Source: Chryseolinea serpens (lineage in GTDB: Bacteria > Bacteroidota > Bacteroidia > Cytophagales > Cyclobacteriaceae). Taken from it: a stretch of 64,000 nucleotides of DNA. The notes beneath the pieces were generated by a model. That model was not told the origin of the DNA, made no database searches, and saw only the letters and a list, made by a program, of their open reading frames with translations. Shown here one piece after another: positions 1-64,000 of the stretch. Both the position numbers and the translations under genes were made by a program. Location of the stretch: positions 592,686 through 656,685 of the forward strand of contig NZ_FQWQ01000003.1 in NCBI RefSeq assembly GCF_900129725.1, written 5' to 3'. The number at the start of each line of letters is the position of its first letter. Position 1 is the first letter of the stretch.

Positions 1-562
1 TGGCGCGCTTACTTTTCTCATGGATCCAGCGCGACACCAGTTCTTTGCCCGAGCCGTTGGGGCCCGTCACCAAAACCCGCGCATCCGTCTGCGCCACCTT
101 TTCGATCATTTCCTTCACGTGAACAATGGGAGCCGACTCACCGATCATTTCGAAGCGTCGCGAGATTTTCTTCTTCAGCGTTTTGGTTTCCTTCACCAGC
201 GACGATTTGTCCAGCGCGTTGCGCAGCGTGATCTCCAGCCGTCCAAGGTCAAAGGGTTTTTGTAAAAAATCGAACGCGCCTTTCTTAACGGCCTCCACCG
301 CCACATCGATCGTGCCGTGAGCGGAGATGACAATGAAGTTGGCGCCGATGCCGTTTTCCTTGGCCTTTTCCAACACTTCGAGCCCGTCCATTTTGGGCAT
401 TTTGATGTCACAGATGCAGAGGTCGAACTGGCCCTGTTCCAGTTTCTTATAGCCCTCCTGGCCGTCGCCGGCTTCTTCAACGTCGTGGTCTTTTTCTTCG
501 AGGATCTCTTTCAGGATGGCCCGTATTTTCTGGTCGTCTTCAATGATGAGGATTTTCGACAT
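1..562 (-). CDS. NtrC-type sigma-54 response regulator (partial, C-terminus off window)
   Basis: This reading frame starts with ATG at 562 on the minus strand and runs off the left edge without a stop, so only about 187 residues are visible. Residues 1-120 form a receiver domain: acidic pair E8/D9-D10, phospho-acceptor D52 in CDIKMPKMDG, and K102 in FLQKPFD. An AAA+ domain begins after a linker near residue 138, with a Walker A motif GPNGSGKE at about 167-174. The family activates sigma-54 promoters when phosphorylated by a partner histidine kinase, which is not visible here. The DNA-binding C-terminus is outside the window. The family call is firm; its target genes cannot be told. Confidence 0.9.
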   Translation of the reverse strand, partial: MSKILIIEDDQKIRAILKEILEEKDHDVEEAGDGQEGYKKLEQGQFDLCICDIKMPKMDGLEVLEKAKENGIGANFIVISAHGTIDVAVEAVKKGAFDFLQKPFDLGRLEITLRNALDKSSLVKETKTLKKKISRRFEMIGESAPIVHVKEMIEKVAQTDARVLVTGPNGSGKELVSRWIHEKSKRA

Positions 563-596
563 GGTTGCGCTAGTGTTAAAAGGTTAAAAATAGAAA

Positions 597-627
597 AACC
601 TGCCCGCTTTTTTGAAACGGGCAGGTT
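597..627 (-). terminator. Rho-independent terminator of rnpB
   Basis: Read on the minus strand, a 10-bp stem AACCTGCCCG/CGGGCAGGTT encloses an 11-nt loop and is followed by a T-rich run (TTTTTC then TATTTTT). It lies about 10 nt past the 3' end of the RNase P RNA, which fits termination of that transcript and insulation of the response regulator gene downstream. Confidence 0.8.
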
Positions 628-636
628 TTAAAAATA

Positions 637-1025
637 GCAAGCCTGTAAGCCGGGTTCTGTTTCCGCCGAAGCGGATCCCTATCATTTATCTGGTCATGGC
701 GTCGCCACCATGATCAATCAGTCTACCCGCCACGGTTACATACGGCTTGCGCCGCACGAAGGAACGGGCAATTCCAACCATGGCCTATTTGACCTTTCAA
801 CGCGTAAGGTTTACCCTGCACCGTCTGTCGCCAGCCGGCCGGTGAGCTCTTACCTCACCTTTTCACCTTTTCCTGTCCCGACAAGTCGGAACGGGTAGTT
901 TGTTTTCTGTGGCACTGTCTGTGACCCCGGTTGCCCGAAGCCCCTTCCCGTTAGGAAGTACGCTACCCTGTGTTGCCCGGACTTTCCTCCCCCCAGCAAG
1001 CTCGGAGGCGATAAGGCGGCTTGTT
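637..1025 (-). ncRNA. rnpB: RNase P RNA (class A)
   Basis: This is the catalytic RNA of ribonuclease P, which cuts the 5' leader from tRNA precursors. On the minus strand the hallmark 5' segment GAGGAAAGTCCGGGC (around 990-975) and the 3' segment ACAGAACCCGGCTTA (around 660-646) are both present, and the ends pair as helix P1, CAAGCC (1023-1018) with GGCTTG (643-638). The GGTAAACC-type segment near 805-815 also fits. The roughly 389-nt length is normal for a class A bacterial RNA. Ends are estimated from P1 and could be off by a few bases. All short reading frames in this stretch are by-products of the RNA gene. Confidence 0.95.
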
Positions 1026-1030
1026 GCCGG

Positions 1031-1038
1031 TAAAGGTA
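1031..1038 (-). promoter_or_regulatory. Probable -7 promoter box for rnpB
   Basis: On the minus strand TACCTTTA sits 6 nt before the inferred 5' end of RNase P RNA, matching 7 of 8 bases of the Bacteroidota -7 consensus TAnnTTTG. No clear -33 TTG is seen. The spacing to a known RNA 5' end is the main support. Confidence 0.45.
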
Positions 1039-1082
1039 GGGCATCCGGGGTTCATCTCATAGCAGGGTGGTCATTGCCATCA

Positions 1083-1110
1083 GCATAGTCTCCTGCCTCG
1101 GGGACTATGC
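1083..1110. repeat. Hairpin repeat, copy 1
   Basis: GCATAGTCTCC followed by a 7-nt loop and GGGACTATGC forms an almost perfect stem. A second copy lies at 1920-1947. The two copies flank the gene at 1275-1853 in the same orientation. There is no T-run after it, so it is not an obvious terminator. Confidence 0.6.
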
Positions 1111-1203
1111 CGGAGACGGAGGGGGACAGTTGGTGTTGCATTTATCGCGAAGATCAGGATGCGATTTTGCAGAAATAGAAATACAGGCAGTCATTTTGTA
1201 TTC

Positions 1204-1211
1204 TATCTTTA
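1204..1211 (+). promoter_or_regulatory. Possible -7 box for the secreted protein gene at 1275
   Basis: TATCTTTA matches 7 of 8 bases of TAnnTTTG and lies 63 nt before the chosen start codon. The same TATCTTTAC string recurs upstream of fabF (32030). No good -33 TTG at the usual spacing was found, so this is tentative. Confidence 0.3.
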
Positions 1212-1274
1212 CTTAGGTCAATCCCAACGGCCAACGGTGAGCCTGGGAATGGCATTCCTTCGTCTATGCATGCG

Positions 1275-1853
1275 ATGAAAAAGAACGTCCTGATCATTTT
1301 TGCCTGCATACACGCGTGCCTGTTATCGTGGGCCCAGGACGTTCCCGTTTTGCCGCCCCTGCCCGACACCACGACAATAACTTCACCCGCCCCGGTGGTG
1401 CAGCCTTCGCATGGGAGGCGATCCGTATTCTATGCCCGGGCAGGAGTGAGTTTTTTCATGGCCTACAACCCAACGCAAACCATCATGCTCTATGCGCCGG
1501 GAGTGACTGTCGCGCCCGGCATCAGGATGCTGCAAAATAGAGATGCCGCACTCACGCTTAGTTTCCCAATCACCCTGGGGTGGTCGCGGACAAAAGCTTT
1601 TGCTGATCTTGACCTTCCGGCCATGGTCGATCTTCATATCGGATCGGCTGCCGGCAACAATCAAAACTCACGCATAGGTCTTGTTGTCGGTGCCGGTGTG
1701 GCTTATCTGTATGCCGAAAACTTTAACGAACGAACGCTACACGTCGGTGGCCTTCGGTGTCATGCGGGCATTGCGTTTGGCAAAAAAAATAACGATTCCC
1801 GGAATCTCGTTTTGATCAGCTATGGAGAAAGTACCACGCCAAGTCGCAACTAG
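1275..1853 (+). CDS. Secreted beta-rich hypothetical protein
   Basis: I do not recognise a named family. From ATG 1275 the protein is 192 residues, beginning with a signal peptide (MKKN, hydrophobic core, cut near SWAQ) and a Pro/Thr-rich linker. The rest alternates hydrophobic and polar residues with many Gly and aromatic positions (VSFFMAYNP, ITLGWSRT, LVVGAGVAYLYAE), as in small outer-membrane beta-barrel or porin-like proteins. An ATG three codons upstream (1266) is also in frame, but the signal peptide fits 1275 better. It stands alone between two copies of a hairpin repeat. Membrane barrel function is inferred from composition only. Confidence 0.7.
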   Translation: MKKNVLIIFACIHACLLSWAQDVPVLPPLPDTTTITSPAPVVQPSHGRRSVFYARAGVSFFMAYNPTQTIMLYAPGVTVAPGIRMLQNRDAALTLSFPITLGWSRTKAFADLDLPAMVDLHIGSAAGNNQNSRIGLVVGAGVAYLYAENFNERTLHVGGLRCHAGIAFGKKNNDSRNLVLISYGESTTPSRN

Positions 1854-1880
1854 GTTATTGGTATAAGCTTTCAGTTCATC

Positions 1881-1904
1881 ATGATGAATGATGAATGATG
1901 AATG
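1881..1904. repeat. Period-7 tandem repeat (ATGATGA, about 3.4 units)
   Basis: ATGATGA is repeated three times and begins a fourth unit. The left edge overlaps a 14-bp perfect palindrome TTCATCATGATGAA at 1875-1888. Two other 7-bp-period tracts occur in this window at 33559 and 44116, with different unit sequences. Confidence 0.6.
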
Positions 1905-1919
1905 AGTAAAGGGTGGCCT

Positions 1920-1947
1920 GCATAGTCTCCCGTCTCGGGGACTTTGC
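1920..1947. repeat. Hairpin repeat, copy 2
   Basis: GCATAGTCTCC, loop, GGGGACTTTGC: the same element as at 1083-1110 with one stem mismatch. It lies between the secreted-protein gene and the sigma factor remnant, which converge here. Confidence 0.6.
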
Positions 1948-1965
1948 TGATTTGAATAGGAGAGA

Positions 1966-2624
1966 CTATTCAGGGTGACGGAGCCGGTCTAGCGCCATCA
2001 TCACCCGCGACACCATGCCATCGCAATAAACAAGATTGAACTCAAAAATATCCTCGGGCGAATACATCTTCTCGATCTCCGATCGCAGCATTTTCTTGGC
2101 CCGGTTCAGTCGCACTTTCACATTGCTCTCCGACAGGTCGAGGACTTCCATGGTTTCGGCAACGCTCAGTTCGTTTAGGGTGCGGAGGGTGAAAACGATC
2201 CGGTACTCTTCGTCGATCCGGCTCAGCGCATTTTCTAACACCCGACCAAGCTCCTTGTTGACAAGACTTTTTTCGGTGTTCGCGGGCTGTTGAAACATAG
2301 GGGTGGCAGGTGGGGTGGTGTCGGCGGTGATCTCGTTTTGGAAACTGAACTTTTGTTTTTTCTGAAAGCAGTGGTTGAGCATGATGCGGGTGAGCCAGTC
2401 TTGAACGACGACCGCTTTTCAAATTTGGCCAGGTTCATATAGGCGCTGATGTAGGTTTCCTGCATCAGGTCTTCGGTATCCTGGTGATTATACCGGTACG
2501 TACGGCCGATCTTGTAAAGGAAAGCGTTGTACCGGCGGATCAGCATCTCATAGATCGCTTCCTCTCCATGCACGATCTTCTCGATGATTTCCTGGTCGGT
2601 ATATTGCTCTGTTTGATTTTTCAC
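1966..2624 (-). pseudogene. ECF sigma-70 factor broken by a one-base frameshift
   Basis: Two overlapping reading frames together make one ECF sigma factor. The first (start 2624) holds sigma region 2: MKNQTEQYTDQEIIEKI, then EDLMQETYISAYMNLAKFEKRSSFKT. The second (to stop 1966) holds the rest: LNHCFQKKQKFSFQNEI and a region 4 helix-turn-helix, LSVAETMEVLDLSESNVKVRL. Adding one base at about 2397-2400 restores the family's usual KTWLTRIMLNHC junction and a protein of about 219 residues. No other damage is visible, so this is either a very recent mutation or a sequencing error. It sits 16 nt after the DUF2231 gene and so is probably co-transcribed with it. No anti-sigma gene is visible beside it. 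Confidence 0.8.
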
Positions 2625-2640
2625 GAAGTGAATTTACGCA

Positions 2641-3072
2641 TTAATCGACACCGATCTTCTCTTTCAAAACCAGGTTGCCGCCAAAATAATTGCCCACGAT
2701 CATAAACGTTACCAGCGCACCTTTCCCTGCTATCATCAGCAACGAATCGGGCAGCAGCTGCGGATAATTTTTGTAGGCCAGGAAGGCAATCACGCTGTAG
2801 CCAATCACCACCGTGGTGTTGATGCTTCCGTGGATCAACACTTTCACAACCAATCGCGGTTTGTCTTTTGCGACACCGAGCAGGTCGATGCCGCCCGCCA
2901 GTATCGCCATACCTCCCAGGACAACGCCGCCGGCCATGGCATAGAACGAAGCATAGACAAACGAGTTGATATCATAAGCATAGGCAATGATCGAGCAGAC
3001 CAGGTCCATGGGGAAAAGCGCCGAAGGAAAATGGACGAGCATCACATGCACCGGGTGTCCAAAAATCTTCAT
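2641..3072 (-). CDS. DUF2231 family membrane protein
   Basis: The protein starts MKIFGHPVHVMLVHFPSALF, which carries the HPxHxxLVHFP signature of DUF2231, and has about four membrane spans. I start it at ATG 3072: this leaves a 7-nt gap from the gene upstream, whereas the longer frame to 3111 overlaps it and adds an unlikely N-terminus. It is 143 residues. The conserved histidines of the family are suggestive of haem or metal binding, but function is not established. It lies in a minus-strand run: 112-residue membrane protein, DUF2231, then the frameshifted sigma factor. Confidence 0.85.
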   Translation of the reverse strand: MKIFGHPVHVMLVHFPSALFPMDLVCSIIAYAYDINSFVYASFYAMAGGVVLGGMAILAGGIDLLGVAKDKPRLVVKVLIHGSINTTVVIGYSVIAFLAYKNYPQLLPDSLLMIAGKGALVTFMIVGNYFGGNLVLKEKIGVD

Positions 3073-3079
3073 GCCGGCG

Positions 3080-3418
3080 TCAGGCAAAGGCAAACAACAA
3101 TAAAGCCACAAACCCGCTCACGGCCAGCAGCGCATGAACCAGGGCGATGGCCACCGGGTTGGATTTCTTTATCGTGTCCTGGAAGAACAAATAGAAACCT
3201 CCCAACGCGGCGATCACAAACAGGATGAGGCTGACTTTGGGAAAGTTGTCCGGATGTTGCAGCGCAAAAACAGCCAGCAGCACCAGGCCTGTGGCGGCAA
3301 CAAGACCGTGAGAATAGACCACGCCCCGGGGCGCATTTTTATGGGTGAGCCATTTCACAAGAATGGTCAGACCCAAAACCGCCGCGACGGCAAATAAAGC
3401 AATGGCAAGATAGAGCAT
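3080..3418 (-). CDS. Small four-helix membrane protein (paralogue of the next gene)
   Basis: This 112-residue protein is almost entirely four hydrophobic helices with short loops. It aligns along most of its length with the neighbour at 3505-3849: both have a VxxHG segment in helix 2, DNFPKxSL in the central loop, GxYLF in helix 3 and a VHAL/LHAL segment opening helix 4. The two shared histidines are buried near membrane segments and could bind haem, which is inference. Seven nucleotides separate it from the DUF2231 gene, so the two are likely co-transcribed. I know no named function. Confidence 0.8.
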   Translation of the reverse strand: MLYLAIALFAVAAVLGLTILVKWLTHKNAPRGVVYSHGLVAATGLVLLAVFALQHPDNFPKVSLILFVIAALGGFYLFFQDTIKKSNPVAIALVHALLAVSGFVALLLFAFA

Positions 3419-3504
3419 GTTCGTAAGTTTTGGTTACGAACCAATAGAGTGGGCGACGTTGGGAAGGGTTACAAAAAGCCTGCGTTTTTTTTTTAAGATG
3501 CCCG

Positions 3505-3849
3505 TCAATAGAAAATAAACAAGATCAAAAGCACCACGGCGGTGACGGCACAAAGGGCGTGGAGCACCACGATCAGGGCTGGGCCCGGTTTCTTTTTCCA
3601 GAGATCGTTTCGGAAGAGATACAGCCCCAGGAGGGCCGTGATGAGGAAGAAATACAGGCTTGCTTTCGGGAAATTATCGGCGTTGTTGAAAGCGTAGACG
3701 ATAAACAGCGTGAGGCCCACCGAGGCCATCACGCCATGCATAAAAACCGGCACTTTTGGTGTGGGGAGTCGCTTGGTCAAAATAGCATAGGCCACGGTAA
3801 AACCCGTGCCGGCAGAAAAGGCGATGAACAATAGGGCTACGACTAGCAT
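3505..3849 (-). CDS. Small four-helix membrane protein (tandem paralogue)
   Basis: A 114-residue integral membrane protein, similar over its length to the product of 3080-3418 (shared HG, ADNFPKASL/PDNFPKVSL, GLYLF/GFYLF, HAL). The pair look like a tandem duplication that has diverged, because the N-terminal helix differs most. An 86-nt gap separates the two genes, so this one may have its own promoter or be the first gene of the run. The function is unknown; the conserved His in helices 2 and 4 is the only candidate active feature. Confidence 0.8.
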   Translation of the reverse strand: MLVVALLFIAFSAGTGFTVAYAILTKRLPTPKVPVFMHGVMASVGLTLFIVYAFNNADNFPKASLYFFLITALLGLYLFRNDLWKKKPGPALIVVLHALCAVTAVVLLILFIFY

Positions 3850-4012
3850 AAATTTCGTCTGGTTAGGTTAAATCCAGAAGGAATATAGTGATCTATACTC
3901 TTAAATGAAATAAGATTATAGGAAAGGTCAGCCGGTGTTAGCGCTCTGGGTAAGGGCTATTCAAAAAGCCGGACCCTCAAGGTGAGAGACATCAATGGTG
4001 CTATGCTACGTG

Positions 4013-4044
4013 TTTTGAGGCACCCAATATTACTTTGTATTTTG
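4013..4044 (+). promoter_or_regulatory. Candidate promoter of the M50-TPR gene
   Basis: TTTTG at 4013-4017 is followed after 19 nt by GTATTTTG at 4037-4044, close to the Bacteroidota -33/-7 arrangement (TTG, 19-22 nt, TAnnTTTG). Transcription would begin some 20 nt before ATG 4069. The -7 box is one base short of the consensus spacing. Confidence 0.4.
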
Positions 4045-4068
4045 CCATTCAAATAACACATCTGACAA

Positions 4069-5247
4069 ATGATGGGATACTTTGCAGTCGCCATGCTTTT
4101 CTTTGCTTTGATTGCTCTGGCGACAAGACCCTTTACAGTTTTATTTCATGAGCTTGGTCATGCCATTCCGGCAATTCTGTTGACCGGAAAATCGGTTTCC
4201 ATTTACATAGGCTCTTATGGTGACCCAAACAAGAGCCTGCATTTTAGCGTTGGACTACTGGATGTTTGGTTTAAATATAATCCGTTTTCGTGGAAACTTG
4301 GCCTTTGTGTTCCATCGGCAAAACACATTTCTATAAACAAACAAATTATTTACACATTAACAGGGCCTTTGACATCCGTTGTAGTGGCATCCGTAGCTTG
4401 TTATTTCACCTTTGCTTATGATCTTCACGGTGCGATCAAACTCGTTCTTATCATCTTTCTGGGTTCATCGATCTTTGATTTATTTATAAATCTCATTCCG
4501 CGTGGCACTCCCGTAAAACTATATGATGGCAGTTTGGTCTACAACGACGGCGCTCAATTGAAGCGACTGTTCCATTATAAGAGAATACCAAAAGCGCTTG
4601 AGCGAGCAGTCGAACTTTGCAACGAGGAGAAATTTGCGGAGGCGGCTACTGGTTTTAAAGCCTTGCTAACGGACGGATTCGAGAATGAACATATCTACAA
4701 GCTGGCCGTCAGCTCCTTCCTGCAAGCGAAAAATTATAAAGAAGCGAAAGATATTTCTGACCAGTTCATCCTCTACGGTAAAATGGATTCTGACGATTTT
4801 ACGAACGTAGGCATCTCCTATTCACGTTTCGACCAGCATGACGAGGCGTTAGCGTTTTACGAAAAGTCATTAGAATTGAATCCCGACAATAAATTTGCGT
4901 TGAATAACATGGGATTTACTTTAAACATACTCTGCAGATTTGAAGAAGCTATCCCTCTATTTGATAAGGCGATTGAAGTTGATAAATTACTTGCATATTC
5001 CTATAATAACAGAGGACTTGCGAAAATCAAGATTGGAAAAAAGGAAGAGGGACTTGGAGATATAAATCATTCATTCGAGCTCGACAAGAATAATGCCTAT
5101 GCCTATCGCAACCTGGGCATTTACCATCTCGACCAGGGCGAATATTCCAAAGCACTGGAACTATTTAAAAAAGCAAAACAACTTGACGGCGAAGTCCATT
5201 CGATTGACGATCTCATCAATAAGACAATCCAGGGCGGTGTAGGCTGA
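4069..5247 (+). CDS. M50-like membrane metalloprotease fused to TPR repeats
   Basis: The 392-residue product has an N-terminal membrane half with the zinc-protease motif HELGH (H27, E28, H31) in the first helix. A TGPLTSVVV segment (98-106) and NLIPRG followed by YDG/NDG (141-161) could supply the third ligand, as in site-2 protease relatives. Residues from about 175 to 385 are tetratricopeptide repeats (for example ALAFYEKSLELNPDN and AYAYRNLGIYHLDQGEYSKAL). M50 enzymes cut membrane proteins within the bilayer; TPRs bind proteins, so they may choose the substrate. No PDZ domain is present. The gene stands alone, with a promoter-like sequence before it and a hairpin after it. The next ATG (4072) is equally possible as the start. 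Confidence 0.85.
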   Translation: MMGYFAVAMLFFALIALATRPFTVLFHELGHAIPAILLTGKSVSIYIGSYGDPNKSLHFSVGLLDVWFKYNPFSWKLGLCVPSAKHISINKQIIYTLTGPLTSVVVASVACYFTFAYDLHGAIKLVLIIFLGSSIFDLFINLIPRGTPVKLYDGSLVYNDGAQLKRLFHYKRIPKALERAVELCNEEKFAEAATGFKALLTDGFENEHIYKLAVSSFLQAKNYKEAKDISDQFILYGKMDSDDFTNVGISYSRFDQHDEALAFYEKSLELNPDNKFALNNMGFTLNILCRFEEAIPLFDKAIEVDKLLAYSYNNRGLAKIKIGKKEEGLGDINHSFELDKNNAYAYRNLGIYHLDQGEYSKALELFKKAKQLDGEVHSIDDLINKTIQGGVG

Positions 5248-5334
5248 GGATACCATTTCCAACAGCCAGCGCAATTGGAAGACAAGATGGAGGGAACACA
5301 GATCCTCCGCTGAAAAATGATTAGAATAATAAGA

Positions 5335-5365
5335 GCTGCGCGAACGCAGCCTTTGTTGTTTCTTT
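5335..5365 (+). terminator. Probable terminator after the M50-TPR gene
   Basis: A GC-rich 6-bp stem GCTGCG/CGCAGC with a CGAA loop at 5335-5350 is followed by the T-rich stretch CTTTGTTGTTTCTTT. It lies between the convergent M50-TPR and TetR genes. The stem is short, so the call is moderate. Confidence 0.5.
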
Positions 5366-5403
5366 GGAATATCCAAGCGTACATTTTGAATCGAGTGTAC
5401 GGC

Positions 5404-6024
5404 TTATGCCTTCAGCAACTCTTCAAGCTCGCGTTTTCCCTTGGCCGTGGCGAAGGGCAGAAAGATGCGAGCGATCATTTTGCTGTAGTGTTCCATTTGC
5501 TGCTCCTCGGTCTGTTGCTTAAAGGAGATAGCCGCCTCCGAGATCCAAAACCGCGCGATCAGCGCAATGGTGGAGACCAGGAAATTAACTTCAGTGGCAT
5601 CGGCAGAAATATATTTCCCTTTTTGAAGCGCTTGAATGTTGGTGGACCAAGTGTCGTTCCGGGTGGACTGGATCTTGCTATAACGTTTTGCCACGATGGG
5701 GTTTCGTTCCATTATATGGACAAAGCTGAGCATGAGGCAGCGGTAGCGGATATGGTTTCGAAACACCTGGTGCAGCATATCAAAAAAAGCTTTTAAAGTC
5801 ACGTGCTCCACGGGAACGATGGTTCGGTTGTTCTCTTCCGCCAGGTCGAGCGAAAGGCGGTTCACCAGGTCGTCTTTTGTAGGGAAATAGTAGGTGAGGT
5901 TCCCGACCCTCATCTTCAAGGCCGCGGCCAGTTCGCGCATGCCCACGTATTCAATGCCCGACGCATTGAACATCTTCAGCGCCATTTCTACGATCTTTTT
6001 TTCGGTAGGTGATTTACTTTCCAT
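5404..6024 (-). CDS. TetR/AcrR family transcriptional regulator
   Basis: The 206-residue protein has an N-terminal TetR helix-turn-helix (residues about 8-55: KKIVEMALKMFNASGIEYVGM, then ELAAALKMRVGNLTYYFPTKDDL) and an all-helical C-terminal ligand domain. The region LTYYFPTKDDLVNRL is typical for the recognition helix and its follow-on. It is divergent from the DUF1772-like gene at 6112, with an 87-nt gap that holds a repeated, partly palindromic motif (6033 and 6073). The usual arrangement is a repressor controlling itself and its divergent neighbours, here the membrane protein and cupin genes. That target is inferred. Confidence 0.9.
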   Translation of the reverse strand: MESKSPTEKKIVEMALKMFNASGIEYVGMRELAAALKMRVGNLTYYFPTKDDLVNRLSLDLAEENNRTIVPVEHVTLKAFFDMLHQVFRNHIRYRCLMLSFVHIMERNPIVAKRYSKIQSTRNDTWSTNIQALQKGKYISADATEVNFLVSTIALIARFWISEAAISFKQQTEEQQMEHYSKMIARIFLPFATAKGKRELEELLKA

Positions 6025-6032
6025 AAAAATTT

Positions 6033-6083
6033 GGTCAATGTCCTAACCTTTTGAGAAAGCCTCCGTATATTAGGTCATTGTCC
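6033..6083. promoter_or_regulatory. Candidate TetR operator pair
   Basis: GGTCAATGTCC at 6033-6043 and GGTCATTGTCC at 6073-6083 are the same 11-mer with one central change, 40 bp apart. Each is itself imperfectly palindromic (GGTCA/TGTCC; compare GGACA/TGACC). They lie in the 87-bp spacer between tetR and its divergent neighbour, where an autoregulatory operator is expected. Confidence 0.5.
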
Positions 6084-6111
6084 AAATATCATATAAAACT
6101 TATACAAAACC

Positions 6112-6591
6112 ATGATTCGTTCGATTTTATTGGCACTCTCGGCAGCAACGGCGGCCGGGATCCTCTTTGTCAATCTCTACAATTCCACGGTCGACGCCCC
6201 CAATTGGGGCGCAGACATTCCCAACTCCCTGGTGGCGGCCCGGCACTACTTTACGGTTGCCAACCCAGGCAATTTCTTTAGGGTAGTTTCCCCCCTCAAC
6301 CAGGTGCTGGCCCTGATTGCCGTGATCGCCTGCTGGAAGTCCGGCAACGCGCGTTATATTGCTCTCGGGTCGCTGGTGCTAGCCGTCCTGGCCGATGCGT
6401 TTACGTTTGGTTATTTCTATCCGCGAAATGAGATCCTCTTTGTCGCGCCGATAGAAGCCGGTGTGGATACCGTCCGGCAGGCGTGGCAAGAATGGTCGAC
6501 GATGAATTGGCTTCGAAGCGTCCTGTGTGCGGCCAACACGGTTCTGGCATTTGTGATACTGATAACAACGTCAAAAAAATCAGCGCAATGA
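6112..6591 (+). CDS. DUF1772-like (anthrone oxygenase family) membrane protein
   Basis: The 159-residue protein has four predicted membrane spans and the DUF1772-like pattern of an early NLYNS segment, an amphipathic loop, then FFRVVSPLNQVLAL and a Pro/Asn-rich YFYPRNEILF stretch. Members of this superfamily are small membrane proteins of largely unknown role, some tied to polyketide anthrone oxidation. It overlaps the cupin gene by four bases (ATGA), so the two form an operon, divergent from the TetR gene that probably represses it. Confidence 0.75.
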   Translation: MIRSILLALSAATAAGILFVNLYNSTVDAPNWGADIPNSLVAARHYFTVANPGNFFRVVSPLNQVLALIAVIACWKSGNARYIALGSLVLAVLADAFTFGYFYPRNEILFVAPIEAGVDTVRQAWQEWSTMNWLRSVLCAANTVLAFVILITTSKKSAQ

Positions 6592-7148
6592 GATATACGT
6601 ATCCCCACACCATCGAAAACGGCGCAGGAGAACAGATCACTTTCGTCCGGCTCAAAGAGAATGAAAAAGGCGGCATGCTGGAAATAGAGAACCGGGTTCA
6701 CCCGGGTGCGGGCCCTCCGATGCACGTTCACCACCTGCAGGATGAAAGCCTCACGGTGGTAGAGGGCAGGATTGGTGCGCAGGTTGCCGGACAGGAGCCA
6801 ACGTTTCACGGTCCGGGCGAAACCGTCACGTTCCTGCGCGGTGTCGCACACCGGTTTTGGAATGCAGGCGACGACGTTCTCATCTGCAAGGGATGGGCCA
6901 GCCCGGCGTACAACATGGAGTATTTCCTCACGGAGATCTACCGCTCCACAAAAGCCAATGGCGGGAAAGAACCCTCGGCGTTTGACGGCGCCTTCCTTCA
7001 AACGAAATACAAAACCGAATTTGATGTCATCGAAATACCCACGTTGGTGAAGAAGGTGATATTTCCCATCATACTGCTGCTGGGTAAGCTCGCCGGAAAA
7101 CACCGCCGGTTTGATGGCGCACCGGAAGCGGTGAGCCTTGTTCGTTGA
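6588..7148 (+). CDS. Cupin domain protein
   Basis: The start at ATG 6588 overlaps the upstream stop codon (ATGA); the reading frame extends further upstream but without a better start. The 186-residue product holds a cupin barrel: GPPMHVHHLQDESLTVVEG (metal-binding His/His/Glu of motif 1) and a later motif 2 around GVAHRFWNAG with His. A hydrophobic segment IFPIILLLGKLAG near the C-terminus may anchor it to the membrane. Cupins range from dioxygenases and isomerases to sensors, so no substrate can be named. It is likely controlled by the adjacent TetR protein. Confidence 0.85.
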   Translation: MRYTYPHTIENGAGEQITFVRLKENEKGGMLEIENRVHPGAGPPMHVHHLQDESLTVVEGRIGAQVAGQEPTFHGPGETVTFLRGVAHRFWNAGDDVLICKGWASPAYNMEYFLTEIYRSTKANGGKEPSAFDGAFLQTKYKTEFDVIEIPTLVKKVIFPIILLLGKLAGKHRRFDGAPEAVSLVR

Positions 7149-7256
7149 CTTTGAAAAGCCGCGCTGCGTTATTTATTTACCGCGTTGATACTGTCCTAAG
7201 GAAGTTCGCAACAAGGAATCCACTAGGCGGCGTTTCATCTTCTCGACTTTGGCTAT

Positions 7257-7832
7257 TTAATCTTTCTTTTTTGAAGCTACCTCCTTTGCGCCCTTCATCA
7301 ACTTGGCATCAATTTTCACTTGAATTTTTTCCGCCGTCATTTTCTGACCTAATATTTTCGGCGTTTCGATTTTGTAGTCTGCCAGCGCGACGGTGAAATC
7401 ACTCAGAAGCTTGACGCCTTCCTTGTCGACAACAACAGTTCCCTTTTCGGAGACTTCCTTTTCGACGCCGTGGATCTTTAGTTTGCCTTTTGCTGTAACA
7501 GGATAAGAGCCGGGTTTGTCATAGTCGATTTTTCCTAGGATTTTTCCTTTAAAACCGGCCGTCGTATATTTTTCCGTTTCCAGATATTTCTTCTCGGCAT
7601 CCCTGCCCATTTTTCCATTCTTAAACTCGAAATCTTTCATGGCCATGTCGAAAGTCACCTCACCATCGGAAGGATTTAGTGCCACTTTAACCTTGTTGTT
7701 TTTCGCGTCAACATCGGCCACTGGCGCTTTTGCGAAGAATGAGACAAATCCCTTGGTGCTCGTGTATTTATTTTGTGCAACAACTCCGGAGAGCGGCAAC
7801 AAAATGGTGCAAATAATCAATAGGGTTTTCAT
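7257..7832 (-). CDS. YceI-like periplasmic protein
   Basis: The protein has 191 residues, with a signal peptide (MKTLLIICTILLPLSGVVAQ) and then a YceI-type domain. Family features are an opening strand (YTSTKGFVSFFAKAPVADVDA), the middle segment MAMKDFEFKNGKMGRDAEKKYL, which corresponds to the RDxHM-like helix, and KGKLKIHGVEKEV (the family's L-I-GVT-K motif). YceI proteins are lipocalin-like barrels that bind isoprenoids or similar lipids in the periplasm. The C-terminus is Lys-rich. It stands alone and is transcribed toward the cupin gene. Confidence 0.85.
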   Translation of the reverse strand: MKTLLIICTILLPLSGVVAQNKYTSTKGFVSFFAKAPVADVDAKNNKVKVALNPSDGEVTFDMAMKDFEFKNGKMGRDAEKKYLETEKYTTAGFKGKILGKIDYDKPGSYPVTAKGKLKIHGVEKEVSEKGTVVVDKEGVKLLSDFTVALADYKIETPKILGQKMTAEKIQVKIDAKLMKGAKEVASKKKD

Positions 7833-7972
7833 ACCGTGTCATTTCCTTGTATAGGCCAAGAAATATGCCACAGTGATTCTATGGGTATTTGTTTCCATAC
7901 GAGTTGTTGCGGTCGGCCGGGGGTGGGGTTTTATTTCTACAAATGGGGAAAGCGTCAATTGGCCATTTCAAT

Positions 7973-8005
7973 GAAAATGTATAAGGGATACCCGAAAATG
8001 TATAA
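7973..8005 (+). promoter_or_regulatory. Two 12-bp direct repeats 21 bp apart
   Basis: GAAAATGTATAA occurs at 7973-7984 and again at 7994-8005, exact copies with a 21-bp period, two helical turns. They lie 60-90 bp before the SDR start codon at 8066. AraC-family activators typically bind direct repeats with about 21-bp spacing, so this may be an activator site; no AraC gene is in the window. Confidence 0.5.
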
Positions 8006-8065
8006 ATCAATGACCAGCCAATCTGAGACTTTTACATCGTTAATATCACAACGAAAAACAAAACG

Positions 8066-8881
8066 ATGAAAAAGACAGTATTGGTTACGGGTGCTTCCTC
8101 TGGTTTTGGCAGAGAGATCGCGAAGTTGTTTCAAAGAAATGGCTGGAACGTGGTGGCAACCATGCGCTCACCGGAAAAGGAGGCGGAACTTTCAACCTTG
8201 GAGAATGTGTGGGTCACAAAGTTGGACGTCCAGGATGCAGGGTCGATCAAGGCGGCCGTGTGCACCGCCATCGATAAGGTTGGCCGGATCGACGTTGTCG
8301 TGAACAATGCCGGCTATGGCCTGATGGGTGTGTTCGAGTCGTCAACCAGGGAGCAAATCAAGAGGCAATTCGATGTCAATCTGTTCGGTTTGATGGACGT
8401 CACGAAGGAAGTGTTGCCGCACTTGCGCAGCCAGGGGGAAGGTGTCATCATCAACGTGTCGTCTTTTGGTGGTGTTGTGGGATTGCCTTTTGGAAGTCTA
8501 TACAACAGCACAAAGTTCGCTGTGGAGGGATTTTCCGAGTCGCTTTCGCATGAGCTTTTCAAATTCAACATTGCCGTGAAGATCGTGGAGCCGGGCGGTG
8601 TCCACACCAATTTTCGCGCGGGACTCGATATGATCAAGAACGAAATCCCTGAATACAACCCGCTGATGGCGTCGTTTTTTGCAAACTACACGAAGCCAAC
8701 CGAACATCTCTCCAAAGCTACAGCTGAAGATGTTGCCCATACGATCTACACAGCAGCCACCGACGGCAAAGCACAATTACGTTATGTAATCGGCAATGAT
8801 GCTCAATTCTACATCGATACCAAGATGAACCATGGCGATCAGGCATTCATACAGTCGATCCGGAATTTCTTCATCAAATGA
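8066..8881 (+). CDS. Short-chain dehydrogenase/reductase
   Basis: This 271-residue protein is a classical SDR: nucleotide-binding TGASSGFG near the N-terminus, NNAGYG in the fourth strand, a Ser (NVSSFGG) and the catalytic YNSTK. The arginine in VVATMRSPEKE after strand 2 suggests NADP(H) preference, by family rule. The C-terminal half is extended, as in the retinol-dehydrogenase-like subfamily. The substrate cannot be told. It has its own upstream region with a pair of 21-bp-spaced direct repeats, and a large hairpin follows the gene. Confidence 0.9.
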   Translation: MKKTVLVTGASSGFGREIAKLFQRNGWNVVATMRSPEKEAELSTLENVWVTKLDVQDAGSIKAAVCTAIDKVGRIDVVVNNAGYGLMGVFESSTREQIKRQFDVNLFGLMDVTKEVLPHLRSQGEGVIINVSSFGGVVGLPFGSLYNSTKFAVEGFSESLSHELFKFNIAVKIVEPGGVHTNFRAGLDMIKNEIPEYNPLMASFFANYTKPTEHLSKATAEDVAHTIYTAATDGKAQLRYVIGNDAQFYIDTKMNHGDQAFIQSIRNFFIK

Positions 8882-8902
8882 CCGCCCACCCGGATAGGCT
8901 AC

Positions 8903-8956
8903 TAGCAACTAAATTCAGGATTTGATTCGGGCGCCCGCTCCTGGATTCCGTTGCTA
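8903..8956. terminator. Large bidirectional hairpin between convergent genes
   Basis: TAGCAAC (8903-8909) pairs with GTTGCTA (8950-8956), inside which AATTCAGGA pairs with TCCTGGATT (one G-T pair) around a palindromic CGGGCGCCCG core. It occupies the spacer between the convergent SDR and lipoprotein genes and could stop transcription from both sides, though it lacks a strong T-run. Confidence 0.5.
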
Positions 8957-9008
8957 ATACTACAGCCGCTTCGATGGCATAAAACAACGGGGTGTGATTC
9001 GAGGTTGC

Positions 9009-9395
9009 TCAGAATTGCTCCTCGCTTTTGTCGATCAACCATCTCCCATTTCTTTTCTTCAACAAGAACATCGTCCTCATGGGCATACCGCCGTCAGTGT
9101 CCAAGCCGACAAAAACAGATGCTGTTGAATCGGTTTTTTCCTTTAAGAGAATGTTGTAAGGCTTGGCTACTTTTTTGTACGTCTCCTTTTTGCTTTCGCT
9201 CCAGCCGGCCGAGGCTTTTTTGACGTTATCAAGCGACTCCCGGTAATTTTCGGTAATGCATGCCTCCGCTTTGTCATGTTCAAAATTGTCGATGTTCTTT
9301 AAGAACTGTTTCACGGTTCCCTCGGGTGAATCACTCCCGCACGAGAACAGGATGAACGCGGTGGTGATGGTCAGTATTTGTAGGAAATATCTCAT
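9009..9395 (-). CDS. DUF4878-like lipoprotein
   Basis: I choose ATG 9395: it gives a standard lipoprotein signal, MRYFLQILTITTAFILFSCGS, with the lipobox cysteine, whereas the longer frame to 9467 prefixes an unlikely 24 residues. The mature part of about 110 residues reads SPEGTVKQFLKNIDNFEHDKAE..., then VFVGLDTDGGMPMRTMFLLKKRNGRWLID, the layout of DUF4878/NTF2-like small lipoproteins (helix, then a sheet ending in G-x-W-x-I). The function is unknown. A degraded second copy of its 3' part lies at 13728-13851, beyond the giant gene. Confidence 0.8.
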   Translation of the reverse strand: MRYFLQILTITTAFILFSCGSDSPEGTVKQFLKNIDNFEHDKAEACITENYRESLDNVKKASAGWSESKKETYKKVAKPYNILLKEKTDSTASVFVGLDTDGGMPMRTMFLLKKRNGRWLIDKSEEQF

Positions 9396-9766
9396 CGTCA
9401 AAAATAAATGTTTTGTCTTCGATACCGTTGTGCAGAGAAAAAAGCATTTAAAAAATATGGCGAACACGCAAATTCACGTGATGCATGGTCATTGGGCCCC
9501 ATGCCAGAAGGTGAGCGACACGAGGAGGCTTTCCTTTGGTACGGGGTTTAAAAAACACCTTTTGAACCCCGGCCCGTGGGTTGCGGGGACAGGGGCAAAC
9601 CATCGGCGTTGAGCAGTGCCCCTATTGAGCAATACAACACGTTGACTTTTAGTTTTTTTTGCTAAAACTCATATTTTCTTACAACATCCCGTGCTAACGG
9701 ACTGGATAGTGAAATTTGCCAGATATTTTACGTTTCTTCGCCCGGTTTTATTCGTTTCCTGAAGCT
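9396..9766. other. Intergenic region without a supported gene
   Basis: Between the divergent lipoprotein gene and the giant secreted protein. A plus-strand frame overlaps the lipoprotein gene and continues to 9612, but its product has no protein-like pattern. The stretch 9640-9690 is AT-rich (TTAGTTTTTTTTGC, TTTTCTTAC) and probably holds the promoter of the gene at 9767; no convincing -33/-7 pair was found. Confidence 0.5.
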
Positions 9767-12700
9767 ATGATGTTTTGTTGCACAACGCGTGCCGGTAAAT
9801 TGCAAATTAAGCTGTTTCTCGCCTTTGTTTTACTGGTTACCTTTTTTCCTCCCTCATTGGCGCAATTTCTTAAGTACAAATATGTGAACCGTGGCATGCA
9901 AGAGGGTTTCGAGTATGTCGATCGCTTTTGGATATCGCCGGACAATAAGTTTGCCTATACCGGGAGCGGCACGGGCTTGACAATATTTGACTACAACGCC
10001 ACGACGGGCGCCATGGTTGTGAAGGACGTACATTATATGGAGATGTATGGATTTGGTGAGGATAGCTCGATCGGCAATTTCGTTTTCAGCAACGACGGTC
10101 GGTTTGTCTATGCGTCGGTCGTTGGCAGCCCTTACGTGTCCATCTTTACCCGCGACGTTGCTACGGGCTTGCTTACTTATTCCAGCAACATTTCTTTGAC
10201 CACCAAAATCTACGCGGGCCCGGACATGACCATAAGTCCCGATGATAAGTTTCTCTACGTACAAAAAGATGCTTACACCGAGATCTACAAACGCAACACG
10301 AGTGACGGATCCCTTACACAGACAGCACACGTTTATACCGGAGGCGGTGGGATATACATTAGCAACAATGGAGACTATGTATATCAACTTGGCCGATACA
10401 TGCGCGTATACCTGCGGAACCAAAGCACGGGTGATCTCACGGTTGTGCAAGAACAACCGATTACGCCCAACCTGCAACCCACGGGCGGCTTGGCGGTAAC
10501 GCCTGATGAAAAGTATTTATTTACGGGTGCTGATCCCGCTGGGATTTTTCGTTTTGAAAGGAATCCGGTAAACGGATTCCTCACCTATCTTGGTAAAATG
10601 ACATATCCTACTCCCGAAAACAAATACAATCCGCTGGGTCCCCTGGGTATTAGGACGTTGAAAATGAATCCCACGGGCACGCGTCTTTATGCCTGTGCCG
10701 CGGGTAACGGCGACGTGACTTCCTATGCTGTAGGCACGGATGGCTCGCTGACGCTGTTGGATAGAAAAGATTATAAAGAAGGCCCGTACGGTTTGTACTT
10801 AAGCAATGACGGTAAGTTTATTTATGAATTCGGATCGAATGAAGGTGAATTGAAAGGGAAATATTTCACCGAAACAAACAACAAACTCGATTCGGTAGGG
10901 GCGTTCTGGTATACTCAATCGCTGGACAGGGGGCTGACAGACATTTCATCGCTGGTCATGAGCAGCGACGGCCAACTGATCTATGTCAGTGGAGGTACAA
11001 GTCTGTGGGGCAATGACTCGAAATTCTTAACGGCTTTCCGGTCAGGTTTGTCGAATGGGGGTGTGATGGAGGAGATCAACCGGGTCACATTTGAAAGCTT
11101 TGGAGGCACCAATATCATCGGGATTAAAGAGATGCGGGTGACGCAGGATAAGAAATTTTTGATTGCCGCTGCGACCACAAACGCGGCGGTTGCTGGCGGG
11201 ATAGTCTTGGTATTTGCCATCGATGCTTCGGGGGCAATCAAATACCAGTCGCAAATACCGTCGGTCAAGTCGCTGCGCCACCTATTGTCGAGCAGCGATG
11301 GCAAGTTCCTTTATGTTACCGACGAGAATAATTCGTTACGCACCTACAGTTGCAGCAGTGCTGGCGATCTTACTTTGATCAATACCTTAACGGCCAGTAG
11401 CCTCACCAAGCTGCCCTATTGGTTGCCTTATGATATGATACCTTCGCCCGACGGTCGGTACGTATATGTGGTGTCGGAGAGAGACGGGAACAACAACCTG
11501 ATAACTTTCCAACGCGACAACACCACCGGGCTGCTTCAGTTTCAGGAGAGCACTAGCTTGCAGACCTATGGATTTGGTGACTATCTCGATATATTTTTGA
11601 GCGACCAGAGTAAGATGCTCTATCTTGCCAACGCGAGATATGGCGACGGTAACCTGCAATCCTATACCTGGGATCCCGCCACGGGAAAGATTGGAGACAT
11701 GATTTGCCGTGTAAAGACTGCCGAAGATTTCGGCGCTGGTTACATCACGCCGTCCGGGGCTTACCTCATCTTAAATTCGGCACACACATCGGCGTTCTAC
11801 GAATTGATGACGAATGGCTCGATAGCCTACGTGGGCACACAACAAAAAGTAGGGGGATCGCATTGGTCGGAAGGATCCGTGTCGGAAGGGGAGGCATTTC
11901 TATTGCCCGCCAATTCGAATCTGGTCTACGCAGGTCGCCAGCAACAGGGCGTTTGGGTTTACTCGTACGAAGATAAATTCCCGCCTGCCCCGCCCCAAAA
12001 AGTGACCGCCCAAGGCGGCGATAGACGAGTTACCGTGTCTTGGGAACCCATTGCCGCGCCAGGCGCTGTCTATCATATCTATCGGTTGACCACTGCTCCG
12101 TGGACACCGAACCGGGCCACAGAGATCGCTCAAACGGCAGCTTCGACCTTCGTGGATACGGGGGTGCCCCCATACACGACCGCTTACTATTGGGTTACCG
12201 CTACTGCGGAGGGATCGACCAGTACATTTTCGCTTCCTGCAAACGCTACGCCAAGCGACCTGCCCCCCGGTGTCCCCAAAAATGCTGCCTTACAAGCCGG
12301 TGACAAGTTTTTAAAAATAAGCTGGTCCGCAAACACGGAAGATGATTTGAAAAACTATACGGTATATCGTGCCCTGGTCAACTCATCCTCGTCGTCTAGT
12401 GTGCTGGCCACGACAACGTCGACCACATATACGGACGCTTCCGTGGACTATGACAAAGTTTACTATTACTGGGTTGTAGCGAATGATACCAGATCACTGA
12501 CAAGCGCGATGAGTCTGGTGGTTTCCGGCAAGGCCATCGACGGGCCACCCACAGTGCCATCGGGAGTGAACTTAAAGACCGCCGACAAATACATCTCGTT
12601 GACGTGGAATGCCAACGTTGAATCTGACCTGGCCGGGTACCGGGTCTATAGAAACACGAGCCCGGATTGGAACACAGCGACATTGTATTCGTCGCCCACG

Positions 12701-13630
12701 GTTAACCAACTTCGCGATGACCAGGTGGACTACGGTAGCGTATACTACTTTTGGCTTCAGGCCGTGGATAAAGCCGGCCATCAAAGTGCTGTAAGTCAGG
12801 TCTACAGCGGTTCTCCCGTGAATTCGCCTCCGGGTGCACCCAAAGGTCTCAGGCTTTCGGCCGCTGACAAATACATCACACTAACGTGGCAGGCCAATAG
12901 CGAATCAGACATTTCTTCTTACGAAATTTTCAAGAGTACGACCGCTTTATTTAGCGACCCGATATTGTATCAAACCGTGAAGACCACAACGGTCGAAGAT
13001 CAACAGGTTGAATATCAACAAACCTATTATTATGAGATCCGCGCCGTAGATATCCAAGGTAATAAAAGTCAATTCTCGGCAATAGTGTCGGGAATGCCTG
13101 TTAATGACCCCCCCGCGAAGCCAACGGGCGTGTTGGTCAGCACGAGTGGTAAAAGTAGCACGATACAATGGCAGGCCAATCAAGAGGTTGATATAAAAGG
13201 CTACGCTGTCTATAGAAGCAAGACAAGCGATTCATTGAGCGTGGTACTACTGGGCGTCACCCCGGGCAGGACATTCACCGACGTTGATGGACTAAAAGGG
13301 GAAGGCTTTTATTGGGTAAAAGCCTATGACAACTACGACCTCTATAGCCCATTTAGCGATGTAGTCAGTGTGATCATTACGGCGACAGAAGCGGCCAACG
13401 CCGTGCGTTTCCCCGTGTATCCCAACCCGGTATCCGATTTTCTAAAACTGGAATGGGATGGCGCGGTTACCGCTAGCTATATTTTCTATGATGCGAACGC
13501 AAGGCCGGTAAAGCAAGGCAAAATTGAACCAGGCGAGCTTATCGATGTTCGCGATCTTGCTGCGGGTTCTTACGAATGTGTGATTGTGGTTAACAAAAAG
13601 TCGATGGCGATAAGTATCATCAAGCAATAG
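9767..13630 (+). CDS. Secreted beta-propeller/fibronectin-III protein with T9SS sorting domain
   Basis: From ATG 9767 the protein is 1287 residues. A signal peptide (KLQIKLFLAFVLLVTFFPPSLAQ region) precedes about 690 residues of propeller-like repeats of the YVTN/lactonase kind, each with a phrase such as SPDNKFAYTGSGTGLTIFDYN, SNDGRFVYASV or TPDEKYLFTG. From about residue 738 follow five fibronectin type III domains of roughly 94 residues (PPxxPxx...DKxxxLxWxxNxExDLxxYxVYR). The last 75 residues (FPVYPNPVSDFLKLEW to the end) are a type A T9SS sorting domain, so the protein is expected to cross the outer membrane and be anchored or released. An in-frame start at 9716 would give an atypical N-terminus. 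Ligand or enzyme activity is unknown. Confidence 0.85.
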   Translation: MMFCCTTRAGKLQIKLFLAFVLLVTFFPPSLAQFLKYKYVNRGMQEGFEYVDRFWISPDNKFAYTGSGTGLTIFDYNATTGAMVVKDVHYMEMYGFGEDSSIGNFVFSNDGRFVYASVVGSPYVSIFTRDVATGLLTYSSNISLTTKIYAGPDMTISPDDKFLYVQKDAYTEIYKRNTSDGSLTQTAHVYTGGGGIYISNNGDYVYQLGRYMRVYLRNQSTGDLTVVQEQPITPNLQPTGGLAVTPDEKYLFTGADPAGIFRFERNPVNGFLTYLGKMTYPTPENKYNPLGPLGIRTLKMNPTGTRLYACAAGNGDVTSYAVGTDGSLTLLDRKDYKEGPYGLYLSNDGKFIYEFGSNEGELKGKYFTETNNKLDSVGAFWYTQSLDRGLTDISSLVMSSDGQLIYVSGGTSLWGNDSKFLTAFRSGLSNGGVMEEINRVTFESFGGTNIIGIKEMRVTQDKKFLIAAATTNAAVAGGIVLVFAIDASGAIKYQSQIPSVKSLRHLLSSSDGKFLYVTDENNSLRTYSCSSAGDLTLINTLTASSLTKLPYWLPYDMIPSPDGRYVYVVSERDGNNNLITFQRDNTTGLLQFQESTSLQTYGFGDYLDIFLSDQSKMLYLANARYGDGNLQSYTWDPATGKIGDMICRVKTAEDFGAGYITPSGAYLILNSAHTSAFYELMTNGSIAYVGTQQKVGGSHWSEGSVSEGEAFLLPANSNLVYAGRQQQGVWVYSYEDKFPPAPPQKVTAQGGDRRVTVSWEPIAAPGAVYHIYRLTTAPWTPNRATEIAQTAASTFVDTGVPPYTTAYYWVTATAEGSTSTFSLPANATPSDLPPGVPKNAALQAGDKFLKISWSANTEDDLKNYTVYRALVNSSSSSSVLATTTSTTYTDASVDYDKVYYYWVVANDTRSLTSAMSLVVSGKAIDGPPTVPSGVNLKTADKYISLTWNANVESDLAGYRVYRNTSPDWNTATLYSSPTVNQLRDDQVDYGSVYYFWLQAVDKAGHQSAVSQVYSGSPVNSPPGAPKGLRLSAADKYITLTWQANSESDISSYEIFKSTTALFSDPILYQTVKTTTVEDQQVEYQQTYYYEIRAVDIQGNKSQFSAIVSGMPVNDPPAKPTGVLVSTSGKSSTIQWQANQEVDIKGYAVYRSKTSDSLSVVLLGVTPGRTFTDVDGLKGEGFYWVKAYDNYDLYSPFSDVVSVIITATEAANAVRFPVYPNPVSDFLKLEWDGAVTASYIFYDANARPVKQGKIEPGELIDVRDLAAGSYECVIVVNKKSMAISIIKQ

Positions 13631-13727
13631 CGTAGGAATGTTATTTTGTGACCATCCGGTGGCAGTGATCAGATTGGCGGTATGAGGCCTGATCGATCGG
13701 CGCATGCGAATTGACGGCAGCGCGATT

Positions 13728-13851
13728 TGATTCGAGACGGGTTAGAATTGTTCAACAGGAACATCGTTCTCATGCGCATACCATCGTCAGTGTCCAAGCT
13801 GACAAAAACAAGCATGCCAATGACCTTACCAAAGGTTTTCACTGGTGCCAT
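13728..13851 (-). pseudogene. Decayed 3' fragment of a DUF4878-like lipoprotein gene
   Basis: The minus strand encodes VFVSLDTDDGMRMRTMFLL, nearly identical to VFVGLDTDGGMPMRTMFLL of the intact lipoprotein at 9009-9395. At DNA level 13751-13810 matches 9058-9117 at 54 of 60 positions without gaps, and short flanking matches (TGATTCGAG, AGAATTG) continue past the old stop. About 38 bp coding for the GRWLID end are missing, which shifts the frame past the former stop. No signal peptide or N-terminal half remains; upstream it runs into the neighbouring gene. Confidence 0.75.
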
Positions 13852-13903
13852 AGCCCCTGCACACTTGTGCGACCCAGAAAGAAATGCTTTGAAGAGCGTA
13901 GAA

Positions 13904-14302
13904 TCAGTGAATATCTTTCCCCGTTAATTTAAATTCATAATGATCCGCCAACTGCGCCACTTCCTGGATCATTTCCTTGATCTGTTCTTGCGACACGCTG
14001 GCCGCGAGGCAAGACGCCTCCACTTTCAAATAACCTTCCTCCAGCACAAACTTGCTGAAGTCGAAATTGGCGTTCTGCTCCAGCAAATTTTTCAAATCGA
14101 TGTTGGGCGCAAACTCGCAAACCTTAGACGTGAAAACAGCTTGGTCGCGACCGGAAACAGCGCTGGTCTGGGTGATGGCCAGCACGGTCTGGTAGCGGCT
14201 GCCATTGAGGGGAACAACTACTACGGATTTCGAATGATCGTAGTCTGTGAACTGACCGCCGATCTGTTCAGCGTATTGCTGAACGTAGTTCATGATGTTC
14301 AT
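13904..14302 (-). CDS. Conserved hypothetical protein, YbjN/secretion-chaperone-like fold suspected
   Basis: The 132-residue, acidic, soluble protein begins MNIMNYVQQYAEQIGGQF and has no signal peptide or membrane span. The order helix, strands (SVVVVPLNGSRYQTVLAIT), central helix (IDLKNLLEQNANFDFSKFV), strands (YLKVEASCLAA) and a long terminal helix (SQEQIKEMIQEVAQLADHYEF) resembles the YbjN or type III chaperone fold. That is a structural guess, not a motif match. It stands alone between the lipoprotein remnant and the DUF2279 gene. Confidence 0.7.
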   Translation of the reverse strand: MNIMNYVQQYAEQIGGQFTDYDHSKSVVVVPLNGSRYQTVLAITQTSAVSGRDQAVFTSKVCEFAPNIDLKNLLEQNANFDFSKFVLEEGYLKVEASCLAASVSQEQIKEMIQEVAQLADHYEFKLTGKDIH

Positions 14303-14406
14303 TTGGCTCTGTAATTTAAGTGCCTAGGAAGATAGGAAAATTGAAGCGCATCCTGAACACGCGACAACATTAAATTTACCACGCTTTACGGTAACACTGC
14401 GGTTCC

Positions 14407-15285
14407 TTAGAAATAGAAGGCATGAAAACGGGTACCCTTGGAGGAGAACTCGAATGTGGGGGCTGGCAACTTGATCATATTGGCAACGAAAATTAGGGTA
14501 TTGAGCACTTTGGAGCGCGACTTGATCGCCCGGAGGTCAAAGTCCAACCCAATGTAGAACTGGCGGTAGGGGGCGGGGTAGCCGGCGGCGAGGTTCTCAT
14601 TCACCCGTGCATACACCATGCCTTCGGCGCCATGACCCACCACGATGTTGAGCCAGCGTGGAAAGCGCATGAATTTGTCCATGTCCACCGAAAGCCAGTA
14701 GGTTTGGCCGTTATAGTCTTTGAAGATCTCGCCGGGCATGCCGTCGCCCAGCGTGTTGGGGCGAAGCGGGGCGTAGTCGGTGCGGTGGAAGGAGAACTTG
14801 GGAAAGATGCGGGGTTCTTTCCAAAGGCGGGCCTGGCCCAGGTAGAAGGCGGCACCGGCAGCGTCGGCCACCAGGTCGCCTGCGGAGGCGCCATAGGCTT
14901 GCGAAAAGCCGTCAAAGATCTCGATGGGCACCATCACGCCAAAGCCCACGAGGGCACCAACCAAGTCCGACTTCTTTGGTTTCACATTGCACCATTGCAG
15001 CGCGCGTGAAGTGCCATAGCTGAGATAGAAGGCCGAAAGGAAATGGCCTGTCTTATCCACCTGTTTCCATTCGTCGTCGTCGTTAAAGAATCGGAACGAT
15101 TGGTGGCCGGCGTCTTTGTACCATAGTTCATTCAGCCCTGCCAGAGTGATGCTGTAGCCTACGGTGGAGCCGATCACAAACGTGCGAAGTCTTTTTTTGT
15201 TTACCTGCGTAGAGTCGGCCACCTGGGCCTGAGACAGGGTGAAGAGGAAGAGCAGCACGAAGAGAGTTATACTATTCCGTACCAT
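14407..15285 (-). CDS. DUF2279 family exported protein
   Basis: The protein has 292 residues with a signal peptide (MVRNSITLFVLLFLFTLSQAQ). The DUF2279 core is visible as WKQVDKTGHFLSAFYLSYGTSRAL, then GFGVMVPIEIFDGFSQAYGASAGDLVADAAGAAFYLGQ; this D-x-x-GH...E-x-x-D-G...GDxxAN-like pattern is shared with the YfiM group. The C-terminal part looks beta-rich (YRQFYIGLDFDLRAIKSRS, then FHAFYF with a terminal aromatic), which hints at an outer-membrane location. Its start overlaps the end of the tamB gene by 14 bases, so the two are translationally linked and probably act in the envelope together. Confidence 0.8.
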   Translation of the reverse strand: MVRNSITLFVLLFLFTLSQAQVADSTQVNKKRLRTFVIGSTVGYSITLAGLNELWYKDAGHQSFRFFNDDDEWKQVDKTGHFLSAFYLSYGTSRALQWCNVKPKKSDLVGALVGFGVMVPIEIFDGFSQAYGASAGDLVADAAGAAFYLGQARLWKEPRIFPKFSFHRTDYAPLRPNTLGDGMPGEIFKDYNGQTYWLSVDMDKFMRFPRWLNIVVGHGAEGMVYARVNENLAAGYPAPYRQFYIGLDFDLRAIKSRSKVLNTLIFVANMIKLPAPTFEFSSKGTRFHAFYF

Positions 15286-18200
15286 CTTCGGGTTTTAGGG
15301 CGTCCTTGTTCAGGGCGGCGGCCTCTTCCTTGTCTTTTTTCTTGCGGTTGCGCGAAGAGCGGAACAAGTCGCGCAGTTCATCAAAGCTTTGGGTATGGAT
15401 GAGGCTGGCGCCGGTGGTCATCGCGGTTTGGGTGTTCACAGACGCGAGGATAGGGTTCACGTTGGTGCGGCTGTACATCTTTACGCGCAGCTTGCCATCG
15501 GCCGTCAGTTTGTAATCAACGGTCCAGTCACCCGCCACAGTAGATGGATTGGGTTGAGTGCCTGCTGTGGTCTGGCCGCTGGTGTTGTTGAACGTGCCGT
15601 CGCCCGTGACCCGCAGCCGGCCGTGCATGAAGGTGTAGGAAAAGCGAAGTTGGAAGGTGTTGAACGACTCCTGGTCCATCGAGGCAATGTCCACGTCGAT
15701 CTGAAGATTTTCGTCCACCTGGCTCATCCAGTAGCTGAGCTGGTTCGAGAGCAATTCGCTCAAGCTGCTCACCACGGTGCCGCTGGTGTTGAACGCATCC
15801 GGTGGCGAGAAGCGGCGCAACACGATGAGGCTAAACACCTGGCGCTTCAATTCTTGTTCGTCGAGCTTGTTCTTGAAGGCTGTGAACGCGAGTTGCAGGT
15901 TCACCGACCCGCTCTCGGTCGTCACGTTCGTGGGCAGGTCTTTGGCCACAATGTCGAAGTTGATCAGGGGCGACAGCATGGGGCCGGTCAGCGCCAGCAA
16001 CACCTGCACGGGATATTTTCTTTTCAACTGTGGTGCGTTGGCGGTTGCGGGATCGTTCACGATCGGCAACAAAGAGGCCAATTGGTTATACGATGCGTTG
16101 ATGTCCATGATGGCCTGGTAAGGATCGCCAAACCACGTGATGCGGCTGCCCTTCTGGATATCGAATTCTTTGTTGATGATGTCGTAGAGCGTGAAGTTAT
16201 ACCAGCCTTCCGTGAACTCGAAGGGGCCGTACATGTTGAAATCACCTTTCGTGTCCATTTGCATGTGCAGATCGCCTTTGCCGCGGCCGCGGATAATATC
16301 GCCCGCTTTCATGTCGAAGATGATCTCGCAATAGGCATCCGGCGTCACGTCCAGGTTCAGGTCAAAGGTGAGGCCCGTGAGGTTCACTTTCTTGCTCACA
16401 TGTTTCTCGATCGTTTTGATGAACGTGGTGTCGGTGAAGTTTACAAAGTTGATAAACTCTTTCTGGTCAGTCGACGAGGCCCCGCCGATGGGGATATAGG
16501 TCTTCGTGTTCTTTTCGGTGCGCGCCGAGGAGGTGATCTTCAAATTCGATAGCGGCCCGGTGAAATTGATGTCACCCGTGGCATAGGCCTGGCCGTAGAA
16601 CAAGCTGTTGTCCTTGGCCGTGGTGTTGAGCACCTGGAAGTTTTTGAACGTCCCATCCAGATCGATCGACATGCTGTTGAAGTCGTGGTGTTTAATGGCG
16701 CCATTCAGTTTGCTTTTGTTTTTGAACGCGTCCGTCAGCTCGATGTCCTTGAAATAGATCGACGTGGGGGTCAACCCGATGTGTCCCGACATGGCATAGA
16801 GGGTCTTCAGGTAGTTGATCATGATCTGCCCGTCGTGCATCGTGCCTTCGCCCTCGATCTGTGGCGCCTCCAAATGGCCGGTGATCATGAAGTCGCCGGT
16901 GATGGTGCCGCCGATGTTGCTGAAAATGTCTTCCAGGAAGGGCTCCACAATTTTCAGGTTGGCATTCTCCAGCGATGCCTTGATGTTGAGAGGTGAATTT
17001 GTGCGCGAGGGCGTGTAGTCGCCGGCAACGTTGAGAATACGATTGTCAAGCCGGTCGATAAACAGGTTGATGTCGAACTTGTTTTGTGTCGTGTCCCACT
17101 GGTTGCGGCCGGTGATGTCGCCGATCAGAAATTTGTTGATGGTGAGGTCATGGATGCTGATGCTGTTTTGCAGCGAGGGGTTCCGGTAGAAGTTGCTCAT
17201 GTCCACCTCGGCGTCCATCACGCCCGTAAATTGTTTGTCGGTGAGCGCATTCAGCAGCGAGAGGTCGAGCTTGTCTACGCGGAGTGAAAGCAGTTTGGAC
17301 GGGTCTTCCGATAATTTCCCATTCAGGTCGACAGATTGTTCTTCGTTGGTCAGCGCCAGGTCGTGAAAGGCCCAATCTTTGTCTTTTACCATCACGTAGT
17401 TGTTCGGAGCAAAGTGCCACTCGCGCTCCAGCACCTTCACCACCGAAGGGCTCATGGAAAGCCGCGTGCTGTCCAGCAAAAAGTCGACGGTGCCTTTCAG
17501 TCGCACGTTGTTGGTCTGTCCTTCCTGGTCCATGTCCAGGCCAAAATCGATGTGGCTCTTGTTCCAGATGCCTTCAAACAACAGACTCTTGGTTTTGAGA
17601 TTTTTGTTCAGCTCCTGGCGCTGTGAGTTGATGGTGGTCATGGCCAGTATGCTGGTGCTGTCGGCGATCTTCGAGGCGGTGAGGTCCACATCCGAATGCA
17701 GGAACAGCATGTCGTTATATTTCAATGAATCAAAGTGCGTATAGGCCTGGAAGATCGTGGTGTACCCGCTGGTGAAGGTTCCTTCAATCACGGTGTTGCG
17801 CGACAGGTCCATGTCCAATCGCAACAACGGAACCAGCGGTCTGATGTCTTTTAGTTTTACGTTGATCTTCGCCTGGTAGGTTTTGGGTTTATAGGTCTTC
17901 GCCCGGTAATAGGCCGACCGCACCTTGTCGTTGTTTTTGATGTTGAGTGAAATTTCTTTCGACAAGGTTTGGATATCGCGATACAGATCGCTGAAATAAT
18001 AATCACCCGTCACATTGGCATTGGCCAGCGAGGTTTCGATCAGCAGGGAGCGTTGGCGTTTGTCGCGCTGGGCGTTGAGGTGGATCGTGTCGAGGTGCAG
18101 CGACTCGTGGTTGTAGTCAATGTGAAAATCGCTGAGGTCGGCCTGACCCCGCAAGGAGTCGAGCGTAAGGCCCTGGATGTCGGCTACGAAGTTGGCGTGG

Positions 18201-19840
18201 AGGAAGATGCTGTCGCGGGTAAGTTTCAGCTTGTGGAGGTAAGCGGTGTCGAGCTCTGCCTGTACGTTGATTTGATTTTTGCCTTCACGCAAATCCACCG
18301 AACCACGGGCGCGGATCTGCAGGTTCGGGTCGTCGATCTCCACAAATCCATTAAAGCGTTCGGAAGCAAAGCGGGCGTTGGTCTGGATGTTGGTGTAATT
18401 GTAGCCTTTGAACCCGAGCTGGTACACTTTTCCGTCGAGTTTGAAATCGGCCGAGTGTTGCGACATGCCCTTGCCACGCACCTGACCATTCATGCTGATG
18501 GTTTGATAGGTCACGGTGTCGTTCACATAGGTACCCAACTTGAATTTATCCAGCGAAAGCCGGCCGCTGTAGACCGACTGGTCGATGTCGGCTTCGTTCA
18601 CTTTAAAGTTGATGTCGGAAGTGATGTCGCCCAGGCGGCTGGAGAATTGCCCCTTGGCCACAAAGTCGTTGGGATAACCCAGAAATTGTCCATCCATGAC
18701 CAGCCTTCCCAGGGGAAGAATGCGGTTGTACGTATTGTCGTTAAAGAGAAAGGCGAGATCGTGTGGATCCACCACGGAATTTTTCAGGTTCACGATCATG
18801 AACGTTTCCATGATGTTGGGCAGTCCATCCATATCCAGCGACCCGGCCAGGTGCGACTTGCCGATGTCCACCTTCATGTCGGTGAATTTGAATTTGTTGA
18901 TGCGCCCGTTAAAGACGCCGTCGAGCCGGAAGGGTTGTTCGATCTTTTCCACCCCCGGCATAAACAGGGAAAGGTCCCGGGGATCGATGAGCGTGTTGTT
19001 CAGCCTGGCGTGGACCTTTGGCTTTTCGATGACGTCGTTCAGGTCTCGCAGTTGCTTATAGGAGAAGATCACCGTGTCGGACACGGTACTTCGGCCGGTT
19101 TGCAAATTCAGGTTTAAAAACTCCATCGACGTTTGACAGATCCGGAAGTAGGTCGAGATCTGCTTCACCGTAAACTTGCTTTCCAGGTCCTGGGCAATGA
19201 GGGTCTGGAGCTTGAATTCTGTGGTGTCGCCCAAAATAAAAAAGCCATCCAGCTGACCTTCATCCACCCCGAGGGAGAAGTGGTTGTAGTCGAATCCGTA
19301 TTTGATGCTGTCGCGGTCCTGGTTCACGTAGGTGAACTGGCTGGCATTCACAAACGCTTCGCCGATGTTGATCTTGGGCGACTTGCCGGAGCCGCCACTG
19401 CCCGCATAGTGGGCGTTGATGTTGGCGATGAACACGTTGATGTTCAGGTCGCGCGAGGTGTCGGACTCGTTTATTTTGGTGAGGTATACGTGCGCGCTGT
19501 CCAGGTAGATGCCGTCGATGTTGACGTTCTTCTTTTCAATGAGCTGGCTCAGTTTGAAGTTGATGAGGATCTGCTTGGCGCCGATCATTTTGTTGCCGGC
19601 CGGGTCGTAGACCGACACGTTTTCCAGTTCCAGCCGGTCGAACCACAGCATGTGGAAGTTCTCGATGGTGGTCTTGAACCCGGTCATCTTGGTGAAGTCG
19701 GCCAGGAACCGCCCGATGAGATAGTTTTGAACGGGCGGCATTTGCAGGATCAGGAAGGAGGAGATGACAAAGAAAAGGATGGCCGTGACGGTGTAGGCCA
19801 GTATTTTCTTAACCCTATTTTTGATACCTTGCAAGTTCAT
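15272..19840 (-). CDS. tamB: TamB-like translocation/assembly protein (DUF490)
   Basis: The 1522-residue protein has an N-terminal signal anchor (residues about 12-33, ILAYTVTAILFFVISSFLIL) followed by AsmA-like repeats and very long beta-helical sequence, ending in the conserved C-terminal DUF490 domain (GDIRGRGKGDLHMQMDTKGDF, then PVQVLLALTGPMLSPLINFDI and the RFSPPDAFNTSG and LRVTGDGTF segments). Such proteins form a hydrophobic groove bridging the inner and outer membranes, moving phospholipids or helping insert outer-membrane proteins. Bacteroidota forms are longer than the E. coli protein (about 1260 residues). It is divergent from tsaD with only 10 bp between start codons, and overlaps the DUF2279 gene downstream. 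Confidence 0.92.
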   Translation of the reverse strand: MNLQGIKNRVKKILAYTVTAILFFVISSFLILQMPPVQNYLIGRFLADFTKMTGFKTTIENFHMLWFDRLELENVSVYDPAGNKMIGAKQILINFKLSQLIEKKNVNIDGIYLDSAHVYLTKINESDTSRDLNINVFIANINAHYAGSGGSGKSPKINIGEAFVNASQFTYVNQDRDSIKYGFDYNHFSLGVDEGQLDGFFILGDTTEFKLQTLIAQDLESKFTVKQISTYFRICQTSMEFLNLNLQTGRSTVSDTVIFSYKQLRDLNDVIEKPKVHARLNNTLIDPRDLSLFMPGVEKIEQPFRLDGVFNGRINKFKFTDMKVDIGKSHLAGSLDMDGLPNIMETFMIVNLKNSVVDPHDLAFLFNDNTYNRILPLGRLVMDGQFLGYPNDFVAKGQFSSRLGDITSDINFKVNEADIDQSVYSGRLSLDKFKLGTYVNDTVTYQTISMNGQVRGKGMSQHSADFKLDGKVYQLGFKGYNYTNIQTNARFASERFNGFVEIDDPNLQIRARGSVDLREGKNQINVQAELDTAYLHKLKLTRDSIFLHANFVADIQGLTLDSLRGQADLSDFHIDYNHESLHLDTIHLNAQRDKRQRSLLIETSLANANVTGDYYFSDLYRDIQTLSKEISLNIKNNDKVRSAYYRAKTYKPKTYQAKINVKLKDIRPLVPLLRLDMDLSRNTVIEGTFTSGYTTIFQAYTHFDSLKYNDMLFLHSDVDLTASKIADSTSILAMTTINSQRQELNKNLKTKSLLFEGIWNKSHIDFGLDMDQEGQTNNVRLKGTVDFLLDSTRLSMSPSVVKVLEREWHFAPNNYVMVKDKDWAFHDLALTNEEQSVDLNGKLSEDPSKLLSLRVDKLDLSLLNALTDKQFTGVMDAEVDMSNFYRNPSLQNSISIHDLTINKFLIGDITGRNQWDTTQNKFDINLFIDRLDNRILNVAGDYTPSRTNSPLNIKASLENANLKIVEPFLEDIFSNIGGTITGDFMITGHLEAPQIEGEGTMHDGQIMINYLKTLYAMSGHIGLTPTSIYFKDIELTDAFKNKSKLNGAIKHHDFNSMSIDLDGTFKNFQVLNTTAKDNSLFYGQAYATGDINFTGPLSNLKITSSARTEKNTKTYIPIGGASSTDQKEFINFVNFTDTTFIKTIEKHVSKKVNLTGLTFDLNLDVTPDAYCEIIFDMKAGDIIRGRGKGDLHMQMDTKGDFNMYGPFEFTEGWYNFTLYDIINKEFDIQKGSRITWFGDPYQAIMDINASYNQLASLLPIVNDPATANAPQLKRKYPVQVLLALTGPMLSPLINFDIVAKDLPTNVTTESGSVNLQLAFTAFKNKLDEQELKRQVFSLIVLRRFSPPDAFNTSGTVVSSLSELLSNQLSYWMSQVDENLQIDVDIASMDQESFNTFQLRFSYTFMHGRLRVTGDGTFNNTSGQTTAGTQPNPSTVAGDWTVDYKLTADGKLRVKMYSRTNVNPILASVNTQTAMTTGASLIHTQSFDELRDLFRSSRNRKKKDKEEAAALNKDALKPEDGTE

Positions 19841-19850
19841 TTGTCAACAT

Positions 19851-20855
19851 ATGCGTCCCGTTATCCTTGCCATCGAGTCTTCGTGCGATGAGACATCCGC
19901 CTCCGTCATAACAAACGGCAAGGTACTTAATAATATTATCGCCACCCAGGCAGTGCACCAAAAATACGGCGGTGTGGTGCCCGAGCTGGCGTCGCGTGCA
20001 CACCAGCAAAATATCGTGGCCGTGGTGGACGAAGCACTCCAAAAATCGGGCCTTAACAAAACCGATCTCGACGCGGTGGCCTTCACCCGCGGACCGGGGT
20101 TGATGGGAGCGTTGTTGGTAGGGGTTTCCTTTGCTAAGGGGCTCGCCCTGGCGCTGGACATACCCCTGATCGAGGTGAACCACATGCAGGCTCACGTGCT
20201 GGCCCACTTTATAGGACCATCCCAACCCAGCTTCCCGTTCCTTTGCCTCACCGTCAGTGGAGGGCACACCCAGATCGTGTTGGTAAAAGACTACCTGGAC
20301 ATGGAGGTGATCGGCCAAACCCAGGACGACGCCGTGGGCGAGGCATTCGACAAGGCCGCCAAAGTTATGGGCTTGCCCTATCCCGGCGGCCCGTTAATCG
20401 ACAAGTATGCCCAACAGGGCAATGCAAACGCATACAAGTTCTCCCAAACCAGCATGCCGGGCCTGGACTTTTCGTTTAGCGGCATCAAAACCCAGTTCCT
20501 GTACTTCCTGCGCGACGAGAAGCTGAAGAACCCCAACTTTGTGGAGGAAAACGTGGCCGACATCAGCGCCAGCCTGCAGCAGCACCTGGTGAACATGCTG
20601 TTGACGAGGCTCATACAGGCCAGCGAACAAACCGGCATCCGCGACATCGCCATCGCCGGGGGCGTATCGGCCAATTCGGGGCTGCGGAATTCGCTAAAAG
20701 CGGTGGGAGAAAAGAAAGGTTGGCGTATTTTTATTCCGGCGTTTGAATATTGCACCGACAATGCCGGTATGATCGCCATGGCGGCGCACTATAAATTTTT
20801 AAAAGGAGAGTTCAGCGCGCTGGATGTAACGCCCCTGGCCCGCATGCCCATTTAG
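19851..20855 (+). CDS. tsaD: tRNA N6-threonylcarbamoyladenosine transferase
   Basis: TsaD transfers threonylcarbamoyl to A37 of ANN-decoding tRNAs, with TsaB and TsaE. From ATG 19851 the protein is 334 residues and opens MRPVILAIESSCDETSAS; the in-frame extension to 19821 overlaps tamB and lacks the family start. The metal-binding NHMQAH motif has H111 and H115. The ASKNA-fold phosphate loops LTVSGGHTQIVLV and IAGGVSANSGLR are present, and near the C-terminus the family motif CTDNAGMIAMAA. It leads a plus-strand group with a hotdog protein and smpB. Length and motifs are normal. Confidence 0.97.
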   Translation: MRPVILAIESSCDETSASVITNGKVLNNIIATQAVHQKYGGVVPELASRAHQQNIVAVVDEALQKSGLNKTDLDAVAFTRGPGLMGALLVGVSFAKGLALALDIPLIEVNHMQAHVLAHFIGPSQPSFPFLCLTVSGGHTQIVLVKDYLDMEVIGQTQDDAVGEAFDKAAKVMGLPYPGGPLIDKYAQQGNANAYKFSQTSMPGLDFSFSGIKTQFLYFLRDEKLKNPNFVEENVADISASLQQHLVNMLLTRLIQASEQTGIRDIAIAGGVSANSGLRNSLKAVGEKKGWRIFIPAFEYCTDNAGMIAMAAHYKFLKGEFSALDVTPLARMPI

Positions 20856-20863
20856 CACCCCGG

Positions 20864-21265
20864 ATGAAGAACCTTTTTAAGATTGGCGATACCTTGCAGT
20901 ACCGGAAAGTGATCGCCGCGGCCGACGTGGCTGCTTTTCAGGGCGAGGTGGTGCACCCGGTCTACGCCACTTTTGCCCTGGCGCGCGACGCCGAATGGAC
21001 CTCGCGCCAGTTTGTGCTGCAACTGCGCGACGCGGACGAGGAGGGGGTGGGCACCGAACTGACCATCCGCCACCAGGGCCCCGCGTTCGAAGGCGAGGAA
21101 ATTGTTTTTACCGCCACCGTCCGGCTCCTGCAGGGAAACGAATTGGTGTGTACATACGAGGCCAAGGTGGGCAGCCGTTTAATAGCCACCGGCGAAACAG
21201 GACAAAAGATCCTGAAACGCGACAAGATCGCGGCGTTGTTCCGGAAAGAAGAACGCCCGGCGTAA
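20864..21265 (+). CDS. Hotdog-fold thioesterase-like protein
   Basis: The 133-residue protein resembles FlK-type hotdog proteins: a short opening helix and strand (MKNLFKIGDTLQYRKVI), a helix region with HPVYATFALARDAEWTSRQFVL, then the GVGTELTIRHQGPAFEGEEIVFTA segment and C-terminal strands. Hotdog proteins of this group hydrolyse acyl-CoA thioesters or bind acyl groups. The substrate is unknown. It follows tsaD by 8 nt and precedes smpB by 10 nt, so it belongs to the same transcript. The fold call is by pattern, not by a decisive motif. Confidence 0.75.
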   Translation: MKNLFKIGDTLQYRKVIAAADVAAFQGEVVHPVYATFALARDAEWTSRQFVLQLRDADEEGVGTELTIRHQGPAFEGEEIVFTATVRLLQGNELVCTYEAKVGSRLIATGETGQKILKRDKIAALFRKEERPA

Positions 21266-21275
21266 ACAAAGGAAA

Positions 21276-21740
21276 ATGAAGAAATCAAGATTCTCCAACG
21301 ATATCAATATCAGGAACCGGCAGGCCGGCTTCGAATACGAGTTGATGGACAAGTACGTGGCCGGCATGGTGCTGACCGGTACAGAAATAAAATCCATTCG
21401 CGAAGGCAAGGCCAATCTTCAGGATGGATATTGCTACCTTAGCAACAATGAATTGTTTGTGAAAGGCATAAACATAACGCCCTATGCCCAGGGCACGCAC
21501 TATAATCACGAAGCGACCCGCGAACGCAAATTGCTGCTGAAGCGGTCGGAATTGAAAAAATTGGAAGGCAAGGTGGAGGAAAAGGGGTTAACACTCGTGC
21601 CCACCCGGCTGTTTATCAATGATCGTGGCCTGGCGAAATTGGAGATCGCCGTGGCCAAAGGAAAGAAAGTGCACGATAAGCGCGACAACATCAGGGAACG
21701 GGACGCCAAACGCGAACTGGACCGCCTGAAGCTCAAATAA
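21276..21740 (+). CDS. smpB: SsrA-binding protein SmpB
   Basis: SmpB carries tmRNA to stalled ribosomes for trans-translation. The 154-residue protein has the family landmarks: NRQAGFEYELMDKYVAGMVLTGTEIKSIREG near the N-terminus, LQDGYCYLSNNELFVKG, ITPYAQGTHYNHEATRERKLLL in the middle, and the basic C-terminal tail KGKKVHDKRDNIRERDAKRELDR that enters the mRNA channel. The tmRNA gene is not in the window. The length is typical. Confidence 0.97.
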   Translation: MKKSRFSNDINIRNRQAGFEYELMDKYVAGMVLTGTEIKSIREGKANLQDGYCYLSNNELFVKGINITPYAQGTHYNHEATRERKLLLKRSELKKLEGKVEEKGLTLVPTRLFINDRGLAKLEIAVAKGKKVHDKRDNIRERDAKRELDRLKLK

Positions 21741-21766
21741 AGACAAAACGTAGACTCTCTCGATAC

Positions 21767-22558
21767 ATGGAAATTCAGGATTATGGCGTGTGCCGTCTCA
21801 GTGTCGTGCCCGTACGGGCGGGCGCTGCCGACCAGTCGGAACAGGTGACACAGCTTCTCTTTGGCGACCACTACGAAGTGCTGTCGCAGGCCGACGACAA
21901 AAAATGGATCCGCATTCGCGTCCACTTCGATCAATACGAAGGGTGGATCGATGCCCGCCAACATCACACCATCTCGCACGACTATTTCGAGTATCTGAAC
22001 CGCGCCGAGTTCAAGATCACCACCGATATCACCACCAGCATCCTCTACAACAAAAGCCCGCAGATCATCCTGATGGGCAGCATGATCCCCATCTCCAGTT
22101 CGGAGCTTTTCAAAATGGAGGAACAGTTTGCCTTCAACGGCGAGGCCAAAAACCTGGGCCAAAAGCGCGAGTTCGAATTCATGAGAAGCGCCGCCATGAA
22201 ATACCTGAACGCCCCCTACCAGTGGGGTGGCAAAAGCCCGTTCGGTATAGACTGCTCCGGCTTTGTGCAGATGGTTTTCAAGGTCTGCGGCTTCCGGCTT
22301 TTCCGCGACAGCAGTCAGCAGGCCAACCAGGGCAAGTCCGTAAAGCAATTCGGCGACAGCCGGCCGGGCGACCTGGTCTTTTTCAAGAACAAGGAAGACA
22401 AGATCCACCACGTCGGCATTTTGCTGGAAGAAGACAAGATCATCCACGCCTCCGGGCGTGTGCGGATCGATCACCTGAACGACGAGGGAATCTTGAACGT
22501 GGAGACAAAGATCTATACCCACCAGTTCTCGCACATCCGCCGCATCCTCACCGATTAA
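21767..22558 (+). CDS. NlpC/P60 cell-wall hydrolase with SH3-like N-terminus
   Basis: The 263-residue protein has an N-terminal SH3-like region (residues about 5-60, VVPVRAGAADQSEQVTQLLFG, WIRIRVHFDQYEGWID) and a C-terminal C40 peptidase domain from about 140. Catalytic residues are visible: Cys in GIDCSGFVQ, His in HHVGIL and a further His in IIHASG. Such enzymes cut peptide cross-links between D-gamma-glutamyl and diaminopimelate in peptidoglycan. There is no signal peptide, which is odd for a wall enzyme and suggests recycling of murein peptides in the cytoplasm, as for YkfC-like enzymes. The start is ATG 21767, 26 nt after smpB. Confidence 0.9.
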   Translation: MEIQDYGVCRLSVVPVRAGAADQSEQVTQLLFGDHYEVLSQADDKKWIRIRVHFDQYEGWIDARQHHTISHDYFEYLNRAEFKITTDITTSILYNKSPQIILMGSMIPISSSELFKMEEQFAFNGEAKNLGQKREFEFMRSAAMKYLNAPYQWGGKSPFGIDCSGFVQMVFKVCGFRLFRDSSQQANQGKSVKQFGDSRPGDLVFFKNKEDKIHHVGILLEEDKIIHASGRVRIDHLNDEGILNVETKIYTHQFSHIRRILTD

Positions 22559-22663
22559 AGCTGCCTCGGGCAACCCGTGGAGCTTGCCTGGACGTTCATC
22601 GGCGGGTACCTTCCATTTGCGGTGCAATCCGGTTGCCGGCGGGTTAAACTTCGCATGGGCGCG

Positions 22664-22694
22664 TTGTTTGGTAGCTAGATTGGTTTTATCTTAC
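22664..22694 (+). promoter_or_regulatory. Candidate promoter of the HNH endonuclease gene
   Basis: TTG at 22664-22666 is followed after 20 nt by TATCTTAC at 22687-22694, close to the Bacteroidota TTG/TAnnTTTG arrangement. The start of transcription would fall near 22700, leaving a leader of about 60 nt. Confidence 0.4.
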
Positions 22695-22762
22695 CATCGC
22701 GAAACAACGTAAAACACACGTTTTCCGCCGTATCGGGAAGTCTCTACTAAACTTTTTTTCAA

Positions 22763-23272
22763 ATGAACAGTAGGGTATTGGTGCTGAATCAAGATAACAG
22801 TCCGCTGATGGTTTGCTCGGTGGAACGGGCCTTTATTCTCGTGTTCCTCAACAAAAGCGAAATGGTGCGCCCAGCAAACGGGCACCGTTTGCATTCGGTG
22901 ACCCAAAGCTTTCCCATGCCCTCTGTGATCCGGTTAAACCGCTACGTAAACGCCCCCTACAAGGGCGTTAATCTTACCCGGCAAAACATATTCAAGCGCG
23001 ACAACTTCGAGTGCCAGTATTGCGGCACCCGTCGCGATCTCACCATCGATCACGTGCAACCCCGCGCCAAAGGCGGCACCGACACCTGGACCAACCTGGT
23101 GACGGCCTGCAAAAGATGCAATGCCAAAAAAGGCGACTACACCCCGGAAGACGCCGAGATGCCCCTGCGCAAAAAACCGTATAAACCTTCTTACGCCATC
23201 TTCCTCAAAGACCACATGAATGGTCAGGCCGGGGAGTGGGATACTTTTTTAAACGGCCATCATAGTCATTGA
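22763..23272 (+). CDS. HNH endonuclease, conserved Bacteroidota type
   Basis: The 169-residue protein begins MNSRVLVLNQDNSPLMVCSV and carries a zinc HNH domain in the second half: CxxC (FECQYCGTRRDL), the catalytic DHVQPRAKGGTDTWTNLV with Asp-His and the following Asn, then CKRCNAKKGD. The N-terminal 70 residues (FILVFLNKSEMVRP, SFPMPSVIRLNRYVN) are typical of a group widespread in Bacteroidota as a single gene. These proteins are nucleases by motif, but their biological role is unproven; there is no methyltransferase or phage gene nearby. The gene has its own promoter-like sequence. Confidence 0.9.
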   Translation: MNSRVLVLNQDNSPLMVCSVERAFILVFLNKSEMVRPANGHRLHSVTQSFPMPSVIRLNRYVNAPYKGVNLTRQNIFKRDNFECQYCGTRRDLTIDHVQPRAKGGTDTWTNLVTACKRCNAKKGDYTPEDAEMPLRKKPYKPSYAIFLKDHMNGQAGEWDTFLNGHHSH

Positions 23273-23287
23273 CATTTTTCAACCATC

Positions 23288-24064
23288 ATGTTTAATCTTC
23301 AACGCAAAACTGCAGTCATTACAGGAGGAGGGAGCGGCATCGGTCAGGCGATCGCCAAATTATTTGCCGCCCAGGGAGCCCGTGTTTTTATTCTCGAACT
23401 GAATAAATCCACCGCCGACGAAACCGTAAAAATCATCGAAGCCGCCGGCGGCAAAGCCACCGCATTCGCCGTGAACGTGGCCGACCAGGATCAACTGAAA
23501 AATACCATCGCCGTCATCAGCCAGGAAGCCGGACGCATCGACATCCTGGTGAACAGCGCCGGCATTTCCCACATCGGCAAACTGGAAACCACGTCGCCCG
23601 AAGACATGGATCGCATCTTCCAGGTCAACATCAAGGGGGTGTACAACGCCATGTATGCCGTGATCCACCAAATGAAAAGACAAGGTGGCGGCGTTATCCT
23701 CAACCTGGCCTCGGTGGCATCAGGCCTGGGGTTATCCGACCGGTTTGCCTATTCCATGAGCAAAGGCGCCGTATTGAGCATGACCCTGTCGGTGGCGAAG
23801 GACTACATCAAAGACAACATCCGCTGCAACGCCATCTCGCCGGCGCGCGTGCACACGGCCTTTGTCGACAATTTCCTGGCCAAGAACTATCCCGGGCAGG
23901 AAACCGAAATGTTCGACAAGCTCTCCAAGACCCAGCCCATCGGCCGCATGGGCCGTCCCGATGAGATTGCCGCCCTGGCCTTGTATTTATGTTCGGATGA
24001 AGCGTCATTTGTGACCGGCACCGACTACCCGATCGACGGCGGGTTCATAAAATTGAATACCTGA
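23288..24064 (+). CDS. SDR dehydrogenase, probable sugar-acid dehydrogenase of the fucose cluster
   Basis: A classical SDR of 258 residues: TGGGSGIGQAIAKLF for the dinucleotide, VNSAGIS, catalytic Ser (NLASVASG), YSMSK, and the C-terminal DEASFVTGTDYPIDGGF typical of the FabG-like group. An acidic residue after strand 2 (FILELNKS) suggests NAD over NADP. It is followed by an FAH-family hydrolase and an L-fucose permease, an order that fits 2-keto-3-deoxy-L-fuconate 4-dehydrogenase or L-fucose dehydrogenase in the non-phosphorylative pathway. The substrate is an inference from context. Confidence 0.85.
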   Translation: MFNLQRKTAVITGGGSGIGQAIAKLFAAQGARVFILELNKSTADETVKIIEAAGGKATAFAVNVADQDQLKNTIAVISQEAGRIDILVNSAGISHIGKLETTSPEDMDRIFQVNIKGVYNAMYAVIHQMKRQGGGVILNLASVASGLGLSDRFAYSMSKGAVLSMTLSVAKDYIKDNIRCNAISPARVHTAFVDNFLAKNYPGQETEMFDKLSKTQPIGRMGRPDEIAALALYLCSDEASFVTGTDYPIDGGFIKLNT

Positions 24065-24122
24065 TCGCACGCACACGGAGCCTGCGCGACAGTGAAAAGA
24101 AATAGCTTATAAAATTTAAGAC

Positions 24123-24968
24123 ATGAAACTTTTAAGATTTGGAGAGCCGGGAAAAGAGAAGCCCGGCGTGTTGGTGAACAATGACATACTCGATGCCTCT
24201 TCGTTTGGCGAAGACTTTGGCGAGACCTTCTTTGAAACCAATGGCCTGCAACGTTTTTCCACCTGGTTAAAACAAAACCAGGGTTCCCTTCCCAAAGTAA
24301 AACCGGGTGTGCGCCTAGGCCCCCCGTTCACCCGGCCCTCGAAGATCATTTGCATCGGACTGAACTTTGCCAAACACGCAGCCGAATCCAACATGCCACT
24401 GCCGGTAGAACCCATCATCTTCTTCAAAGCCACCACCGCCATCGCCGGTCCCAACGACGACGTGGTCATTCCGCCCAAAAGCGTGAAGACCGACTGGGAA
24501 GTGGAACTGGCCGTGGTCATCGGCAAGAAAGCATCCTATGTAAAAGAAAGCGACGCGCTCAACTATGTTGCCGGCTATTGCCTCCACAACGACTACAGCG
24601 AACGCGAATATCAACTGGAGCGCAACGGTCAATGGGTGAAAGGCAAAAGCTGCGACACCTTCGCGCCCCTCGGCCCCTACCTCGTCACACCCGACGACGT
24701 GGGCAATGTGGATAGCCTCCGCATGTGGCTGAAAGTGAACGGCAAAACCATGCAAGACGGCAACACCGACGACATGGTCTTCAAAGTACCCTTCCTGGTG
24801 AGCTACCTCAGCCAGTTCATGACCCTGCTGCCCGGCGATGTGATCTCCACTGGCACACCCGCAGGCGTCGGCCTCGGCTTCAAGCCACCCATTTATCTGA
24901 AACCCGGCGACGTTGTCGAACTGGGCATCGAAGGCCTGGGCGATCAAAAACAAACCGCCCGCGGCTAA
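24123..24968 (+). CDS. Fumarylacetoacetate hydrolase family protein, probable 2,4-diketo-3-deoxy-L-fuconate hydrolase
   Basis: The 281-residue protein has the FAH fold: an N-terminal domain (MKLLRFGEPGKEKPGVLV) and a catalytic domain beginning CIGLNFAKHAAESN. Metal ligands lie in the DWEVELAVVIGK segment (Glu/Glu) and HNDYSERE, and the GDVISTGTPAGVGLGFKPPIYLKPGD motif is complete. FAH enzymes cleave beta-diketones with a divalent metal. Next to an SDR and FucP, the likely reaction is splitting 2,4-diketo-3-deoxy-L-fuconate to pyruvate and lactate. This is context-based; ureidoglycolate lyase is the usual automatic label for close relatives. Confidence 0.87.
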   Translation: MKLLRFGEPGKEKPGVLVNNDILDASSFGEDFGETFFETNGLQRFSTWLKQNQGSLPKVKPGVRLGPPFTRPSKIICIGLNFAKHAAESNMPLPVEPIIFFKATTAIAGPNDDVVIPPKSVKTDWEVELAVVIGKKASYVKESDALNYVAGYCLHNDYSEREYQLERNGQWVKGKSCDTFAPLGPYLVTPDDVGNVDSLRMWLKVNGKTMQDGNTDDMVFKVPFLVSYLSQFMTLLPGDVISTGTPAGVGLGFKPPIYLKPGDVVELGIEGLGDQKQTARG

Positions 24969-25009
24969 TCCATCAAACCCGCCACTACAACCAAAAACCT
25001 TAACCGAAT

Positions 25010-26338
25010 ATGCCGATCCTGAACACAGACACCGTGCGTGTAGAGCAAAACGGAACGTCGACCAAGTCCTACCTCGTCCCTTTTATCCTGGTGACCAGCC
25101 TGTTTTTTCTCTGGGGCCTGGCCAACAGCCTGAACGGGACGCTCATCAAACACTTTCAAACGGCCCTGAACCTGAACCGGGCGCAGGCCGGCATCGTGGA
25201 CTCGGCGTTCTACATCGGCTATTTTGTGATGGCCTTGCCTGCAGGTTTTCTCATGAACCGCATCGGCTATAAAAAAGGTATATTGATTGGATTGTTTCTC
25301 TACGCCATCGGTGCGTTCATCTTCTACCCGGCAGCCGAGATCAGGGTGTACAGCCTGTTCCTCTTTGCCCTGTTCATCATCGCTTGCGGGTTGGCTTTTC
25401 TGGAAACGGCGGCTAACCCCTACGTTACCGTGCTTGGAAACCCGGCCACGGCAGATAGTCGCATAAATTTCTCACAGTCGTTCAATGGGTTGAGTATCAT
25501 CCTCGGTCCCATCATCGGCAGCCTTTTCATCTATTCAACAAAGGAATACAACAACGACATGTTGAATGAAATGCCTTTCGAACACGCGGAGGCTATCCGC
25601 ATCGCCGAAGCGCAATCCGTGCAGATGCCCTACCTCGTGCTGGGCGGCATCGTGTTGTTCGTGGCGATCTTATTTGCCTTCACCAAGATGCCCGAAATAT
25701 CATCCGACGGAGAAAAGAACGCTTCGTTCAAAGGCATTTTTCGTCATCGCCACCTCGTGTTTGGTGTGATAGCACAGTTCTTTTATGTGGGAGCACAAGC
25801 TTCCCTGTGGGGCTATTTTGTGGATCTGAAACTGGGATTGTCAAAGCTGCACAATATTCCGCTGGTGGAATGGCTCTACCCGATCACCACCGAGTCCACA
25901 TCCACGGCGATTGCTAGTTTCCATGCCTCGTTTGCACTGGCATTGTTTATGGCGGGACGATTTGTGGGCACCTGGCTGCTCACCAAATTCAAGGCACATA
26001 ACCTACTGGCTGCCTATGCCGCAGCGTGCATGGTACTGATCGGCTACGCTTTGGTAGGCGAGGGGCTTTCCGCCATTATCGCCATCACCTGTGCCTATTT
26101 CTTTATGTCCATCATGTTCCCCACCATCTTCGCGTTGTCTATTAAGAATCTGGGCGACCAGGTGAAGTTGGGTGCGGCGCTGGTCATCATGGCGATTGTG
26201 GGAGGTGCCGTGTTGCCACCGCTCACGGGCCTGTTGTCGCAAGGCAACATGCAGCACGCGTTGTATATTCCGCTCTTTGCTTTTGGCGTGATCTTCTTGT
26301 TTGGTCTCCGTGGATATAAAGTGGAATGGTGGTGGTAA
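25010..26338 (+). CDS. fucP: L-fucose:H+ symporter
   Basis: The 442-residue MFS protein has 12 predicted spans, opening with LVPFILVTSLFFLWGLANSLNGTLIKHFQ, a close match to the FucP family, and GTxxxPLxG-like segments plus FLETAANPYVTVLGNP, a FHS-family hallmark. FucP imports L-fucose with a proton. It closes a three-gene plus-strand run with SDR and FAH genes. The other steps (fuconolactonase and fuconate dehydratase) are not in the window. Related FHS members carry glucose/galactose, so the sugar is likely rather than certain. Confidence 0.85.
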   Translation: MPILNTDTVRVEQNGTSTKSYLVPFILVTSLFFLWGLANSLNGTLIKHFQTALNLNRAQAGIVDSAFYIGYFVMALPAGFLMNRIGYKKGILIGLFLYAIGAFIFYPAAEIRVYSLFLFALFIIACGLAFLETAANPYVTVLGNPATADSRINFSQSFNGLSIILGPIIGSLFIYSTKEYNNDMLNEMPFEHAEAIRIAEAQSVQMPYLVLGGIVLFVAILFAFTKMPEISSDGEKNASFKGIFRHRHLVFGVIAQFFYVGAQASLWGYFVDLKLGLSKLHNIPLVEWLYPITTESTSTAIASFHASFALALFMAGRFVGTWLLTKFKAHNLLAAYAAACMVLIGYALVGEGLSAIIAITCAYFFMSIMFPTIFALSIKNLGDQVKLGAALVIMAIVGGAVLPPLTGLLSQGNMQHALYIPLFAFGVIFLFGLRGYKVEWWW

Positions 26339-26422
26339 AGTAATTGCCTGCCACTCAAACGCTTATTTTAGAGGGGGAATAATAATATAGAAAATGATCG
26401 ATCTATCCCTATCTTCAGGGAT

Positions 26423-29400
26423 GTGAAGGGTACCGTTTTCAAATACACCGTTATTCTCCTGTTCGGGATGGCCACCGGTTTTACCGCCCTGGCAAACTCC
26501 GTCGACTCCACTTTGTACAAAGAGGGCAGGGCTTGGGCTGAGCGCGATGAAGAAAAAAGCTTTCGCCTGCTGGAGAAGGCCATGCACCAGGCGCAGGACC
26601 GCCAGGAAACGGAATTTCATATTCTGTGTGTGATCACCCTGTCTAAACTGGATTTTGAAGGCAACCCGGAACGCCAACGCCACATCCTCACGTGGATCGA
26701 CCAGGCATTAAAAGAAGCAACAGCACTACGTCAACAAAGAAACATAGCGCTCTTGCACATGTCGGCCGCCTTGCTGCAAAATGAGGCCAACCATTTCTAC
26801 GACTCCACGCTTTACCACTACGAGTTCGCCCAAAAGATCCTGACCACGCTGTACGGAGAATGGAACGACCTCGTGGCCGCATGCTATCATGGGCGCGCGG
26901 ACATGTATAAGTACTACTTATTCGACTACGAAAAAGCCGAGGCACTCTACGAAAAATCGCTGCAGATCCGGGAACACATCCACTGGAAAAAGGAGGCCAC
27001 CTTTGCCCAGCTTTATTATAACCTGGCCACCACCAACCGTTCGCAGCAGGACTACGAAAAGGCCATCGCCTATGGCATCAAAACGATCGAAATGGTGAAG
27101 CGGATAAACAACCCCGTGTTCCTGGAACGATGCTACGACATCGTTGCCAACATTTACCGCGACATGGGCGAGACCAAACAAGCGCGCGTCTATTATCAGC
27201 AGGCCATCAGCCTGAACCCGAAAAATCGTAACAGCCCTCAGCAGCAGACCTGGCAGCTGGCTTGGCATTACCAAGGACTGGCGAAGTCGTTTGACGAAGA
27301 CTCCCTGTTCGATGCGGCCATCGTCAACTTCTCCAAGGCACTTGACATCTACCGGAAAACCCACAACGACAACATCCTGCTCTATTCGGAATGTCTCTTC
27401 AACACGGCCCTGGCCTACCAGCATCGTGGCGATAACGCGCGCGCACTGGATATGTATCGGCAGCGCATTCTTTCCGTAAAGCACATGAACATGGGGAAGG
27501 AGCGGATCATGGCCGAATCCTACGTTGGGTTGGGCGACTATTTCAGGGCAACCCACAACACCGACTCCTCCATTTTTTATTATCAGAAAGCCCTGACCGT
27601 CTCCGCCACCGGGTTTACCTCCATGCGCTACGACGTCAACCCAACCCTGGAGCAGGTTGGCCTCCACTATTTCGTTTACTGGATCTTGAGCAAAAAAGCC
27701 GAGACCCTCACCGCCCTGTATGAAACAAAAAAGGATGCGCGCTACCTGCGCCAGGCCCTCGCATGCCTCATGCTTTCCGAAAAATTAATGACGCAAGGAC
27801 GCAACGCGCTCGACATCGAAGAGTCCAAATGGAAATTCCTCGACTCCAACTTCCATCTCTACGAACAGATCGTGTCCACCCTCCACACGATGATGACCCT
27901 GCAACCCAACGACTCGTTGCTGGACCTTGCCTTTCACTATTTCGAGCGCAGCAAATCCTATACCCTCAACAGCGCTCTGGGCAAAGCCGAACGCGACCGC
28001 AAGATCAATGTGAACGACGCCACCTTCCAAAAATACAATGCCCTCACCCGTGACCTGTTCACCGCCCAAGATAAGCTGAGCCGCGAAAAGGATAAGGATC
28101 ACCCCGACGAAAAGAGCATCGACGCCATGCGCCAGGAGGTGGTGCGTCTCGACCGCAACATACAGGCCATCAAACCCCAACTGGAAGAAAAATATCCCGG
28201 CTATTTCACGGTGACCAGCGAACCACCCGTCCCCTCCATTCAACAGATGAAGAACTTCCTGGAAAAAGAGAACGACGTCATCATCGAATATTTTTGGGGC
28301 AACCGGTGGGTCTACGGCCTCGCGCTCGAGAAAGACCACGCCTCCTTCAAACGACTGGGCCGTGTCGATAGCCTGCAGACGAACGTCCAAAACCTGCTGC
28401 AACATTTTGCCGACGAGCATTCCAGCATCAGCCAGGAAGTGTTCACAAATTTTTCGGTGAACGCTTATGCCTTGCACCAACGCCTGGTGGCGCCCTTTGG
28501 AAAAATGATCCAACCCAACCAGCGGCTGCAGATCATTCCCGACGGCCTCATCAGCCAGATCCCTTTTGAAGTACTGCTCACCGAACCATCCCAACCCAGC
28601 CCGGTCAACTACCGCGCGGCACATTACCTCATCCGATCCCACCGGGTGGGCTATGCGTACTCCTCTTCAACCCTGTTGAACAAAACCAAACGCCACACGC
28701 CCAACCCTGCCATCCTGGCCATGGGCTTTACGGGCGGCAAGCGCCTACGGGCGGCAGCGGAGCCGCTAACAGAGATCGAAGGCGCCGAGAAAGAACTGGA
28801 AGCATTGGAGCGGCGTTTCAACACGGGAAAATTTTTGTCGGGCCCGGAAGTGACCGAGGCAAACTTCAAAACGCTCGCGCCCGCGTATGACATCATTCAC
28901 CTCGCCATTCACGGAAAGGGAGACGCAGAACAAAACTATTCGTCCAGTTTATTTTTCCGAACGAAGTCCGATTCGCTGGAAGATGGCGAGCTGCATGCCT
29001 ATGAATTGTATGGGCTAAAACTGAAAGCAAACCTGGCTGTGCTCAGTTCCTGTGAATCAGGATTGGGGAGGGCCTACAAAGGCGAAGGCATGATCAGCAT
29101 GGCCAGCGCCTTCGTGTTCTCCGGGTGTCAGAACATTTTGATGAGCTTGTGGAAGGTGAACGACCAGGCGGCCGTTTCGCTGATGGATAATTTTTACGGC
29201 GGGCTGCTGACGGGAGAACGCATCGATGAGGCCCTGGCCCAAGCCAAGCTGGACTACGTGGATCATGCCGATGAAATTACGGCGGATCCCAAAATATGGG
29301 CGCCACTCGTCGCTTATGGAAACCTGGAACCGGTCTTTCAAAAAGACAGGAGCAGGACCCTGTTCGCCGTGCTGGGCGCATTCATGGTCCTGCTCGTGGG

Positions 29401-29437
29401 GTACGCGGCGTTCCGGAAATTCAGGTCGCGCTATTAG
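26423..29437 (+). CDS. TPR-CHAT protease-like protein with C-terminal membrane anchor
   Basis: The product has 1004 residues and starts at GTG 26423 (an ATG two bases earlier is out of frame and stops at once). A signal peptide (KYTVILLFGMATGFTALA) is followed by about ten TPR units (for example ALAYQHRGDNARALDMYRQR), a coiled stretch and a C-terminal CHAT domain. The caspase-like dyad is intact: H830 in LAIHGKGD and C877 in SSCESGLG, with SMASAFVFSGCQNILMSLWKVND following. A final helix (LFAVLGAFMVLLVGYAAF) sits just before a basic tail, so the protease would face the periplasm or be anchored at the inner membrane. It converges with the sigma/anti-sigma run and overlaps the small gene at 29434 by four bases. 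Confidence 0.88.
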   Translation: MKGTVFKYTVILLFGMATGFTALANSVDSTLYKEGRAWAERDEEKSFRLLEKAMHQAQDRQETEFHILCVITLSKLDFEGNPERQRHILTWIDQALKEATALRQQRNIALLHMSAALLQNEANHFYDSTLYHYEFAQKILTTLYGEWNDLVAACYHGRADMYKYYLFDYEKAEALYEKSLQIREHIHWKKEATFAQLYYNLATTNRSQQDYEKAIAYGIKTIEMVKRINNPVFLERCYDIVANIYRDMGETKQARVYYQQAISLNPKNRNSPQQQTWQLAWHYQGLAKSFDEDSLFDAAIVNFSKALDIYRKTHNDNILLYSECLFNTALAYQHRGDNARALDMYRQRILSVKHMNMGKERIMAESYVGLGDYFRATHNTDSSIFYYQKALTVSATGFTSMRYDVNPTLEQVGLHYFVYWILSKKAETLTALYETKKDARYLRQALACLMLSEKLMTQGRNALDIEESKWKFLDSNFHLYEQIVSTLHTMMTLQPNDSLLDLAFHYFERSKSYTLNSALGKAERDRKINVNDATFQKYNALTRDLFTAQDKLSREKDKDHPDEKSIDAMRQEVVRLDRNIQAIKPQLEEKYPGYFTVTSEPPVPSIQQMKNFLEKENDVIIEYFWGNRWVYGLALEKDHASFKRLGRVDSLQTNVQNLLQHFADEHSSISQEVFTNFSVNAYALHQRLVAPFGKMIQPNQRLQIIPDGLISQIPFEVLLTEPSQPSPVNYRAAHYLIRSHRVGYAYSSSTLLNKTKRHTPNPAILAMGFTGGKRLRAAAEPLTEIEGAEKELEALERRFNTGKFLSGPEVTEANFKTLAPAYDIIHLAIHGKGDAEQNYSSSLFFRTKSDSLEDGELHAYELYGLKLKANLAVLSSCESGLGRAYKGEGMISMASAFVFSGCQNILMSLWKVNDQAAVSLMDNFYGGLLTGERIDEALAQAKLDYVDHADEITADPKIWAPLVAYGNLEPVFQKDRSRTLFAVLGAFMVLLVGYAAFRKFRSRY

Positions 29438-29880
29438 AGTGCTTGTTTTACTTTCGGGGGCGGCGCGTCGCCGTTCAGGGAAGTGGCGTAGCTGATATTG
29501 AAGACGGCCGGACTGTTCTGTTTGAACGATACTTTGGTGATGGTGCGGGCATCTTTCTTCTTTACTTTCTCCAGCCGGTCGATAAAGCTGATCATATACT
29601 GAAAGAAGGCTTTCAATTCTTTCGGCTTCAATATTGCCTCGCCTTTGTCGAAGATCCGTCCGTAGGGATTGAGATCCAGTTCGATCTCCAGGCATTCGTC
29701 GTAGATCATGGGCTTGTCGCTCTTGGCGTGTGCCGCGGTGGCCTTGTGATACAATACAGCCCCGGGATTTTCTTTTTTGGCTTTTCTGAGGGCCTCGTTG
29801 CTTTTCTTGTGTGCATTCACCTTCAGATTGAACTCGATGAAGTTCTTGGCATGCGAGATGTCTTGTTTTGTGAGAGTCAT
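29434..29880 (-). CDS. Small unknown protein beside the CHAT gene
   Basis: I do not recognise this 148-residue protein. It has no signal peptide or membrane span, is rich in Lys and Asp, and begins MTLTKQDISHAKNFIEFNLK. The pattern is helix-rich at the start (NEALRKAKKENPGAVLYHKAT), a conserved-looking DECLEIELDLNPYGRIFDKGEAIL segment, then a helix (FFQYMISFIDRLEKV) and a final strand region. It is the last gene of the minus-strand sigma/anti-sigma run (33 nt after the previous gene) and its stop overlaps the CHAT stop by four bases. A role in the CHAT module is possible from position alone. Confidence 0.7.
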   Translation of the reverse strand: MTLTKQDISHAKNFIEFNLKVNAHKKSNEALRKAKKENPGAVLYHKATAAHAKSDKPMIYDECLEIELDLNPYGRIFDKGEAILKPKELKAFFQYMISFIDRLEKVKKKDARTITKVSFKQNSPAVFNISYATSLNGDAPPPKVKQAL

Positions 29881-29912
29881 GATACAGAAATAGTTAAAAG
29901 TGGGCTATAGGT

Positions 29913-30647
29913 TTACTTTACTTTCTCCAATAATTCCCGGGCTTTCGACGCATACGAAATATCAGTCTCTCCTAATTCCCTTAATATTTTCCGTGCTTGC
30001 TCCATGTCGCCGGTTTTCAGGTAGCACAGGCTCAGGTACCACTTGGCCTGAAGGTCCAGCGAGTCGAATTTGTCGTTTAAGGTAATAAAATTCTGTTTAG
30101 CTTCCTCCACCCGGCCCACCATTAAATTGGCATTGCCCAACAACATCAACACGCCGGGGTCGGGATGCTCTTTATATAAGGTCCCCAGTTCGTCGGCGGC
30201 CTTGCTATAGTTCCCTTGCTCATAGTCCTGGAAGGCCTCTGAATGACGGGGCGTGGTTTGTTCGCCGCGCACCGTGGGGTCGAACACGTTGGGGTAGGGG
30301 GTGAAGTAACTCTGAAAGAGTTGCTCGGGGTCGTTGGGCCGCGAGAGCATGACGGCAAGGGTAATGAGCACTCCCGTGATGGCGGCGGCCGACAGGTAAT
30401 ACCATTTTCGCGACGTAGTGGCTATGGGCTCGCGCTCCATGGCTGCCTCTAACGATTGCAGGTAGCCCAGGTTGTTTTTCAGACCGTCGTGGCGTATGGC
30501 CATGATCAGGAGTTTCTCCCGTTCATACAAAGCCTTAAACGGTTCGTCGTCTTTGACGCGCTGCATCAGTTGCTCGCGCTCGGTCGCGTTCATTTCTTCA
30601 TCGAAGAACTTTTCGAGCAACAAGATGTCGTTTTCATTGGTATCCAT
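29913..30647 (-). CDS. Membrane anti-sigma-like protein with periplasmic TPR domain
   Basis: I start at ATG 30647; a TTG three codons upstream is also in frame. The 244-residue protein has a cytoplasmic N-terminus of anti-sigma type (LLEKFFDEEMNATEREQLMQRVKDDEPF), one membrane span at about residues 83-102 (WYYLSAAAITGVLITLAVML) and a TPR-like periplasmic part (AFQDYEQGNYSKAADELGTLYKE, then a second and third unit). Its start overlaps the sigma factor gene by 14 bases. The arrangement fits an anti-sigma factor whose outer TPR domain senses or binds a partner, perhaps the TPR-CHAT protein. That link is inferred. Confidence 0.8.
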   Translation of the reverse strand: MDTNENDILLLEKFFDEEMNATEREQLMQRVKDDEPFKALYEREKLLIMAIRHDGLKNNLGYLQSLEAAMEREPIATTSRKWYYLSAAAITGVLITLAVMLSRPNDPEQLFQSYFTPYPNVFDPTVRGEQTTPRHSEAFQDYEQGNYSKAADELGTLYKEHPDPGVLMLLGNANLMVGRVEEAKQNFITLNDKFDSLDLQAKWYLSLCYLKTGDMEQARKILRELGETDISYASKARELLEKVK

Positions 30648-31215
30648 GCGGAACAACGTTTTGAGGTTTTGTCATTTCTATATCAAAGATCTTGCGCAGC
30701 CGTGCCATGCATTTGCACTTCTGATTTTTGGCCGTTTCCGGGTTCTTGTATTGCATGGCCGTGGCGATCTCGGTGATGGTTTTCTTTTCGTAGTAGAACA
30801 TCTCCACCAGTTTCTGGCAAGGCTGGCCCAGTTTCTCCAGCGCGGTCTTGGCCAGTTCGAAAACAGATTCGTCTGTGCCCTGGGAAGTATCGTCGATGAG
30901 ATATTCCTTCAGCCATTTTTCCTGGTTGATGGGGGTGTATCGTTTTTCCTTGCGCATATTTTCGAGGGCTATGTTTTTACCGATCCCGAACAAGTAGGTC
31001 TTCACACTGCTGACCAGGTGCTCCAGCTTCCCCTGCTTGATGTTGTCATGAAAGATGAGAATGGTGAGTTGATAGATGTCCTTACAGTCGTCTGATGAAC
31101 AACGGTATTCCTTGCCGATCCATTGAAGGAATTCCTGCCGGTATTCCTCATAGATCCATGCTAGCTCGGCTTGACCCCCGGACCGTATTTTTTCTATGAT
31201 TTCACTTTGCATCAT
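30634..31215 (-). CDS. ECF-type RNA polymerase sigma factor
   Basis: The 193-residue protein has sigma region 2 (AELAWIYEEYRQEFLQWIGKEY, CKDIYQLTILIFHDNIKQGKL) and region 4 (LEKLGQPCQKLVEMFYYEKKTITEIATAMQYKNPETAKNQKCKCMARLR), a layout seen in Bacteroidota sigma factors that pair with TPR or CHAT proteins. The region 4 helix-turn-helix carries Asn-Pro-Glu rather than the usual recognition residues. It is the first gene of a three-gene minus run with the anti-sigma-like protein. The C-terminal extension VVPHGYQ is short. A start one codon later (MQSE) is possible. Confidence 0.85.
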   Translation of the reverse strand: MMQSEIIEKIRSGGQAELAWIYEEYRQEFLQWIGKEYRCSSDDCKDIYQLTILIFHDNIKQGKLEHLVSSVKTYLFGIGKNIALENMRKEKRYTPINQEKWLKEYLIDDTSQGTDESVFELAKTALEKLGQPCQKLVEMFYYEKKTITEIATAMQYKNPETAKNQKCKCMARLRKIFDIEMTKPQNVVPHGYQ

Positions 31216-31622
31216 CTTTAGCGCACTTAATGTGGAGCAAACGGATTTGTAACCCAGGTTAATGTATTTTTTTCACTCCATGGCTCAAAAGAACTAAAAT
31301 TTGAAACAATTAATATAGCAATTTTCAAGGAATGTGATTGAATTGCAAAAGTTTAGGAGGGTTGCCGGGAAAAAAGGCGACCGCTCTATAAAGGACCACC
31401 CAAGGCCAACCCGGCAACCGCCGGGCAAACCAGAGACCGCCGCTTTTCTCCCGCGGAACCACGCGACCAGAAAGACGCCGGTCGCACCAAAAGGCGGTTG
31501 CAGGATGTTTCAGGGCACGATTTTGAGACGCGTTTGGAAAAAAAATAAAAAAAATCTGAACGCATGGGTTACATCCGGGGTGGTTTATCATGAAGAGGCA
31601 AAACACCTAACCATTTAATGTT
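31216..31622. other. Gene-free spacer with GC-rich hairpins before a solo LuxR HTH gene
   Basis: About 400 nt between the divergent sigma factor and HTH genes. GGTTGCCGGG (31360-31369) can pair with CCCGGCAACC (31410-31419), and GCGACC (31463-31468) with GGTCGC (31480-31485). A 94-codon plus-strand frame (31334-31618) and a minus one of 93 codons both lack protein-like pattern. The spacer may hold the promoters and a structured leader; no known RNA family was recognised. Confidence 0.45.
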
Positions 31623-31823
31623 ATGAGCTCCCTCACCATGAAAGAAAAAGAAGTTTTGGCCCTCATCTCTGCCGGACTTACGACGAAAGAAATTGCAGCG
31701 CACCTGAGCATCAGCCACCACACGGTGGAAACCCATCGCAAGAACCTGCTGAGAAAAAGCGAAGCCAAAAATTCAGCGCAGTTGATACAGAAGGCTTATG
31801 CGCAACAAATGATTACTGTCTAG
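31623..31823 (+). CDS. Solo LuxR/GerE-type helix-turn-helix protein
   Basis: Only 66 residues, almost exactly one GerE domain: [42 protein letters not shown], followed by a short helical tail. There is no receiver, kinase or sensor domain. It may bind DNA as a stand-alone dimer, or be the detached output domain of a split regulator. It is divergent from the ECF sigma gene and ends with no close partner. ATG at 31623; a start at 31638 (MKEK) would trim the domain edge. Confidence 0.8.
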
Positions 31824-31956
31824 AAAAAGAACTGGTTTAAATGGCTTTAATCCGGAAAACTTTAATCTGACCGTTAGCTGAAGAATCTTAACGTTTACTG
31901 CTAAGAAATCGGTTGTGTGCTAGTTCTCCCTAAAAAAAAACCTCATGTTGGGCTCT

Positions 31957-31988
31957 GCGGGCTTGAGATAATCAAGCCCGCTTTTTTT
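31957..31988 (+). terminator. Rho-independent terminator of the solo HTH gene
   Basis: A perfect 10-bp stem GCGGGCTTGA/TCAAGCCCGC with a 5-nt loop is followed by seven T residues. It lies about 135 nt after the HTH stop codon and just before the palindrome at 31992, so it also isolates the fabF promoter region. Confidence 0.85.
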
Positions 31989-31991
31989 GTA

Positions 31992-32019
31992 AATAATTAT
32001 ACCGATCGGTATAATTATT
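31992..32019. promoter_or_regulatory. Perfect 28-bp palindrome, probable repressor operator
   Basis: Two exact 14-bp arms meet at CCGATCGG; the core is TATACCGATCGGTATA. It lies about 180 bp before fabF and just upstream of a -7-like TATCTTTA. The pattern is typical of TetR/AcrR family operators; no matching regulator gene is adjacent. Confidence 0.7.
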
Positions 32020-32029
32020 AAAAATCACG

Positions 32030-32037
32030 TATCTTTA
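32030..32037 (+). promoter_or_regulatory. Possible -7 box of the fabF promoter
   Basis: TATCTTTA matches 7 of 8 consensus bases and sits 10 bp after the 28-bp palindrome, so the palindrome would cover the -33 region. This would give a leader of about 160 nt. No TTG at the -33 position is visible. Confidence 0.35.
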
Positions 32038-32201
32038 CCGCAGTTTTCACAACGCAGGGCCGACCGCCCCCTTTCCGGCAGGGGAGGGAGGCGCCGTGGG
32101 CCTACTATATTTTTTTGCGCCGGAAAAAACGCCATTGTAGTTTCGCGGGGCATTTGGTGAGAGCCGCCATGCCCTAACTAAAAAAGTAGACTTGTAACAA
32201 A

Positions 32202-33461
32202 ATGAAGAACATGCAACCACGAAGAGTAGTCGTTACCGGGCTGGGCGCCCTGGCACCCCTGGGTAATTCCATTCCGGAGTTCTGGAACAATCTGATTGCC
32301 GGCAAAAGCGGTGCGGCCCTCATCACCCGGTTCGACACATCGAAGTTCAAGACAAAGTTTGCCTGCGAGATCAAAGGCTATGATCCCAAAGATCACTTCG
32401 AGAAGACCGAAATACGCAAGATGGACCCCTTCACCCAATACGCCCTGGTGTCGAGTGCCGAAGCCCTGAAAGACTCCGGCCTCGATCTCGACAAAGTGGA
32501 CAAAACTCGCGTGGGCGTTATATGGGGGTCCGGCAACGGAGGCTTCTACACCTTTCAACAGGAAATGATCGAATATGGCCGCGGCGACGGCACGCCACGC
32601 ATCAACCCCTACTTCATCCCCAAAGTGATCGTGGACATCGCCTCGGGATGGATCTCCATCAAGTATGGTTTTATGGGCCCCAACTTCAGCACCGTGTCGG
32701 CTTGCGCCACCTCCACCACGGCCATCATCGATGCCATGAATTATATCCGCTGGAACAAAGCCGACATCTTCGTAACCGGCGGCTCGGAAGCGGCCATAAA
32801 CGAAGCCGGCATTGGCGGTTTTGGTGCCATGAAAGCGCTCTCCACACGCAACGACGACCCCCAGACCGCGTCACGCCCCTTCGATGTGGGGCGCGATGGA
32901 TTTGTGATGGGCGAAGGCGCCGGCGCGCTGATCCTGGAGGAATACGAACACGCCAAACGTCGGGGCGCGAGAATATATGCCGAGGTAGCCGGCGGCGGCA
33001 TGTCGGGCGATGCCTATCACTTAACGGCCACCCATCCCGAAGGCGCCGGTGCGCTGTTGGGCATGAAGTGGGCCCTGGAAGATGCCGACCTCAAACCCGA
33101 AGACGTAGACTACCTGAATCCGCACGCTACCTCCACACCGGTCGGTGACGAAAGTGAGATGAGAGCGGTGAAAAAATTCTTTGGCGACCACGCCTCCAAA
33201 ATGCACATCAGCGCCACCAAGTCGGCCACCGGCCACCTCCTGGGCGGCGCAGGTGCGATAGAATCCATCATCGCCATCAAAGCCGTCCACGAGGGGGTGA
33301 TTCCTCCGACGATCAACACAGAACACCTGGATCCGGATCTGCCGCAGGGTTTGAACATCGTGCTGAAAGAAAAAGTAGTGAAGCCGGTGAATGTGGCGAT
33401 GAGCAATACATTCGGTTTTGGCGGACACAACGCTACGGCTGTGTTTAGAAAAATTTCCTGA
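32202..33461 (+). CDS. fabF: 3-oxoacyl-[acyl-carrier-protein] synthase II
   Basis: FabF condenses malonyl-ACP with acyl-ACP in fatty acid elongation. The 419-residue protein has the thiolase-fold active site: C168 in VSACATSTTAI, His in NPHATSTPVGDESE and His in ATKSATGHLLGGAGAIES, and the terminal NTFGFGGHNATAVFRK. Length is typical. It is alone, with no acpP or other fab gene next to it, so it could be a second, regulated copy rather than the housekeeping one. An unusual upstream region (28-bp perfect palindrome) supports separate regulation. Confidence 0.93.
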   Translation: MKNMQPRRVVVTGLGALAPLGNSIPEFWNNLIAGKSGAALITRFDTSKFKTKFACEIKGYDPKDHFEKTEIRKMDPFTQYALVSSAEALKDSGLDLDKVDKTRVGVIWGSGNGGFYTFQQEMIEYGRGDGTPRINPYFIPKVIVDIASGWISIKYGFMGPNFSTVSACATSTTAIIDAMNYIRWNKADIFVTGGSEAAINEAGIGGFGAMKALSTRNDDPQTASRPFDVGRDGFVMGEGAGALILEEYEHAKRRGARIYAEVAGGGMSGDAYHLTATHPEGAGALLGMKWALEDADLKPEDVDYLNPHATSTPVGDESEMRAVKKFFGDHASKMHISATKSATGHLLGGAGAIESIIAIKAVHEGVIPPTINTEHLDPDLPQGLNIVLKEKVVKPVNVAMSNTFGFGGHNATAVFRKIS

Positions 33462-33501
33462 GAGTAATAAGTAATTTCACTGGAACAATTCTCCAGCGAT
33501 G

Positions 33502-33554
33502 AGCTGCATTTTTTCGACGCTGTTCATGTCGTAAAGATGCAGCTACATTTTTTT
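33502..33554 (+). terminator. Terminator after fabF
   Basis: AGCTGCAT (33502-33509) pairs with ATGCAGCT (33537-33544), with an inner CGAC/GTCG stem, followed by a run of seven T residues at 33548-33554. It lies between the convergent fabF and mlaF genes. Confidence 0.65.
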
Positions 33555-33558
33555 AATT

Positions 33559-33593
33559 CTGGTTCCTGGCTCCTGGATTCTGACTCCTGCGCT
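33559..33593. repeat. Five imperfect 7-bp repeats (CTGGNTC type)
   Basis: Reading CTGGTTC, CTGGCTC, CTGGATT, CTGACTC, CTGCGCT: five consecutive units share CTG at a strict 7-bp period. The last unit touches the stop codon of mlaF. The edge AATTCTGG is repeated as CCAGAATT at the start of a similar tract at 44116. Confidence 0.55.
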
Positions 33594-34341
33594 ACTTACT
33601 TCGCAGGCTGTTCATCACTTTGTTTGCAAACACAAAATCATCAAGCTCCTTCACACCCGAGTGCGTGATGTCTTTGTTGGTGCCCTCCCACAACTTATGG
33701 CCTTTGTAGAGAAACATGATCTTCTCGCCAATACCCATCACTGAGTTCATGTCGTGCGTCACCACGATGGTGGTGATGTCAAGGTCCTCCGACAGGTCCT
33801 GGATAAGTTCGTCGATAAGAATAGAAGTTTGCGGGTCGAGACCGGAGTTGGGTTCGTCACAAAACAGGTAGTTAGGGGTGTTCACAATAGCGCGGGCAAT
33901 GCCGACACGTTTTTTCATCCCGCCGCTGATTTCGGAAGGCATTTTGGTGTTCACGTTTTCGAGGCCTACGCGCTGGAGGCAAAAGTTCACGCGGTCCAGC
34001 TTTTCGTTCAGGGGCATCTTGGTGAGTACGTCCAGGGGAAACATCACGTTTTGCTCGACATTCTTGGAATCGAACAGGGCGCCACCCTGAAAGAGCATGC
34101 CCATCTCGCGACGGATCTCCACTCTTTCTTCCGAGTCGCTGCCATAGAAATCGCGGCCGTCATAGAACACCTGGCCATAGTCGGGGCGGGCCAATCCCAC
34201 GATGCATTTGAGCAACACGCTTTTGCCCGTGCCGCTGGCGCCAATGATGAGGTTGGGCTTCCCTTTTTCAAAGCTGCCGCTGATCTCGTTGAGGATCACC
34301 CGTTCGCCAAACGACTTGGTTATGCTTTGGATCTTTATCAT
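33592..34341 (-). CDS. mlaF: Mla-type ABC transporter ATP-binding protein
   Basis: The 249-residue ATPase has Walker A GASGTGKS, the signature SGGMKKRVGIARA, and Walker B LFCDEPNSGLDP followed by the His switch (VVTHDMNS). The NSGLDP form is the one seen in MlaF. With MlaE it powers lipid movement between the inner membrane and the outer-membrane side. It overlaps mlaE by four bases. No mlaD gene follows here; the downstream side is convergent with fabF. Confidence 0.9.
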   Translation of the reverse strand: MIKIQSITKSFGERVILNEISGSFEKGKPNLIIGASGTGKSVLLKCIVGLARPDYGQVFYDGRDFYGSDSEERVEIRREMGMLFQGGALFDSKNVEQNVMFPLDVLTKMPLNEKLDRVNFCLQRVGLENVNTKMPSEISGGMKKRVGIARAIVNTPNYLFCDEPNSGLDPQTSILIDELIQDLSEDLDITTIVVTHDMNSVMGIGEKIMFLYKGHKLWEGTNKDITHSGVKELDDFVFANKVMNSLRSK

Positions 34342-35075
34342 TTTGCGAGGAGGAGTTGGGCCAATAAATAATCTGCGATGAGCACGGCGATCACACTGCT
34401 GGTCACGGCCTGGGTACTGGAAACACCAACCTCCAGGGCACCGCCTTGTGTGTTGTATCCTTTGTAGCTGGAGATAGACGCCACCAGGAAGGCGAACACC
34501 ACCGACTTAATGAGTGCGAACACGACGGTGAATTCGTTGTAGCTGGAACGCAAGCCATACACAAAATCATTCGGCGAGATGATGCCCGTGAGAGTGCCCA
34601 CCAGGTAGCCGCCAAAAAGGGCGCATACACCTGCCGTGATCACTAACAAGGGATACATTAGGATGGACGCTATGATCTTGGGCAACACCAGGTAGGAGAT
34701 GGAATTTATGCCCATCACTTCCAGGGCATCGACCTGTTCGGTGATGCGCATGGTGCCCAGACCGCTGGCGATGCTGGAGCCGACCTTGCCGGCATAGATC
34801 ACGGCCATAATGGTGGGGGCCAGTTCCAGGATGACCATTTCGCGCACGACCTGCGAAATAACGTAGTCGGGAATGAAGCTGCTCACCATGTTGTAGGCCG
34901 TTTGCACCGTGGTCACCGCACCGATGAAGGTGGACACCAAGGCTACCAGGAAGACGGTGCCAATGCCCATGTTCATGCACTCTTCCAGCACGAGCTTGTA
35001 ATACGTTTTGAATGATTCACGGTTAACAAACAAGTTGCCGAGAAACATGAAATACTTTCCAATCTCTTTGATCAT
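34338..35075 (-). CDS. mlaE: Mla-type ABC transporter permease
   Basis: I start at ATG 35075 (MIKEIGKYFMFLGNLF); the reading frame extends to a TTG at 35096. The 245-residue protein has an amphipathic first helix and five to six spans with the MlaE landmarks LVSTFIGAVTTVQTAYNM, ELAPTIMAVIYAGKVGSSIASGLGTMRITEQVDALEVMGINSISYLVLPKI. It forms the lipid-transport channel with MlaF. It is divergent from the SDR gene at 35142. Confidence 0.92.
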   Translation of the reverse strand: MIKEIGKYFMFLGNLFVNRESFKTYYKLVLEECMNMGIGTVFLVALVSTFIGAVTTVQTAYNMVSSFIPDYVISQVVREMVILELAPTIMAVIYAGKVGSSIASGLGTMRITEQVDALEVMGINSISYLVLPKIIASILMYPLLVITAGVCALFGGYLVGTLTGIISPNDFVYGLRSSYNEFTVVFALIKSVVFAFLVASISSYKGYNTQGGALEVGVSSTQAVTSSVIAVLIADYLLAQLLLAK

Positions 35076-35141
35076 AGATGCAATAAACGAAGGCAATCAC
35101 TACCTTGCGAAAGATACCCAAAAATCTAACATTTAACATTC

Positions 35142-35846
35142 ATGAACAAACTCATCGTAGTGACCGGTGGCACGCGGGGTATCGGACGGGCGGTGATCGA
35201 AAAGTTTGCCGGCCAGGGTTTTGATGTCGCCACCTGTGCCCGCCAGAAGCCTGCCCTGGGTCAATTGCAGGACGAAGTAGAAAAGAAATTCGGCGTGAAG
35301 GTCTACACGCAGGTTGCCGACCTCTCGGTCAAAGCCCAGGTGAAGGCCTTCTGTGTGTGGGTGACCACCCTGCAACGTCCCGTCGACGTGCTGGTCAATA
35401 ACGCCGGGTTCTTCATCCCAGGCCAGCTGCTCTCCGAGGCCGACGACACGCTGGAGCAAATGATCAACGCCAATCTCTACAGTGCCTATCACGCCACCCG
35501 CGGCCTTGTGCCGCTCATCCCGCGCCACGCGGCAGCCCATATTTTCAACCTGTGTTCGATCGCCAGTTTTATGGCCTATCCCAACGGCGGCTCCTATGCC
35601 ATCTCCAAGTTTGCGTTGCTGGGATTTTCAAAATGCCTGCGCGAAGAGTTAAAGACGGAAGGCATCCGCGTCACCGCCGTCATGCCCGGCGCCACGCGCA
35701 CCGAAAGCTGGGACGGCACCGCGCTCCCCGACGAACGCTTCATGCCTGTCGAAGACGTTGCCGATGCGATCTATGGAGCCTATGCACTCTCGGGAAGAAG
35801 CGTGGTGGAGGAAATCATCATGCGTCCGCAGTTGGGCGATCTTTGA
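35142..35846 (+). CDS. Short-chain dehydrogenase/reductase
   Basis: A 234-residue classical SDR: MNKLIVVTGGTRGIGRAVIEKF, NNAGFF, Ser in CSIASF and YAISKFALLGF for the catalytic Tyr-Lys pair. The loop after strand 2 (ATCARQKPALGQL) carries Arg, suggesting NADP(H). The product is short for the family and lacks a long substrate loop, like the sepiapterin-reductase-like group. It is divergent from mlaE. The substrate is unknown. Confidence 0.88.
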   Translation: MNKLIVVTGGTRGIGRAVIEKFAGQGFDVATCARQKPALGQLQDEVEKKFGVKVYTQVADLSVKAQVKAFCVWVTTLQRPVDVLVNNAGFFIPGQLLSEADDTLEQMINANLYSAYHATRGLVPLIPRHAAAHIFNLCSIASFMAYPNGGSYAISKFALLGFSKCLREELKTEGIRVTAVMPGATRTESWDGTALPDERFMPVEDVADAIYGAYALSGRSVVEEIIMRPQLGDL

Positions 35847-35847
35847 C

Positions 35848-35905
35848 CGCCCTTGTTGGTGTTCTTCACCAACCGTCGCCCTTGTTGGTGTTCTTCACCA
35901 ACAAG
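35848..35905. repeat. Tandem pair of hairpin repeats (family seen again at 44158)
   Basis: A 26-bp unit starting CGCCCTTGTTGGTG is found at 35848-35873 and 35877-35902, a 29-bp period. Copy two forms a perfect 10-bp stem CTTGTTGGTG/CACCAACAAG with a TTCTT loop (35881-35905); copy one keeps the inner 7 bp. The element follows the SDR stop and lies between convergent genes. A third copy at 44158 has compensating base changes. Confidence 0.7.
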
Positions 35906-35993
35906 ATCAGCTTCCACTGCCCTTCTCGAAACCAGCATCTTTCTCACTCCACACAAAAAACATCCCCTGTAATAAGTATCTGTCTCATGCGAT

Positions 35994-37541
35994 CTATTTC
36001 CACACCGATCGCATCTTCCAAAGCCTGACGTCCACCGCGGCATCACCCCCTTCACTCCAGGTTTTCAAAACATAGTCACCCGTAGGAAAGATCTGGTCGG
36101 TAATGACCTGCTCACCGTCGTTGACATACACTTCGACGATGGAATGGTCGACATAAATCTGAAGTTTCAGCTTGCCATCTTGGAGTGATACAGGAGCACG
36201 CTCGATGCTGGGGAAACCGGCATCGAAAACGGGACCGGAGTGGGCGCGGTCCACGAAGACCTCGCCTTTGGTTTTATCATAGCCGATGCGGGTCTCTTCG
36301 TTAGGTCCCGTGTGAAGCGTCAACCCAAAACCGGTAGCGGAGCCGCCGTTGAACGCGTAGTCGATCACGCTGGCTTTGTCGAGCGTGGTCTCTCCCGCGG
36401 AATCAAACGCAATGCTGTCGCCCCGAAGGTTCGCTAATTCGCGCACGGGCCGTTGAAGAATACGATATCCTTTTGGCGTGTTGGCCACGTACAGTTCGCG
36501 GGGCAACGTCATGGCACTGCGCCAGGGCGACGTGGGAATGTGGTTGCCATAGGCCCAGTTGTTGGCCCAGCCCAGGAGGATCGTGCGGCCGTCCGCAGCG
36601 GGAAGGTTGCTGAAGGTTACCGCGGCATAAAAATCTTTTCCATACTCCAGGTACAGTGGGTACTGCGAAGGATGATCGGGCGTAAATTTTTTACCATCAA
36701 AGTTGCCTACGAAATATTGCATGCCCACATATTTCGGACCCTGCGGATGCGAATTGGAGATGAGCAACACCCATTTCTTTTTGGATGGATCGGCAACATC
36801 GGGCACTTGCACCAGGTCGGGGCATTCCCAGATCTTGGCCGTGTCGCCCAGGGGGCCGAAGGTGCTGAGCAAGGTCCAGTCTCTTAAATTCTTGGACGTA
36901 TAAAACTGCGCTTTGAATTGGTCAGGGATCACGACGGTCATCACCCATTTTTTTTCCGGGGCATACCACATCACTTTTGGGTCGCGGAAGTCCTTCAAAC
37001 CAATATCCAATACGGGATTGTGTTCATAACGTGTGAAGGTCCGGCCAAGGTCGCTGCTGTAGGCCACGCTCTGGTGTTGCCGCAGTTGCTGGCCCCTGCT
37101 GTGAACATGCGACGTGTAAATGGAGACGATCCCGCCGGAATCTTTCGGAAAGAATCCACTGGTGTTTTGATCGTCGGCTACCGCACTCCCGGAAAAGATC
37201 ATGGTGGAGTCCGCGCCACCTGCGTTCGCATATTCGTCGATGGCCACGGGCACGTGTTGCCAATGCAACAGGTCTTTGCTCACCGCATGTCCCCAACTCA
37301 TGTGGCCCCAGGTATTGCCATAAGGATTGTATTGATAGAAGAGGTGATACTCACCTTTATAAAAAATCAAACCATTCGGGTCGTTGGTCCAGTTGTGATC
37401 CGGCGAGAAGTGATATTGCGGACGATATTTTTCTTCATAGGGGACAGGTGCTGTTTCCTTTGCCGTTGTTTCCGGCGAGGGCTTTTGTTTACAGGAAAAT
37501 AAAAGTGCGAGCGGAAGGAGGAGGTACAGGGTCTTTGTCAT
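35994..37541 (-). CDS. Glycoside hydrolase family 32 (levanase/invertase-like) lipoprotein
   Basis: I start at ATG 37541, which gives a lipoprotein signal MTKTLYLLLPLALLFSCKQK; the frame runs on to 37679 but the extra N-terminus is not protein-like. The 515-residue enzyme shows the GH32 catalytic trio: nucleophile Asp in NWTNDPNG, FRDPKVMW (RDP) and IWECPDLV (EC). A C-terminal beta-sandwich ends with YVDHSIVEVYVNDGEQVITDQIFP. It hydrolyses fructans or sucrose outside the cytoplasm, likely at the outer membrane or periplasm. No SusCD pair is adjacent. Confidence 0.93.
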   Translation of the reverse strand: MTKTLYLLLPLALLFSCKQKPSPETTAKETAPVPYEEKYRPQYHFSPDHNWTNDPNGLIFYKGEYHLFYQYNPYGNTWGHMSWGHAVSKDLLHWQHVPVAIDEYANAGGADSTMIFSGSAVADDQNTSGFFPKDSGGIVSIYTSHVHSRGQQLRQHQSVAYSSDLGRTFTRYEHNPVLDIGLKDFRDPKVMWYAPEKKWVMTVVIPDQFKAQFYTSKNLRDWTLLSTFGPLGDTAKIWECPDLVQVPDVADPSKKKWVLLISNSHPQGPKYVGMQYFVGNFDGKKFTPDHPSQYPLYLEYGKDFYAAVTFSNLPAADGRTILLGWANNWAYGNHIPTSPWRSAMTLPRELYVANTPKGYRILQRPVRELANLRGDSIAFDSAGETTLDKASVIDYAFNGGSATGFGLTLHTGPNEETRIGYDKTKGEVFVDRAHSGPVFDAGFPSIERAPVSLQDGKLKLQIYVDHSIVEVYVNDGEQVITDQIFPTGDYVLKTWSEGGDAAVDVRLWKMRSVWK

Positions 37542-37620
37542 GGTCGTGCGTTTGAAAGGAAAGATACAAAAGCCGGGTGAGTTTTTAGGGATGGGCGTGC
37601 CCCACCGGAAAAGGTCCATC

Positions 37621-38955
37621 CTAATCGATGAGGATGGGATGAAAGGCGTCGATGAAGGTCGCGTCAGAATAACGCGCATTTTTTTGTTTCATGCTGCGGA
37701 GGCATGCTTTGTACAATCCATTCTCCAGCAAGTCACTGATCTTCTCCAGCATGTCAGCTTCCGTGTCGTCTTCCGATCCCCGGCGACCCCAGCCGTGATA
37801 GACCGCCCGGGTGCTGTTTCCGCGGGGGTCGAAGTCGTCGTGCACGGGATAGAGCAGGAGGGGGACCTCCGCTTCGATCGATTCCACCACGGAATTGAAT
37901 CCACCATGACTGACAAACAAGTCGGCGTGCTGCAACAAGGCCAACTGGGGTACGAAGTCAAAGACATGGACATTCTGGGGAATTGCCGGAAGATCGTTCT
38001 TTAATTTCGTGGAAACGACCAGGATGTGGGAGGTGTGTTTTAGGGCAGCCAAAAGCGTACGCAAAATGCGCATCACCCGCGCTTTGGTGTCGGCTTCCAG
38101 CGTGCCGAAAGCGCAGTAGATCAGTTTCGCTTTTTGAGTGTCTTTTTGTTTCAGGATGGCGGCCATCCGGTCGGTGTACTCCTGCGAAACATTGACCATC
38201 CTAGTCCAGCGGTTGAACCCGACGTAGTGATGCGTGGGCGGCGGTTCAAAACCCGGGAAATCGAATTCGGGTGGCGTGCAAATGAATTGGGGGATTTGAT
38301 CGACAGAAAAATTCATCAGGTTGGGGAGCGTGGAGATATATTTCGCGGGGATGCCATTCTTGCGCAACTGCCGTGCGATGAGGTGACGGTCGTCAAATCC
38401 GAAATATTTCAGTTTTTGATGTTTCACTTTATCCCATTGTGTCCGCTCCAGGTTTTCCATCGCCTCCTCAACGCCTTCTTCGTCTGCGGGAAATACATCG
38501 CTGTTCACCGGCGGCCGGCCGGGGAGGATATAGGAGGGGAATATGGCGTGAAACATCGCAATGCGTACGCCACGCGATTTTAAGTGGCGATACAAAATGA
38601 TGAAGTCCGTAGCGAGGGCGCAATCCAATACGACGGCGTCGGGCCGGAACGTGTCCAGCACCTGAAGGAGCTCCTTCTCCCGGTCGGCGTACAGGCGGTC
38701 CGTTACCCGGGCATACAACGAAGACCAATAGGGAAATCTTTTCTTTTGGACCTCGCTAACCCAATACTCAAAGCCCATCCCAAACGGTACGGATTTCAGC
38801 GGATGATAAGAAAATCCCAACGTCTTGACATAGCCCTGAAAAAATGCTGCGCCGGCCACCAAAATTTCATCGCCGCGGTTTCTCAGCGGAGTGGCCAGCC
38901 CCAGGGCGGGATGCATATGCCCGTAGCCATGATATGGAAAAAAAGCAACGCGCAT
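37621..38955 (-). CDS. GT1 family (UDP-) glycosyltransferase
   Basis: The 444-residue protein has the GT-B pattern of UGT/MGT enzymes. The N-terminal domain opens MRVAFFPYHGYGHMHPALGLATPLRNRG (His active-site base) and the C-terminal nucleotide-binding motif is FVPQLALLQHADLFVSHGGFNSVVESIEAEVPLLLYPV. The HGGxNS core is conserved. Acceptors are often lipids, macrolides or carotenoids and cannot be told here. It is followed 10 nt upstream by the SDR at 38966, and the two are likely co-transcribed. Confidence 0.9.
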   Translation of the reverse strand: MRVAFFPYHGYGHMHPALGLATPLRNRGDEILVAGAAFFQGYVKTLGFSYHPLKSVPFGMGFEYWVSEVQKKRFPYWSSLYARVTDRLYADREKELLQVLDTFRPDAVVLDCALATDFIILYRHLKSRGVRIAMFHAIFPSYILPGRPPVNSDVFPADEEGVEEAMENLERTQWDKVKHQKLKYFGFDDRHLIARQLRKNGIPAKYISTLPNLMNFSVDQIPQFICTPPEFDFPGFEPPPTHHYVGFNRWTRMVNVSQEYTDRMAAILKQKDTQKAKLIYCAFGTLEADTKARVMRILRTLLAALKHTSHILVVSTKLKNDLPAIPQNVHVFDFVPQLALLQHADLFVSHGGFNSVVESIEAEVPLLLYPVHDDFDPRGNSTRAVYHGWGRRGSEDDTEADMLEKISDLLENGLYKACLRSMKQKNARYSDATFIDAFHPILID

Positions 38956-38965
38956 AGGCGGCGGT

Positions 38966-39766
38966 TTATCGCACGGTCACGTTCCGGATGATCTTTGAAA
39001 ACAGCGGCGGGAAGAATCGTTTGATGTATACGAGCAGCACTTCTTTACCGCCAAAATACACCTCTTCCTTTTTCCCTTCGATGGCCCCCACGATCTTGCT
39101 TGCAACCCAGTCGACGGGTTTTCCCTTGGCTTGTGCGGTGTCCATTTTGTTCAGCGGCGTACCGTCGCCGGTCAGCGCCGACATGGAGATGGGCGTGCGG
39201 ATCACACCGGGACAAATCATCGTAACGGCGATATTGTCTTTGAAATTTTCTGCGCGCAAGGCATCAAAAAAACCGTGGAGGGCGTGTTTAGACGCCGCAT
39301 AGCCCGACCGGTAGGGTGTTCCGAATTTTCCGGCGACGCTGCTCAGCGTGACAAAGTGCCCTTGCTTGCGTTCGGTAAAATGGGGCAGCAAATATTTTGT
39401 GAGCGTGATGGCGCCAAAATAATTCACCTCCATCAAACGGCGGTATACGTCCATATCGGTGTCGCTGACAAAACTTCGCTGGCTGATGCCCCCGTTGTTG
39501 ATGAGCACGTCCACCTGTCCGAAAAGTTGAATGGCGGCTTCCGTGGAGAGCTTCAGCGTGGCCGGTTGCGAAAGGTCCAGCGGCAGGGTGCGGATGTTCG
39601 GTTGAGCCGACGCTTCGCAGTTGCCCTTCACACGCTCCAACTCCTCTTTTCGCCGGGCGGAAAGAATAAGCTTCGCGCCTTTTTTTGCCAGCGCATAGGC
39701 AAGGGCTTCACCGATCCCGGACGATGCCCCGGTTAGCCAAATGACTTTGTTCTTCAGGTTCGACAT
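38966..39766 (-). CDS. Short-chain dehydrogenase/reductase, DHRS7/Dhs-like
   Basis: The 266-residue SDR has MSNLKNKVIWLTGASSGIGEALAYALAKKGAKLILSARRKEEL, NNGGIS, catalytic Ser (TLSSVAG) and YAASKHALHGFFDALR. The final 30 residues are hydrophobic and basic (VLLVYIKRFFPPLFSKIIRNVTVR), suggesting membrane association, as in DHRS7-like enzymes. It precedes the glycosyltransferase gene by 10 nt, so the two may modify the same lipid-like substrate; this is an inference. Confidence 0.88.
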   Translation of the reverse strand: MSNLKNKVIWLTGASSGIGEALAYALAKKGAKLILSARRKEELERVKGNCEASAQPNIRTLPLDLSQPATLKLSTEAAIQLFGQVDVLINNGGISQRSFVSDTDMDVYRRLMEVNYFGAITLTKYLLPHFTERKQGHFVTLSSVAGKFGTPYRSGYAASKHALHGFFDALRAENFKDNIAVTMICPGVIRTPISMSALTGDGTPLNKMDTAQAKGKPVDWVASKIVGAIEGKKEEVYFGGKEVLLVYIKRFFPPLFSKIIRNVTVR

Positions 39767-39801
39767 GTTGCAACTGTGCGGTTCGTTAACGTTTCAGAAT
39801 T

Positions 39802-40308
39802 TTAAGCCCGTATGCGGTCATAGACGACAAAATCAAAAGCATACGGGTGCCGGTTGTCGGCGGGATGCGGCTTTCGCGATACTTCCTTCCAGGCTTTTGG
39901 ATCGACGTCAGGGAAGAACGTGTCCCCGTGCACGGTGGCGTGGATCTCGGTGAGATAAAGCCGGTCTGCAACGCCCATGCTCGCGGCATAGATCTCGGCG
40001 CCACCGATCACAAAGGCCTCGCGCTCACCGTTGCTCTCGGCGATGTTCAGGGCTTTGTCGAGCGTGTGCACCACCAGGCATCCCGGTGCCTTAAAGCCCA
40101 GCTGGCGTGTCACCACGATGTTGGTGCGATTGGGCAGGGGCCGGTATCGGTCGGGAATAGAATCGTAGTTCTTGCGACCCATAATGGTGTGATGACCCTT
40201 GGTGGTGTCCATGAAATATTTCATGTCGTCGGGTAAGTGCCAGGGCAGGTCGTTGTTCTTGCCAATGGCCCGGTTTTGCGACAAGGCCGCAATGAGCGAG
40301 ATGATCAT
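39802..40308 (-). CDS. folA: Dihydrofolate reductase
   Basis: DHFR reduces dihydrofolate with NADPH. The 168-residue protein has [32 protein letters not shown] (active-site Asp and Trp), [11 protein letters not shown], and VIGGAEIYA. All core motifs and the length are normal. Thymidylate synthase is not nearby. The gene is 90 nt before fmt in the direction of reading (fmt lies upstream). Confidence 0.96.
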
Positions 40309-40397
40309 GTGCTGTTCGGTTTTCTACAGGCTCGATACGGCCCGGCGCCAACGCCATCCCAGTTCAAGCATGAAGGGTTATTTTTATGAATTACTGA

Positions 40398-41318
40398 TTA
40401 CACTTTATTTCCCCGGAAAAAATCCTGGACCGACATTCTTTTCTTGCCTTCCGGCTGAAGCTCGTCGATGGAAATCCAACCGTCGGATGCTTTAATGTAA
40501 AGATAATTTTTGTTGTCGGTGTCAAGGGTGCCGGGAGAATTTTGTCCGGCGGGTTTGCTGGCCAGTGAAACGGCAAAGATCTTATAGTTCTTGTCTGCCA
40601 GCGTGCACCAGGCCGCAGGGTAGGGACTTAATCCCCGCACAAAGTTTCTCACTACGCCCGCGGGCTGATCCCAACGGATCTCGCAGGTCTCTTTAAAGAT
40701 CTTGGGTGCATGCTTCACGACGGCGTTCGGAGGCTGCGGCGTAGAAGGATAATTCCCGGTTCCGATCGCCTTCACCGTTTTCAAGACCAAGCCTGAGCCA
40801 AGTTTCATGAGCCGTTCATAGAGCGTGCCCACCGTGTCGTTGTCATGGACGGGTTCTTTCTCCTGGAAGATGATGCTGCCGGTATCGATCTCCTGTTTCA
40901 GAAAAAACGTAGTGACCCCCGTCTCTTTTTCGCCGTTGATGATGGCCCAGTTGATGGGTGCCGCCCCGCGATAATCAGGCAACAGCGAGGCGTGGAGATT
41001 AAAAGTGCCTATCGCGGGCATGGCCCACACTACTTCCGGCAACATGCGAAACGCTACCACGATCTGCAGGTTGGCGTTATAGCTTTTTAGTTCTTCTATG
41101 AATTCGGGAGCCTTCAGATTGGTGGGCTGCAAAACGGGGAGATGGTGTTTCAGCGCACACTCCTTCACGGGCGAGTAAACGATTTTCTGTCCGCGTCCCT
41201 GCGGTTTGTCGGGGGCCGTCACCACAGCCACCACGTTGATGTGATGTTCAACCAGGATCTCCAGGCTGGGCACGGCAAATTCCGGGGTGCCCATAAAGAC
41301 TATGCGAAGTTCGTTCAT
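40398..41318 (-). CDS. fmt: Methionyl-tRNA formyltransferase
   Basis: Fmt formylates initiator Met-tRNA using 10-formyl-tetrahydrofolate. The 306-residue protein has MNELRIVFMGTPEFAVPSLEIL, the catalytic FNLHASLLPDYRGAAPINWAIINGEKETGVTTF (Asn, His, Asp set) and a C-terminal OB-fold (ACxVxDxN-like ASDGWISIDELQPEGKKRM). The family, length and motifs agree. It neighbours folA, consistent with one-carbon metabolism grouping. Confidence 0.96.
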   Translation of the reverse strand: MNELRIVFMGTPEFAVPSLEILVEHHINVVAVVTAPDKPQGRGQKIVYSPVKECALKHHLPVLQPTNLKAPEFIEELKSYNANLQIVVAFRMLPEVVWAMPAIGTFNLHASLLPDYRGAAPINWAIINGEKETGVTTFFLKQEIDTGSIIFQEKEPVHDNDTVGTLYERLMKLGSGLVLKTVKAIGTGNYPSTPQPPNAVVKHAPKIFKETCEIRWDQPAGVVRNFVRGLSPYPAAWCTLADKNYKIFAVSLASKPAGQNSPGTLDTDNKNYLYIKASDGWISIDELQPEGKKRMSVQDFFRGNKV

Positions 41319-41361
41319 TCGGCTTCAACGTTTCAGAAAGCAAACATACCATGCAGACGGA

Positions 41362-42570
41362 TCAATCCCGTTTATTCAACGCGAACATTTCGAAAAGTTC
41401 TTTCTCTCCCGCCAAGGTTTGCGCTACCCACTCGCCCAGCGCCGGCCCATGCTTGAACCCATGGCCCGAACCACCGCCCAGCAAAAAGAGATTTTGTGTC
41501 TCCGGGTGAAGATCGAAAATGAAATTGCCATCGGTGCTGTTTTCATAGGGACAAACACGGCTTTCGCCGAGGGGCGCATCCTTGAGCAGCGGGAAACGAT
41601 GGGCCAGGAATTGACGCGCGCGTTGCAGCGCCACCGGGGTCAGCGTGTGATCGCCGTTCGTGGGGTCGAAGATCTCGCCGCGAATGTCGACACCGATCTT
41701 AAAACCGCGGTGGGCGTTGCCGGGTATGCCATAGTAAAAATCTTTTCCATCCACATCCACCCAAACCGGCAGCCGCTCGAAGGCCGCGGCATGTTGTGGG
41801 GGCGGGCCGAAATAATAGACCTCTTGCTTGGTGCAGTTCACTTGTTCGCGAAGCAATTGAGGGAACAGGTCACCCAGCCAGGATCCGCAAGCAAAAATAA
41901 AAGCGTCGGCATGGAGCGTTTCTCCATTGGAAAGTGACAAGCTGTTAACGTCGCCGTGGACGTCGGCGAGGGGAGCCACGTGTGCTTGAATAAATTCGCC
42001 GCCTTCTTCCACAAATGCCGTCTGCACAGCTTGTACGGCTTCGCGGGCTTTCAGATAGCCACCATAGGGATCGAGATAGCCGTGGTGGAGATCCTGTGTG
42101 TTGATCTCCGGGTAGCGGCGGTTCAGTTCTTCGGTCGATAAATATTCATAGTCCATCCGGTGCTGTTGGGCGAAGGCGATGGAATCATCCACCAGGGGTG
42201 TCTCAGGGGTGTAGCACATCCAGAGCACGCCCGTGTTGAAGAACAATTTCTTATCAAAGCGTGCCTGGTTTTCCTTCCAGAGTTCCAGCGCCCGCACATT
42301 GAGGTTGAAGTAGGTTTCGTTCGCGCCATAGGTGGAGCGGATCACACGGGTCTCGTCGCCGGAGCTGGACCGCACGTTGCCGGCACCCCAGGCATCGACC
42401 AGCGTCACCCGGAAGCCCTTGCGCAACAGGTAGAGCGCCGACCATCCGCCAAACGCTCCGGCGCCCACGACCACAACAGATGACCCTGGCGGGAGCGAGG
42501 GATTTCGCTTCTGTGCCCTGGTTTCGGTGCGGGTCCGGGGAGCAAACGTGTTCAGGTTAGGGGGTGTCAT
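41362..42570 (-). CDS. FAD-dependent oxidoreductase, sarcosine/N-methyl-tryptophan oxidase-like
   Basis: The 402-residue protein has an N-terminal FAD fold after a 25-residue basic lead: VVVVGAGAFGGWSALYLLRKGFRVTLVDAWGAG, then SSGDETRVIRSTYG, the loop of the MSOX/MTOX family that covers flavin. The C-terminal segment LLGGSGHGFKHGPALGEWVAQTL completes the domain. A lysine (NRRY-DLHHGYLDPYG region) and covalent-FAD Cys positions cannot be confirmed. It likely oxidises a secondary amine. It lies 9 nt downstream of pyrE. Confidence 0.88.
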   Translation of the reverse strand: MTPPNLNTFAPRTRTETRAQKRNPSLPPGSSVVVVGAGAFGGWSALYLLRKGFRVTLVDAWGAGNVRSSSGDETRVIRSTYGANETYFNLNVRALELWKENQARFDKKLFFNTGVLWMCYTPETPLVDDSIAFAQQHRMDYEYLSTEELNRRYPEINTQDLHHGYLDPYGGYLKAREAVQAVQTAFVEEGGEFIQAHVAPLADVHGDVNSLSLSNGETLHADAFIFACGSWLGDLFPQLLREQVNCTKQEVYYFGPPPQHAAAFERLPVWVDVDGKDFYYGIPGNAHRGFKIGVDIRGEIFDPTNGDHTLTPVALQRARQFLAHRFPLLKDAPLGESRVCPYENSTDGNFIFDLHPETQNLFLLGGGSGHGFKHGPALGEWVAQTLAGEKELFEMFALNKRD

Positions 42571-42579
42571 GGGGGGTGA

Positions 42580-43230
42580 TTATTTCTTCCAGCCGGCGGG
42601 ATCGACGCGCCAGGCTTTTAGGGAGGTCACCTGGTCTTCGGTGATGTATTTTTCTTCCTGGGCATATTTCAGCAGGTGGCCGTAGTCGCTCAGGGTGATG
42701 AGGGAGGTGTTGGCTTCATAGAAGTTGCGCGTGGCAATGTCGAAACCATAGTTGAAAATGGAGACCATGCCCAACACTTCGAAGCCGGCCTCACGCAGGG
42801 CTTGTGCCGCCTTGAGCGAGCTGCCCCCGGTAGAGACCAGGTCTTCCACCACCACCACCTTCTGGCCTTTCACCACCCGGCCTTCGATCAGGTTTTCCAT
42901 GCCATGATCCTTCGGTTTTGGTCGGACATACAGAAAGGGGAGGTTCAATGCCTCGGCGACGAGGGCGCCCTGTGCGATCCCCGCCGTGGCCACACCGGCA
43001 ACGGCCTCCAGGGTAAAGAAATTTTCGCGAATGGCCTGCACCAGTGCATGCTTAATGGCGGTCCGGATCTCAGGATAAGAAAGGGAAAGCCTGTTATCGC
43101 AATAAATAGGCGATTTCCAGCCTGAACTCCACGTAAACGGTTTCTCCGTGTTCAATTTGATGGCCTGGATTTGCAGCAACATGGCCGCGACCTTGGCGGC
43201 GGTTTCTTCTTGGACTTTGATGATCGGCAT
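42580..43230 (-). CDS. pyrE: Orotate phosphoribosyltransferase
   Basis: PyrE joins orotate and PRPP to give OMP. The 216-residue protein has the PRPP motif KVVVVEDLVSTGGSS, and LPFLYVRPKPKDHG before it. The N-terminal region (MLLQIQAIKLNTEKPFTWSSGWKSPIYCDNRLSLSYPEIR) is typical. Length is normal. It is divergent from the Nudix gene at 43401. Confidence 0.95.
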   Translation of the reverse strand: MPIIKVQEETAAKVAAMLLQIQAIKLNTEKPFTWSSGWKSPIYCDNRLSLSYPEIRTAIKHALVQAIRENFFTLEAVAGVATAGIAQGALVAEALNLPFLYVRPKPKDHGMENLIEGRVVKGQKVVVVEDLVSTGGSSLKAAQALREAGFEVLGMVSIFNYGFDIATRNFYEANTSLITLSDYGHLLKYAQEEKYITEDQVTSLKAWRVDPAGWKK

Positions 43231-43400
43231 AATGCCGAAAGGTAGAATTAAAAATCATTCCGGTAAATGCCCTGGGCAACCCCGAACGGCCGGCAGAAAA
43301 AAAACTTATTTGCCGGCGGTAAAAAATCCCGAATCCACTTGCCACCTTGAGAATTATTCGCTCTTTTGCGAACATGGTGAAGTTGTAAACTCATCGCCCC

Positions 43401-44087
43401 ATGATCATTTTTATCAACGACATTCCCGTCCGAATCCTCAAGGCAGATGAACAACCCGGCGAAGGCCGTGTAAACCACATCATTGACGCAGCCCAGGAAC
43501 CTGTCACCCAGGCAAAACTCATCTATCACGTCTGGATCCAAAACGTGGGGGAGCAGGAATTGAACACGCTGCTCAATTTTCTGGATGCCAAGGTGCCTAC
43601 CAGTGTGCTGTCCATAAGCGTTTCCGTGAAGGACTACGATATCACCAAACAATATCTCCGCAGCAAATTCAAGGTGGTGAAAGCCGCCGGAGGCCTCGTG
43701 CGCAAAAAGGATAAATTCCTCATGATCTACCGTCTCAAAAAATGGGACCTGCCAAAAGGCAAACGCGAAAAGGACGAAACCAGCAAACAAGCCGCCGTGC
43801 GGGAAGTGGAGGAGGAGTGCAACGTGACTGTGAAACTAGGCCAAAAGATCTGTACCACCTGGCACACCTACACCATGAACAAGCGTGCCATGATCAAGAA
43901 AACACGCTGGTATGTGATGGACGTCGTCGACGACACACGCATGAGACCCCAACCCACCGAAGATATCGAGGAAACCCGTTGGATGAACCGCAAGGAAGTG
44001 TATCACGCCCTGGAACATTCGTACAAATCGATCAACTATGTGTTCGAGCAGTACTATGAGGTGATGGAGATCAATCCGGCGAAATAG
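43401..44087 (+). CDS. Nudix hydrolase with an extra N-terminal domain
   Basis: The 228-residue protein has a Nudix box GKREKDETSKQAAVREVEEECN from about residue 117 in the C-terminal half, matching GX5EX7REUXEEXGU except Cys for the late Gly. The first about 90 residues (MIIFINDIPVRILKADEQPGEG ...) form an unrecognised alpha/beta domain found in place of a regulatory module. Nudix enzymes split nucleoside diphosphates linked to other groups. It is divergent from pyrE and convergent with coaD, with a repeat-filled spacer. Confidence 0.85.
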   Translation: MIIFINDIPVRILKADEQPGEGRVNHIIDAAQEPVTQAKLIYHVWIQNVGEQELNTLLNFLDAKVPTSVLSISVSVKDYDITKQYLRSKFKVVKAAGGLVRKKDKFLMIYRLKKWDLPKGKREKDETSKQAAVREVEEECNVTVKLGQKICTTWHTYTMNKRAMIKKTRWYVMDVVDDTRMRPQPTEDIEETRWMNRKEVYHALEHSYKSINYVFEQYYEVMEINPAK

Positions 44088-44115
44088 TTTTGTGGAGGAG
44101 GGGGAAGTTAGCAGC

Positions 44116-44143
44116 CAGAATTCAGTAGTCAGTAGCCAGTAGT
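44116..44143. repeat. Four 7-bp repeats (CAGTAGN type)
   Basis: CAGAATT, CAGTAGT, CAGTAGC, CAGTAGT follow each other at a strict 7-bp period, in the spacer between the convergent Nudix and coaD genes. In reverse they read as CTG-starting units like those at 33559, and both share AATTCTGG at one edge. Confidence 0.55.
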
Positions 44144-44157
44144 TTTTATCCACTTGT

Positions 44158-44186
44158 CGCCGTTGTTGGAGTTCTTCTCCAACAAC
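44158..44186. repeat. Hairpin repeat, third copy of the 35848 family
   Basis: GTTGTTGGAG (44162-44171), TTCTT loop and CTCCAACAAC (44177-44186) form a perfect 10-bp stem after a GTCGCC lead shared with the 35877 copy. Two base pairs differ from that copy, each changed on both sides, so pairing is kept. It lies between convergent genes. Confidence 0.7.
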
Positions 44187-44196
44187 ACCTTACCTG

Positions 44197-44658
44197 TCAT
44201 TTTAAGGAGTAGGGAATAAATTCCGATACATCACCGCCATACTTATGCACTTCGCGGATAATGGACGAACTGATCCAGGCCAGTTGTGGCGTGGTGATCA
44301 GGAATACCGACTCCATTTCCTCATAGAGTTTCCGGTTCACCTGTGAAATGCTGTTTTCGTATTCGAAGTCGGTCGTGTTGCGCAGGCCTCTTAACAGGAA
44401 ACGTGCGCCGTTCTTTCGGGCAAATCCCGCCGTCAGCTCGGAGAACTTCACCACTCTGATGTTGGGGTATTTTTGAAACGCCGTCTGGATCCGCTCCAGC
44501 ATGAAGTCGATCTCGAAATAGCGTGTGCTCTTTTGGCTGTTGTAGCCGATGGCGATGATGATCTCGTCAAAAAGCTGGAGTCCGCGAAGCACGATGTCTT
44601 CGTGTCCTTTGGTGAAGGGATCGAACGATCCGGGAAAAAGGGCAATGCGTTTGGCCAT
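44197..44658 (-). CDS. coaD: Phosphopantetheine adenylyltransferase
   Basis: CoaD adenylates 4'-phosphopantetheine in coenzyme A synthesis. The 153-residue protein opens MAKRIALFPGSFDPFTKGHEDIV, has the substrate region RGLRNTTDFEYENSISQVNR and the ISSSIIRE motif near the end. Length and motifs are normal. It follows the DUF3822 gene, a pairing common in Bacteroidota. Confidence 0.97.
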   Translation of the reverse strand: MAKRIALFPGSFDPFTKGHEDIVLRGLQLFDEIIIAIGYNSQKSTRYFEIDFMLERIQTAFQKYPNIRVVKFSELTAGFARKNGARFLLRGLRNTTDFEYENSISQVNRKLYEEMESVFLITTPQLAWISSSIIREVHKYGGDVSEFIPYSLK

Positions 44659-44723
44659 GGGGTGGAAGCGTTAAGGTCGGGATAGCGCGTATTTTTTATT
44701 TGCCCCCGTGTGGCATGGGCAAA

Positions 44724-45611
44724 TCAATGGATCAGGTGGATGCTGTAGAGATCAAAGTAATGGTGCTCGGGCACTTCATCGAAGGCGTAGCTGAAGTTGA
44801 GGTCGTCCGGTTCGCCGCCGAAAGTGACGTTGCTGATGTATTTGTAGAATTCGTGGTAGTGAGGCGAATTCTTGCCGATATAGCCCCACAAAATGACCTG
44901 GCTGGTTTGCTGATCCATGTTCAGCGACTTCATCACCAGCATGATGTATTTGATATAATCCGAAAATTGCTTGATCGCAAACTGGTTGTAGTACAACAAC
45001 TTTTTGTCGCGGCACGCCAAAATGTGGAGCTTGAAGCGATCCACGTAGATGTACAACGGGTTGTCTTTGCGCTTTTCAGCAAACTGCATGGTGCCTTCAA
45101 TGAGGGCGGCCGACTGGTGCGTGTAGACCGGCGGGTTGTTGGGATACACGCTGTTGAGCCACGCCCGCAGGCTGCTGCTCATGGCAAACACGGTCACGGC
45201 CTGTGAACGTTCATTGAACGACGCCAGCACATCTTCCTTCGTGGGGTCGATGTGGGCATTGAATTTCAGATAGTCGGCGATCGACGCTTCGGCAAACAAC
45301 GCCTGCGGCACCTGCACGAACTTGGGGTTCTTTATCGAAACTTTTATCTTTTTCCAGAAATTCGCTTTCAGCAACGCGTGCGAATCGAACAATTGGTCGA
45401 GAATGTGGATGAGTTCTTCGTTGGAGGTAAGGTTGGGGAGGACAAAGTCTTCCAGGAGCAATACCTTTTCGTCTTCGGTGCGGATGACGGAGAGCTGGAA
45501 ATCGCGCGCACCGATATTGATCAGCAGGTGATATTGATGAAGAAACTCTTCATCAAAAAGATCATCCTTGATTTTACGGATCAATTTGTAGGTAAGCGTC
45601 GTAGTCTCCAA
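44724..45611 (-). CDS. DUF3822 family protein
   Basis: The 295-residue protein has the ASKHA-like core of the DUF3822 family: LLINIGARDFQLSVIRTEDEKVLLLEDFVLPN near the start, ALIEGTMQFAEKRKDNPLYIYVDRFKLHILACRDKKLLYYNQFAI in the middle. The start codon is TTG at 45611; no ATG is in frame upstream or near, which is unusual. A perfect TAACTTTG box overlaps that TTG (45609-45616), so a slightly later start cannot be excluded. The role is unproven; the family sits beside coaD in many Bacteroidota. Confidence 0.85.
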   Translation of the reverse strand: METTTLTYKLIRKIKDDLFDEEFLHQYHLLINIGARDFQLSVIRTEDEKVLLLEDFVLPNLTSNEELIHILDQLFDSHALLKANFWKKIKVSIKNPKFVQVPQALFAEASIADYLKFNAHIDPTKEDVLASFNERSQAVTVFAMSSSLRAWLNSVYPNNPPVYTHQSAALIEGTMQFAEKRKDNPLYIYVDRFKLHILACRDKKLLYYNQFAIKQFSDYIKYIMLVMKSLNMDQQTSQVILWGYIGKNSPHYHEFYKYISNVTFGGEPDDLNFSYAFDEVPEHHYFDLYSIHLIH

Positions 45612-45769
45612 AGTTAGTGCCGGGTTATCATGGTTTGCCGCATGAGCCGACGCAAACGCTTGAGCAGAGAAAGATGGTCGAAACCGTCCGGTATCCAGTC
45701 AGGGTTCACGTTGTGCAATAATAATTATTTTAAAGGGGAAATCACAAAGCGGAATTTGCGGAACGTCAA

Positions 45770-46234
45770 TTAAATACGATAAAATCCGGATAGTCGTCGC
45801 AGGTCATCGGCCGTGCGGGCAAGACGGAAGATGCCGTGGAGTGCCCCGGCGGGTAGCCGTTGGATTTCGCCTGGGGTCATGAACTTCGCGTCGGCGATCA
45901 ACTGGAGCTCCGGATCGTGCCCCGCCTTCAATTCACCGCCGGTTTGTGTCACTTCGAAGAACAGTTCGATCGCGTGCAATGGAGGTTGGATGAACTCGCA
46001 GCCAAAGCGAAACCGGGGAGCGTCGACAAACAAGCCTGTTTCCTCGCGATATTCGCGCTTTAGGGCCTCTTCCAGCGACTCACCCAGCTCTACGCCACCG
46101 CCTGGGGGCGCCCAGAAGTCGCCCTGTCGTAGCATTTTGTGGTTCACCAGCAGCAGCCGGTCGCCCTGCCAGCAAAGACCACAGGCGCGTACCCGCACTT
46201 TGTGACCATAGGTTTCGCTGATTTTTGCATCCAT
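45770..46234 (-). CDS. Nudix hydrolase
   Basis: The 154-residue protein has a complete Nudix box, GGGVELGESLEEALKREYREETGL (split across residues about 44-66), with PPGGGVE and REYREET. The N-terminal VRVRACGLCWQGDRLLLVNHK matches the 8-oxo-dGTP/ADP-ribose pyrophosphatase group. The substrate is not told by the sequence. The gene stands alone, 159 nt past the DUF3822 start on the other side. Confidence 0.9.
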   Translation of the reverse strand: MDAKISETYGHKVRVRACGLCWQGDRLLLVNHKMLRQGDFWAPPGGGVELGESLEEALKREYREETGLFVDAPRFRFGCEFIQPPLHAIELFFEVTQTGGELKAGHDPELQLIADAKFMTPGEIQRLPAGALHGIFRLARTADDLRRLSGFYRI

Positions 46235-46330
46235 TCGGTTACCGGTAAGGCAAAAATGATATTGACCGTAAATTCGATGATTCCGGCGTAGAAATTTTCA
46301 TATTCTGGCAGAATTGTTGAATGAAGGTTT

Positions 46331-46338
46331 TAAATTTG
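46331..46338 (+). promoter_or_regulatory. Perfect -7 box of the DUF1573 promoter
   Basis: TAAATTTG matches the TAnnTTTG consensus exactly, 17 nt before the start codon. Nearby TTG triplets lie slightly too close for a standard -33 element, so promoter function is likely but not proven. Confidence 0.5.
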
Positions 46339-46354
46339 AAAAAAAGTAAAGGTT

Positions 46355-46780
46355 ATGAAGAAGAATTTGTTCCTGATGATTTTCCTGGCCGTAGCAGCAC
46401 AAGGTCTTGTACTGCAAGCCAGCGCACAAACCGCCGCCGCGAACGGTCCTGTGATCACATTCGAAAAGAAGTCGCATGACTTCGGTGACATGGTGCAAGG
46501 CGACAAGGTTCAACATGTATGGAAATTTACCAATACCGGAAACGAACCCTTGATCATCACCAACGTTGCGGTGACCTGTGGTTGCACCACGCCGGAAGGC
46601 TGGCCGCGCGATCCGATCGCTCCCGGTGGCAAAGGTGAAATTCCCATCGCATTCAACAGCGCCGGTAAAATGGGCAAACAAAATAAAGTGGTGACGATCG
46701 TCTCCAACGCCGTAAACGCGGAGGGTGCACAGATCTCTTTCACGGCCAACGTGATCGAAAAGAAAGCGAATCCCCAATAG
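46355..46780 (+). CDS. DUF1573 exported protein
   Basis: The 141-residue protein has a signal peptide (MKKNLFLMIFLAVAAQGLVLQASAQ) and one DUF1573 immunoglobulin-like domain: ITFEKKSHDFGDMVQGDKVQHVWKFTNTGNEPLIITNVAVTCGCTTPEGWPRDPIAPG. The conserved VxxxCGCTTPEW-like segment is a family hallmark. Bacteroidota carry many copies; the function is unknown but such domains are found in cell-surface proteins. It has its own -7 box and a strong terminator. Confidence 0.9.
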   Translation: MKKNLFLMIFLAVAAQGLVLQASAQTAAANGPVITFEKKSHDFGDMVQGDKVQHVWKFTNTGNEPLIITNVAVTCGCTTPEGWPRDPIAPGGKGEIPIAFNSAGKMGKQNKVVTIVSNAVNAEGAQISFTANVIEKKANPQ

Positions 46781-46802
46781 TTTTGTTTTTCTAAAGAGAT
46801 AT

Positions 46803-46831
46803 AAAAAGCCATTCGCATGAATGGCTTTTTT
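46803..46831. terminator. Bidirectional rho-independent terminator
   Basis: AAAAAGCCATTC, loop GCAT, then GAATGGCTTTTTT forms a perfect 12-bp stem bordered by A- and T-runs. It lies between the convergent DUF1573 and DUF423 genes and can serve both. Confidence 0.9.
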
Positions 46832-46869
46832 ATTTGTCTTTGGTCGGACCGGCAAGTCCGCGTTGCCCA

Positions 46870-47244
46870 TTATTTTTTGTAAACGCCAAGAAAAAGGAAC
46901 ACCCATCCGAGGATGAACAACACGCCTCCCAAGGGCGTCACCGCCCCCAGCACGCCCAGGCCGGTGAAACAAAGCGCGAACAAGCTGCCGCTGAAAAGGA
47001 AGATGCCGAGAAGGAAAAAGAAGCCGGCATAATATAATTTCTTTGAGGAAAATTGGCCCATCAGCACCCCCACGGCCAGCATAGCCAAAGCGTGGTAAAA
47101 CTGGTAGCGCACGGCCAGCTCGTAAGTGTCTAGCCGCCCCGTGGCAGTCAGGGTGGGTTTGAGCGCATGGGCGCCAAAAGCTCCCACAATGACGGCGAGG
47201 CATCCCATCACGGCTGCGCTCAGAAGTGTGTTTCGTTGATTCAT
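46870..47244 (-). CDS. DUF423 family membrane protein
   Basis: The 124-residue protein is four membrane helices with the DUF423 motif GAFGAHALKP in the first loop, YQFYHALAMLAVG in helix 2 and LGxVTPLGGxLFxxGW near the end. The function is unknown. It overlaps the yggS gene by four bases, so the two share a transcript. Confidence 0.9.
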   Translation of the reverse strand: MNQRNTLLSAAVMGCLAVIVGAFGAHALKPTLTATGRLDTYELAVRYQFYHALAMLAVGVLMGQFSSKKLYYAGFFFLLGIFLFSGSLFALCFTGLGVLGAVTPLGGVLFILGWVFLFLGVYKK

Positions 47245-47921
47245 TTTTGATTTTCGTAATGACGTTCTCCAAAGATAGCCGATCCCACCCGCACCAACGT
47301 GCTGCCTTCTTCGGCTGCAATTTTATAATCGCTGCTCATGCCCATCGACAATTCTTTCATCATCGCATGCGACGGCAACGCGGAAGATTTTAATTTTTCA
47401 AAAAAGGTCTTCAGTCCGTGAAATTCTTTGCGGATCTGCCCTTCATCTTCCGTGAGCGTGGCCATACCCATGAGACCCTGCACCTGGATGTGCTTCAGAC
47501 CGGCAAAAGCGGTGGATTGAAAAAGTTGCAACACCTCGTCTTCGGAGAATCCGAACTTGGTGTCTTCTTCCGCGATGTGAAGCTGGAGCAAACAGGGGAT
47601 GATGCGGTTGGCCTTGGCTGCTTGCTTGTCGATCTCCTCCAGCAGGCGGGCGCTGTCCACGGAATGGATGAGGGTAACGAAGGGCGCGATATATTTTACC
47701 TTGTTGGACTGCAAGTGGCCGATCATATGCCAGGCAATATCTTTGGGCAGGGCCTCGTGTTTGGGCACCATTTCCTGTACCTTGTTCTCGCCAAAAACGC
47801 GCTGCCCTGCGGCATATGCCTCAGCGATTTGCTCCACGGGCTTGGTCTTGCTCACGGCCACCAGGGCGCAACCCGCGGGTAAGTTTTGGAGAAGATTGTT
47901 GATGTTATTCTTAATATTCAT
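47241..47921 (-). CDS. YggS-type pyridoxal phosphate homeostasis protein
   Basis: The 226-residue protein is a PLP-binding single-barrel protein of the YggS/PROSC family: LVAVSKTKPVEQIAEAYAAGQRVFGENKVQE (Lys for PLP, GENxVQE), AWHMIGHLQSNKVKYI, HSVDS, and a C-terminal LSMGMSSDYKIAAEEGSTLVRVGSAIFG. YggS buffers free PLP and affects amino acid pools. It overlaps the DUF423 gene and is divergent from the GH3 gene. Confidence 0.93.
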   Translation of the reverse strand: MNIKNNINNLLQNLPAGCALVAVSKTKPVEQIAEAYAAGQRVFGENKVQEMVPKHEALPKDIAWHMIGHLQSNKVKYIAPFVTLIHSVDSARLLEEIDKQAAKANRIIPCLLQLHIAEEDTKFGFSEDEVLQLFQSTAFAGLKHIQVQGLMGMATLTEDEGQIRKEFHGLKTFFEKLKSSALPSHAMMKELSMGMSSDYKIAAEEGSTLVRVGSAIFGERHYENQK

Positions 47922-47960
47922 GCCTATTTTTAGCCCCTAAACCACCAAAGCTACGCAAAT

Positions 47961-49517
47961 ATGGCACTCCTTGGAACATTGCTGAAAAAAGGGATCCGGC
48001 TCCGTGAGATGATGGAGCAGGAGTATACCTCTCCCTTCGATCTGCAAAAGAAAGAGCTAAAGGAGCTGCTGATGACCGCCAGCCAGACCGAATTTGGGAA
48101 GCACTATAACTTTGGCCACGTGTTGCAGGGCTTCCGCAAAGGCGACAAGGAATTTTATAAACGCTTTAGCAAATCGATCCCCCTGCATACGTATAACAAA
48201 ATCTACGCCGACTGGTGGAAGCTGGCTTTGCAGGGCGCCCGCAATGTCTGCTGGCCGGGTCGCATAAAATATTTCGCCTTGAGCTCGGGCACCTCCGAGG
48301 CATCGTCCAAGTACATTCCCGTGACAAAGGACATGACCAAGGCGATCCAGAAAACAAGTGTCCGCCAGATCCTGTCGCTTTCCAAGTATGACCTGGAGCC
48401 TGAAATTTTTCAGTCCGGCATTCTCATGCTGGGGGGCAGCACCCACCTGAACAAGCGGGGCAGCTACTTTGAAGGTGACCTCAGCGGTATCCAGGCGGCC
48501 CGTTTGCCATTCTGGTTCCAGCACTTTTATAAACCCGGCAAGAAGATCGCCAAGAACCGCGACTGGGATACCAAACTGGACGAGATCGCACGCAAGGCCG
48601 GCGACTGGGACATCGGCATCGTGGTGGGCGTGCCGGCGTGGATCCAGATCCTCATGGAGAAGATCATCAAGTTCCACCGCATCAAGAACATTCACGAAAT
48701 ATGGCCCAACCTCGAAGTGTATGTGCACGGGGGCGTGTCGTTTGATCCCTATCGCAAAGGATTTGAGAAGTTATTAGGCCGGCCCATCAGTTACATCGAG
48801 ACCTACCTGGCATCGGAAGGCTTCATTGCTTTTCAGGCCTACCCAAATCGCCGCACCATGCGACTGGTGTTGAACAACGGCATCTTCTATGAATTTGTGC
48901 CCTTCGATGAAAAGAACTTCGACGCCGCCGGTGAAATAAAACCCGACGCCGAAACGCTCATGATCGATGAAGTGGAGGAGGGAAAAGACTATGCCATCCT
49001 GCTGTCGTCGTGCGCGGGCGCGTGGCGTTACATCATTGGCGATGTGATCAAATTCACCTCGCTGGAAGAAGCGGAGATCGTGATCACGGGACGCACCAAA
49101 CATTTTTTGAGCCTTTGCGGCGAACACCTTTCGGTGGACAACATGAACAAGGCCATCGAACTGGTGTCAAACGATTTTAATATCAACATCCCCGAGTTTG
49201 CCGTGGCCGGGATCCCGTATCAATCCTTGTTTGCCCACCACTGGTTTGTGGGCACCGACGACAAGGTGGACAAGAAACTGCTGAAAGAGAAAATAGACGA
49301 GCACCTCAAAGTGCTGAACGACGACTACGCCGTAGAGCGCAGCGCCGCCCTGCGCGAGATCTTTGTGGATGTGCTGCCGGTGAAAACGTTTTATGATTGG
49401 ATGGAGTCGAAGGGGAAAGTTGGCGGTCAGAATAAATTTCCAAGGGTAATGAAAAACGCCCAGTTGGACGATTGGAAAAATTTCCTTCAAACCCATTCGA
49501 ATGGCAATCGTTCGTGA
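47961..49517 (+). CDS. GH3 auxin-responsive promoter family protein (acyl-adenylating)
   Basis: The 518-residue protein belongs to the GH3 superfamily of ANL-like enzymes: KYFALSSGTSEASSKYIPVTKDM is the ATP loop, with QAYPNRRTMRLVLNNGIFYEFVPFDE and the later YTxxCGxWRYxxGDxIxF-like SSCAGAWRYIIGDVIKFTSLEEAEIVITGRTKHFLSLCGEHLSV. Plant relatives join amino acids to acyl acids; the bacterial substrate is unknown. Bacteroidota members are common, about 500 residues. It overlaps the LysE gene by 17 bases, so both are co-translated. Confidence 0.9.
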   Translation: MALLGTLLKKGIRLREMMEQEYTSPFDLQKKELKELLMTASQTEFGKHYNFGHVLQGFRKGDKEFYKRFSKSIPLHTYNKIYADWWKLALQGARNVCWPGRIKYFALSSGTSEASSKYIPVTKDMTKAIQKTSVRQILSLSKYDLEPEIFQSGILMLGGSTHLNKRGSYFEGDLSGIQAARLPFWFQHFYKPGKKIAKNRDWDTKLDEIARKAGDWDIGIVVGVPAWIQILMEKIIKFHRIKNIHEIWPNLEVYVHGGVSFDPYRKGFEKLLGRPISYIETYLASEGFIAFQAYPNRRTMRLVLNNGIFYEFVPFDEKNFDAAGEIKPDAETLMIDEVEEGKDYAILLSSCAGAWRYIIGDVIKFTSLEEAEIVITGRTKHFLSLCGEHLSVDNMNKAIELVSNDFNINIPEFAVAGIPYQSLFAHHWFVGTDDKVDKKLLKEKIDEHLKVLNDDYAVERSAALREIFVDVLPVKTFYDWMESKGKVGGQNKFPRVMKNAQLDDWKNFLQTHSNGNRS

Positions 49518-50130
49518 CGGTGTTCTCTACGGGATCGTGCTGGCCTTTCTCATCGGGCCGGTGTTTTTCGCATTGCTGCAAACCAGTATCGAGCGTGGCT
49601 TCTGGAGCGGCTTCTGGGTAGCGGTCGGCATTTCGTGTAGCGATGCCCTCTACATCCTGGTGTCGTATTTGGGGTTGATCCAGTTCATGCAAGCCGAACG
49701 TTTCCGGCATTACCTGGCCTACGGCGGTGGACTGGTGTTGTTAGGTTTTGGGGTCTACTATCTCGCCGTCAAGAGCAGGAAACTCGTCGTTTTCGATCCG
49801 AAGAACATCGCTGAGAGAAGTTGGATCAGGCTGGCGCTGAAAGGATTTATCATCAACGGCCTCAGCCCCATGGTGCTTTTCTTTTGGATCGCCACAGTTG
49901 GTGTGGCCACCACGCGCTTAGGCTACACGTTGCCCAACGAGGCATTTATATTTTTTGGGTCTATCGTCGGCACTGTATTCTCCACCGACCTGATCAAGGC
50001 AAAACTTGCCGACAAACTTCGCACGATCATCACGCCCCGGTCTATCCGGATCATGAACATCATATTGGGTATTGTGCTGATTGTTTTTGCGGGTAAGCTC
50101 ATCTTTTTCCCCAACACCATTCCGCATTAA
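49501..50130 (+). CDS. LysE/RhtB family exporter
   Basis: The 209-residue membrane protein has six spans with LysE-type features: VLAFLIGPVFFALLQTSIERGFWSGFWVAVGISCSDALYILVSY and IKGFLINGLSPMVLFFWIATVG-like repeats. The family exports amino acids or similar metabolites. Its start lies inside the GH3 gene (17-bp overlap), so it may export the product of that enzyme; this is an inference. It is convergent with the VWA gene, sharing a four-base overlap. Confidence 0.88.
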   Translation: MAIVRDGVLYGIVLAFLIGPVFFALLQTSIERGFWSGFWVAVGISCSDALYILVSYLGLIQFMQAERFRHYLAYGGGLVLLGFGVYYLAVKSRKLVVFDPKNIAERSWIRLALKGFIINGLSPMVLFFWIATVGVATTRLGYTLPNEAFIFFGSIVGTVFSTDLIKAKLADKLRTIITPRSIRIMNIILGIVLIVFAGKLIFFPNTIPH

Positions 50131-51176
50131 TCCTGCAGCACGTTGCTCAGGAAAGTCGACTTCATCGCCAGCCACAGGAGGAAGCAGAGGACGGCCCATT
50201 GCAGGTACACGAAGTAATAATCGTATGTATCCTTGAACCGCGTCTCTTTGATCTCGGCTTTTTCAAATTGGTCGATCCGCGTAAATACCTGGCTCAGGGC
50301 CTTGTTGTCGGTGGCCCGGAAAAATTCGCCACCGCCGATCTTGGCGATCTTGCGCATCGTGGTTTCGTCCACCGTGTTGTCCATCATGATAGGACGGCCA
50401 AAGAAATCTTTTCCGGCAGGCACTTGTCCCTCCTTGCCCACAACGATCGTGTATATTTTGATGCCATAGGCTGCCGCGAGTTCTGCCGCCGTGATGGGGT
50501 CGATGTTGCCGCCGTTGTTGTCACCGTCGCTCAACAGGATACACACTTTTGATTTGGCCTCCGATTCACTCATCCGGTTGGTCACCACGCCCAGGGCGCT
50601 GCCAATGGCCGTGCCGCGGGTCTCGATCATTTCGAAGTTGATCTCGTTGAGATACGATTTGAGCAGGTCATAGTCGGTGGTGAGCGGTGCCAGGGAAAAA
50701 GCATCTCCCGAGAAAACAACAATACCGATACGATCTTGTAGGCGGCCGCTGATAAAGTTGCGCGCCACATCTTTTGCCGCTTCAAGCCGGTTCGGCACGA
50801 GGTCCGAAATCTCCATCGACTGCGAAATGTCCAACCCGATCATGATGTCGATCCCTTCCGTCCATTGCTCCACCTTTTCATTGGTCCTTTGAGGGCGGGC
50901 CAACGCCACGCAGATAAAGACCATCGCAAACATGAGTAAAAATTCAGGCAGCAGCCGGAAGAGGGTGAGCGGCGACACGTGCAGATCTTTCTGCGTCATG
51001 GCCACGGGCAATTTCTGATTGAACCGATAGCGCCACAGCCAGCGGAACAAGAACAGCAACGGCACAGCGCCGATGCCCCAGAGAAAAGCGGGATTCTCCC
51101 AGGTAAACGCCTTCCACGAAGAAGGCATGAACCATTCCAGCGAGAGCCAGGCGGTGAGATCGGTTGGATTATCCAT
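50127..51176 (-). CDS. BatA-like VWA domain membrane protein
   Basis: The 349-residue protein has two N-terminal spans (FLWGIGAVPLLFLFRWLW, LLPEFLLMFAMVFICVALAR), a von Willebrand A domain with the MIDAS DISQS and metal residues (LLSDGDNNGGNIDP), and a C-terminal helix (YFVYLQWAVLCFLLWLAM). It fits BatA of the Bat aerotolerance/stress cluster, which interacts with MoxR ATPases. It follows a BatD-like protein gene and a DUF58 gene on the same strand. Confidence 0.9.
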   Translation of the reverse strand: MDNPTDLTAWLSLEWFMPSSWKAFTWENPAFLWGIGAVPLLFLFRWLWRYRFNQKLPVAMTQKDLHVSPLTLFRLLPEFLLMFAMVFICVALARPQRTNEKVEQWTEGIDIMIGLDISQSMEISDLVPNRLEAAKDVARNFISGRLQDRIGIVVFSGDAFSLAPLTTDYDLLKSYLNEINFEMIETRGTAIGSALGVVTNRMSESEAKSKVCILLSDGDNNGGNIDPITAAELAAAYGIKIYTIVVGKEGQVPAGKDFFGRPIMMDNTVDETTMRKIAKIGGGEFFRATDNKALSQVFTRIDQFEKAEIKETRFKDTYDYYFVYLQWAVLCFLLWLAMKSTFLSNVLQD

Positions 51177-52080
51177 GTTTCACCTCCTCCAGTTTTTTTG
51201 AAAAGCGTTGGCCGGCAATCGTCTTCAAGGTCTCCAGCGAATCGACCACGGCTGTGTCGTGGCCGTAGATGGCGCCATCTACGGCGTGCAAAGTTTTGCC
51301 GAGGGCCTCGTTGTTTTCCAAGCGCGCAATTTCGCGCGAGGTGAGTTTGGTAAACGGCCGTGCTTCCAGTTGTTCCATGTATTTTTTCCACTGCGAAAGC
51401 GCACGTTCCGTGGTGGGCGCCGAAAAGGTCGCCCGCAAGGCGTCGACCTGCGGCGTGTAGGCCTCCAGGAATTTTTGATGTGCCTGCTGCAGGCGTTTCA
51501 GGCGATAGTGTTTGAGAATGCGCTTGCCAAAGACAAACCACCCGATAATGGACAACACCAGCAGCACGCCGAGCACGATCAGTAACACGACGTAATTGAA
51601 CGCCTTGGGGACATCCTGGTGTGCAATGGAGACTTTGAGCGGTAGGTTTTGGATGGAAAGTGTGTCGGGCAGATCCGGTACCAGCGATGTGAACAGGATG
51701 GTGTCGCTCGCGGAGGTGTAGGTCACGCAATCGCGCGGGTTCAATTGGAACACGGGCAGGCTCAGCGTTTGAATGCGGTCGATCTCGAACGTCGATAAAT
51801 AATATACCACGCTGTCGTAGCTCTTGCCATCTTTGGTTTCGGTGGGGAAGTATTTTTTATGGTCGTATTCGAATGGCGCAAAATTGAAAGCGGAGTCCGG
51901 GAAAAGGATGTTGAGCTTGCTGGGATAGCGGGCTGTGAGATAGTAGCCGGTTTCGTCGCCCACGCGCACGCTGTCCTTGAAGAAACCACTGCGCACGGCC
52001 ACGTCCTGCGCGCGGAGGTGGCCTGCGCTACAGAGAAGAAGAAATAAAGCTATGCACCAGGGCTTATACTTCAGGTTCAT
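51169..52080 (-). CDS. Bat-cluster exported membrane protein
   Basis: The 303-residue protein has a signal peptide (MNLKYKPWCIALFLLLCSAGHLRAQ), a periplasmic beta-rich region to about residue 160, one membrane helix (NYVVLLIVLGVLLVLSIIGWFVFG) and a cytoplasmic helical tail (LKHYRLKRLQQAHQKFLEAY). This layout is like BatD/DUF4381-type proteins that pair with VWA and DUF58 proteins. It overlaps the VWA gene by eight bases, confirming an operon. The individual function is not known. Confidence 0.75.
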   Translation of the reverse strand: MNLKYKPWCIALFLLLCSAGHLRAQDVAVRSGFFKDSVRVGDETGYYLTARYPSKLNILFPDSAFNFAPFEYDHKKYFPTETKDGKSYDSVVYYLSTFEIDRIQTLSLPVFQLNPRDCVTYTSASDTILFTSLVPDLPDTLSIQNLPLKVSIAHQDVPKAFNYVVLLIVLGVLLVLSIIGWFVFGKRILKHYRLKRLQQAHQKFLEAYTPQVDALRATFSAPTTERALSQWKKYMEQLEARPFTKLTSREIARLENNEALGKTLHAVDGAIYGHDTAVVDSLETLKTIAGQRFSKKLEEVKHG

Positions 52081-52084
52081 CCGG

Positions 52085-52963
52085 TCACGAAGTTTTTAGC
52101 GATTTGTTTCTTACTTTAAATAATCGCAGCAGCTTGGGCACATAATCTTCGTCGGTATCGAGCGAAATAAAATTGATCTCATGCTTACGGCTGAATTGCT
52201 CCAGTTCCGCTTTGCGCGACGCGTGCCGCTTGCTGATCTTCTCGCGGAAGTCGCCAAACGACGTGTTGATCCACAACGTCTTTTGCGTCTCCTTGTCGAT
52301 CACCGGGATGATGCCCAGTTTAGGCAGCCGCGTCTCGCGCTTGTCGCTGATGTGAATGACCACCAGGTCGTGGCGACGGGCCAGGGCCTTGAGATTTTTC
52401 TGATATCCCTCATCGATAAAATCCGAAATAAGAATGACCACGCTACGACGCCGGATGGCGTTCAGGGAAAAAGCGATGGCCTTGTTCAAATCCGTTTTCA
52501 GCGACTGGGGTCGCAGCTTGACCAGCGTGCTGATGATCTCATAAGCCTGCGAGTGACCCTTGCTGGGTTTGATATATTTTTCCTTTACATCCGAAAAACA
52601 AATGAGTCCGACGTGTGCCGATTCTTTGGAGGCCGAAAGGGCCAGCACCCCACAGATCTCCTTGCCGATGTCGGCCTTGGTGTTGCCGGGGCTGCCAATG
52701 TCTTCGGAAGCGCTCACGTCGAGGATGAAGAATACCGTTTGTTCTTTTTCCTCGCGGAAGGTTTTAACGAACGTGCCGTGCCCCTTGGCCGAAACGTTCC
52801 AATCGATGATGCGCACGTCGTCGCCGTACTGGTACGGGCGGACGTCGTCAAACTCCAGGCCCGATCCTTTGAACACAGAGTGGAAGTCACCCTGCATCTG
52901 GCTGTTGATGGCCTTGCGGATCTGGATCTCGTAGCGACGTAGTTTTTTTAAAAGCGCTTTCAC
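52085..52963 (-). CDS. DUF58 family protein of the Bat cluster
   Basis: I start at GTG 52963 (VKALLKKLRRYEIQIRKAINSQMQGD), the usual family start; a TTG at 53050 would add 29 residues unlike a family N-terminus. The 292-residue protein has the DUF58 landmark SVFKGSGLEFDDVRPYQYGDDVRIIDWNVSAKGHGTFVKTFREEKEQ and a VWA-like fold with DVSASE. DUF58 proteins work with MoxR ATPases and VWA proteins in envelope stress. The MoxR gene is not in the window. It starts a minus run of three, divergent from the DUF4296 gene. Confidence 0.88.
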   Translation of the reverse strand: MKALLKKLRRYEIQIRKAINSQMQGDFHSVFKGSGLEFDDVRPYQYGDDVRIIDWNVSAKGHGTFVKTFREEKEQTVFFILDVSASEDIGSPGNTKADIGKEICGVLALSASKESAHVGLICFSDVKEKYIKPSKGHSQAYEIISTLVKLRPQSLKTDLNKAIAFSLNAIRRRSVVILISDFIDEGYQKNLKALARRHDLVVIHISDKRETRLPKLGIIPVIDKETQKTLWINTSFGDFREKISKRHASRKAELEQFSRKHEINFISLDTDEDYVPKLLRLFKVRNKSLKTS

Positions 52964-53097
52964 CGGATTGGTACTGAATTTGATTAAAACCCCGCAGGAA
53001 GAAACAAGTTTCCGCCCACCAAGGCCCTTCCATAATAGGGAATTGGCCAAAAATAGAACAATTATGAGTATTTTGCCGATCCAAAATTGAATATAGG

Positions 53098-53484
53098 TTG
53101 AGAAAATCTGCGAAAGGCCTGCTGCATCTGCCCATCACACCCTGGTGTTTTGCCCTGGTGGTGGCCGTGCTGTTTTCGTGCGGAAAAGGGGGAGGCGTCT
53201 CGCAGGGGGTACTCCCCGAGGAGAAAATGCTCGAACTGCTGTCGGATATTTATGTGGTGGAACAAAAAGTGAACAGCCTGGGGCTGAAACGCGATACGGC
53301 CGACCTGATCTTTGAAAAACTGAAAGACAAGGTCTTCGAAAAGGCCGGCACCACCGACTCCATTTTTCGCCTGTCAATGGATTATTATATCGATCGCCCA
53401 AAGATCATGGAGGGCATCTATTCCCAACTGGTTGACTCCATGAACCTCCGGGAGCAACGCATTCTTTCAGGCCAGCCCAAATGA
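53098..53484 (+). CDS. DUF4296 lipoprotein
   Basis: The 128-residue protein begins at TTG 53098, giving a lipoprotein signal LHLPITPWCFALVVAVLFSCGKG with a lipobox Cys; the next ATG (53228) would lose the signal, so the TTG start is preferred. The mature part (EEKMLELLSDIYVVEQKVNSLGLKRDTADLIFEKLKDKVFEKAGTT) matches DUF4296. Such proteins are common next to mutS2 and are of unknown role. It overlaps mutS2 by four bases. Confidence 0.85.
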   Translation: MRKSAKGLLHLPITPWCFALVVAVLFSCGKGGGVSQGVLPEEKMLELLSDIYVVEQKVNSLGLKRDTADLIFEKLKDKVFEKAGTTDSIFRLSMDYYIDRPKIMEGIYSQLVDSMNLREQRILSGQPK

Positions 53485-55844
53485 TCTATCCCGAGTCGTT
53501 CGAAGAAAAACTGGGGTTCAACCAGATCCGCGCAAAGCTGAAGAGCTATTGCCATTCACCCGCCGGCGAAGAGTGGGTGGACCGGATGCGCTTTAGCTCC
53601 GAGCCCGAATTTATACGCGTGCTGCTAAAACAGAACCTGGAATTTCGCCAGATCCTCGAAAAAGCAGAGGCCTTCCCCACACAATATTTCCTCGATGCCA
53701 CCGAATGGATCCAGAAGATCAGCGTGGAAGGCAACTGGCTCGATGCCGACGAATTCCTGCGCATGGCCTATTCGCTGGAGACCATCATGGCCTGCAAGAA
53801 CTTCCTGACCAAGGCCGCCGAAATCTACCCCGAACTGTTTCGCATGACCGAGCCCGTCAGGGTAACGGGAGCGCTGGTGCAATCTATTTTTTCAACCGTC
53901 GACGACAAAGCACAGGTGCGCGACTCGGCCAGCGCCGAGTTGGGTCGCATCCGGAAGAAACTTCGCGATGAACAAGGTCGCCTGCGAAAGTTGGCCGACC
54001 AGATTTTCCGCACCGCCGTGAGCGAAAACTGGGTGCCCGAAGGCGCCCTGCCCACCATCCGCGATGGCCGGGTGGTCATCCCCATCCAGGCCGAACACAA
54101 ACGCCGCATGAAGGGCTTCATTCTCGACGAGTCGGCCACCGGCCAAACCGTATTCATGGAACCCGCCGAAATGCTGGATGCCAACAACGAGATCCGCGAC
54201 CTCGAACACGCCGAGAAACGCGAAGTGATCCGCATCCTGAAAGCCCTCACCGACGACTTCCGTGAACAACTGCCCGTACTGAAAAGCGCCTACCGCTTCC
54301 TGTCGCAACTGGACTTCATCCGCGCCAAGGCCAGATTCTCGGTCGAGATCAACGCCGACCTGCCCATCCTGGAAACAAAACCCGAGATGGTGTGGTACGT
54401 TGCCCGGCATCCCTTGCTCTACCTCAGTCTGAAAGGCAAACGCGATGTGGTGCCACTCACCATCGAGCTCAATGCGCAACAGCGGATGCTCCTGGTGTCT
54501 GGTCCCAATGCCGGAGGGAAGTCCGTGTGTTTGAAAACCGTCGGACTGTTGCAATACATGCTGCAATGCGGCATGCTCATACCGGTGTCGGACCGCTCGC
54601 GGGCGGGAATTTTTCAAGACATCTTCCTGGATATTGGCGATCAGCAATCCATCGAAAACGACCTGAGCACCTATAGCAGTCACCTGCGAAACATGAACGT
54701 GTTCATTCAGTCGGCCGCCGATAAGTCGCTCGTGTTGCTGGACGAAATGGGCTCTGGCACCGACCCCGATTTTGGTGGTGCCATCGCGCAGGCCATCCTG
54801 GACGCCTTGCTCCAGAAACGCGTGTGGGGTGTGGCGACCACCCACTACTATAACCTGAAATTATTTGCCGGCCAGCAACCCGGCATTCGCAATGCTGCGA
54901 TGCGCTTTGATGATCAGCACCTGGAGCCCCTCTACATTCTCGACATCGGCAAGCCTGGAAGCTCGTTCGCCCTGGAGATCGCCCGCAAAACCGGCCTTCC
55001 ACAACAGACGCTGCTAGAGGCCGAAAAGCTCGTGGGCAAGGACCTGGCCGGATTCGAGACCATGGTGCGCTCGCTGGAAAAAGAACGCCATGAGCTGAGC
55101 GAAAAAATAAAACGCATGGAGCGCCAGGAAACCGAATTGAAACAATCGCTGGCCAAATATCAAACGCTGTCCACCGACCTGGAAACACGCAAGAAGGAGA
55201 TCATCAACCGCGCCAAAGAAGACGCGGCCCAATTGCTGAAGAACACCAACCGCGAGATCGAGAAGACCATCCGTCACATCAAGGAGAACAAAGCGGAAAA
55301 GAAGGAGACAATCAAGGTGCGAAAGAACCTCGAGACCCTCACGCAACAAGTAGGCGAGGCTCCTAAAAAAGAAAAGAAGCCGGAGGTAGAACTGAAAGAA
55401 GGCGACCGGGTGCGAATCACAGGCCAGGAGGGCAGTGGCGTGATCCTCAACATCCAGGGAAAAAACGCGACCGTGCAATTCGGTTTGCTAAAGTCCATCA
55501 CCAAACTCGACAAACTCGAAAAGATCACGGCCACGGTGGAAAAAGAAATCGCCGCCAAGCTCCGGTCGGCCGGTATCAACGTCCACGAAAAGCGCACACA
55601 ATTCAACAGCACCCTCGACATCCGTGGGAAGCGCGTCGATGAGGTCATTGGCATACTCGACCAATTCATGGACACGGCCATCTTGCTGGCCCAGGGCGAA
55701 CTTCGCATCCTGCACGGTAAGGGTGAGGGTGTTTTAAGAAAAGTGGTGCGCGATCACCTGAAAACCTACAAACAAGTGGCCAGCATCAAAGACGAACACA
55801 TCGAAAGAGGGGGGGATGGTATTACCGTGGTAGTGTTGAAATGA
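53481..55844 (+). CDS. mutS2: Endonuclease MutS2
   Basis: MutS2 suppresses homologous recombination and can rescue collided ribosomes. The 787-residue protein has a MutS core and clamp without the mismatch domain, Walker A GPNAGGKS at 341-348, Walker B LVLLDEMGSGTDP, a long coiled-coil (LVRSLEKERHELSEKIKRMERQET region, about 515-610), a KOW-like linker and the C-terminal Smr nuclease domain (LDIRGKRVDEVIGILDQFMDTAILLAQGELRILHGKGEGVLRK). Length and domains are full. It overlaps the DUF4296 gene by four bases. Confidence 0.96.
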   Translation: MIYPESFEEKLGFNQIRAKLKSYCHSPAGEEWVDRMRFSSEPEFIRVLLKQNLEFRQILEKAEAFPTQYFLDATEWIQKISVEGNWLDADEFLRMAYSLETIMACKNFLTKAAEIYPELFRMTEPVRVTGALVQSIFSTVDDKAQVRDSASAELGRIRKKLRDEQGRLRKLADQIFRTAVSENWVPEGALPTIRDGRVVIPIQAEHKRRMKGFILDESATGQTVFMEPAEMLDANNEIRDLEHAEKREVIRILKALTDDFREQLPVLKSAYRFLSQLDFIRAKARFSVEINADLPILETKPEMVWYVARHPLLYLSLKGKRDVVPLTIELNAQQRMLLVSGPNAGGKSVCLKTVGLLQYMLQCGMLIPVSDRSRAGIFQDIFLDIGDQQSIENDLSTYSSHLRNMNVFIQSAADKSLVLLDEMGSGTDPDFGGAIAQAILDALLQKRVWGVATTHYYNLKLFAGQQPGIRNAAMRFDDQHLEPLYILDIGKPGSSFALEIARKTGLPQQTLLEAEKLVGKDLAGFETMVRSLEKERHELSEKIKRMERQETELKQSLAKYQTLSTDLETRKKEIINRAKEDAAQLLKNTNREIEKTIRHIKENKAEKKETIKVRKNLETLTQQVGEAPKKEKKPEVELKEGDRVRITGQEGSGVILNIQGKNATVQFGLLKSITKLDKLEKITATVEKEIAAKLRSAGINVHEKRTQFNSTLDIRGKRVDEVIGILDQFMDTAILLAQGELRILHGKGEGVLRKVVRDHLKTYKQVASIKDEHIERGGDGITVVVLK

Positions 55845-55920
55845 GCCCGCATTTATGGCCACCGTCAAGTAACACCTCCCGTAAAAATTATTTCCATCGA
55901 TGCGTCGCGCGAAGCAAAAG

Positions 55921-56175
55921 CTACTGGCTGGCCTTTGAAAGAATGTAAAGCGTAGTGGGGCGCCCGCCCTTCGATTTGTTGGTGCGAATTGATTCTTCCG
56001 TCAAAAATCCGCGGTAGGTCAGCGCTTGAAGCAACTCCCGGACCATATAGTAATTGAAGCCCTCGTTGGGAACAGAGCTTAGAATTTGTTTGATGGTAAA
56101 AGGTCCGGGTTGCGACATCACGGCATCGAAGATCTTTCGCCGCCGGTCATTCGTAATAAGATTGTCAAAATTCAT
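55921..56175 (-). CDS. Small winged-helix-like protein
   Basis: The 84-residue protein reads MNFDNLITNDRRRKIFDAVMSQPGPFTIKQILSSVPNEGFNYYMVRELLQALTYRGFLTEES..GGRPTTLYIL. The order helix, helix, recognition helix and a wing ending in GGRPTTLYIL is a typical winged helix. It could be a small DNA-binding regulator. No target is known. It is alone, convergent with mutS2. Confidence 0.7.
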   Translation of the reverse strand: MNFDNLITNDRRRKIFDAVMSQPGPFTIKQILSSVPNEGFNYYMVRELLQALTYRGFLTEESIRTNKSKGGRPTTLYILSKASQ

Positions 56176-56358
56176 ACAAGTGGGGTTACATGGCTTTAAA
56201 TCGCGCGCAATCCTATGCGCGAATCAAAAATGTATCTCCACGCTGCAATATTTTTGCAGTTTGTAAAATTGGCAGAAAACAGGGCATGAAATACGTCGAT
56301 AACGCTTGACCTACACGTAGACGGTCGGCAGCGATGGAACTAAAATCAAAGATCGATA

Positions 56359-57009
56359 TCAGTTCGTGCGGTGCGTATGCGATGGATGATGCGTGCGATG
56401 ACTCGCCGGAATAGTTTGGTGGATCACAAGTTCGGCAATCAGGAGATTAGGTACCCAACTCAGCCAGGCGATGGTGGCATAGGCTTCTGGAACATTCAGG
56501 CTGTAATGAAAGGAGCTGATGAGCACATACAATCTCAAAGTTACGGCAGCAAACGTCAGAGCATAACTTCGGATCATCCATCGACGGTGACCGGCGATAT
56601 CTTTCTTGCGGATGCGGTTGAGCGCTAGCGCCGTGAAGGCAAACCACAAGCTTGCCTGGAGAAGAAAGCTCGTCAACACCCAGGGGCCACGTTGAATGAA
56701 CAGGCTCATGACGAGGCCGCCCGGCGCGGCAAAAAAGAGGATGCCCATTACGTAGACATATCCCAGAAAGCGATGGGTCTTTTTGAATTTTTGGTTGGAT
56801 TTGGGATGGAGTTGGAAAAGACCGGCCACTAAAATGACGCCGCCCACCAGCACGTGCGCGTAGTAGGCGGGCAAGTACCAGCCCGTGGCAATGGCCGCCT
56901 GTTTCAAACGGAGAAAACTGTACGTTGGGTCGAAATTAAGATAGGTCAGGGCGTTGCCGGCCAGCAGCATGGTAAGGAAAAATGCCAGAACCCACAATAA
57001 GCGTTTCAT
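56359..57009 (-). CDS. DUF2306-like membrane protein
   Basis: The 216-residue protein has about six membrane spans, with HVLVGGVILVAGLFQLHPKSNQKFKKTHRFLGYVYVMGILF and AGHRRWMIRSYALTFAAVTLR, the two His/Arg-rich segments of the DUF2306 family. The C-terminus is His- and Thr-rich. Members resemble cytochrome b561-like proteins and may bind haem; function unproven. It lies 12 nt after the lipoprotein gene at 57022, so the two may be co-transcribed. Confidence 0.82.
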   Translation of the reverse strand: MKRLLWVLAFFLTMLLAGNALTYLNFDPTYSFLRLKQAAIATGWYLPAYYAHVLVGGVILVAGLFQLHPKSNQKFKKTHRFLGYVYVMGILFFAAPGGLVMSLFIQRGPWVLTSFLLQASLWFAFTALALNRIRKKDIAGHRRWMIRSYALTFAAVTLRLYVLISSFHYSLNVPEAYATIAWLSWVPNLLIAELVIHQTIPASHRTHHPSHTHRTN

Positions 57010-57021
57010 GAATAAATTCTT

Positions 57022-58806
57022 CTATGCCGCCGGTTTTGCGTTTAACAGCGCTGTGATGATTTTTTGTAGAAACGCAATATTGTGCCGGTCGATCTCGGTA
57101 AGTTGATCGTCGAACTCCTGTTTTGTCGAATAGCGCGGATTGTAGCTTTGAGGGAATTTGTATCGTTGTTCCTCGGGATAGCTGAGGCCGTAGCTGGCCA
57201 AAATGTCGTCGTACAGGTACATGGCAGTTTCCAATGAAATAAAATCCAGGTTTCTTTTGTCGCGGGTCGTGAATTTGCCGGATACATAACTGCTATCTAA
57301 TTTGATGAACTGCGTCTGCGCAAACGTTCTGTTGCTGGGTAGCGCGGCGATGGAAAAATCCTCATTCAATGAGAAATAGGAATATTGCGGCAGGTTCTCT
57401 TCTTCATACTCTTCCTCCCACCAGTAGGTCGGCAAGTATTTTATCTCCAGTAAATTATCGCTGACCCGTTTGATGTGTTCAACCGACTCTGCCGAAATAG
57501 TAGTAACCGTAAGGGTATCATTTTTTTTGTTATCGAATAAGACAAGCCGGTTTTCGGTATAAAATTCTTCCCGCCCTTCGATGTAGCTGTTGCGGATGGT
57601 GGAAACCAGTGCGCTAACCTGGTCGGTTACCGTTTGGAAGAGCGACCCTTTCGTCTCGATGTAGTCGGTCCACCCGTTCATGGCAAATGGAGTGGTGGAA
57701 ATGCCGGAAATGACCCTATCGAACAATCCGGTTGTCACCAGATACGACGGGAGCATCAGAATGCCGCTGCCCGCGTGGGCCCGGTTGGGTATTTCGCAAA
57801 ACGTTTGATTGCCATTGGCGAAGCGCATTTCACGGGGTAAAAAACCGAAGCTTTTCACCCAAGTCTGGAGGGTGTCATTGGGAAAACCCACTTGGTACTC
57901 CAAGGTGTCGTTATACCAGCCATAGGTTGTATCCTGTTTTACGAGGTAAGCGATATTGTCCTTTCCATAGGGAATGATCATGTCATGGGTGGCGGGTATG
58001 GTCAGTTGTTTGGTTTCAATGTTGAAGTACCCGGTCTTGCCACCTTTTATTACTTCCACAACGTTCGGGCTGTCGAACCCGAGGGTGCCGATCAATTCAT
58101 ATTCGACCGGGATGATGGTGCTTCCGGCTTCATCGACCAATCCCATGGTGTAGTCGGTTGTGGCGGGCTTGCCCTTATCTTCTGCGAGAACCCAGTTTCC
58201 TTGCACGACATAGTAATAATTCTTGGCCTTATACGTGGCATACCAGATCACCGAATCGAAGTTTTGCTGCAGTGCCTTGGCGCGTTCATAGAACGGTGCG
58301 CGTTTTGCAATTTCCTTTTCAGTGTCGACCGACCATTCGATCTGATTCTTGAGTCGTGCGAAGTCGCTGTAGAATTCATCACCATCCAACTGATCGATCA
58401 CGATCGCGCCGTTGCGGAGCGAAAGCCAAAGCACCAACGAGGACGAACCATCGTCTTCATCGCCAAAGTCGACGCCGGGAGGGAAGTTGGCATGAAGCTT
58501 TACGGGCACCGTCACTTTTGTTCCCGTGGCAACAACTTCGATGGCGGCATTGTCAAAAAAGGCTTCGCAGGTAACATATTCCTTTTCCTTGTTTTGCAGG
58601 ATCCCAATCGCCGACAGGATCGACTCACGCGATTGCTTGTTGGTGAACTGTTTCAGGATCACCTCGTCCGACTGGCCGAGCGACGCCTGGAACGACGAAA
58701 GAAAAACGCGGATTTCTTTTTCTGAAGCTTCCTTTTTTACAACGCTGCAAGCCCATGCCAGGCAGGCCACGGCAGCAATAATCCAGATCGTCGTGGATGT
58801 TTTCAT
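57022..58806 (-). CDS. Large lipoprotein with WG-like repeats, unknown role
   Basis: The 594-residue protein has a lipoprotein-type signal (MKTSTTIWIIAAVACLAWACSVV). The first 180 residues are helical then beta-rich; residues about 215-300 show WG-repeat-like units (MGLVDEAGSTIIPVEYELIGTLG, KTGYFNIETKQLTIPATHDMIIPYGKDNIAYL). The C-terminus (RNLDFISLETAMYLYDDILASYGLSYPEEQRYKF) resembles a YARHG-type region, weakly. I cannot name a function. A terminator hairpin separates it from the gene at 58949. Confidence 0.75.
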   Translation of the reverse strand: MKTSTTIWIIAAVACLAWACSVVKKEASEKEIRVFLSSFQASLGQSDEVILKQFTNKQSRESILSAIGILQNKEKEYVTCEAFFDNAAIEVVATGTKVTVPVKLHANFPPGVDFGDEDDGSSSLVLWLSLRNGAIVIDQLDGDEFYSDFARLKNQIEWSVDTEKEIAKRAPFYERAKALQQNFDSVIWYATYKAKNYYYVVQGNWVLAEDKGKPATTDYTMGLVDEAGSTIIPVEYELIGTLGFDSPNVVEVIKGGKTGYFNIETKQLTIPATHDMIIPYGKDNIAYLVKQDTTYGWYNDTLEYQVGFPNDTLQTWVKSFGFLPREMRFANGNQTFCEIPNRAHAGSGILMLPSYLVTTGLFDRVISGISTTPFAMNGWTDYIETKGSLFQTVTDQVSALVSTIRNSYIEGREEFYTENRLVLFDNKKNDTLTVTTISAESVEHIKRVSDNLLEIKYLPTYWWEEEYEEENLPQYSYFSLNEDFSIAALPSNRTFAQTQFIKLDSSYVSGKFTTRDKRNLDFISLETAMYLYDDILASYGLSYPEEQRYKFPQSYNPRYSTKQEFDDQLTEIDRHNIAFLQKIITALLNAKPAA

Positions 58807-58903
58807 AATATCATTTAGACAACCCGTGTGGGGTTAGAAGTTATAGTTTAGCCAGTAAGGGCATGACCTTTTTGCGATAAACAAAATGGCCTCCATCCAC
58901 AAA

Positions 58904-58930
58904 AAAAGCTTCCCTTTCGAGGAAGCTTTT
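58904..58930 (-). terminator. Rho-independent terminator of the lipoprotein gene at 58949
   Basis: A 10-bp stem AAAAGCTTCC/GGAAGCTTTT with a 7-nt loop has a run of seven T residues on the minus strand. It ends the transcript of the gene at 58949-59428 and lies before the next minus-strand gene. Confidence 0.8.
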
Positions 58931-58948
58931 CTGTAGGGTATAAAAACC

Positions 58949-59428
58949 TTAAGGTCTTGTGAAGACAAACGTCCAATCGCCTTCCACTGACTCCGTGCGG
59001 CCGTTGTTAAAGCCCGGGCCGGAGTAGGTGAAGTGAATGGTCAGGGTTTTGTCGGAGTTGGAGAGTGTATAGTCCATGGCCTGCAGATCGCTTTGGCGCA
59101 CGATACCAGAACTGATCGCGGCAGGCTGGAATTTCCAGTCATCTTCTTTTTTCCAAGGGCTCACACTGGGCCATGAGGTGGCCGTGCTGGTGTAGTGATA
59201 GGTTCCGCCTTCGGTGAAATTGCCAGAAATGGTGAGTTTCATGCCGGGATATTCTGCCGTCCGGTCCGAGGGATCTGCGGCTGAGGTGAGCGTCCACTGA
59301 TCGGATTTGAGCTTGTTTAATTGCGTTTCCTCTTCGGATTGCTTGTTCTCGTCCTTCTTGCAACCATTGAAAGAGAGCGCTGCGCTAACAAGGATCAAAA
59401 GGGTAAATACTCGGTTCAAATGTTTCAT
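58949..59428 (-). CDS. Small lipoprotein with a lipocalin-like beta domain
   Basis: The 159-residue protein has a lipoprotein signal (MKHLNRVFTLLILVSAALSFNGCKKD), then a Glu/Gln-rich linker and a beta-rich domain with QWTLTSAADPSDRTAEYPGMKLTISGNFTEGG and LTIHFTYSGPGFNN. The W..L..A and G-x-W-x-F pattern resembles lipocalin-like DUFs of Bacteroidota. It has its own terminator and no clear partner genes. Confidence 0.8.
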   Translation of the reverse strand: MKHLNRVFTLLILVSAALSFNGCKKDENKQSEEETQLNKLKSDQWTLTSAADPSDRTAEYPGMKLTISGNFTEGGTYHYTSTATSWPSVSPWKKEDDWKFQPAAISSGIVRQSDLQAMDYTLSNSDKTLTIHFTYSGPGFNNGRTESVEGDWTFVFTRP

Positions 59429-59538
59429 GCGTTAACTGTTAATATTACGAAGATGCCAGTAAAAATAATAAAATCAAACCGTATCCCCTTGCGGGGATGA
59501 AACATATCTTAATGGCTTCCGGTCCCCGGTTGTAACCG

Positions 59539-60177
59539 CTATTTGAAGCGCATGATGTCGATTTTCTGAGCACTGGCCGGGTATTCCGACGGCTGGTTGC
59601 TGGCAATAAACACCAGGCATTGCGGGGGCAGGGCCGCCAATTGCTGCTGGTACCAGTCGAATGCCTGCTGGTCCAGGTTGGTGCCCGGCTCGTCCAGAAA
59701 CACGATGTCCGCCTGTGAAAAAAAGGCCAGGGCCAGCTTCAAACGCTGCTTCATGCCCGACGAAAAGTTGGAAATGTATTTGTCGCGGGCGTGCGTGAGA
59801 TACATCTTTTCCAATACTTCCGCCTCGCTCCATCCCTGGCGGCAGGGTTTTAGTTTAAAATGAAAACGCAGTTGTTCCCGCAAGGTGAACTCTTCGATAA
59901 GGTCCAGGTAAGGGGTGGCAATGGCAAGATGCTGAAAAATGCTTTCGGCGGGTATGCTACCGTTGTGCGTGGTATAGGTAACGGTGCCGGCACTGGGGGG
60001 TACTTGTCCCCAAAGTACCTGTAAAAGCGTGGACTTCCCCGATCCGTTGGGACCGGTGATGGCGTACGTTTGGCCGGATTGGAAGGTGTAGTCGAACTTG
60101 CGAAAGATCCAGTCGCGGTTAAATTTCTTCCCCAATTGCTGGACCTGGATCGATAGCGGGGTGTTGACGGGGGTCAC
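59539..60177 (-). CDS. Orphan ABC transporter ATP-binding protein at the end of the lpx run
   Basis: The 212-residue ATPase starts at GTG 60177, four bases after the lpxA stop. It has Walker A GPNGSGKST, the signature NFSSGMKQRLKLAL and Walker B DIVFLDEPGTNLD. There is no permease gene adjacent. The size (one domain, no extension) fits a stand-alone component. Its link to lipid A genes suggests an envelope role; the partner permease is unknown. Confidence 0.88.
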   Translation of the reverse strand: MTPVNTPLSIQVQQLGKKFNRDWIFRKFDYTFQSGQTYAITGPNGSGKSTLLQVLWGQVPPSAGTVTYTTHNGSIPAESIFQHLAIATPYLDLIEEFTLREQLRFHFKLKPCRQGWSEAEVLEKMYLTHARDKYISNFSSGMKQRLKLALAFFSQADIVFLDEPGTNLDQQAFDWYQQQLAALPPQCLVFIASNQPSEYPASAQKIDIMRFK

Positions 60178-60180
60178 GGC

Positions 60181-60969
60181 TTAGTCGTTGCCTTCGTAAC
60201 CTTTCATGATGCCCCGCTCGGAATTGCGGATAAAATCGAGGATGTAGTCGCGCTCTTCACTGCTGGGCACCTCGTTTTCCACCATTTCGATGGCCTTGGA
60301 GTTGTTGAGTCCCTTCATAAAGATCATGCGGTAGATCTCCTGGATCTCGTTGATCTTCTCCGACGAATAGCCCCGGCGGCGCAAACCCACGGTATTGATA
60401 CCGGCATACGAAAGCGGCTCACGTGCTGCTTTTGTAAACGGGGGAATGTCTTTGCGCACCAGCGAGCCTCCGCCGATGTAGGCATGCGCTCCGATCTTGG
60501 AGAACTGTTGCACGGCACAGGCCCCACCAAAGATGGCGAAATCGTCGATGACCACGTGGCCCGCCAGCTGTACCGTGTTGCCCAGGATACAATTGTTGCC
60601 AATGATGCAGTCGTGCCCGATGTGGGCATAGGCCATGATGAGACAGTCGGAGCCGATCACGGTTTTATATTTGTCTACCGTGCCGCGGTTGATGGTCACA
60701 CATTCGCGTACGGTGGTGTTGTCGCCGATCTCGGCTGTGGTTTCTTCGCCCCTGAATTTCAGATCCTGGGGTACACCACTGATGACGGCGCCGGGAAATA
60801 TTTTACAGTTCTTGCCGATGCGTGCACCTTCCATGATGGTGACGTTGGGTCCGATCCAGCAACCGTCACCGATCACGACGTTCTTTTGAACGGTGGCAAA
60901 CGGCTCGATGGTCACGTTTTCGCCGATGATGGCGTCGGGGTGTACGTTGGTCAATGGGAATCGGCTCAT
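60181..60969 (-). CDS. lpxA: Acyl-ACP-UDP-N-acetylglucosamine O-acyltransferase
   Basis: LpxA adds the first acyl chain to UDP-GlcNAc in lipid A synthesis. The 262-residue protein is a left-handed beta helix of hexapeptide repeats (VTIEPFATVQKNVVIGDGCWIGPNVTI) with the catalytic His in AYAHIGHDCIIG. The C-terminal helical part (GLRRRGYSSEKINEIQEIYRMIF) is normal. It overlaps the lpxC-fabZ gene by four bases. Confidence 0.97.
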   Translation of the reverse strand: MSRFPLTNVHPDAIIGENVTIEPFATVQKNVVIGDGCWIGPNVTIMEGARIGKNCKIFPGAVISGVPQDLKFRGEETTAEIGDNTTVRECVTINRGTVDKYKTVIGSDCLIMAYAHIGHDCIIGNNCILGNTVQLAGHVVIDDFAIFGGACAVQQFSKIGAHAYIGGGSLVRKDIPPFTKAAREPLSYAGINTVGLRRRGYSSEKINEIQEIYRMIFMKGLNNSKAIEMVENEVPSSEERDYILDFIRNSERGIMKGYEGND

Positions 60970-62363
60970 GCGTCTTTACGAACTATGCTAGCAGTCATGG
61001 TACCTTCACACACCAGCGTGTTGCCTACGTAGGCGCGGCCGGTCATTTTGGCGATGCCGCGCTTGATGGGTGCGAGCAAGTCGCACTGGATCACGAGCGT
61101 GTCGCCGGGCAATACCATTTTTCTGAATCTGAAATTTTCAATGCCCAGAAAATACGTCCAGTAATTTTCCGGGTCGGGCACGGTGTTCAACACCAGGATC
61201 CCACCGATCTGCGCCATGGCTTCGATCTGAAGCACGCCGGGCATCACGGGGTTTCCAGGAAAGTGCCCCTGGAAGAAATATTCGTTGGCCGTAACATTCT
61301 TCACGCCCGACACGCTTTCGTTGTCGAGGTAAATGATCTTGTCGATGAGCAGGAAGGGATAACGGTGGGGCAGGGTGGCGGCCACCTTGTTGATGTCCAT
61401 CACCGGGGGCAAGCTGGGATTGTATTTGGGTCTTCCCTTTTTGTCCGACTCCTGCATGGCCTTCTTCAGCTTCTTGGCGAACGCTACGTTGGCCGCGTGA
61501 CCGGGCCGTGCGGCCAGGATCTGCGCCTTCAAAGGTCTTCCGGCCAGCGTGAGGTCGCCCACGATGTCCAGCAGCTTGTGCCGGGCCGGCTCGTTCTTGT
61601 AACGAAGCTCGATGTTATTGAGAATGCCTTCCTGCTTCACGGCAACTTTAGGTTTGCCCAGCATTTTGGCAATGTTTTCCAGTTCGTTCTCTTGTACCAC
61701 GCGATCCACGATCACGATGGCGTTGTTCAGGTCGCCGCCGCGGATGAGGTTGTTCTTGTACAGCATCTCCAACTCATGCAAAAAGCAGAAGGTGCGGCAG
61801 GAGGCGATCTCTTTTTCGAATTGACGGATGTCGGTAATCGAAGCGTGCTGGCTGCCCAGCACGGGGGAATTATAGTCGATCATCACCGTCACGCGGTAGT
61901 CGTCCAGCGGAAGGGCGGCGATCTCTACGTTGCGGGCGGCTTCGCGGTAGAACAGGGGTTCCTGCACTTCAAAGAAGTCGCGCAGGGCATTTTGTTCTTC
62001 GGTTCCGGCGGCTTTCAACACGTCTACAAACTCGATGGAGCTGCCATCCATGATCGGGCACTCGGGGCCGTCCAGTTGGATGAGTACGTTGTCGATTTCA
62101 AGGCCTGTACAGGCGGCCAGGGTGTGTTCTATGGTGCTTACGCGGGCACCGCTTTGCTCAATGGTGGTTCCACGCGAGACATCCACCACATTGTCGCAAT
62201 CGGCCTCGATGATGGGAGATCCGGGCAGGTCAATGCGCTGGAATTTTATGCCGTGGTTGGGTTTGGCGGGCACAAAAGTGATGTTGGTCTGCACCCCGCT
62301 ATGAAGTCCGACACCCGAAAGGGCTACGGATTTCTGGATAGTTTGCTGTTTGATATTGAGCAT
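60966..62363 (-). CDS. lpxC/fabZ: Bifunctional LpxC deacetylase / FabZ dehydratase
   Basis: The 465-residue fusion is usual for Bacteroidota. The LpxC part (residues 1-300) has the zinc-binding EHTLAACTGLEIDNV, and HKLLDIVGDLTLAGRP near its end. The FabZ part (from about 315) has LPHRYPFLLIDKI and the catalytic FQGHFPGNPVMPGVLQIEAMAQ. LpxC commits UDP-acyl-GlcNAc to lipid A; FabZ dehydrates 3-hydroxyacyl-ACP. Fusion balances lipid A and fatty acid flow. It overlaps lpxA. Confidence 0.97.
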   Translation of the reverse strand: MLNIKQQTIQKSVALSGVGLHSGVQTNITFVPAKPNHGIKFQRIDLPGSPIIEADCDNVVDVSRGTTIEQSGARVSTIEHTLAACTGLEIDNVLIQLDGPECPIMDGSSIEFVDVLKAAGTEEQNALRDFFEVQEPLFYREAARNVEIAALPLDDYRVTVMIDYNSPVLGSQHASITDIRQFEKEIASCRTFCFLHELEMLYKNNLIRGGDLNNAIVIVDRVVQENELENIAKMLGKPKVAVKQEGILNNIELRYKNEPARHKLLDIVGDLTLAGRPLKAQILAARPGHAANVAFAKKLKKAMQESDKKGRPKYNPSLPPVMDINKVAATLPHRYPFLLIDKIIYLDNESVSGVKNVTANEYFFQGHFPGNPVMPGVLQIEAMAQIGGILVLNTVPDPENYWTYFLGIENFRFRKMVLPGDTLVIQCDLLAPIKRGIAKMTGRAYVGNTLVCEGTMTASIVRKDA

Positions 62364-62454
62364 TTAGTGTTGCAAAAGTGGGCAAAGTTAACTGCAAACA
62401 GGAGATTATCCAATTTTGCCTTTACACCCCCTTTACAGCCCCTTGAAAAGCCCC

Positions 62455-63516
62455 TTAATCCACTGAAAGCGAAGTGTTTTCCGACTTTTTGACCTTGTCT
62501 TCCAACTCGCGGAGGCGATGTTGGAAGTCCGGAAGCTTTTTAAAGACGGCATAGGACTTATAGTACTCCCCGTAGTCGTAGGCAGGAGAGCCCATGAGTT
62601 TCTGACCTTCTTCTTTAATGGATTTGGAAATGCCCGCTTGGGCGCCCAAACCCGTGTGATTGGCAATGACAAGGTGCCCGGCAATGCCCACCTGGCCGCC
62701 AATGATGCAATTTTCGCCGATTTTGGTCGAACCCGACACGCCCGCCTGGGCCGCGATGACCGTGTTTTTGCCGATCTCTACATTATGAGCAACCTGGATC
62801 AGGTTGTCCAGCTTCACACCCTGGTGGACAATGGTGGCGTCGCCAAACAAGGTGGCGCAGTCAATGACGGTGTTGGCGCCAATGGCCACGTGGTCTTCAA
62901 TGATGACGGTGCCCAGTTGAGGAATGGTCTTATAAGAACCGTCTTCCTGGGGAGCAAATCCAAAACCGTCGCTGCCGATCACACAACCGGAATGGATCAC
63001 GCAGTGATTGCCGATCTTGGTGTCGGCATAGATCTTTACGCCGCTGTGCAGGATGCAATGGTTGCCGATCACCACGTTATCGCCAACATAGGCATGGGGA
63101 TAGATCTTTACACCGTCGCCGATCTTCACGTTGTTGCCGATATAAGAGAAGGCGCCGCGATAGAAGTCCTTGCCGATGGTCGCGCTTTCTGACATAAAAC
63201 TGGGTTGCTCCACGCCGCTCTTCTGAAAGCTGATCAGCTTGTGATATTCCTCCAGCAGACGTGTGAAACTGATGTAGGGATCTTCCACCAGGATGAGCGT
63301 TGAAACAACCTCTTTTTTGGGGACAAAGTCTTTTTTTACAATAACGGCCGTGGCCTGCGTGGTGTAAATGTATTGTTCGTATTTGGGGTTGGAAAGAAAA
63401 GCGATCTGGCCCTGCTTGGCATCCTGGATCTTGGCCAGCATGTTGATCTTTTCATTGCCATTACCACTAACTTCTCCGCCGAGCATCGCGGCTATTTGAT
63501 TGACCGTAAATTCCAT
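62455..63516 (-). CDS. lpxD: UDP-3-O-acylglucosamine N-acyltransferase
   Basis: LpxD adds the second acyl chain in lipid A synthesis. The 353-residue protein has an N-terminal uridine-binding domain (MEFTVNQIAAMLGGEVSGN), then hexapeptide repeats (FSYIGNNVKIGDGVKIYPHAYVGDNVVIGNHC), the catalytic HSGCVIGSDGFGFAPQ region and a C-terminal helix. The length is normal. It precedes lpxC-fabZ by 91 nt. Confidence 0.96.
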   Translation of the reverse strand: MEFTVNQIAAMLGGEVSGNGNEKINMLAKIQDAKQGQIAFLSNPKYEQYIYTTQATAVIVKKDFVPKKEVVSTLILVEDPYISFTRLLEEYHKLISFQKSGVEQPSFMSESATIGKDFYRGAFSYIGNNVKIGDGVKIYPHAYVGDNVVIGNHCILHSGVKIYADTKIGNHCVIHSGCVIGSDGFGFAPQEDGSYKTIPQLGTVIIEDHVAIGANTVIDCATLFGDATIVHQGVKLDNLIQVAHNVEIGKNTVIAAQAGVSGSTKIGENCIIGGQVGIAGHLVIANHTGLGAQAGISKSIKEEGQKLMGSPAYDYGEYYKSYAVFKKLPDFQHRLRELEDKVKKSENTSLSVD

Positions 63517-63625
63517 TCCTTCAATGGTTAAATCGTTCGTCGATACGTTATTCCTCTTTCAGATTTCAGACAAAAGCCAAGTTTGTGCTATCGGTTAAAG
63601 CGTGCGGGGTCACAGCATAACGAAT

Positions 63626-64000
63626 CTACAAAGATACATTTTTAGGCCAGCACAGATAGTTTTTTTTGACGATTTTGCTCAACGCCTTGATGTTGGGCAA
63701 CTCCGACGCCTGGGCGATGTCCAGCACCTCGCCGCTGCGCATCAGGATATTGATCTGGTGCCCTTCGGCGTAAGCCTCGTTGCTGACCGTGCCGTGCGAA
63801 AAAAGATAGGCGGCCTCCGAGCGCAGGGTTCCATATTTGCGCATGACGGCCACCCGTATTTTTTCTACCTGGCTTTTGCGGATCGGATCGGCGCTGAGCT
63901 TGATCCGGAACAATTTCCGTTCGATCAGCATCTCCGAAAGCAGCGAAAGGATCCGGTCGTTGTGGTCGCGCCAAAACTTCAGCGCGCCCCAAATATCATT
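63626..64000 (-). CDS. HD-domain phosphohydrolase-like protein (partial, N-terminus off window)
   Basis: The last 124 residues are visible, reading NDIWGALKFWRDHNDRILSLL from the window edge without a start, to a stop at 63626. The sequence is helical with KLFRIKLSADPIRKSQVEKIRVAV and a tail of alternating strands (AEGHQINILMRSGEVLDIAQASELPNIKALSKI). It resembles the C-terminal part of dGTPase-like HD hydrolases commonly beside lpxD in Bacteroidota. The catalytic HD motif lies outside, so the call is moderate. Confidence 0.7.
   Translation of the reverse strand, partial: NDIWGALKFWRDHNDRILSLLSEMLIERKLFRIKLSADPIRKSQVEKIRVAVMRKYGTLRSEAAYLFSHGTVSNEAYAEGHQINILMRSGEVLDIAQASELPNIKALSKIVKKNYLCWPKNVSL
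63629..63636 (-). promoter_or_regulatory. -7 promoter box upstream of lpxD
   Basis: On the minus strand TATCTTTG matches TAnnTTTG exactly. It is next to the stop codon of the HD-domain gene and about 110 nt before lpxD, so the lpx genes probably have their own start. No -33 TTG was found at standard spacing. Confidence 0.4.

Follow-up and report, generated by a model that had tools for sequence, protein, structure and literature searches.

Matched changes in a TPR-CHAT protein and a membrane anti-sigma-like protein of Bacteroidota suggest that the former is a site-1 protease of the latter

A locus of Chryseolinea serpens raises the question of whether the TPR-CHAT protein that it encodes acts as a protease on the membrane anti-sigma-like protein encoded close by. 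The locus lies in a stretch of 64,000 nucleotides (assembly GCF_900129725.1, contig NZ_FQWQ01000003.1, positions 592,686-656,685 of the forward strand), hereafter the window, to which all coordinates refer. The TPR-CHAT protein (1004 residues) is encoded from a GTG start on the plus strand (26423-29437), and the stop of its gene shares 4 bp with that of a minus-strand ORF for a 148-residue protein of no recognised family (29434-29880). The minus strand further carries the genes for the anti-sigma-like protein with TPRs (29913-30656; 247 residues) and for an ECF sigma factor (30634-31215; 193 residues), and a LuxR-type HTH protein of 66 residues is encoded divergently from the sigma gene on the plus strand (31623-31823). 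A sequence-only reading of this DNA had already placed the genes at these positions, with the 4-bp stop-to-stop overlap, a minus-strand run of ECF sigma factor, one-span anti-sigma-like protein and 148-residue protein, a solo 66-residue HTH, and a 1004-residue TPR-CHAT protein with an H830/C877 dyad; ORF coordinates and strands, profile matches and the presence of both dyad residues bore out this description throughout.

The CHAT domain spans residues 682-967 (28466-29323, plus strand; PF12770, E = 4.4e-56, 190.9 bits against a cut-off of 24), and TPR families were also matched in the protein by Pfam. The best fold matches of its structural model were Csx29 at the top, DdvA and separases; Foldseek returned 8eey_B at E = 4.5e-14 and separases at about 1e-11, with modest TM-scores (0.2-0.4 of the query) and large rmsd over long multi-domain alignments. 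Catalytic His830 (28910-28912) and Cys877 (29051-29053) are accompanied by two acids that match the P1-Arg pocket acids of separase described in the available portions of PMC4626109 and PMC10317155. Glu791 (28793-28795), in helix 788-798 of the model, is proposed as an S1-pocket acid on the basis of the separase model in the former source, and Asp914, in the motif LWKVND (29162-29164), is proposed as the equivalent of separase Asp2151, the P1-Arg binder in the available text of PMC10317155. An N-terminal hydrophobic segment (26423-26500), read by eye as a signal peptide and modelled as a helix of residues 4-26, and a C-terminal membrane helix of residues 977-1003 (29351-29431) complete the protein. 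The C-terminal helix was absent from the sequence-only reading. Among 126 CHATs of comparable modules, a C-terminal hydrophobic segment was found in 116, and an N-terminal one in only 81 using a crude cut-off. The CHAT protein is predicted to be exported and anchored by its C-terminal helix, and is proposed here as a site-1 protease.

The gene for the anti-sigma-like protein starts with TTG, with an in-frame ATG three codons further on. The protein has a single membrane helix and C-terminal TPRs, the predicted architecture being a cytoplasmic domain, one membrane helix and an ectodomain. In the model, a helical N-terminal domain (residues 6-74; 30435-30641, minus strand), proposed to be cytoplasmic and to bind the sigma factor, precedes the membrane helix (residues 83-104; 30345-30410); a hydrophobic segment was present in 171 of 179 relatives. 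The coil that leads from this helix to the TPRs (residues 118-135; 30252-30305), where pLDDT was about 73-75 for residues 121-140, harbors Arg130 (30267-30269), followed by Gly131. Arg130 is the predicted P1 residue of a cleavage site in the linker beside the membrane, and the anti-sigma TPRs and the CHAT domain are predicted to lie outside the cytoplasm, on the same side. The sigma ORF scored 48.4 bits with TIGR02937 (cut-off 42.9), and fell below the Pfam cut-offs for regions 2 (16.4 versus 24 bits) and 4 (14.1 versus 25.7 bits). The genome also encodes an RseP-type M50 peptidase (PF02163, E = 7.6e-66).

Genes for an ECF sigma factor, a membrane TPR anti-sigma factor and a TPR-CHAT protein form a conserved neighbourhood in Bacteroidota. 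The sigma gene lay directly upstream of the anti-sigma gene in 111 of the 132 anti-sigma-centred loci scored. Among the 106 whose flanks were complete, 77 had a CHAT gene within 6.5 kb (46 within 1.7 kb and 31 at 1.7-6.5 kb) and 29 had none. Gene order was convergent, divergent or co-directional, the association persisting across these arrangements. A convergent sigma/anti-sigma pair occurred at 12 of 20 CHAT-centred loci (five from this genome), with CHAT identities down to 24%, so that the arrangement is more than chance. For four of the six CHATs of this genome, the fetched stretch contained neither a relative of this sigma factor nor one of this anti-sigma factor. At divergent loci such as L180, the CHAT gene stood in a run with genes for exported proteins and a retropepsin-like protease. 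The LuxR-type HTH protein is not a core part of the module; the ORF picker found a relative at three of the 20 CHAT-centred loci (L048, L049 and L050). Searching viral contigs with the single CHAT query, whose reach is confined to close relatives, yielded no relative.

CHAT and anti-sigma proteins were found to vary together at the predicted cleavage site: in relatives whose CHAT had lost a Glu791- or Asp914-type acid, the anti-sigma position corresponding to Arg130 was Met, Lys or Leu. From 184 anti-sigma rows, removal of five below 60 bits, 41 with no CHAT in the stretch and one with an unreadable position 914 left 137 pairs, comprising 134 different CHATs. Arg was paired with an intact E791/D914 pocket in 110 of 113 cases, and Met, Lys or Leu with an altered pocket in 22 of 24 (Fisher p = 4e-20, rows being taken as independent). 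The exceptions with an intact pocket were L092 and L131 (Leu) and L137 (Lys); those that kept Arg were L190, with Arg at position 791, and L110, in which 791 was unreadable. The P1 residue was called as whichever R, M, K or L preceded a small or polar residue and lay closest to the expected position. This rule was drawn up after the linkers had been seen and was adopted because a fixed column became unsteady with more sequences, gaps moving the Met type by a few residues. It gave a wrong call for L169, in which a Met precedes Asn-Arg-Gly; this row was manually assigned Arg in the 137-pair counts and in a tree of 85 CHATs, and was left out of the dyad and column-conservation counts (136 rows). 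In the raw alignment column, to which no motif rule was applied, Arg was present in 106 of 121 Asp914 rows and in none of 18 Glu, Gly or Pro rows; when an Arg anywhere in the linker was counted, a cruder test, five of 11 non-Asp rows from new loci still had one. A second set of 80 fetched loci gave 44 scored pairs; the D914 prediction alone predates this set, the core-site rule and the finding on E791 having followed once its loci had been seen.

When CHAT columns were scanned against a P1 of Arg or Met (132 pairs), E791 ranked first and D914 second. In the reverse scan, anti-sigma position 130 came first of 239 (corrected MI 0.43), and the best of the 179 sigma columns scanned reached an MI of only 0.22. 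Arg-type CHATs had 16 conserved columns; of these, H830, C877, G901, P956, W959 and G966 were kept in 25/25 non-Arg-type rows, the two catalytic residues also being kept in 111/111 Arg-type rows; position 791 was kept in 12% of the non-Arg-type rows, 914 in 28%, 875 in 48% and the other non-invariant columns in 76-96%. These matched changes suggest that the caspase-like protease cuts a membrane-bound brake at one precise spot, turning genes on. Taking covariation, linkage and predicted topology together, we consider it likely that the CHAT protein is the site-1 protease of this anti-sigma factor and cuts it after Arg130.

Other readings of the same data were weighed. The covariation might reflect shared ancestry, a few lineages having changed both proteins for unrelated reasons, and one clade indeed accounts for 11 of the 25 non-Arg rows that the 85-CHAT tree combined with 60 of 76 diverse Arg rows. 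Across that tree and another of all 134 CHATs, in which L169 was scored, and misread, by the unaided P1 rule, two to three independent contrasts on supported branches agreed for E791 and one to three for D914, with none opposing and one to four unchanged, numbers too few for a sign test to reach significance. The covariation nevertheless survived removal of the 11-row DPGLP clade (110/113 intact pockets with Arg, 11/13 altered pockets with a non-Arg residue) and thinning to representatives below 40% CHAT identity (45/45 and 15/16, respectively); L201, which a supported clade groups with three Arg-type rows, had changed at all three positions; and lower scores were obtained for the remaining CHAT columns and for every sigma column scanned, leaving common descent as a quite improbable explanation. 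We rate slightly higher, while still considering it unlikely, that the sigma factor drives the CHAT gene, whose product would be an induced effector protease that acts on other proteins and has no part in cutting the anti-sigma factor. Linkage that outlasts shifts in gene order is what a regulon member might show, and L180-type loci place the CHAT gene in the company of exported proteins and a retropepsin-like protease, but such a role does not predict the two-way ranking of the pocket acids and position 130 above every sigma column scanned. Lower than either stands the idea that the CHAT protein serves as a sensor, binding the anti-sigma factor but leaving it uncut, in a separate-gene version of DdvA. 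DdvA, a transmembrane anti-sigma factor by its PDB name, ranks among the best matches by both profile and fold; the dyad, however, was intact in 136/136 pair rows, and the acids that covary belong to the substrate pocket of a protease.

Least probable of all, in our estimation, is that the 148-residue protein is the true substrate of the CHAT protein or its inhibitor. Its gene lies tail to tail with the CHAT gene here and in close relatives, and the sequence-only reading had cast it as a possible regulator or substrate. It had no Pfam match above cut-off, searches of NCBIfam, PADLOC and PHROGs at E 0.1 gave nothing, and the co-occurrence proposed for four genes held for those of the sigma factor, the anti-sigma factor and the CHAT protein but failed for this one, which had a relative in only 4 of 59 related genomes, its own included. 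In 34 of 58 convergent modules, less than 150 bp of room was available for any such gene; few of the proteins that occupied its slot were alike, and it was missing or replaced in most convergent modules. Moreover, no export signal was seen in it by eye, whereas the CHAT protein is predicted to lie outside the cytoplasm. The 148-residue protein, as judged from these comparisons, is a lineage-specific third gene product and not part of the core.

The core of the earlier reading, cleavage of the anti-sigma factor by the CHAT protein, thus has strong indirect support from neighbourhood, predicted topology and P1/S1-type covariation, and its 148-residue partner falls away. In the site-1 protease reading, the locus would be a transmembrane signalling module whose anti-sigma factor would use its cytoplasmic N-terminal domain to keep the ECF sigma factor at the inner membrane, its TPR ectodomain being placed in the periplasm and joined to the membrane helix by a probably flexible coil. 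The CHAT protein, in this view a cysteine protease of the separase kind, would be exported and anchored to the membrane on the side of that ectodomain. A putative signal, perhaps read by its TPR region, would activate it to cut the coil after Arg130, whereupon a site-2 protease of the RseP kind may process the cut anti-sigma factor and release the sigma factor; the direction of regulation and the regulon are likewise putative.

That periplasmic separase-like CHATs constitute a Bacteroidota-wide class of dedicated site-1 proteases for TPR anti-sigma factors, with pairwise P1/S1 codes (Arg, Met, Lys), is a more tentative proposition, to which we give slightly less than an even chance. E791 and D914 were invariant in 40/40 CHATs of a further set (A6), including some with no anti-sigma gene in the fetched stretch, and the preference for Arg may thus be general to the CHAT family. 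If the proposition holds, pair-specific codes could keep paralogous modules insulated within one cell, and separase-style cleavage at Arg would be an ancient bacterial signalling chemistry. The module offers a likely substrate with a single predicted scissile bond, and its natural specificity variants render the protease-substrate link testable with point mutants. No report of a CHAT protein as the site-1 protease of a TPR anti-sigma factor was found in the literature searched, which lay mostly outside subscription journals.

A defence system was also considered and was unsupported by the surroundings. No CRISPR array was found among the direct repeats between 20 and 40 kb of the window, and PADLOC gave no cas match among nine neighbours and the five locus proteins, bar a CARF3 match of the HTH protein (8.7e-10). 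At E 0.1, PADLOC matched neither the 148-residue protein (P0002) nor the sigma factor (P0004), and matched the CHAT protein (P0001) and the anti-sigma factor (P0003) through TPRs only. Ten neighbours scanned with Pfam belonged to general families. The PADLOC matches of an HNH protein (best 2.7e-10), of an MlaF-like ABC protein adjoining an MlaE permease (mad3, E = 1e-21) and of the HTH protein are read as shared common domains.

In regulated proteolysis of the RseA/DegS type, a membrane anti-sigma factor is cut first outside the cytoplasm by an HtrA-type serine protease. The module described here would have in common with it a membrane anti-sigma factor whose first cut is predicted outside the cytoplasm, but that cut would be the work of a separase-like cysteine protease whose gene lies near the pair. 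Proteolysis of anti-sigma factors of this type is described in the available part of PMC10028731. In the CalpL-CalpT-CalpS system, as presented in the accessible text of PMC11417357, a dedicated protease cuts the anti-sigma factor of an ECF sigma factor, as proposed here; unlike the CHAT protein, CalpL is a Lon-type protease activated by cyclic tetra-adenylate. The ECF54 group likewise places CHAT proteins in the context of ECF sigma factors, yet is described, in the portion of PMC8999054 at hand, without an anti-sigma factor, for which a candidate gene is present here. DdvA of Myxococcus xanthus, the anti-sigma factor of DdvS (PMC4374960, in part), has a sequence match to the CHAT profile in which His, Cys and the pocket Asp align; it unites a CHAT-like part and an anti-sigma factor in one protein, whereas these are separate ORFs here, with an apparent enzyme-substrate match.

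Nearest to the module, together with DdvA, is the Csx29-Csx30-CASP-sigma system of type III-E CRISPR, in which, according to the available portions of PMC10028731 and PMC9729208, a TPR-CHAT protease cuts the restrainer of an ECF sigma factor. Both systems comprise a TPR-CHAT protein and a restrainer of an ECF sigma factor, restraint and cleavage being predicted here. Csx29, however, belongs to a CRISPR system, with no array near the present locus, and in the same excerpts it works with the Cas7-11 effector and is activated by target RNA; export is not among the properties that they describe, whereas both proteins are predicted outside the cytoplasm here. Csx29 is further presented there as lacking the separase-type Asp, with Csx30 cut after Leu, and in an alanine scan of Csx30 (PMC10028731, available part) no residue was essential for cutting by Csx29, so that CHATs do not all follow a strict P1 code. 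Eukaryotic separase, in turn, shares with the CHAT protein its fold, its catalytic dyad and an Asp in the pocket that receives P1 Arg, and cuts cohesin at the motif (S/D/E)xExxR (PMC10317155 and PMC4626109, as far as their available text extends).

All five reading frames described in the sequence-only reading were present in the window, and the 4-bp overlap of stops that it had claimed was seen in the DNA. The window CHAT protein (1004 residues) harbors TPRs and a CHAT domain (E-value 4.4e-56), a hydrophobic segment at its N-terminus and a predicted C-terminal membrane helix missing from the earlier account. In the AlphaFold model of the 247-residue anti-sigma factor (mean pLDDT 89), a helical N-terminal domain is followed by one membrane helix (residues 83-104), a short helix (110-117), a coil (118-135; pLDDT about 73-75 for residues 121-140) within which position 130 falls, and TPRs from residue 136. 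Window neighbors include members of the TsaD, SmpB, NlpC/P60, FabF, MlaE and GH32 families, and the surroundings look like ordinary chromosome. A class A bacterial RNase P RNA (263.9 bits) lies at positions 630-1027 of the minus strand, and an exact 26-bp pair spaced by 29 bp at 35848-35902.

The source genome (8.36 Mb) carries six CHAT genes. In a first set of 20 CHAT-centered loci, five of them other stretches of the source genome, sigma and anti-sigma genes pointed at the 3′ end of the CHAT gene from no more than 1.35 kb in 12; both were located 5.6 kb away in one and were missing from seven. With L044 (G000:C10:3276000-3292000), one of the 12, the source genome has the entire module twice, this second copy being diverged and its CHAT protein 41-42% identical to that of the window. 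In four of five other genomes of the genus (L046-L049), the same two genes, fucP-like and fabF, flank the module; a search of the fifth for a close CHAT match found none. At L050, from a different genus, the module is kept and the flanks differ. For CHAT-centered loci in named genomes, a readable CHAT and sufficient flank were available at 61 of 80; an anti-sigma gene lay within 6.5 kb of CHAT in 29 (convergent and no more than 1.7 kb away in 14), and 32 had none. The convergent pair was also found in Agaribacillus, Roseivirga, and uncultured Saprospiraceae and Cryomorphaceae, among others.

Anti-sigma genes were searched for in 345 and 395 genomes (overlapping sets), and stretches were taken around 140 of the better full-length matches, which are not a random sample. 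The sigma gene was directly upstream in 111 of 132 scored loci. A CHAT gene lay within 6.5 kb in 77 of the 106 loci with full flanks and was absent from the other 29; within 1.7 kb, 23 were convergent, 15 co-directional, seven divergent and one otherwise arranged, and beyond that distance 29 were divergent and two otherwise arranged. A co-directional subtype (L164, L174, L185, L195, L233, L258, L260, L263, L264, L268, L279) displays a DPGLPxxMS-like linker, its CHATs having Glu at position 914 and no Glu at 791 (window numbering). At L170, L180, L186, L193 and L200, probably flavobacterial judging from their likeness to the divergent CHATs of L116, L124 and L138 (named genomes), CHAT and sigma are divergently oriented, and CHAT shares its run with genes for a lipoprotein-like protein, an exported protein and a retropepsin-like aspartyl protease; in L180, the exported protein has PKD and DUF7849 domains and the aspartyl protease was assigned by Pfam.

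Position 130 of the anti-sigma factor, the putative P1 residue, was Arg in all of the first 14 sequences aligned and in all but one of 43 close convergent pairs; of 112 Arg-type pairs, 98 had Gly or Ser immediately after it. In the first 95 pairs, Arg stood opposite Asp914 CHATs in 84 of 87 cases, and Glu914 CHATs stood opposite Met or Lys in 7 of 7. The Asp914-Arg prediction was set down before 80 new loci were taken, of which 44 new pairs were scored with a later core-site rule for P1 and a cruder test for any Arg in the linker. By the P1 rule, Asp914 was paired with Arg in 30 and Met in three, Glu914 with Met in eight, and Gly or Pro with Met or Leu in three. The cruder test was positive for 32 of 33 Asp914 pairs against 5 of 11 others (p = 4e-4; Fisher values assume independent rows, an assumption that related sequences do not satisfy). 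With old and new pairs pooled and no rule applied, the raw alignment column had Arg in 106 of 121 Asp914 rows and in none of the 18 with Glu, Gly or Pro.

When CHAT columns were scanned against linker Arg or Met (132 pairs), Glu791 ranked first and Asp914 second; all three new Met pairs keeping Asp914 had lost Glu791. In the reverse scan, position 130 came first of 239 anti-sigma columns, and the top score among 179 sigma columns was about half as large. Intact pockets (Glu791 plus Asp914) faced Arg in 110 pairs and another residue in three, and altered or unreadable pockets in two and 22, respectively (137 pairs, L169 set by hand; otherwise 109, 4, 2 and 22). The pattern survived removal of the largest non-Arg clade and thinning to below 40% identity, and the catalytic dyad was kept in 136 of 136 pair rows. 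L092, L131 and L137 are exceptions, with intact pockets and Leu or Lys. CHAT trees had low branch support, with 12 P1 changes on the best tree, three of them forced by supported branches; two to three supported independent contrasts agreed for E791 and one to three for D914, and none was opposed. Because the pocket acids were intact in all 40 CHATs of set A6, some without an anti-sigma gene in the stretch examined, the Arg preference may be ancestral and the informative cases would be the losses.

The simplest account of these sequence patterns is that the exported CHAT protease would cut the anti-sigma factor after Arg130 (site 1), upon which site-2 cleavage and sigma release would follow; an M50 peptidase is present in the source genome. 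The slot between anti-sigma and CHAT genes encodes a 148-residue protein in the window (29434-29880, minus strand) and a 212-residue protein in L044 resembling that of L049. Near their C-termini, those of the window, L044 and L047-L050 have an Asn-Gly-Asp in common, with prolines often following; otherwise they differ. Tiny proteins occupy the slot in L055, L064, L065 and L149; some bear a C-terminal membrane segment or run of prolines, and the L055 and L064 proteins contain Arg-Ser in a context resembling the anti-sigma linker. Such tiny proteins are possible decoys or inhibitors.

A conserved separase Asp (Asp2151 in C. thermophilum) salt-bridges the P1 Arg (PMC10317155), and in a model of worm separase another acid lies close to helix alpha-1 (PMC4626109). 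We tentatively equate Asp914 and Glu791 with these two acids from their motif and their location in the fold. In Csx29, the pocket Asp is reported to be replaced and Csx30 to be cut after Leu (PMC9729208), which fits the rule found here. For another Csx30, a second group mapped the cleavage to between residues 427 and 429 and reported no single residue as essential (PMC10028731); from this tolerance of changes, strict P1 reading by every CHAT does not follow. The literature searched, mostly non-subscription papers, yielded no standalone exported CHAT whose covarying cut site lies in a TPR anti-sigma factor. CHAT proteins occur near ECF54 sigma factors, a group described as lacking anti-sigma factors in a review (PMC8999054), and in DdvA of Myxococcus the CHAT-matching protein is itself named an anti-sigma factor. 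Csx29-Csx30-CASP-sigma works in a way like that proposed for the window module but forms part of a CRISPR system, where RNA activates it.
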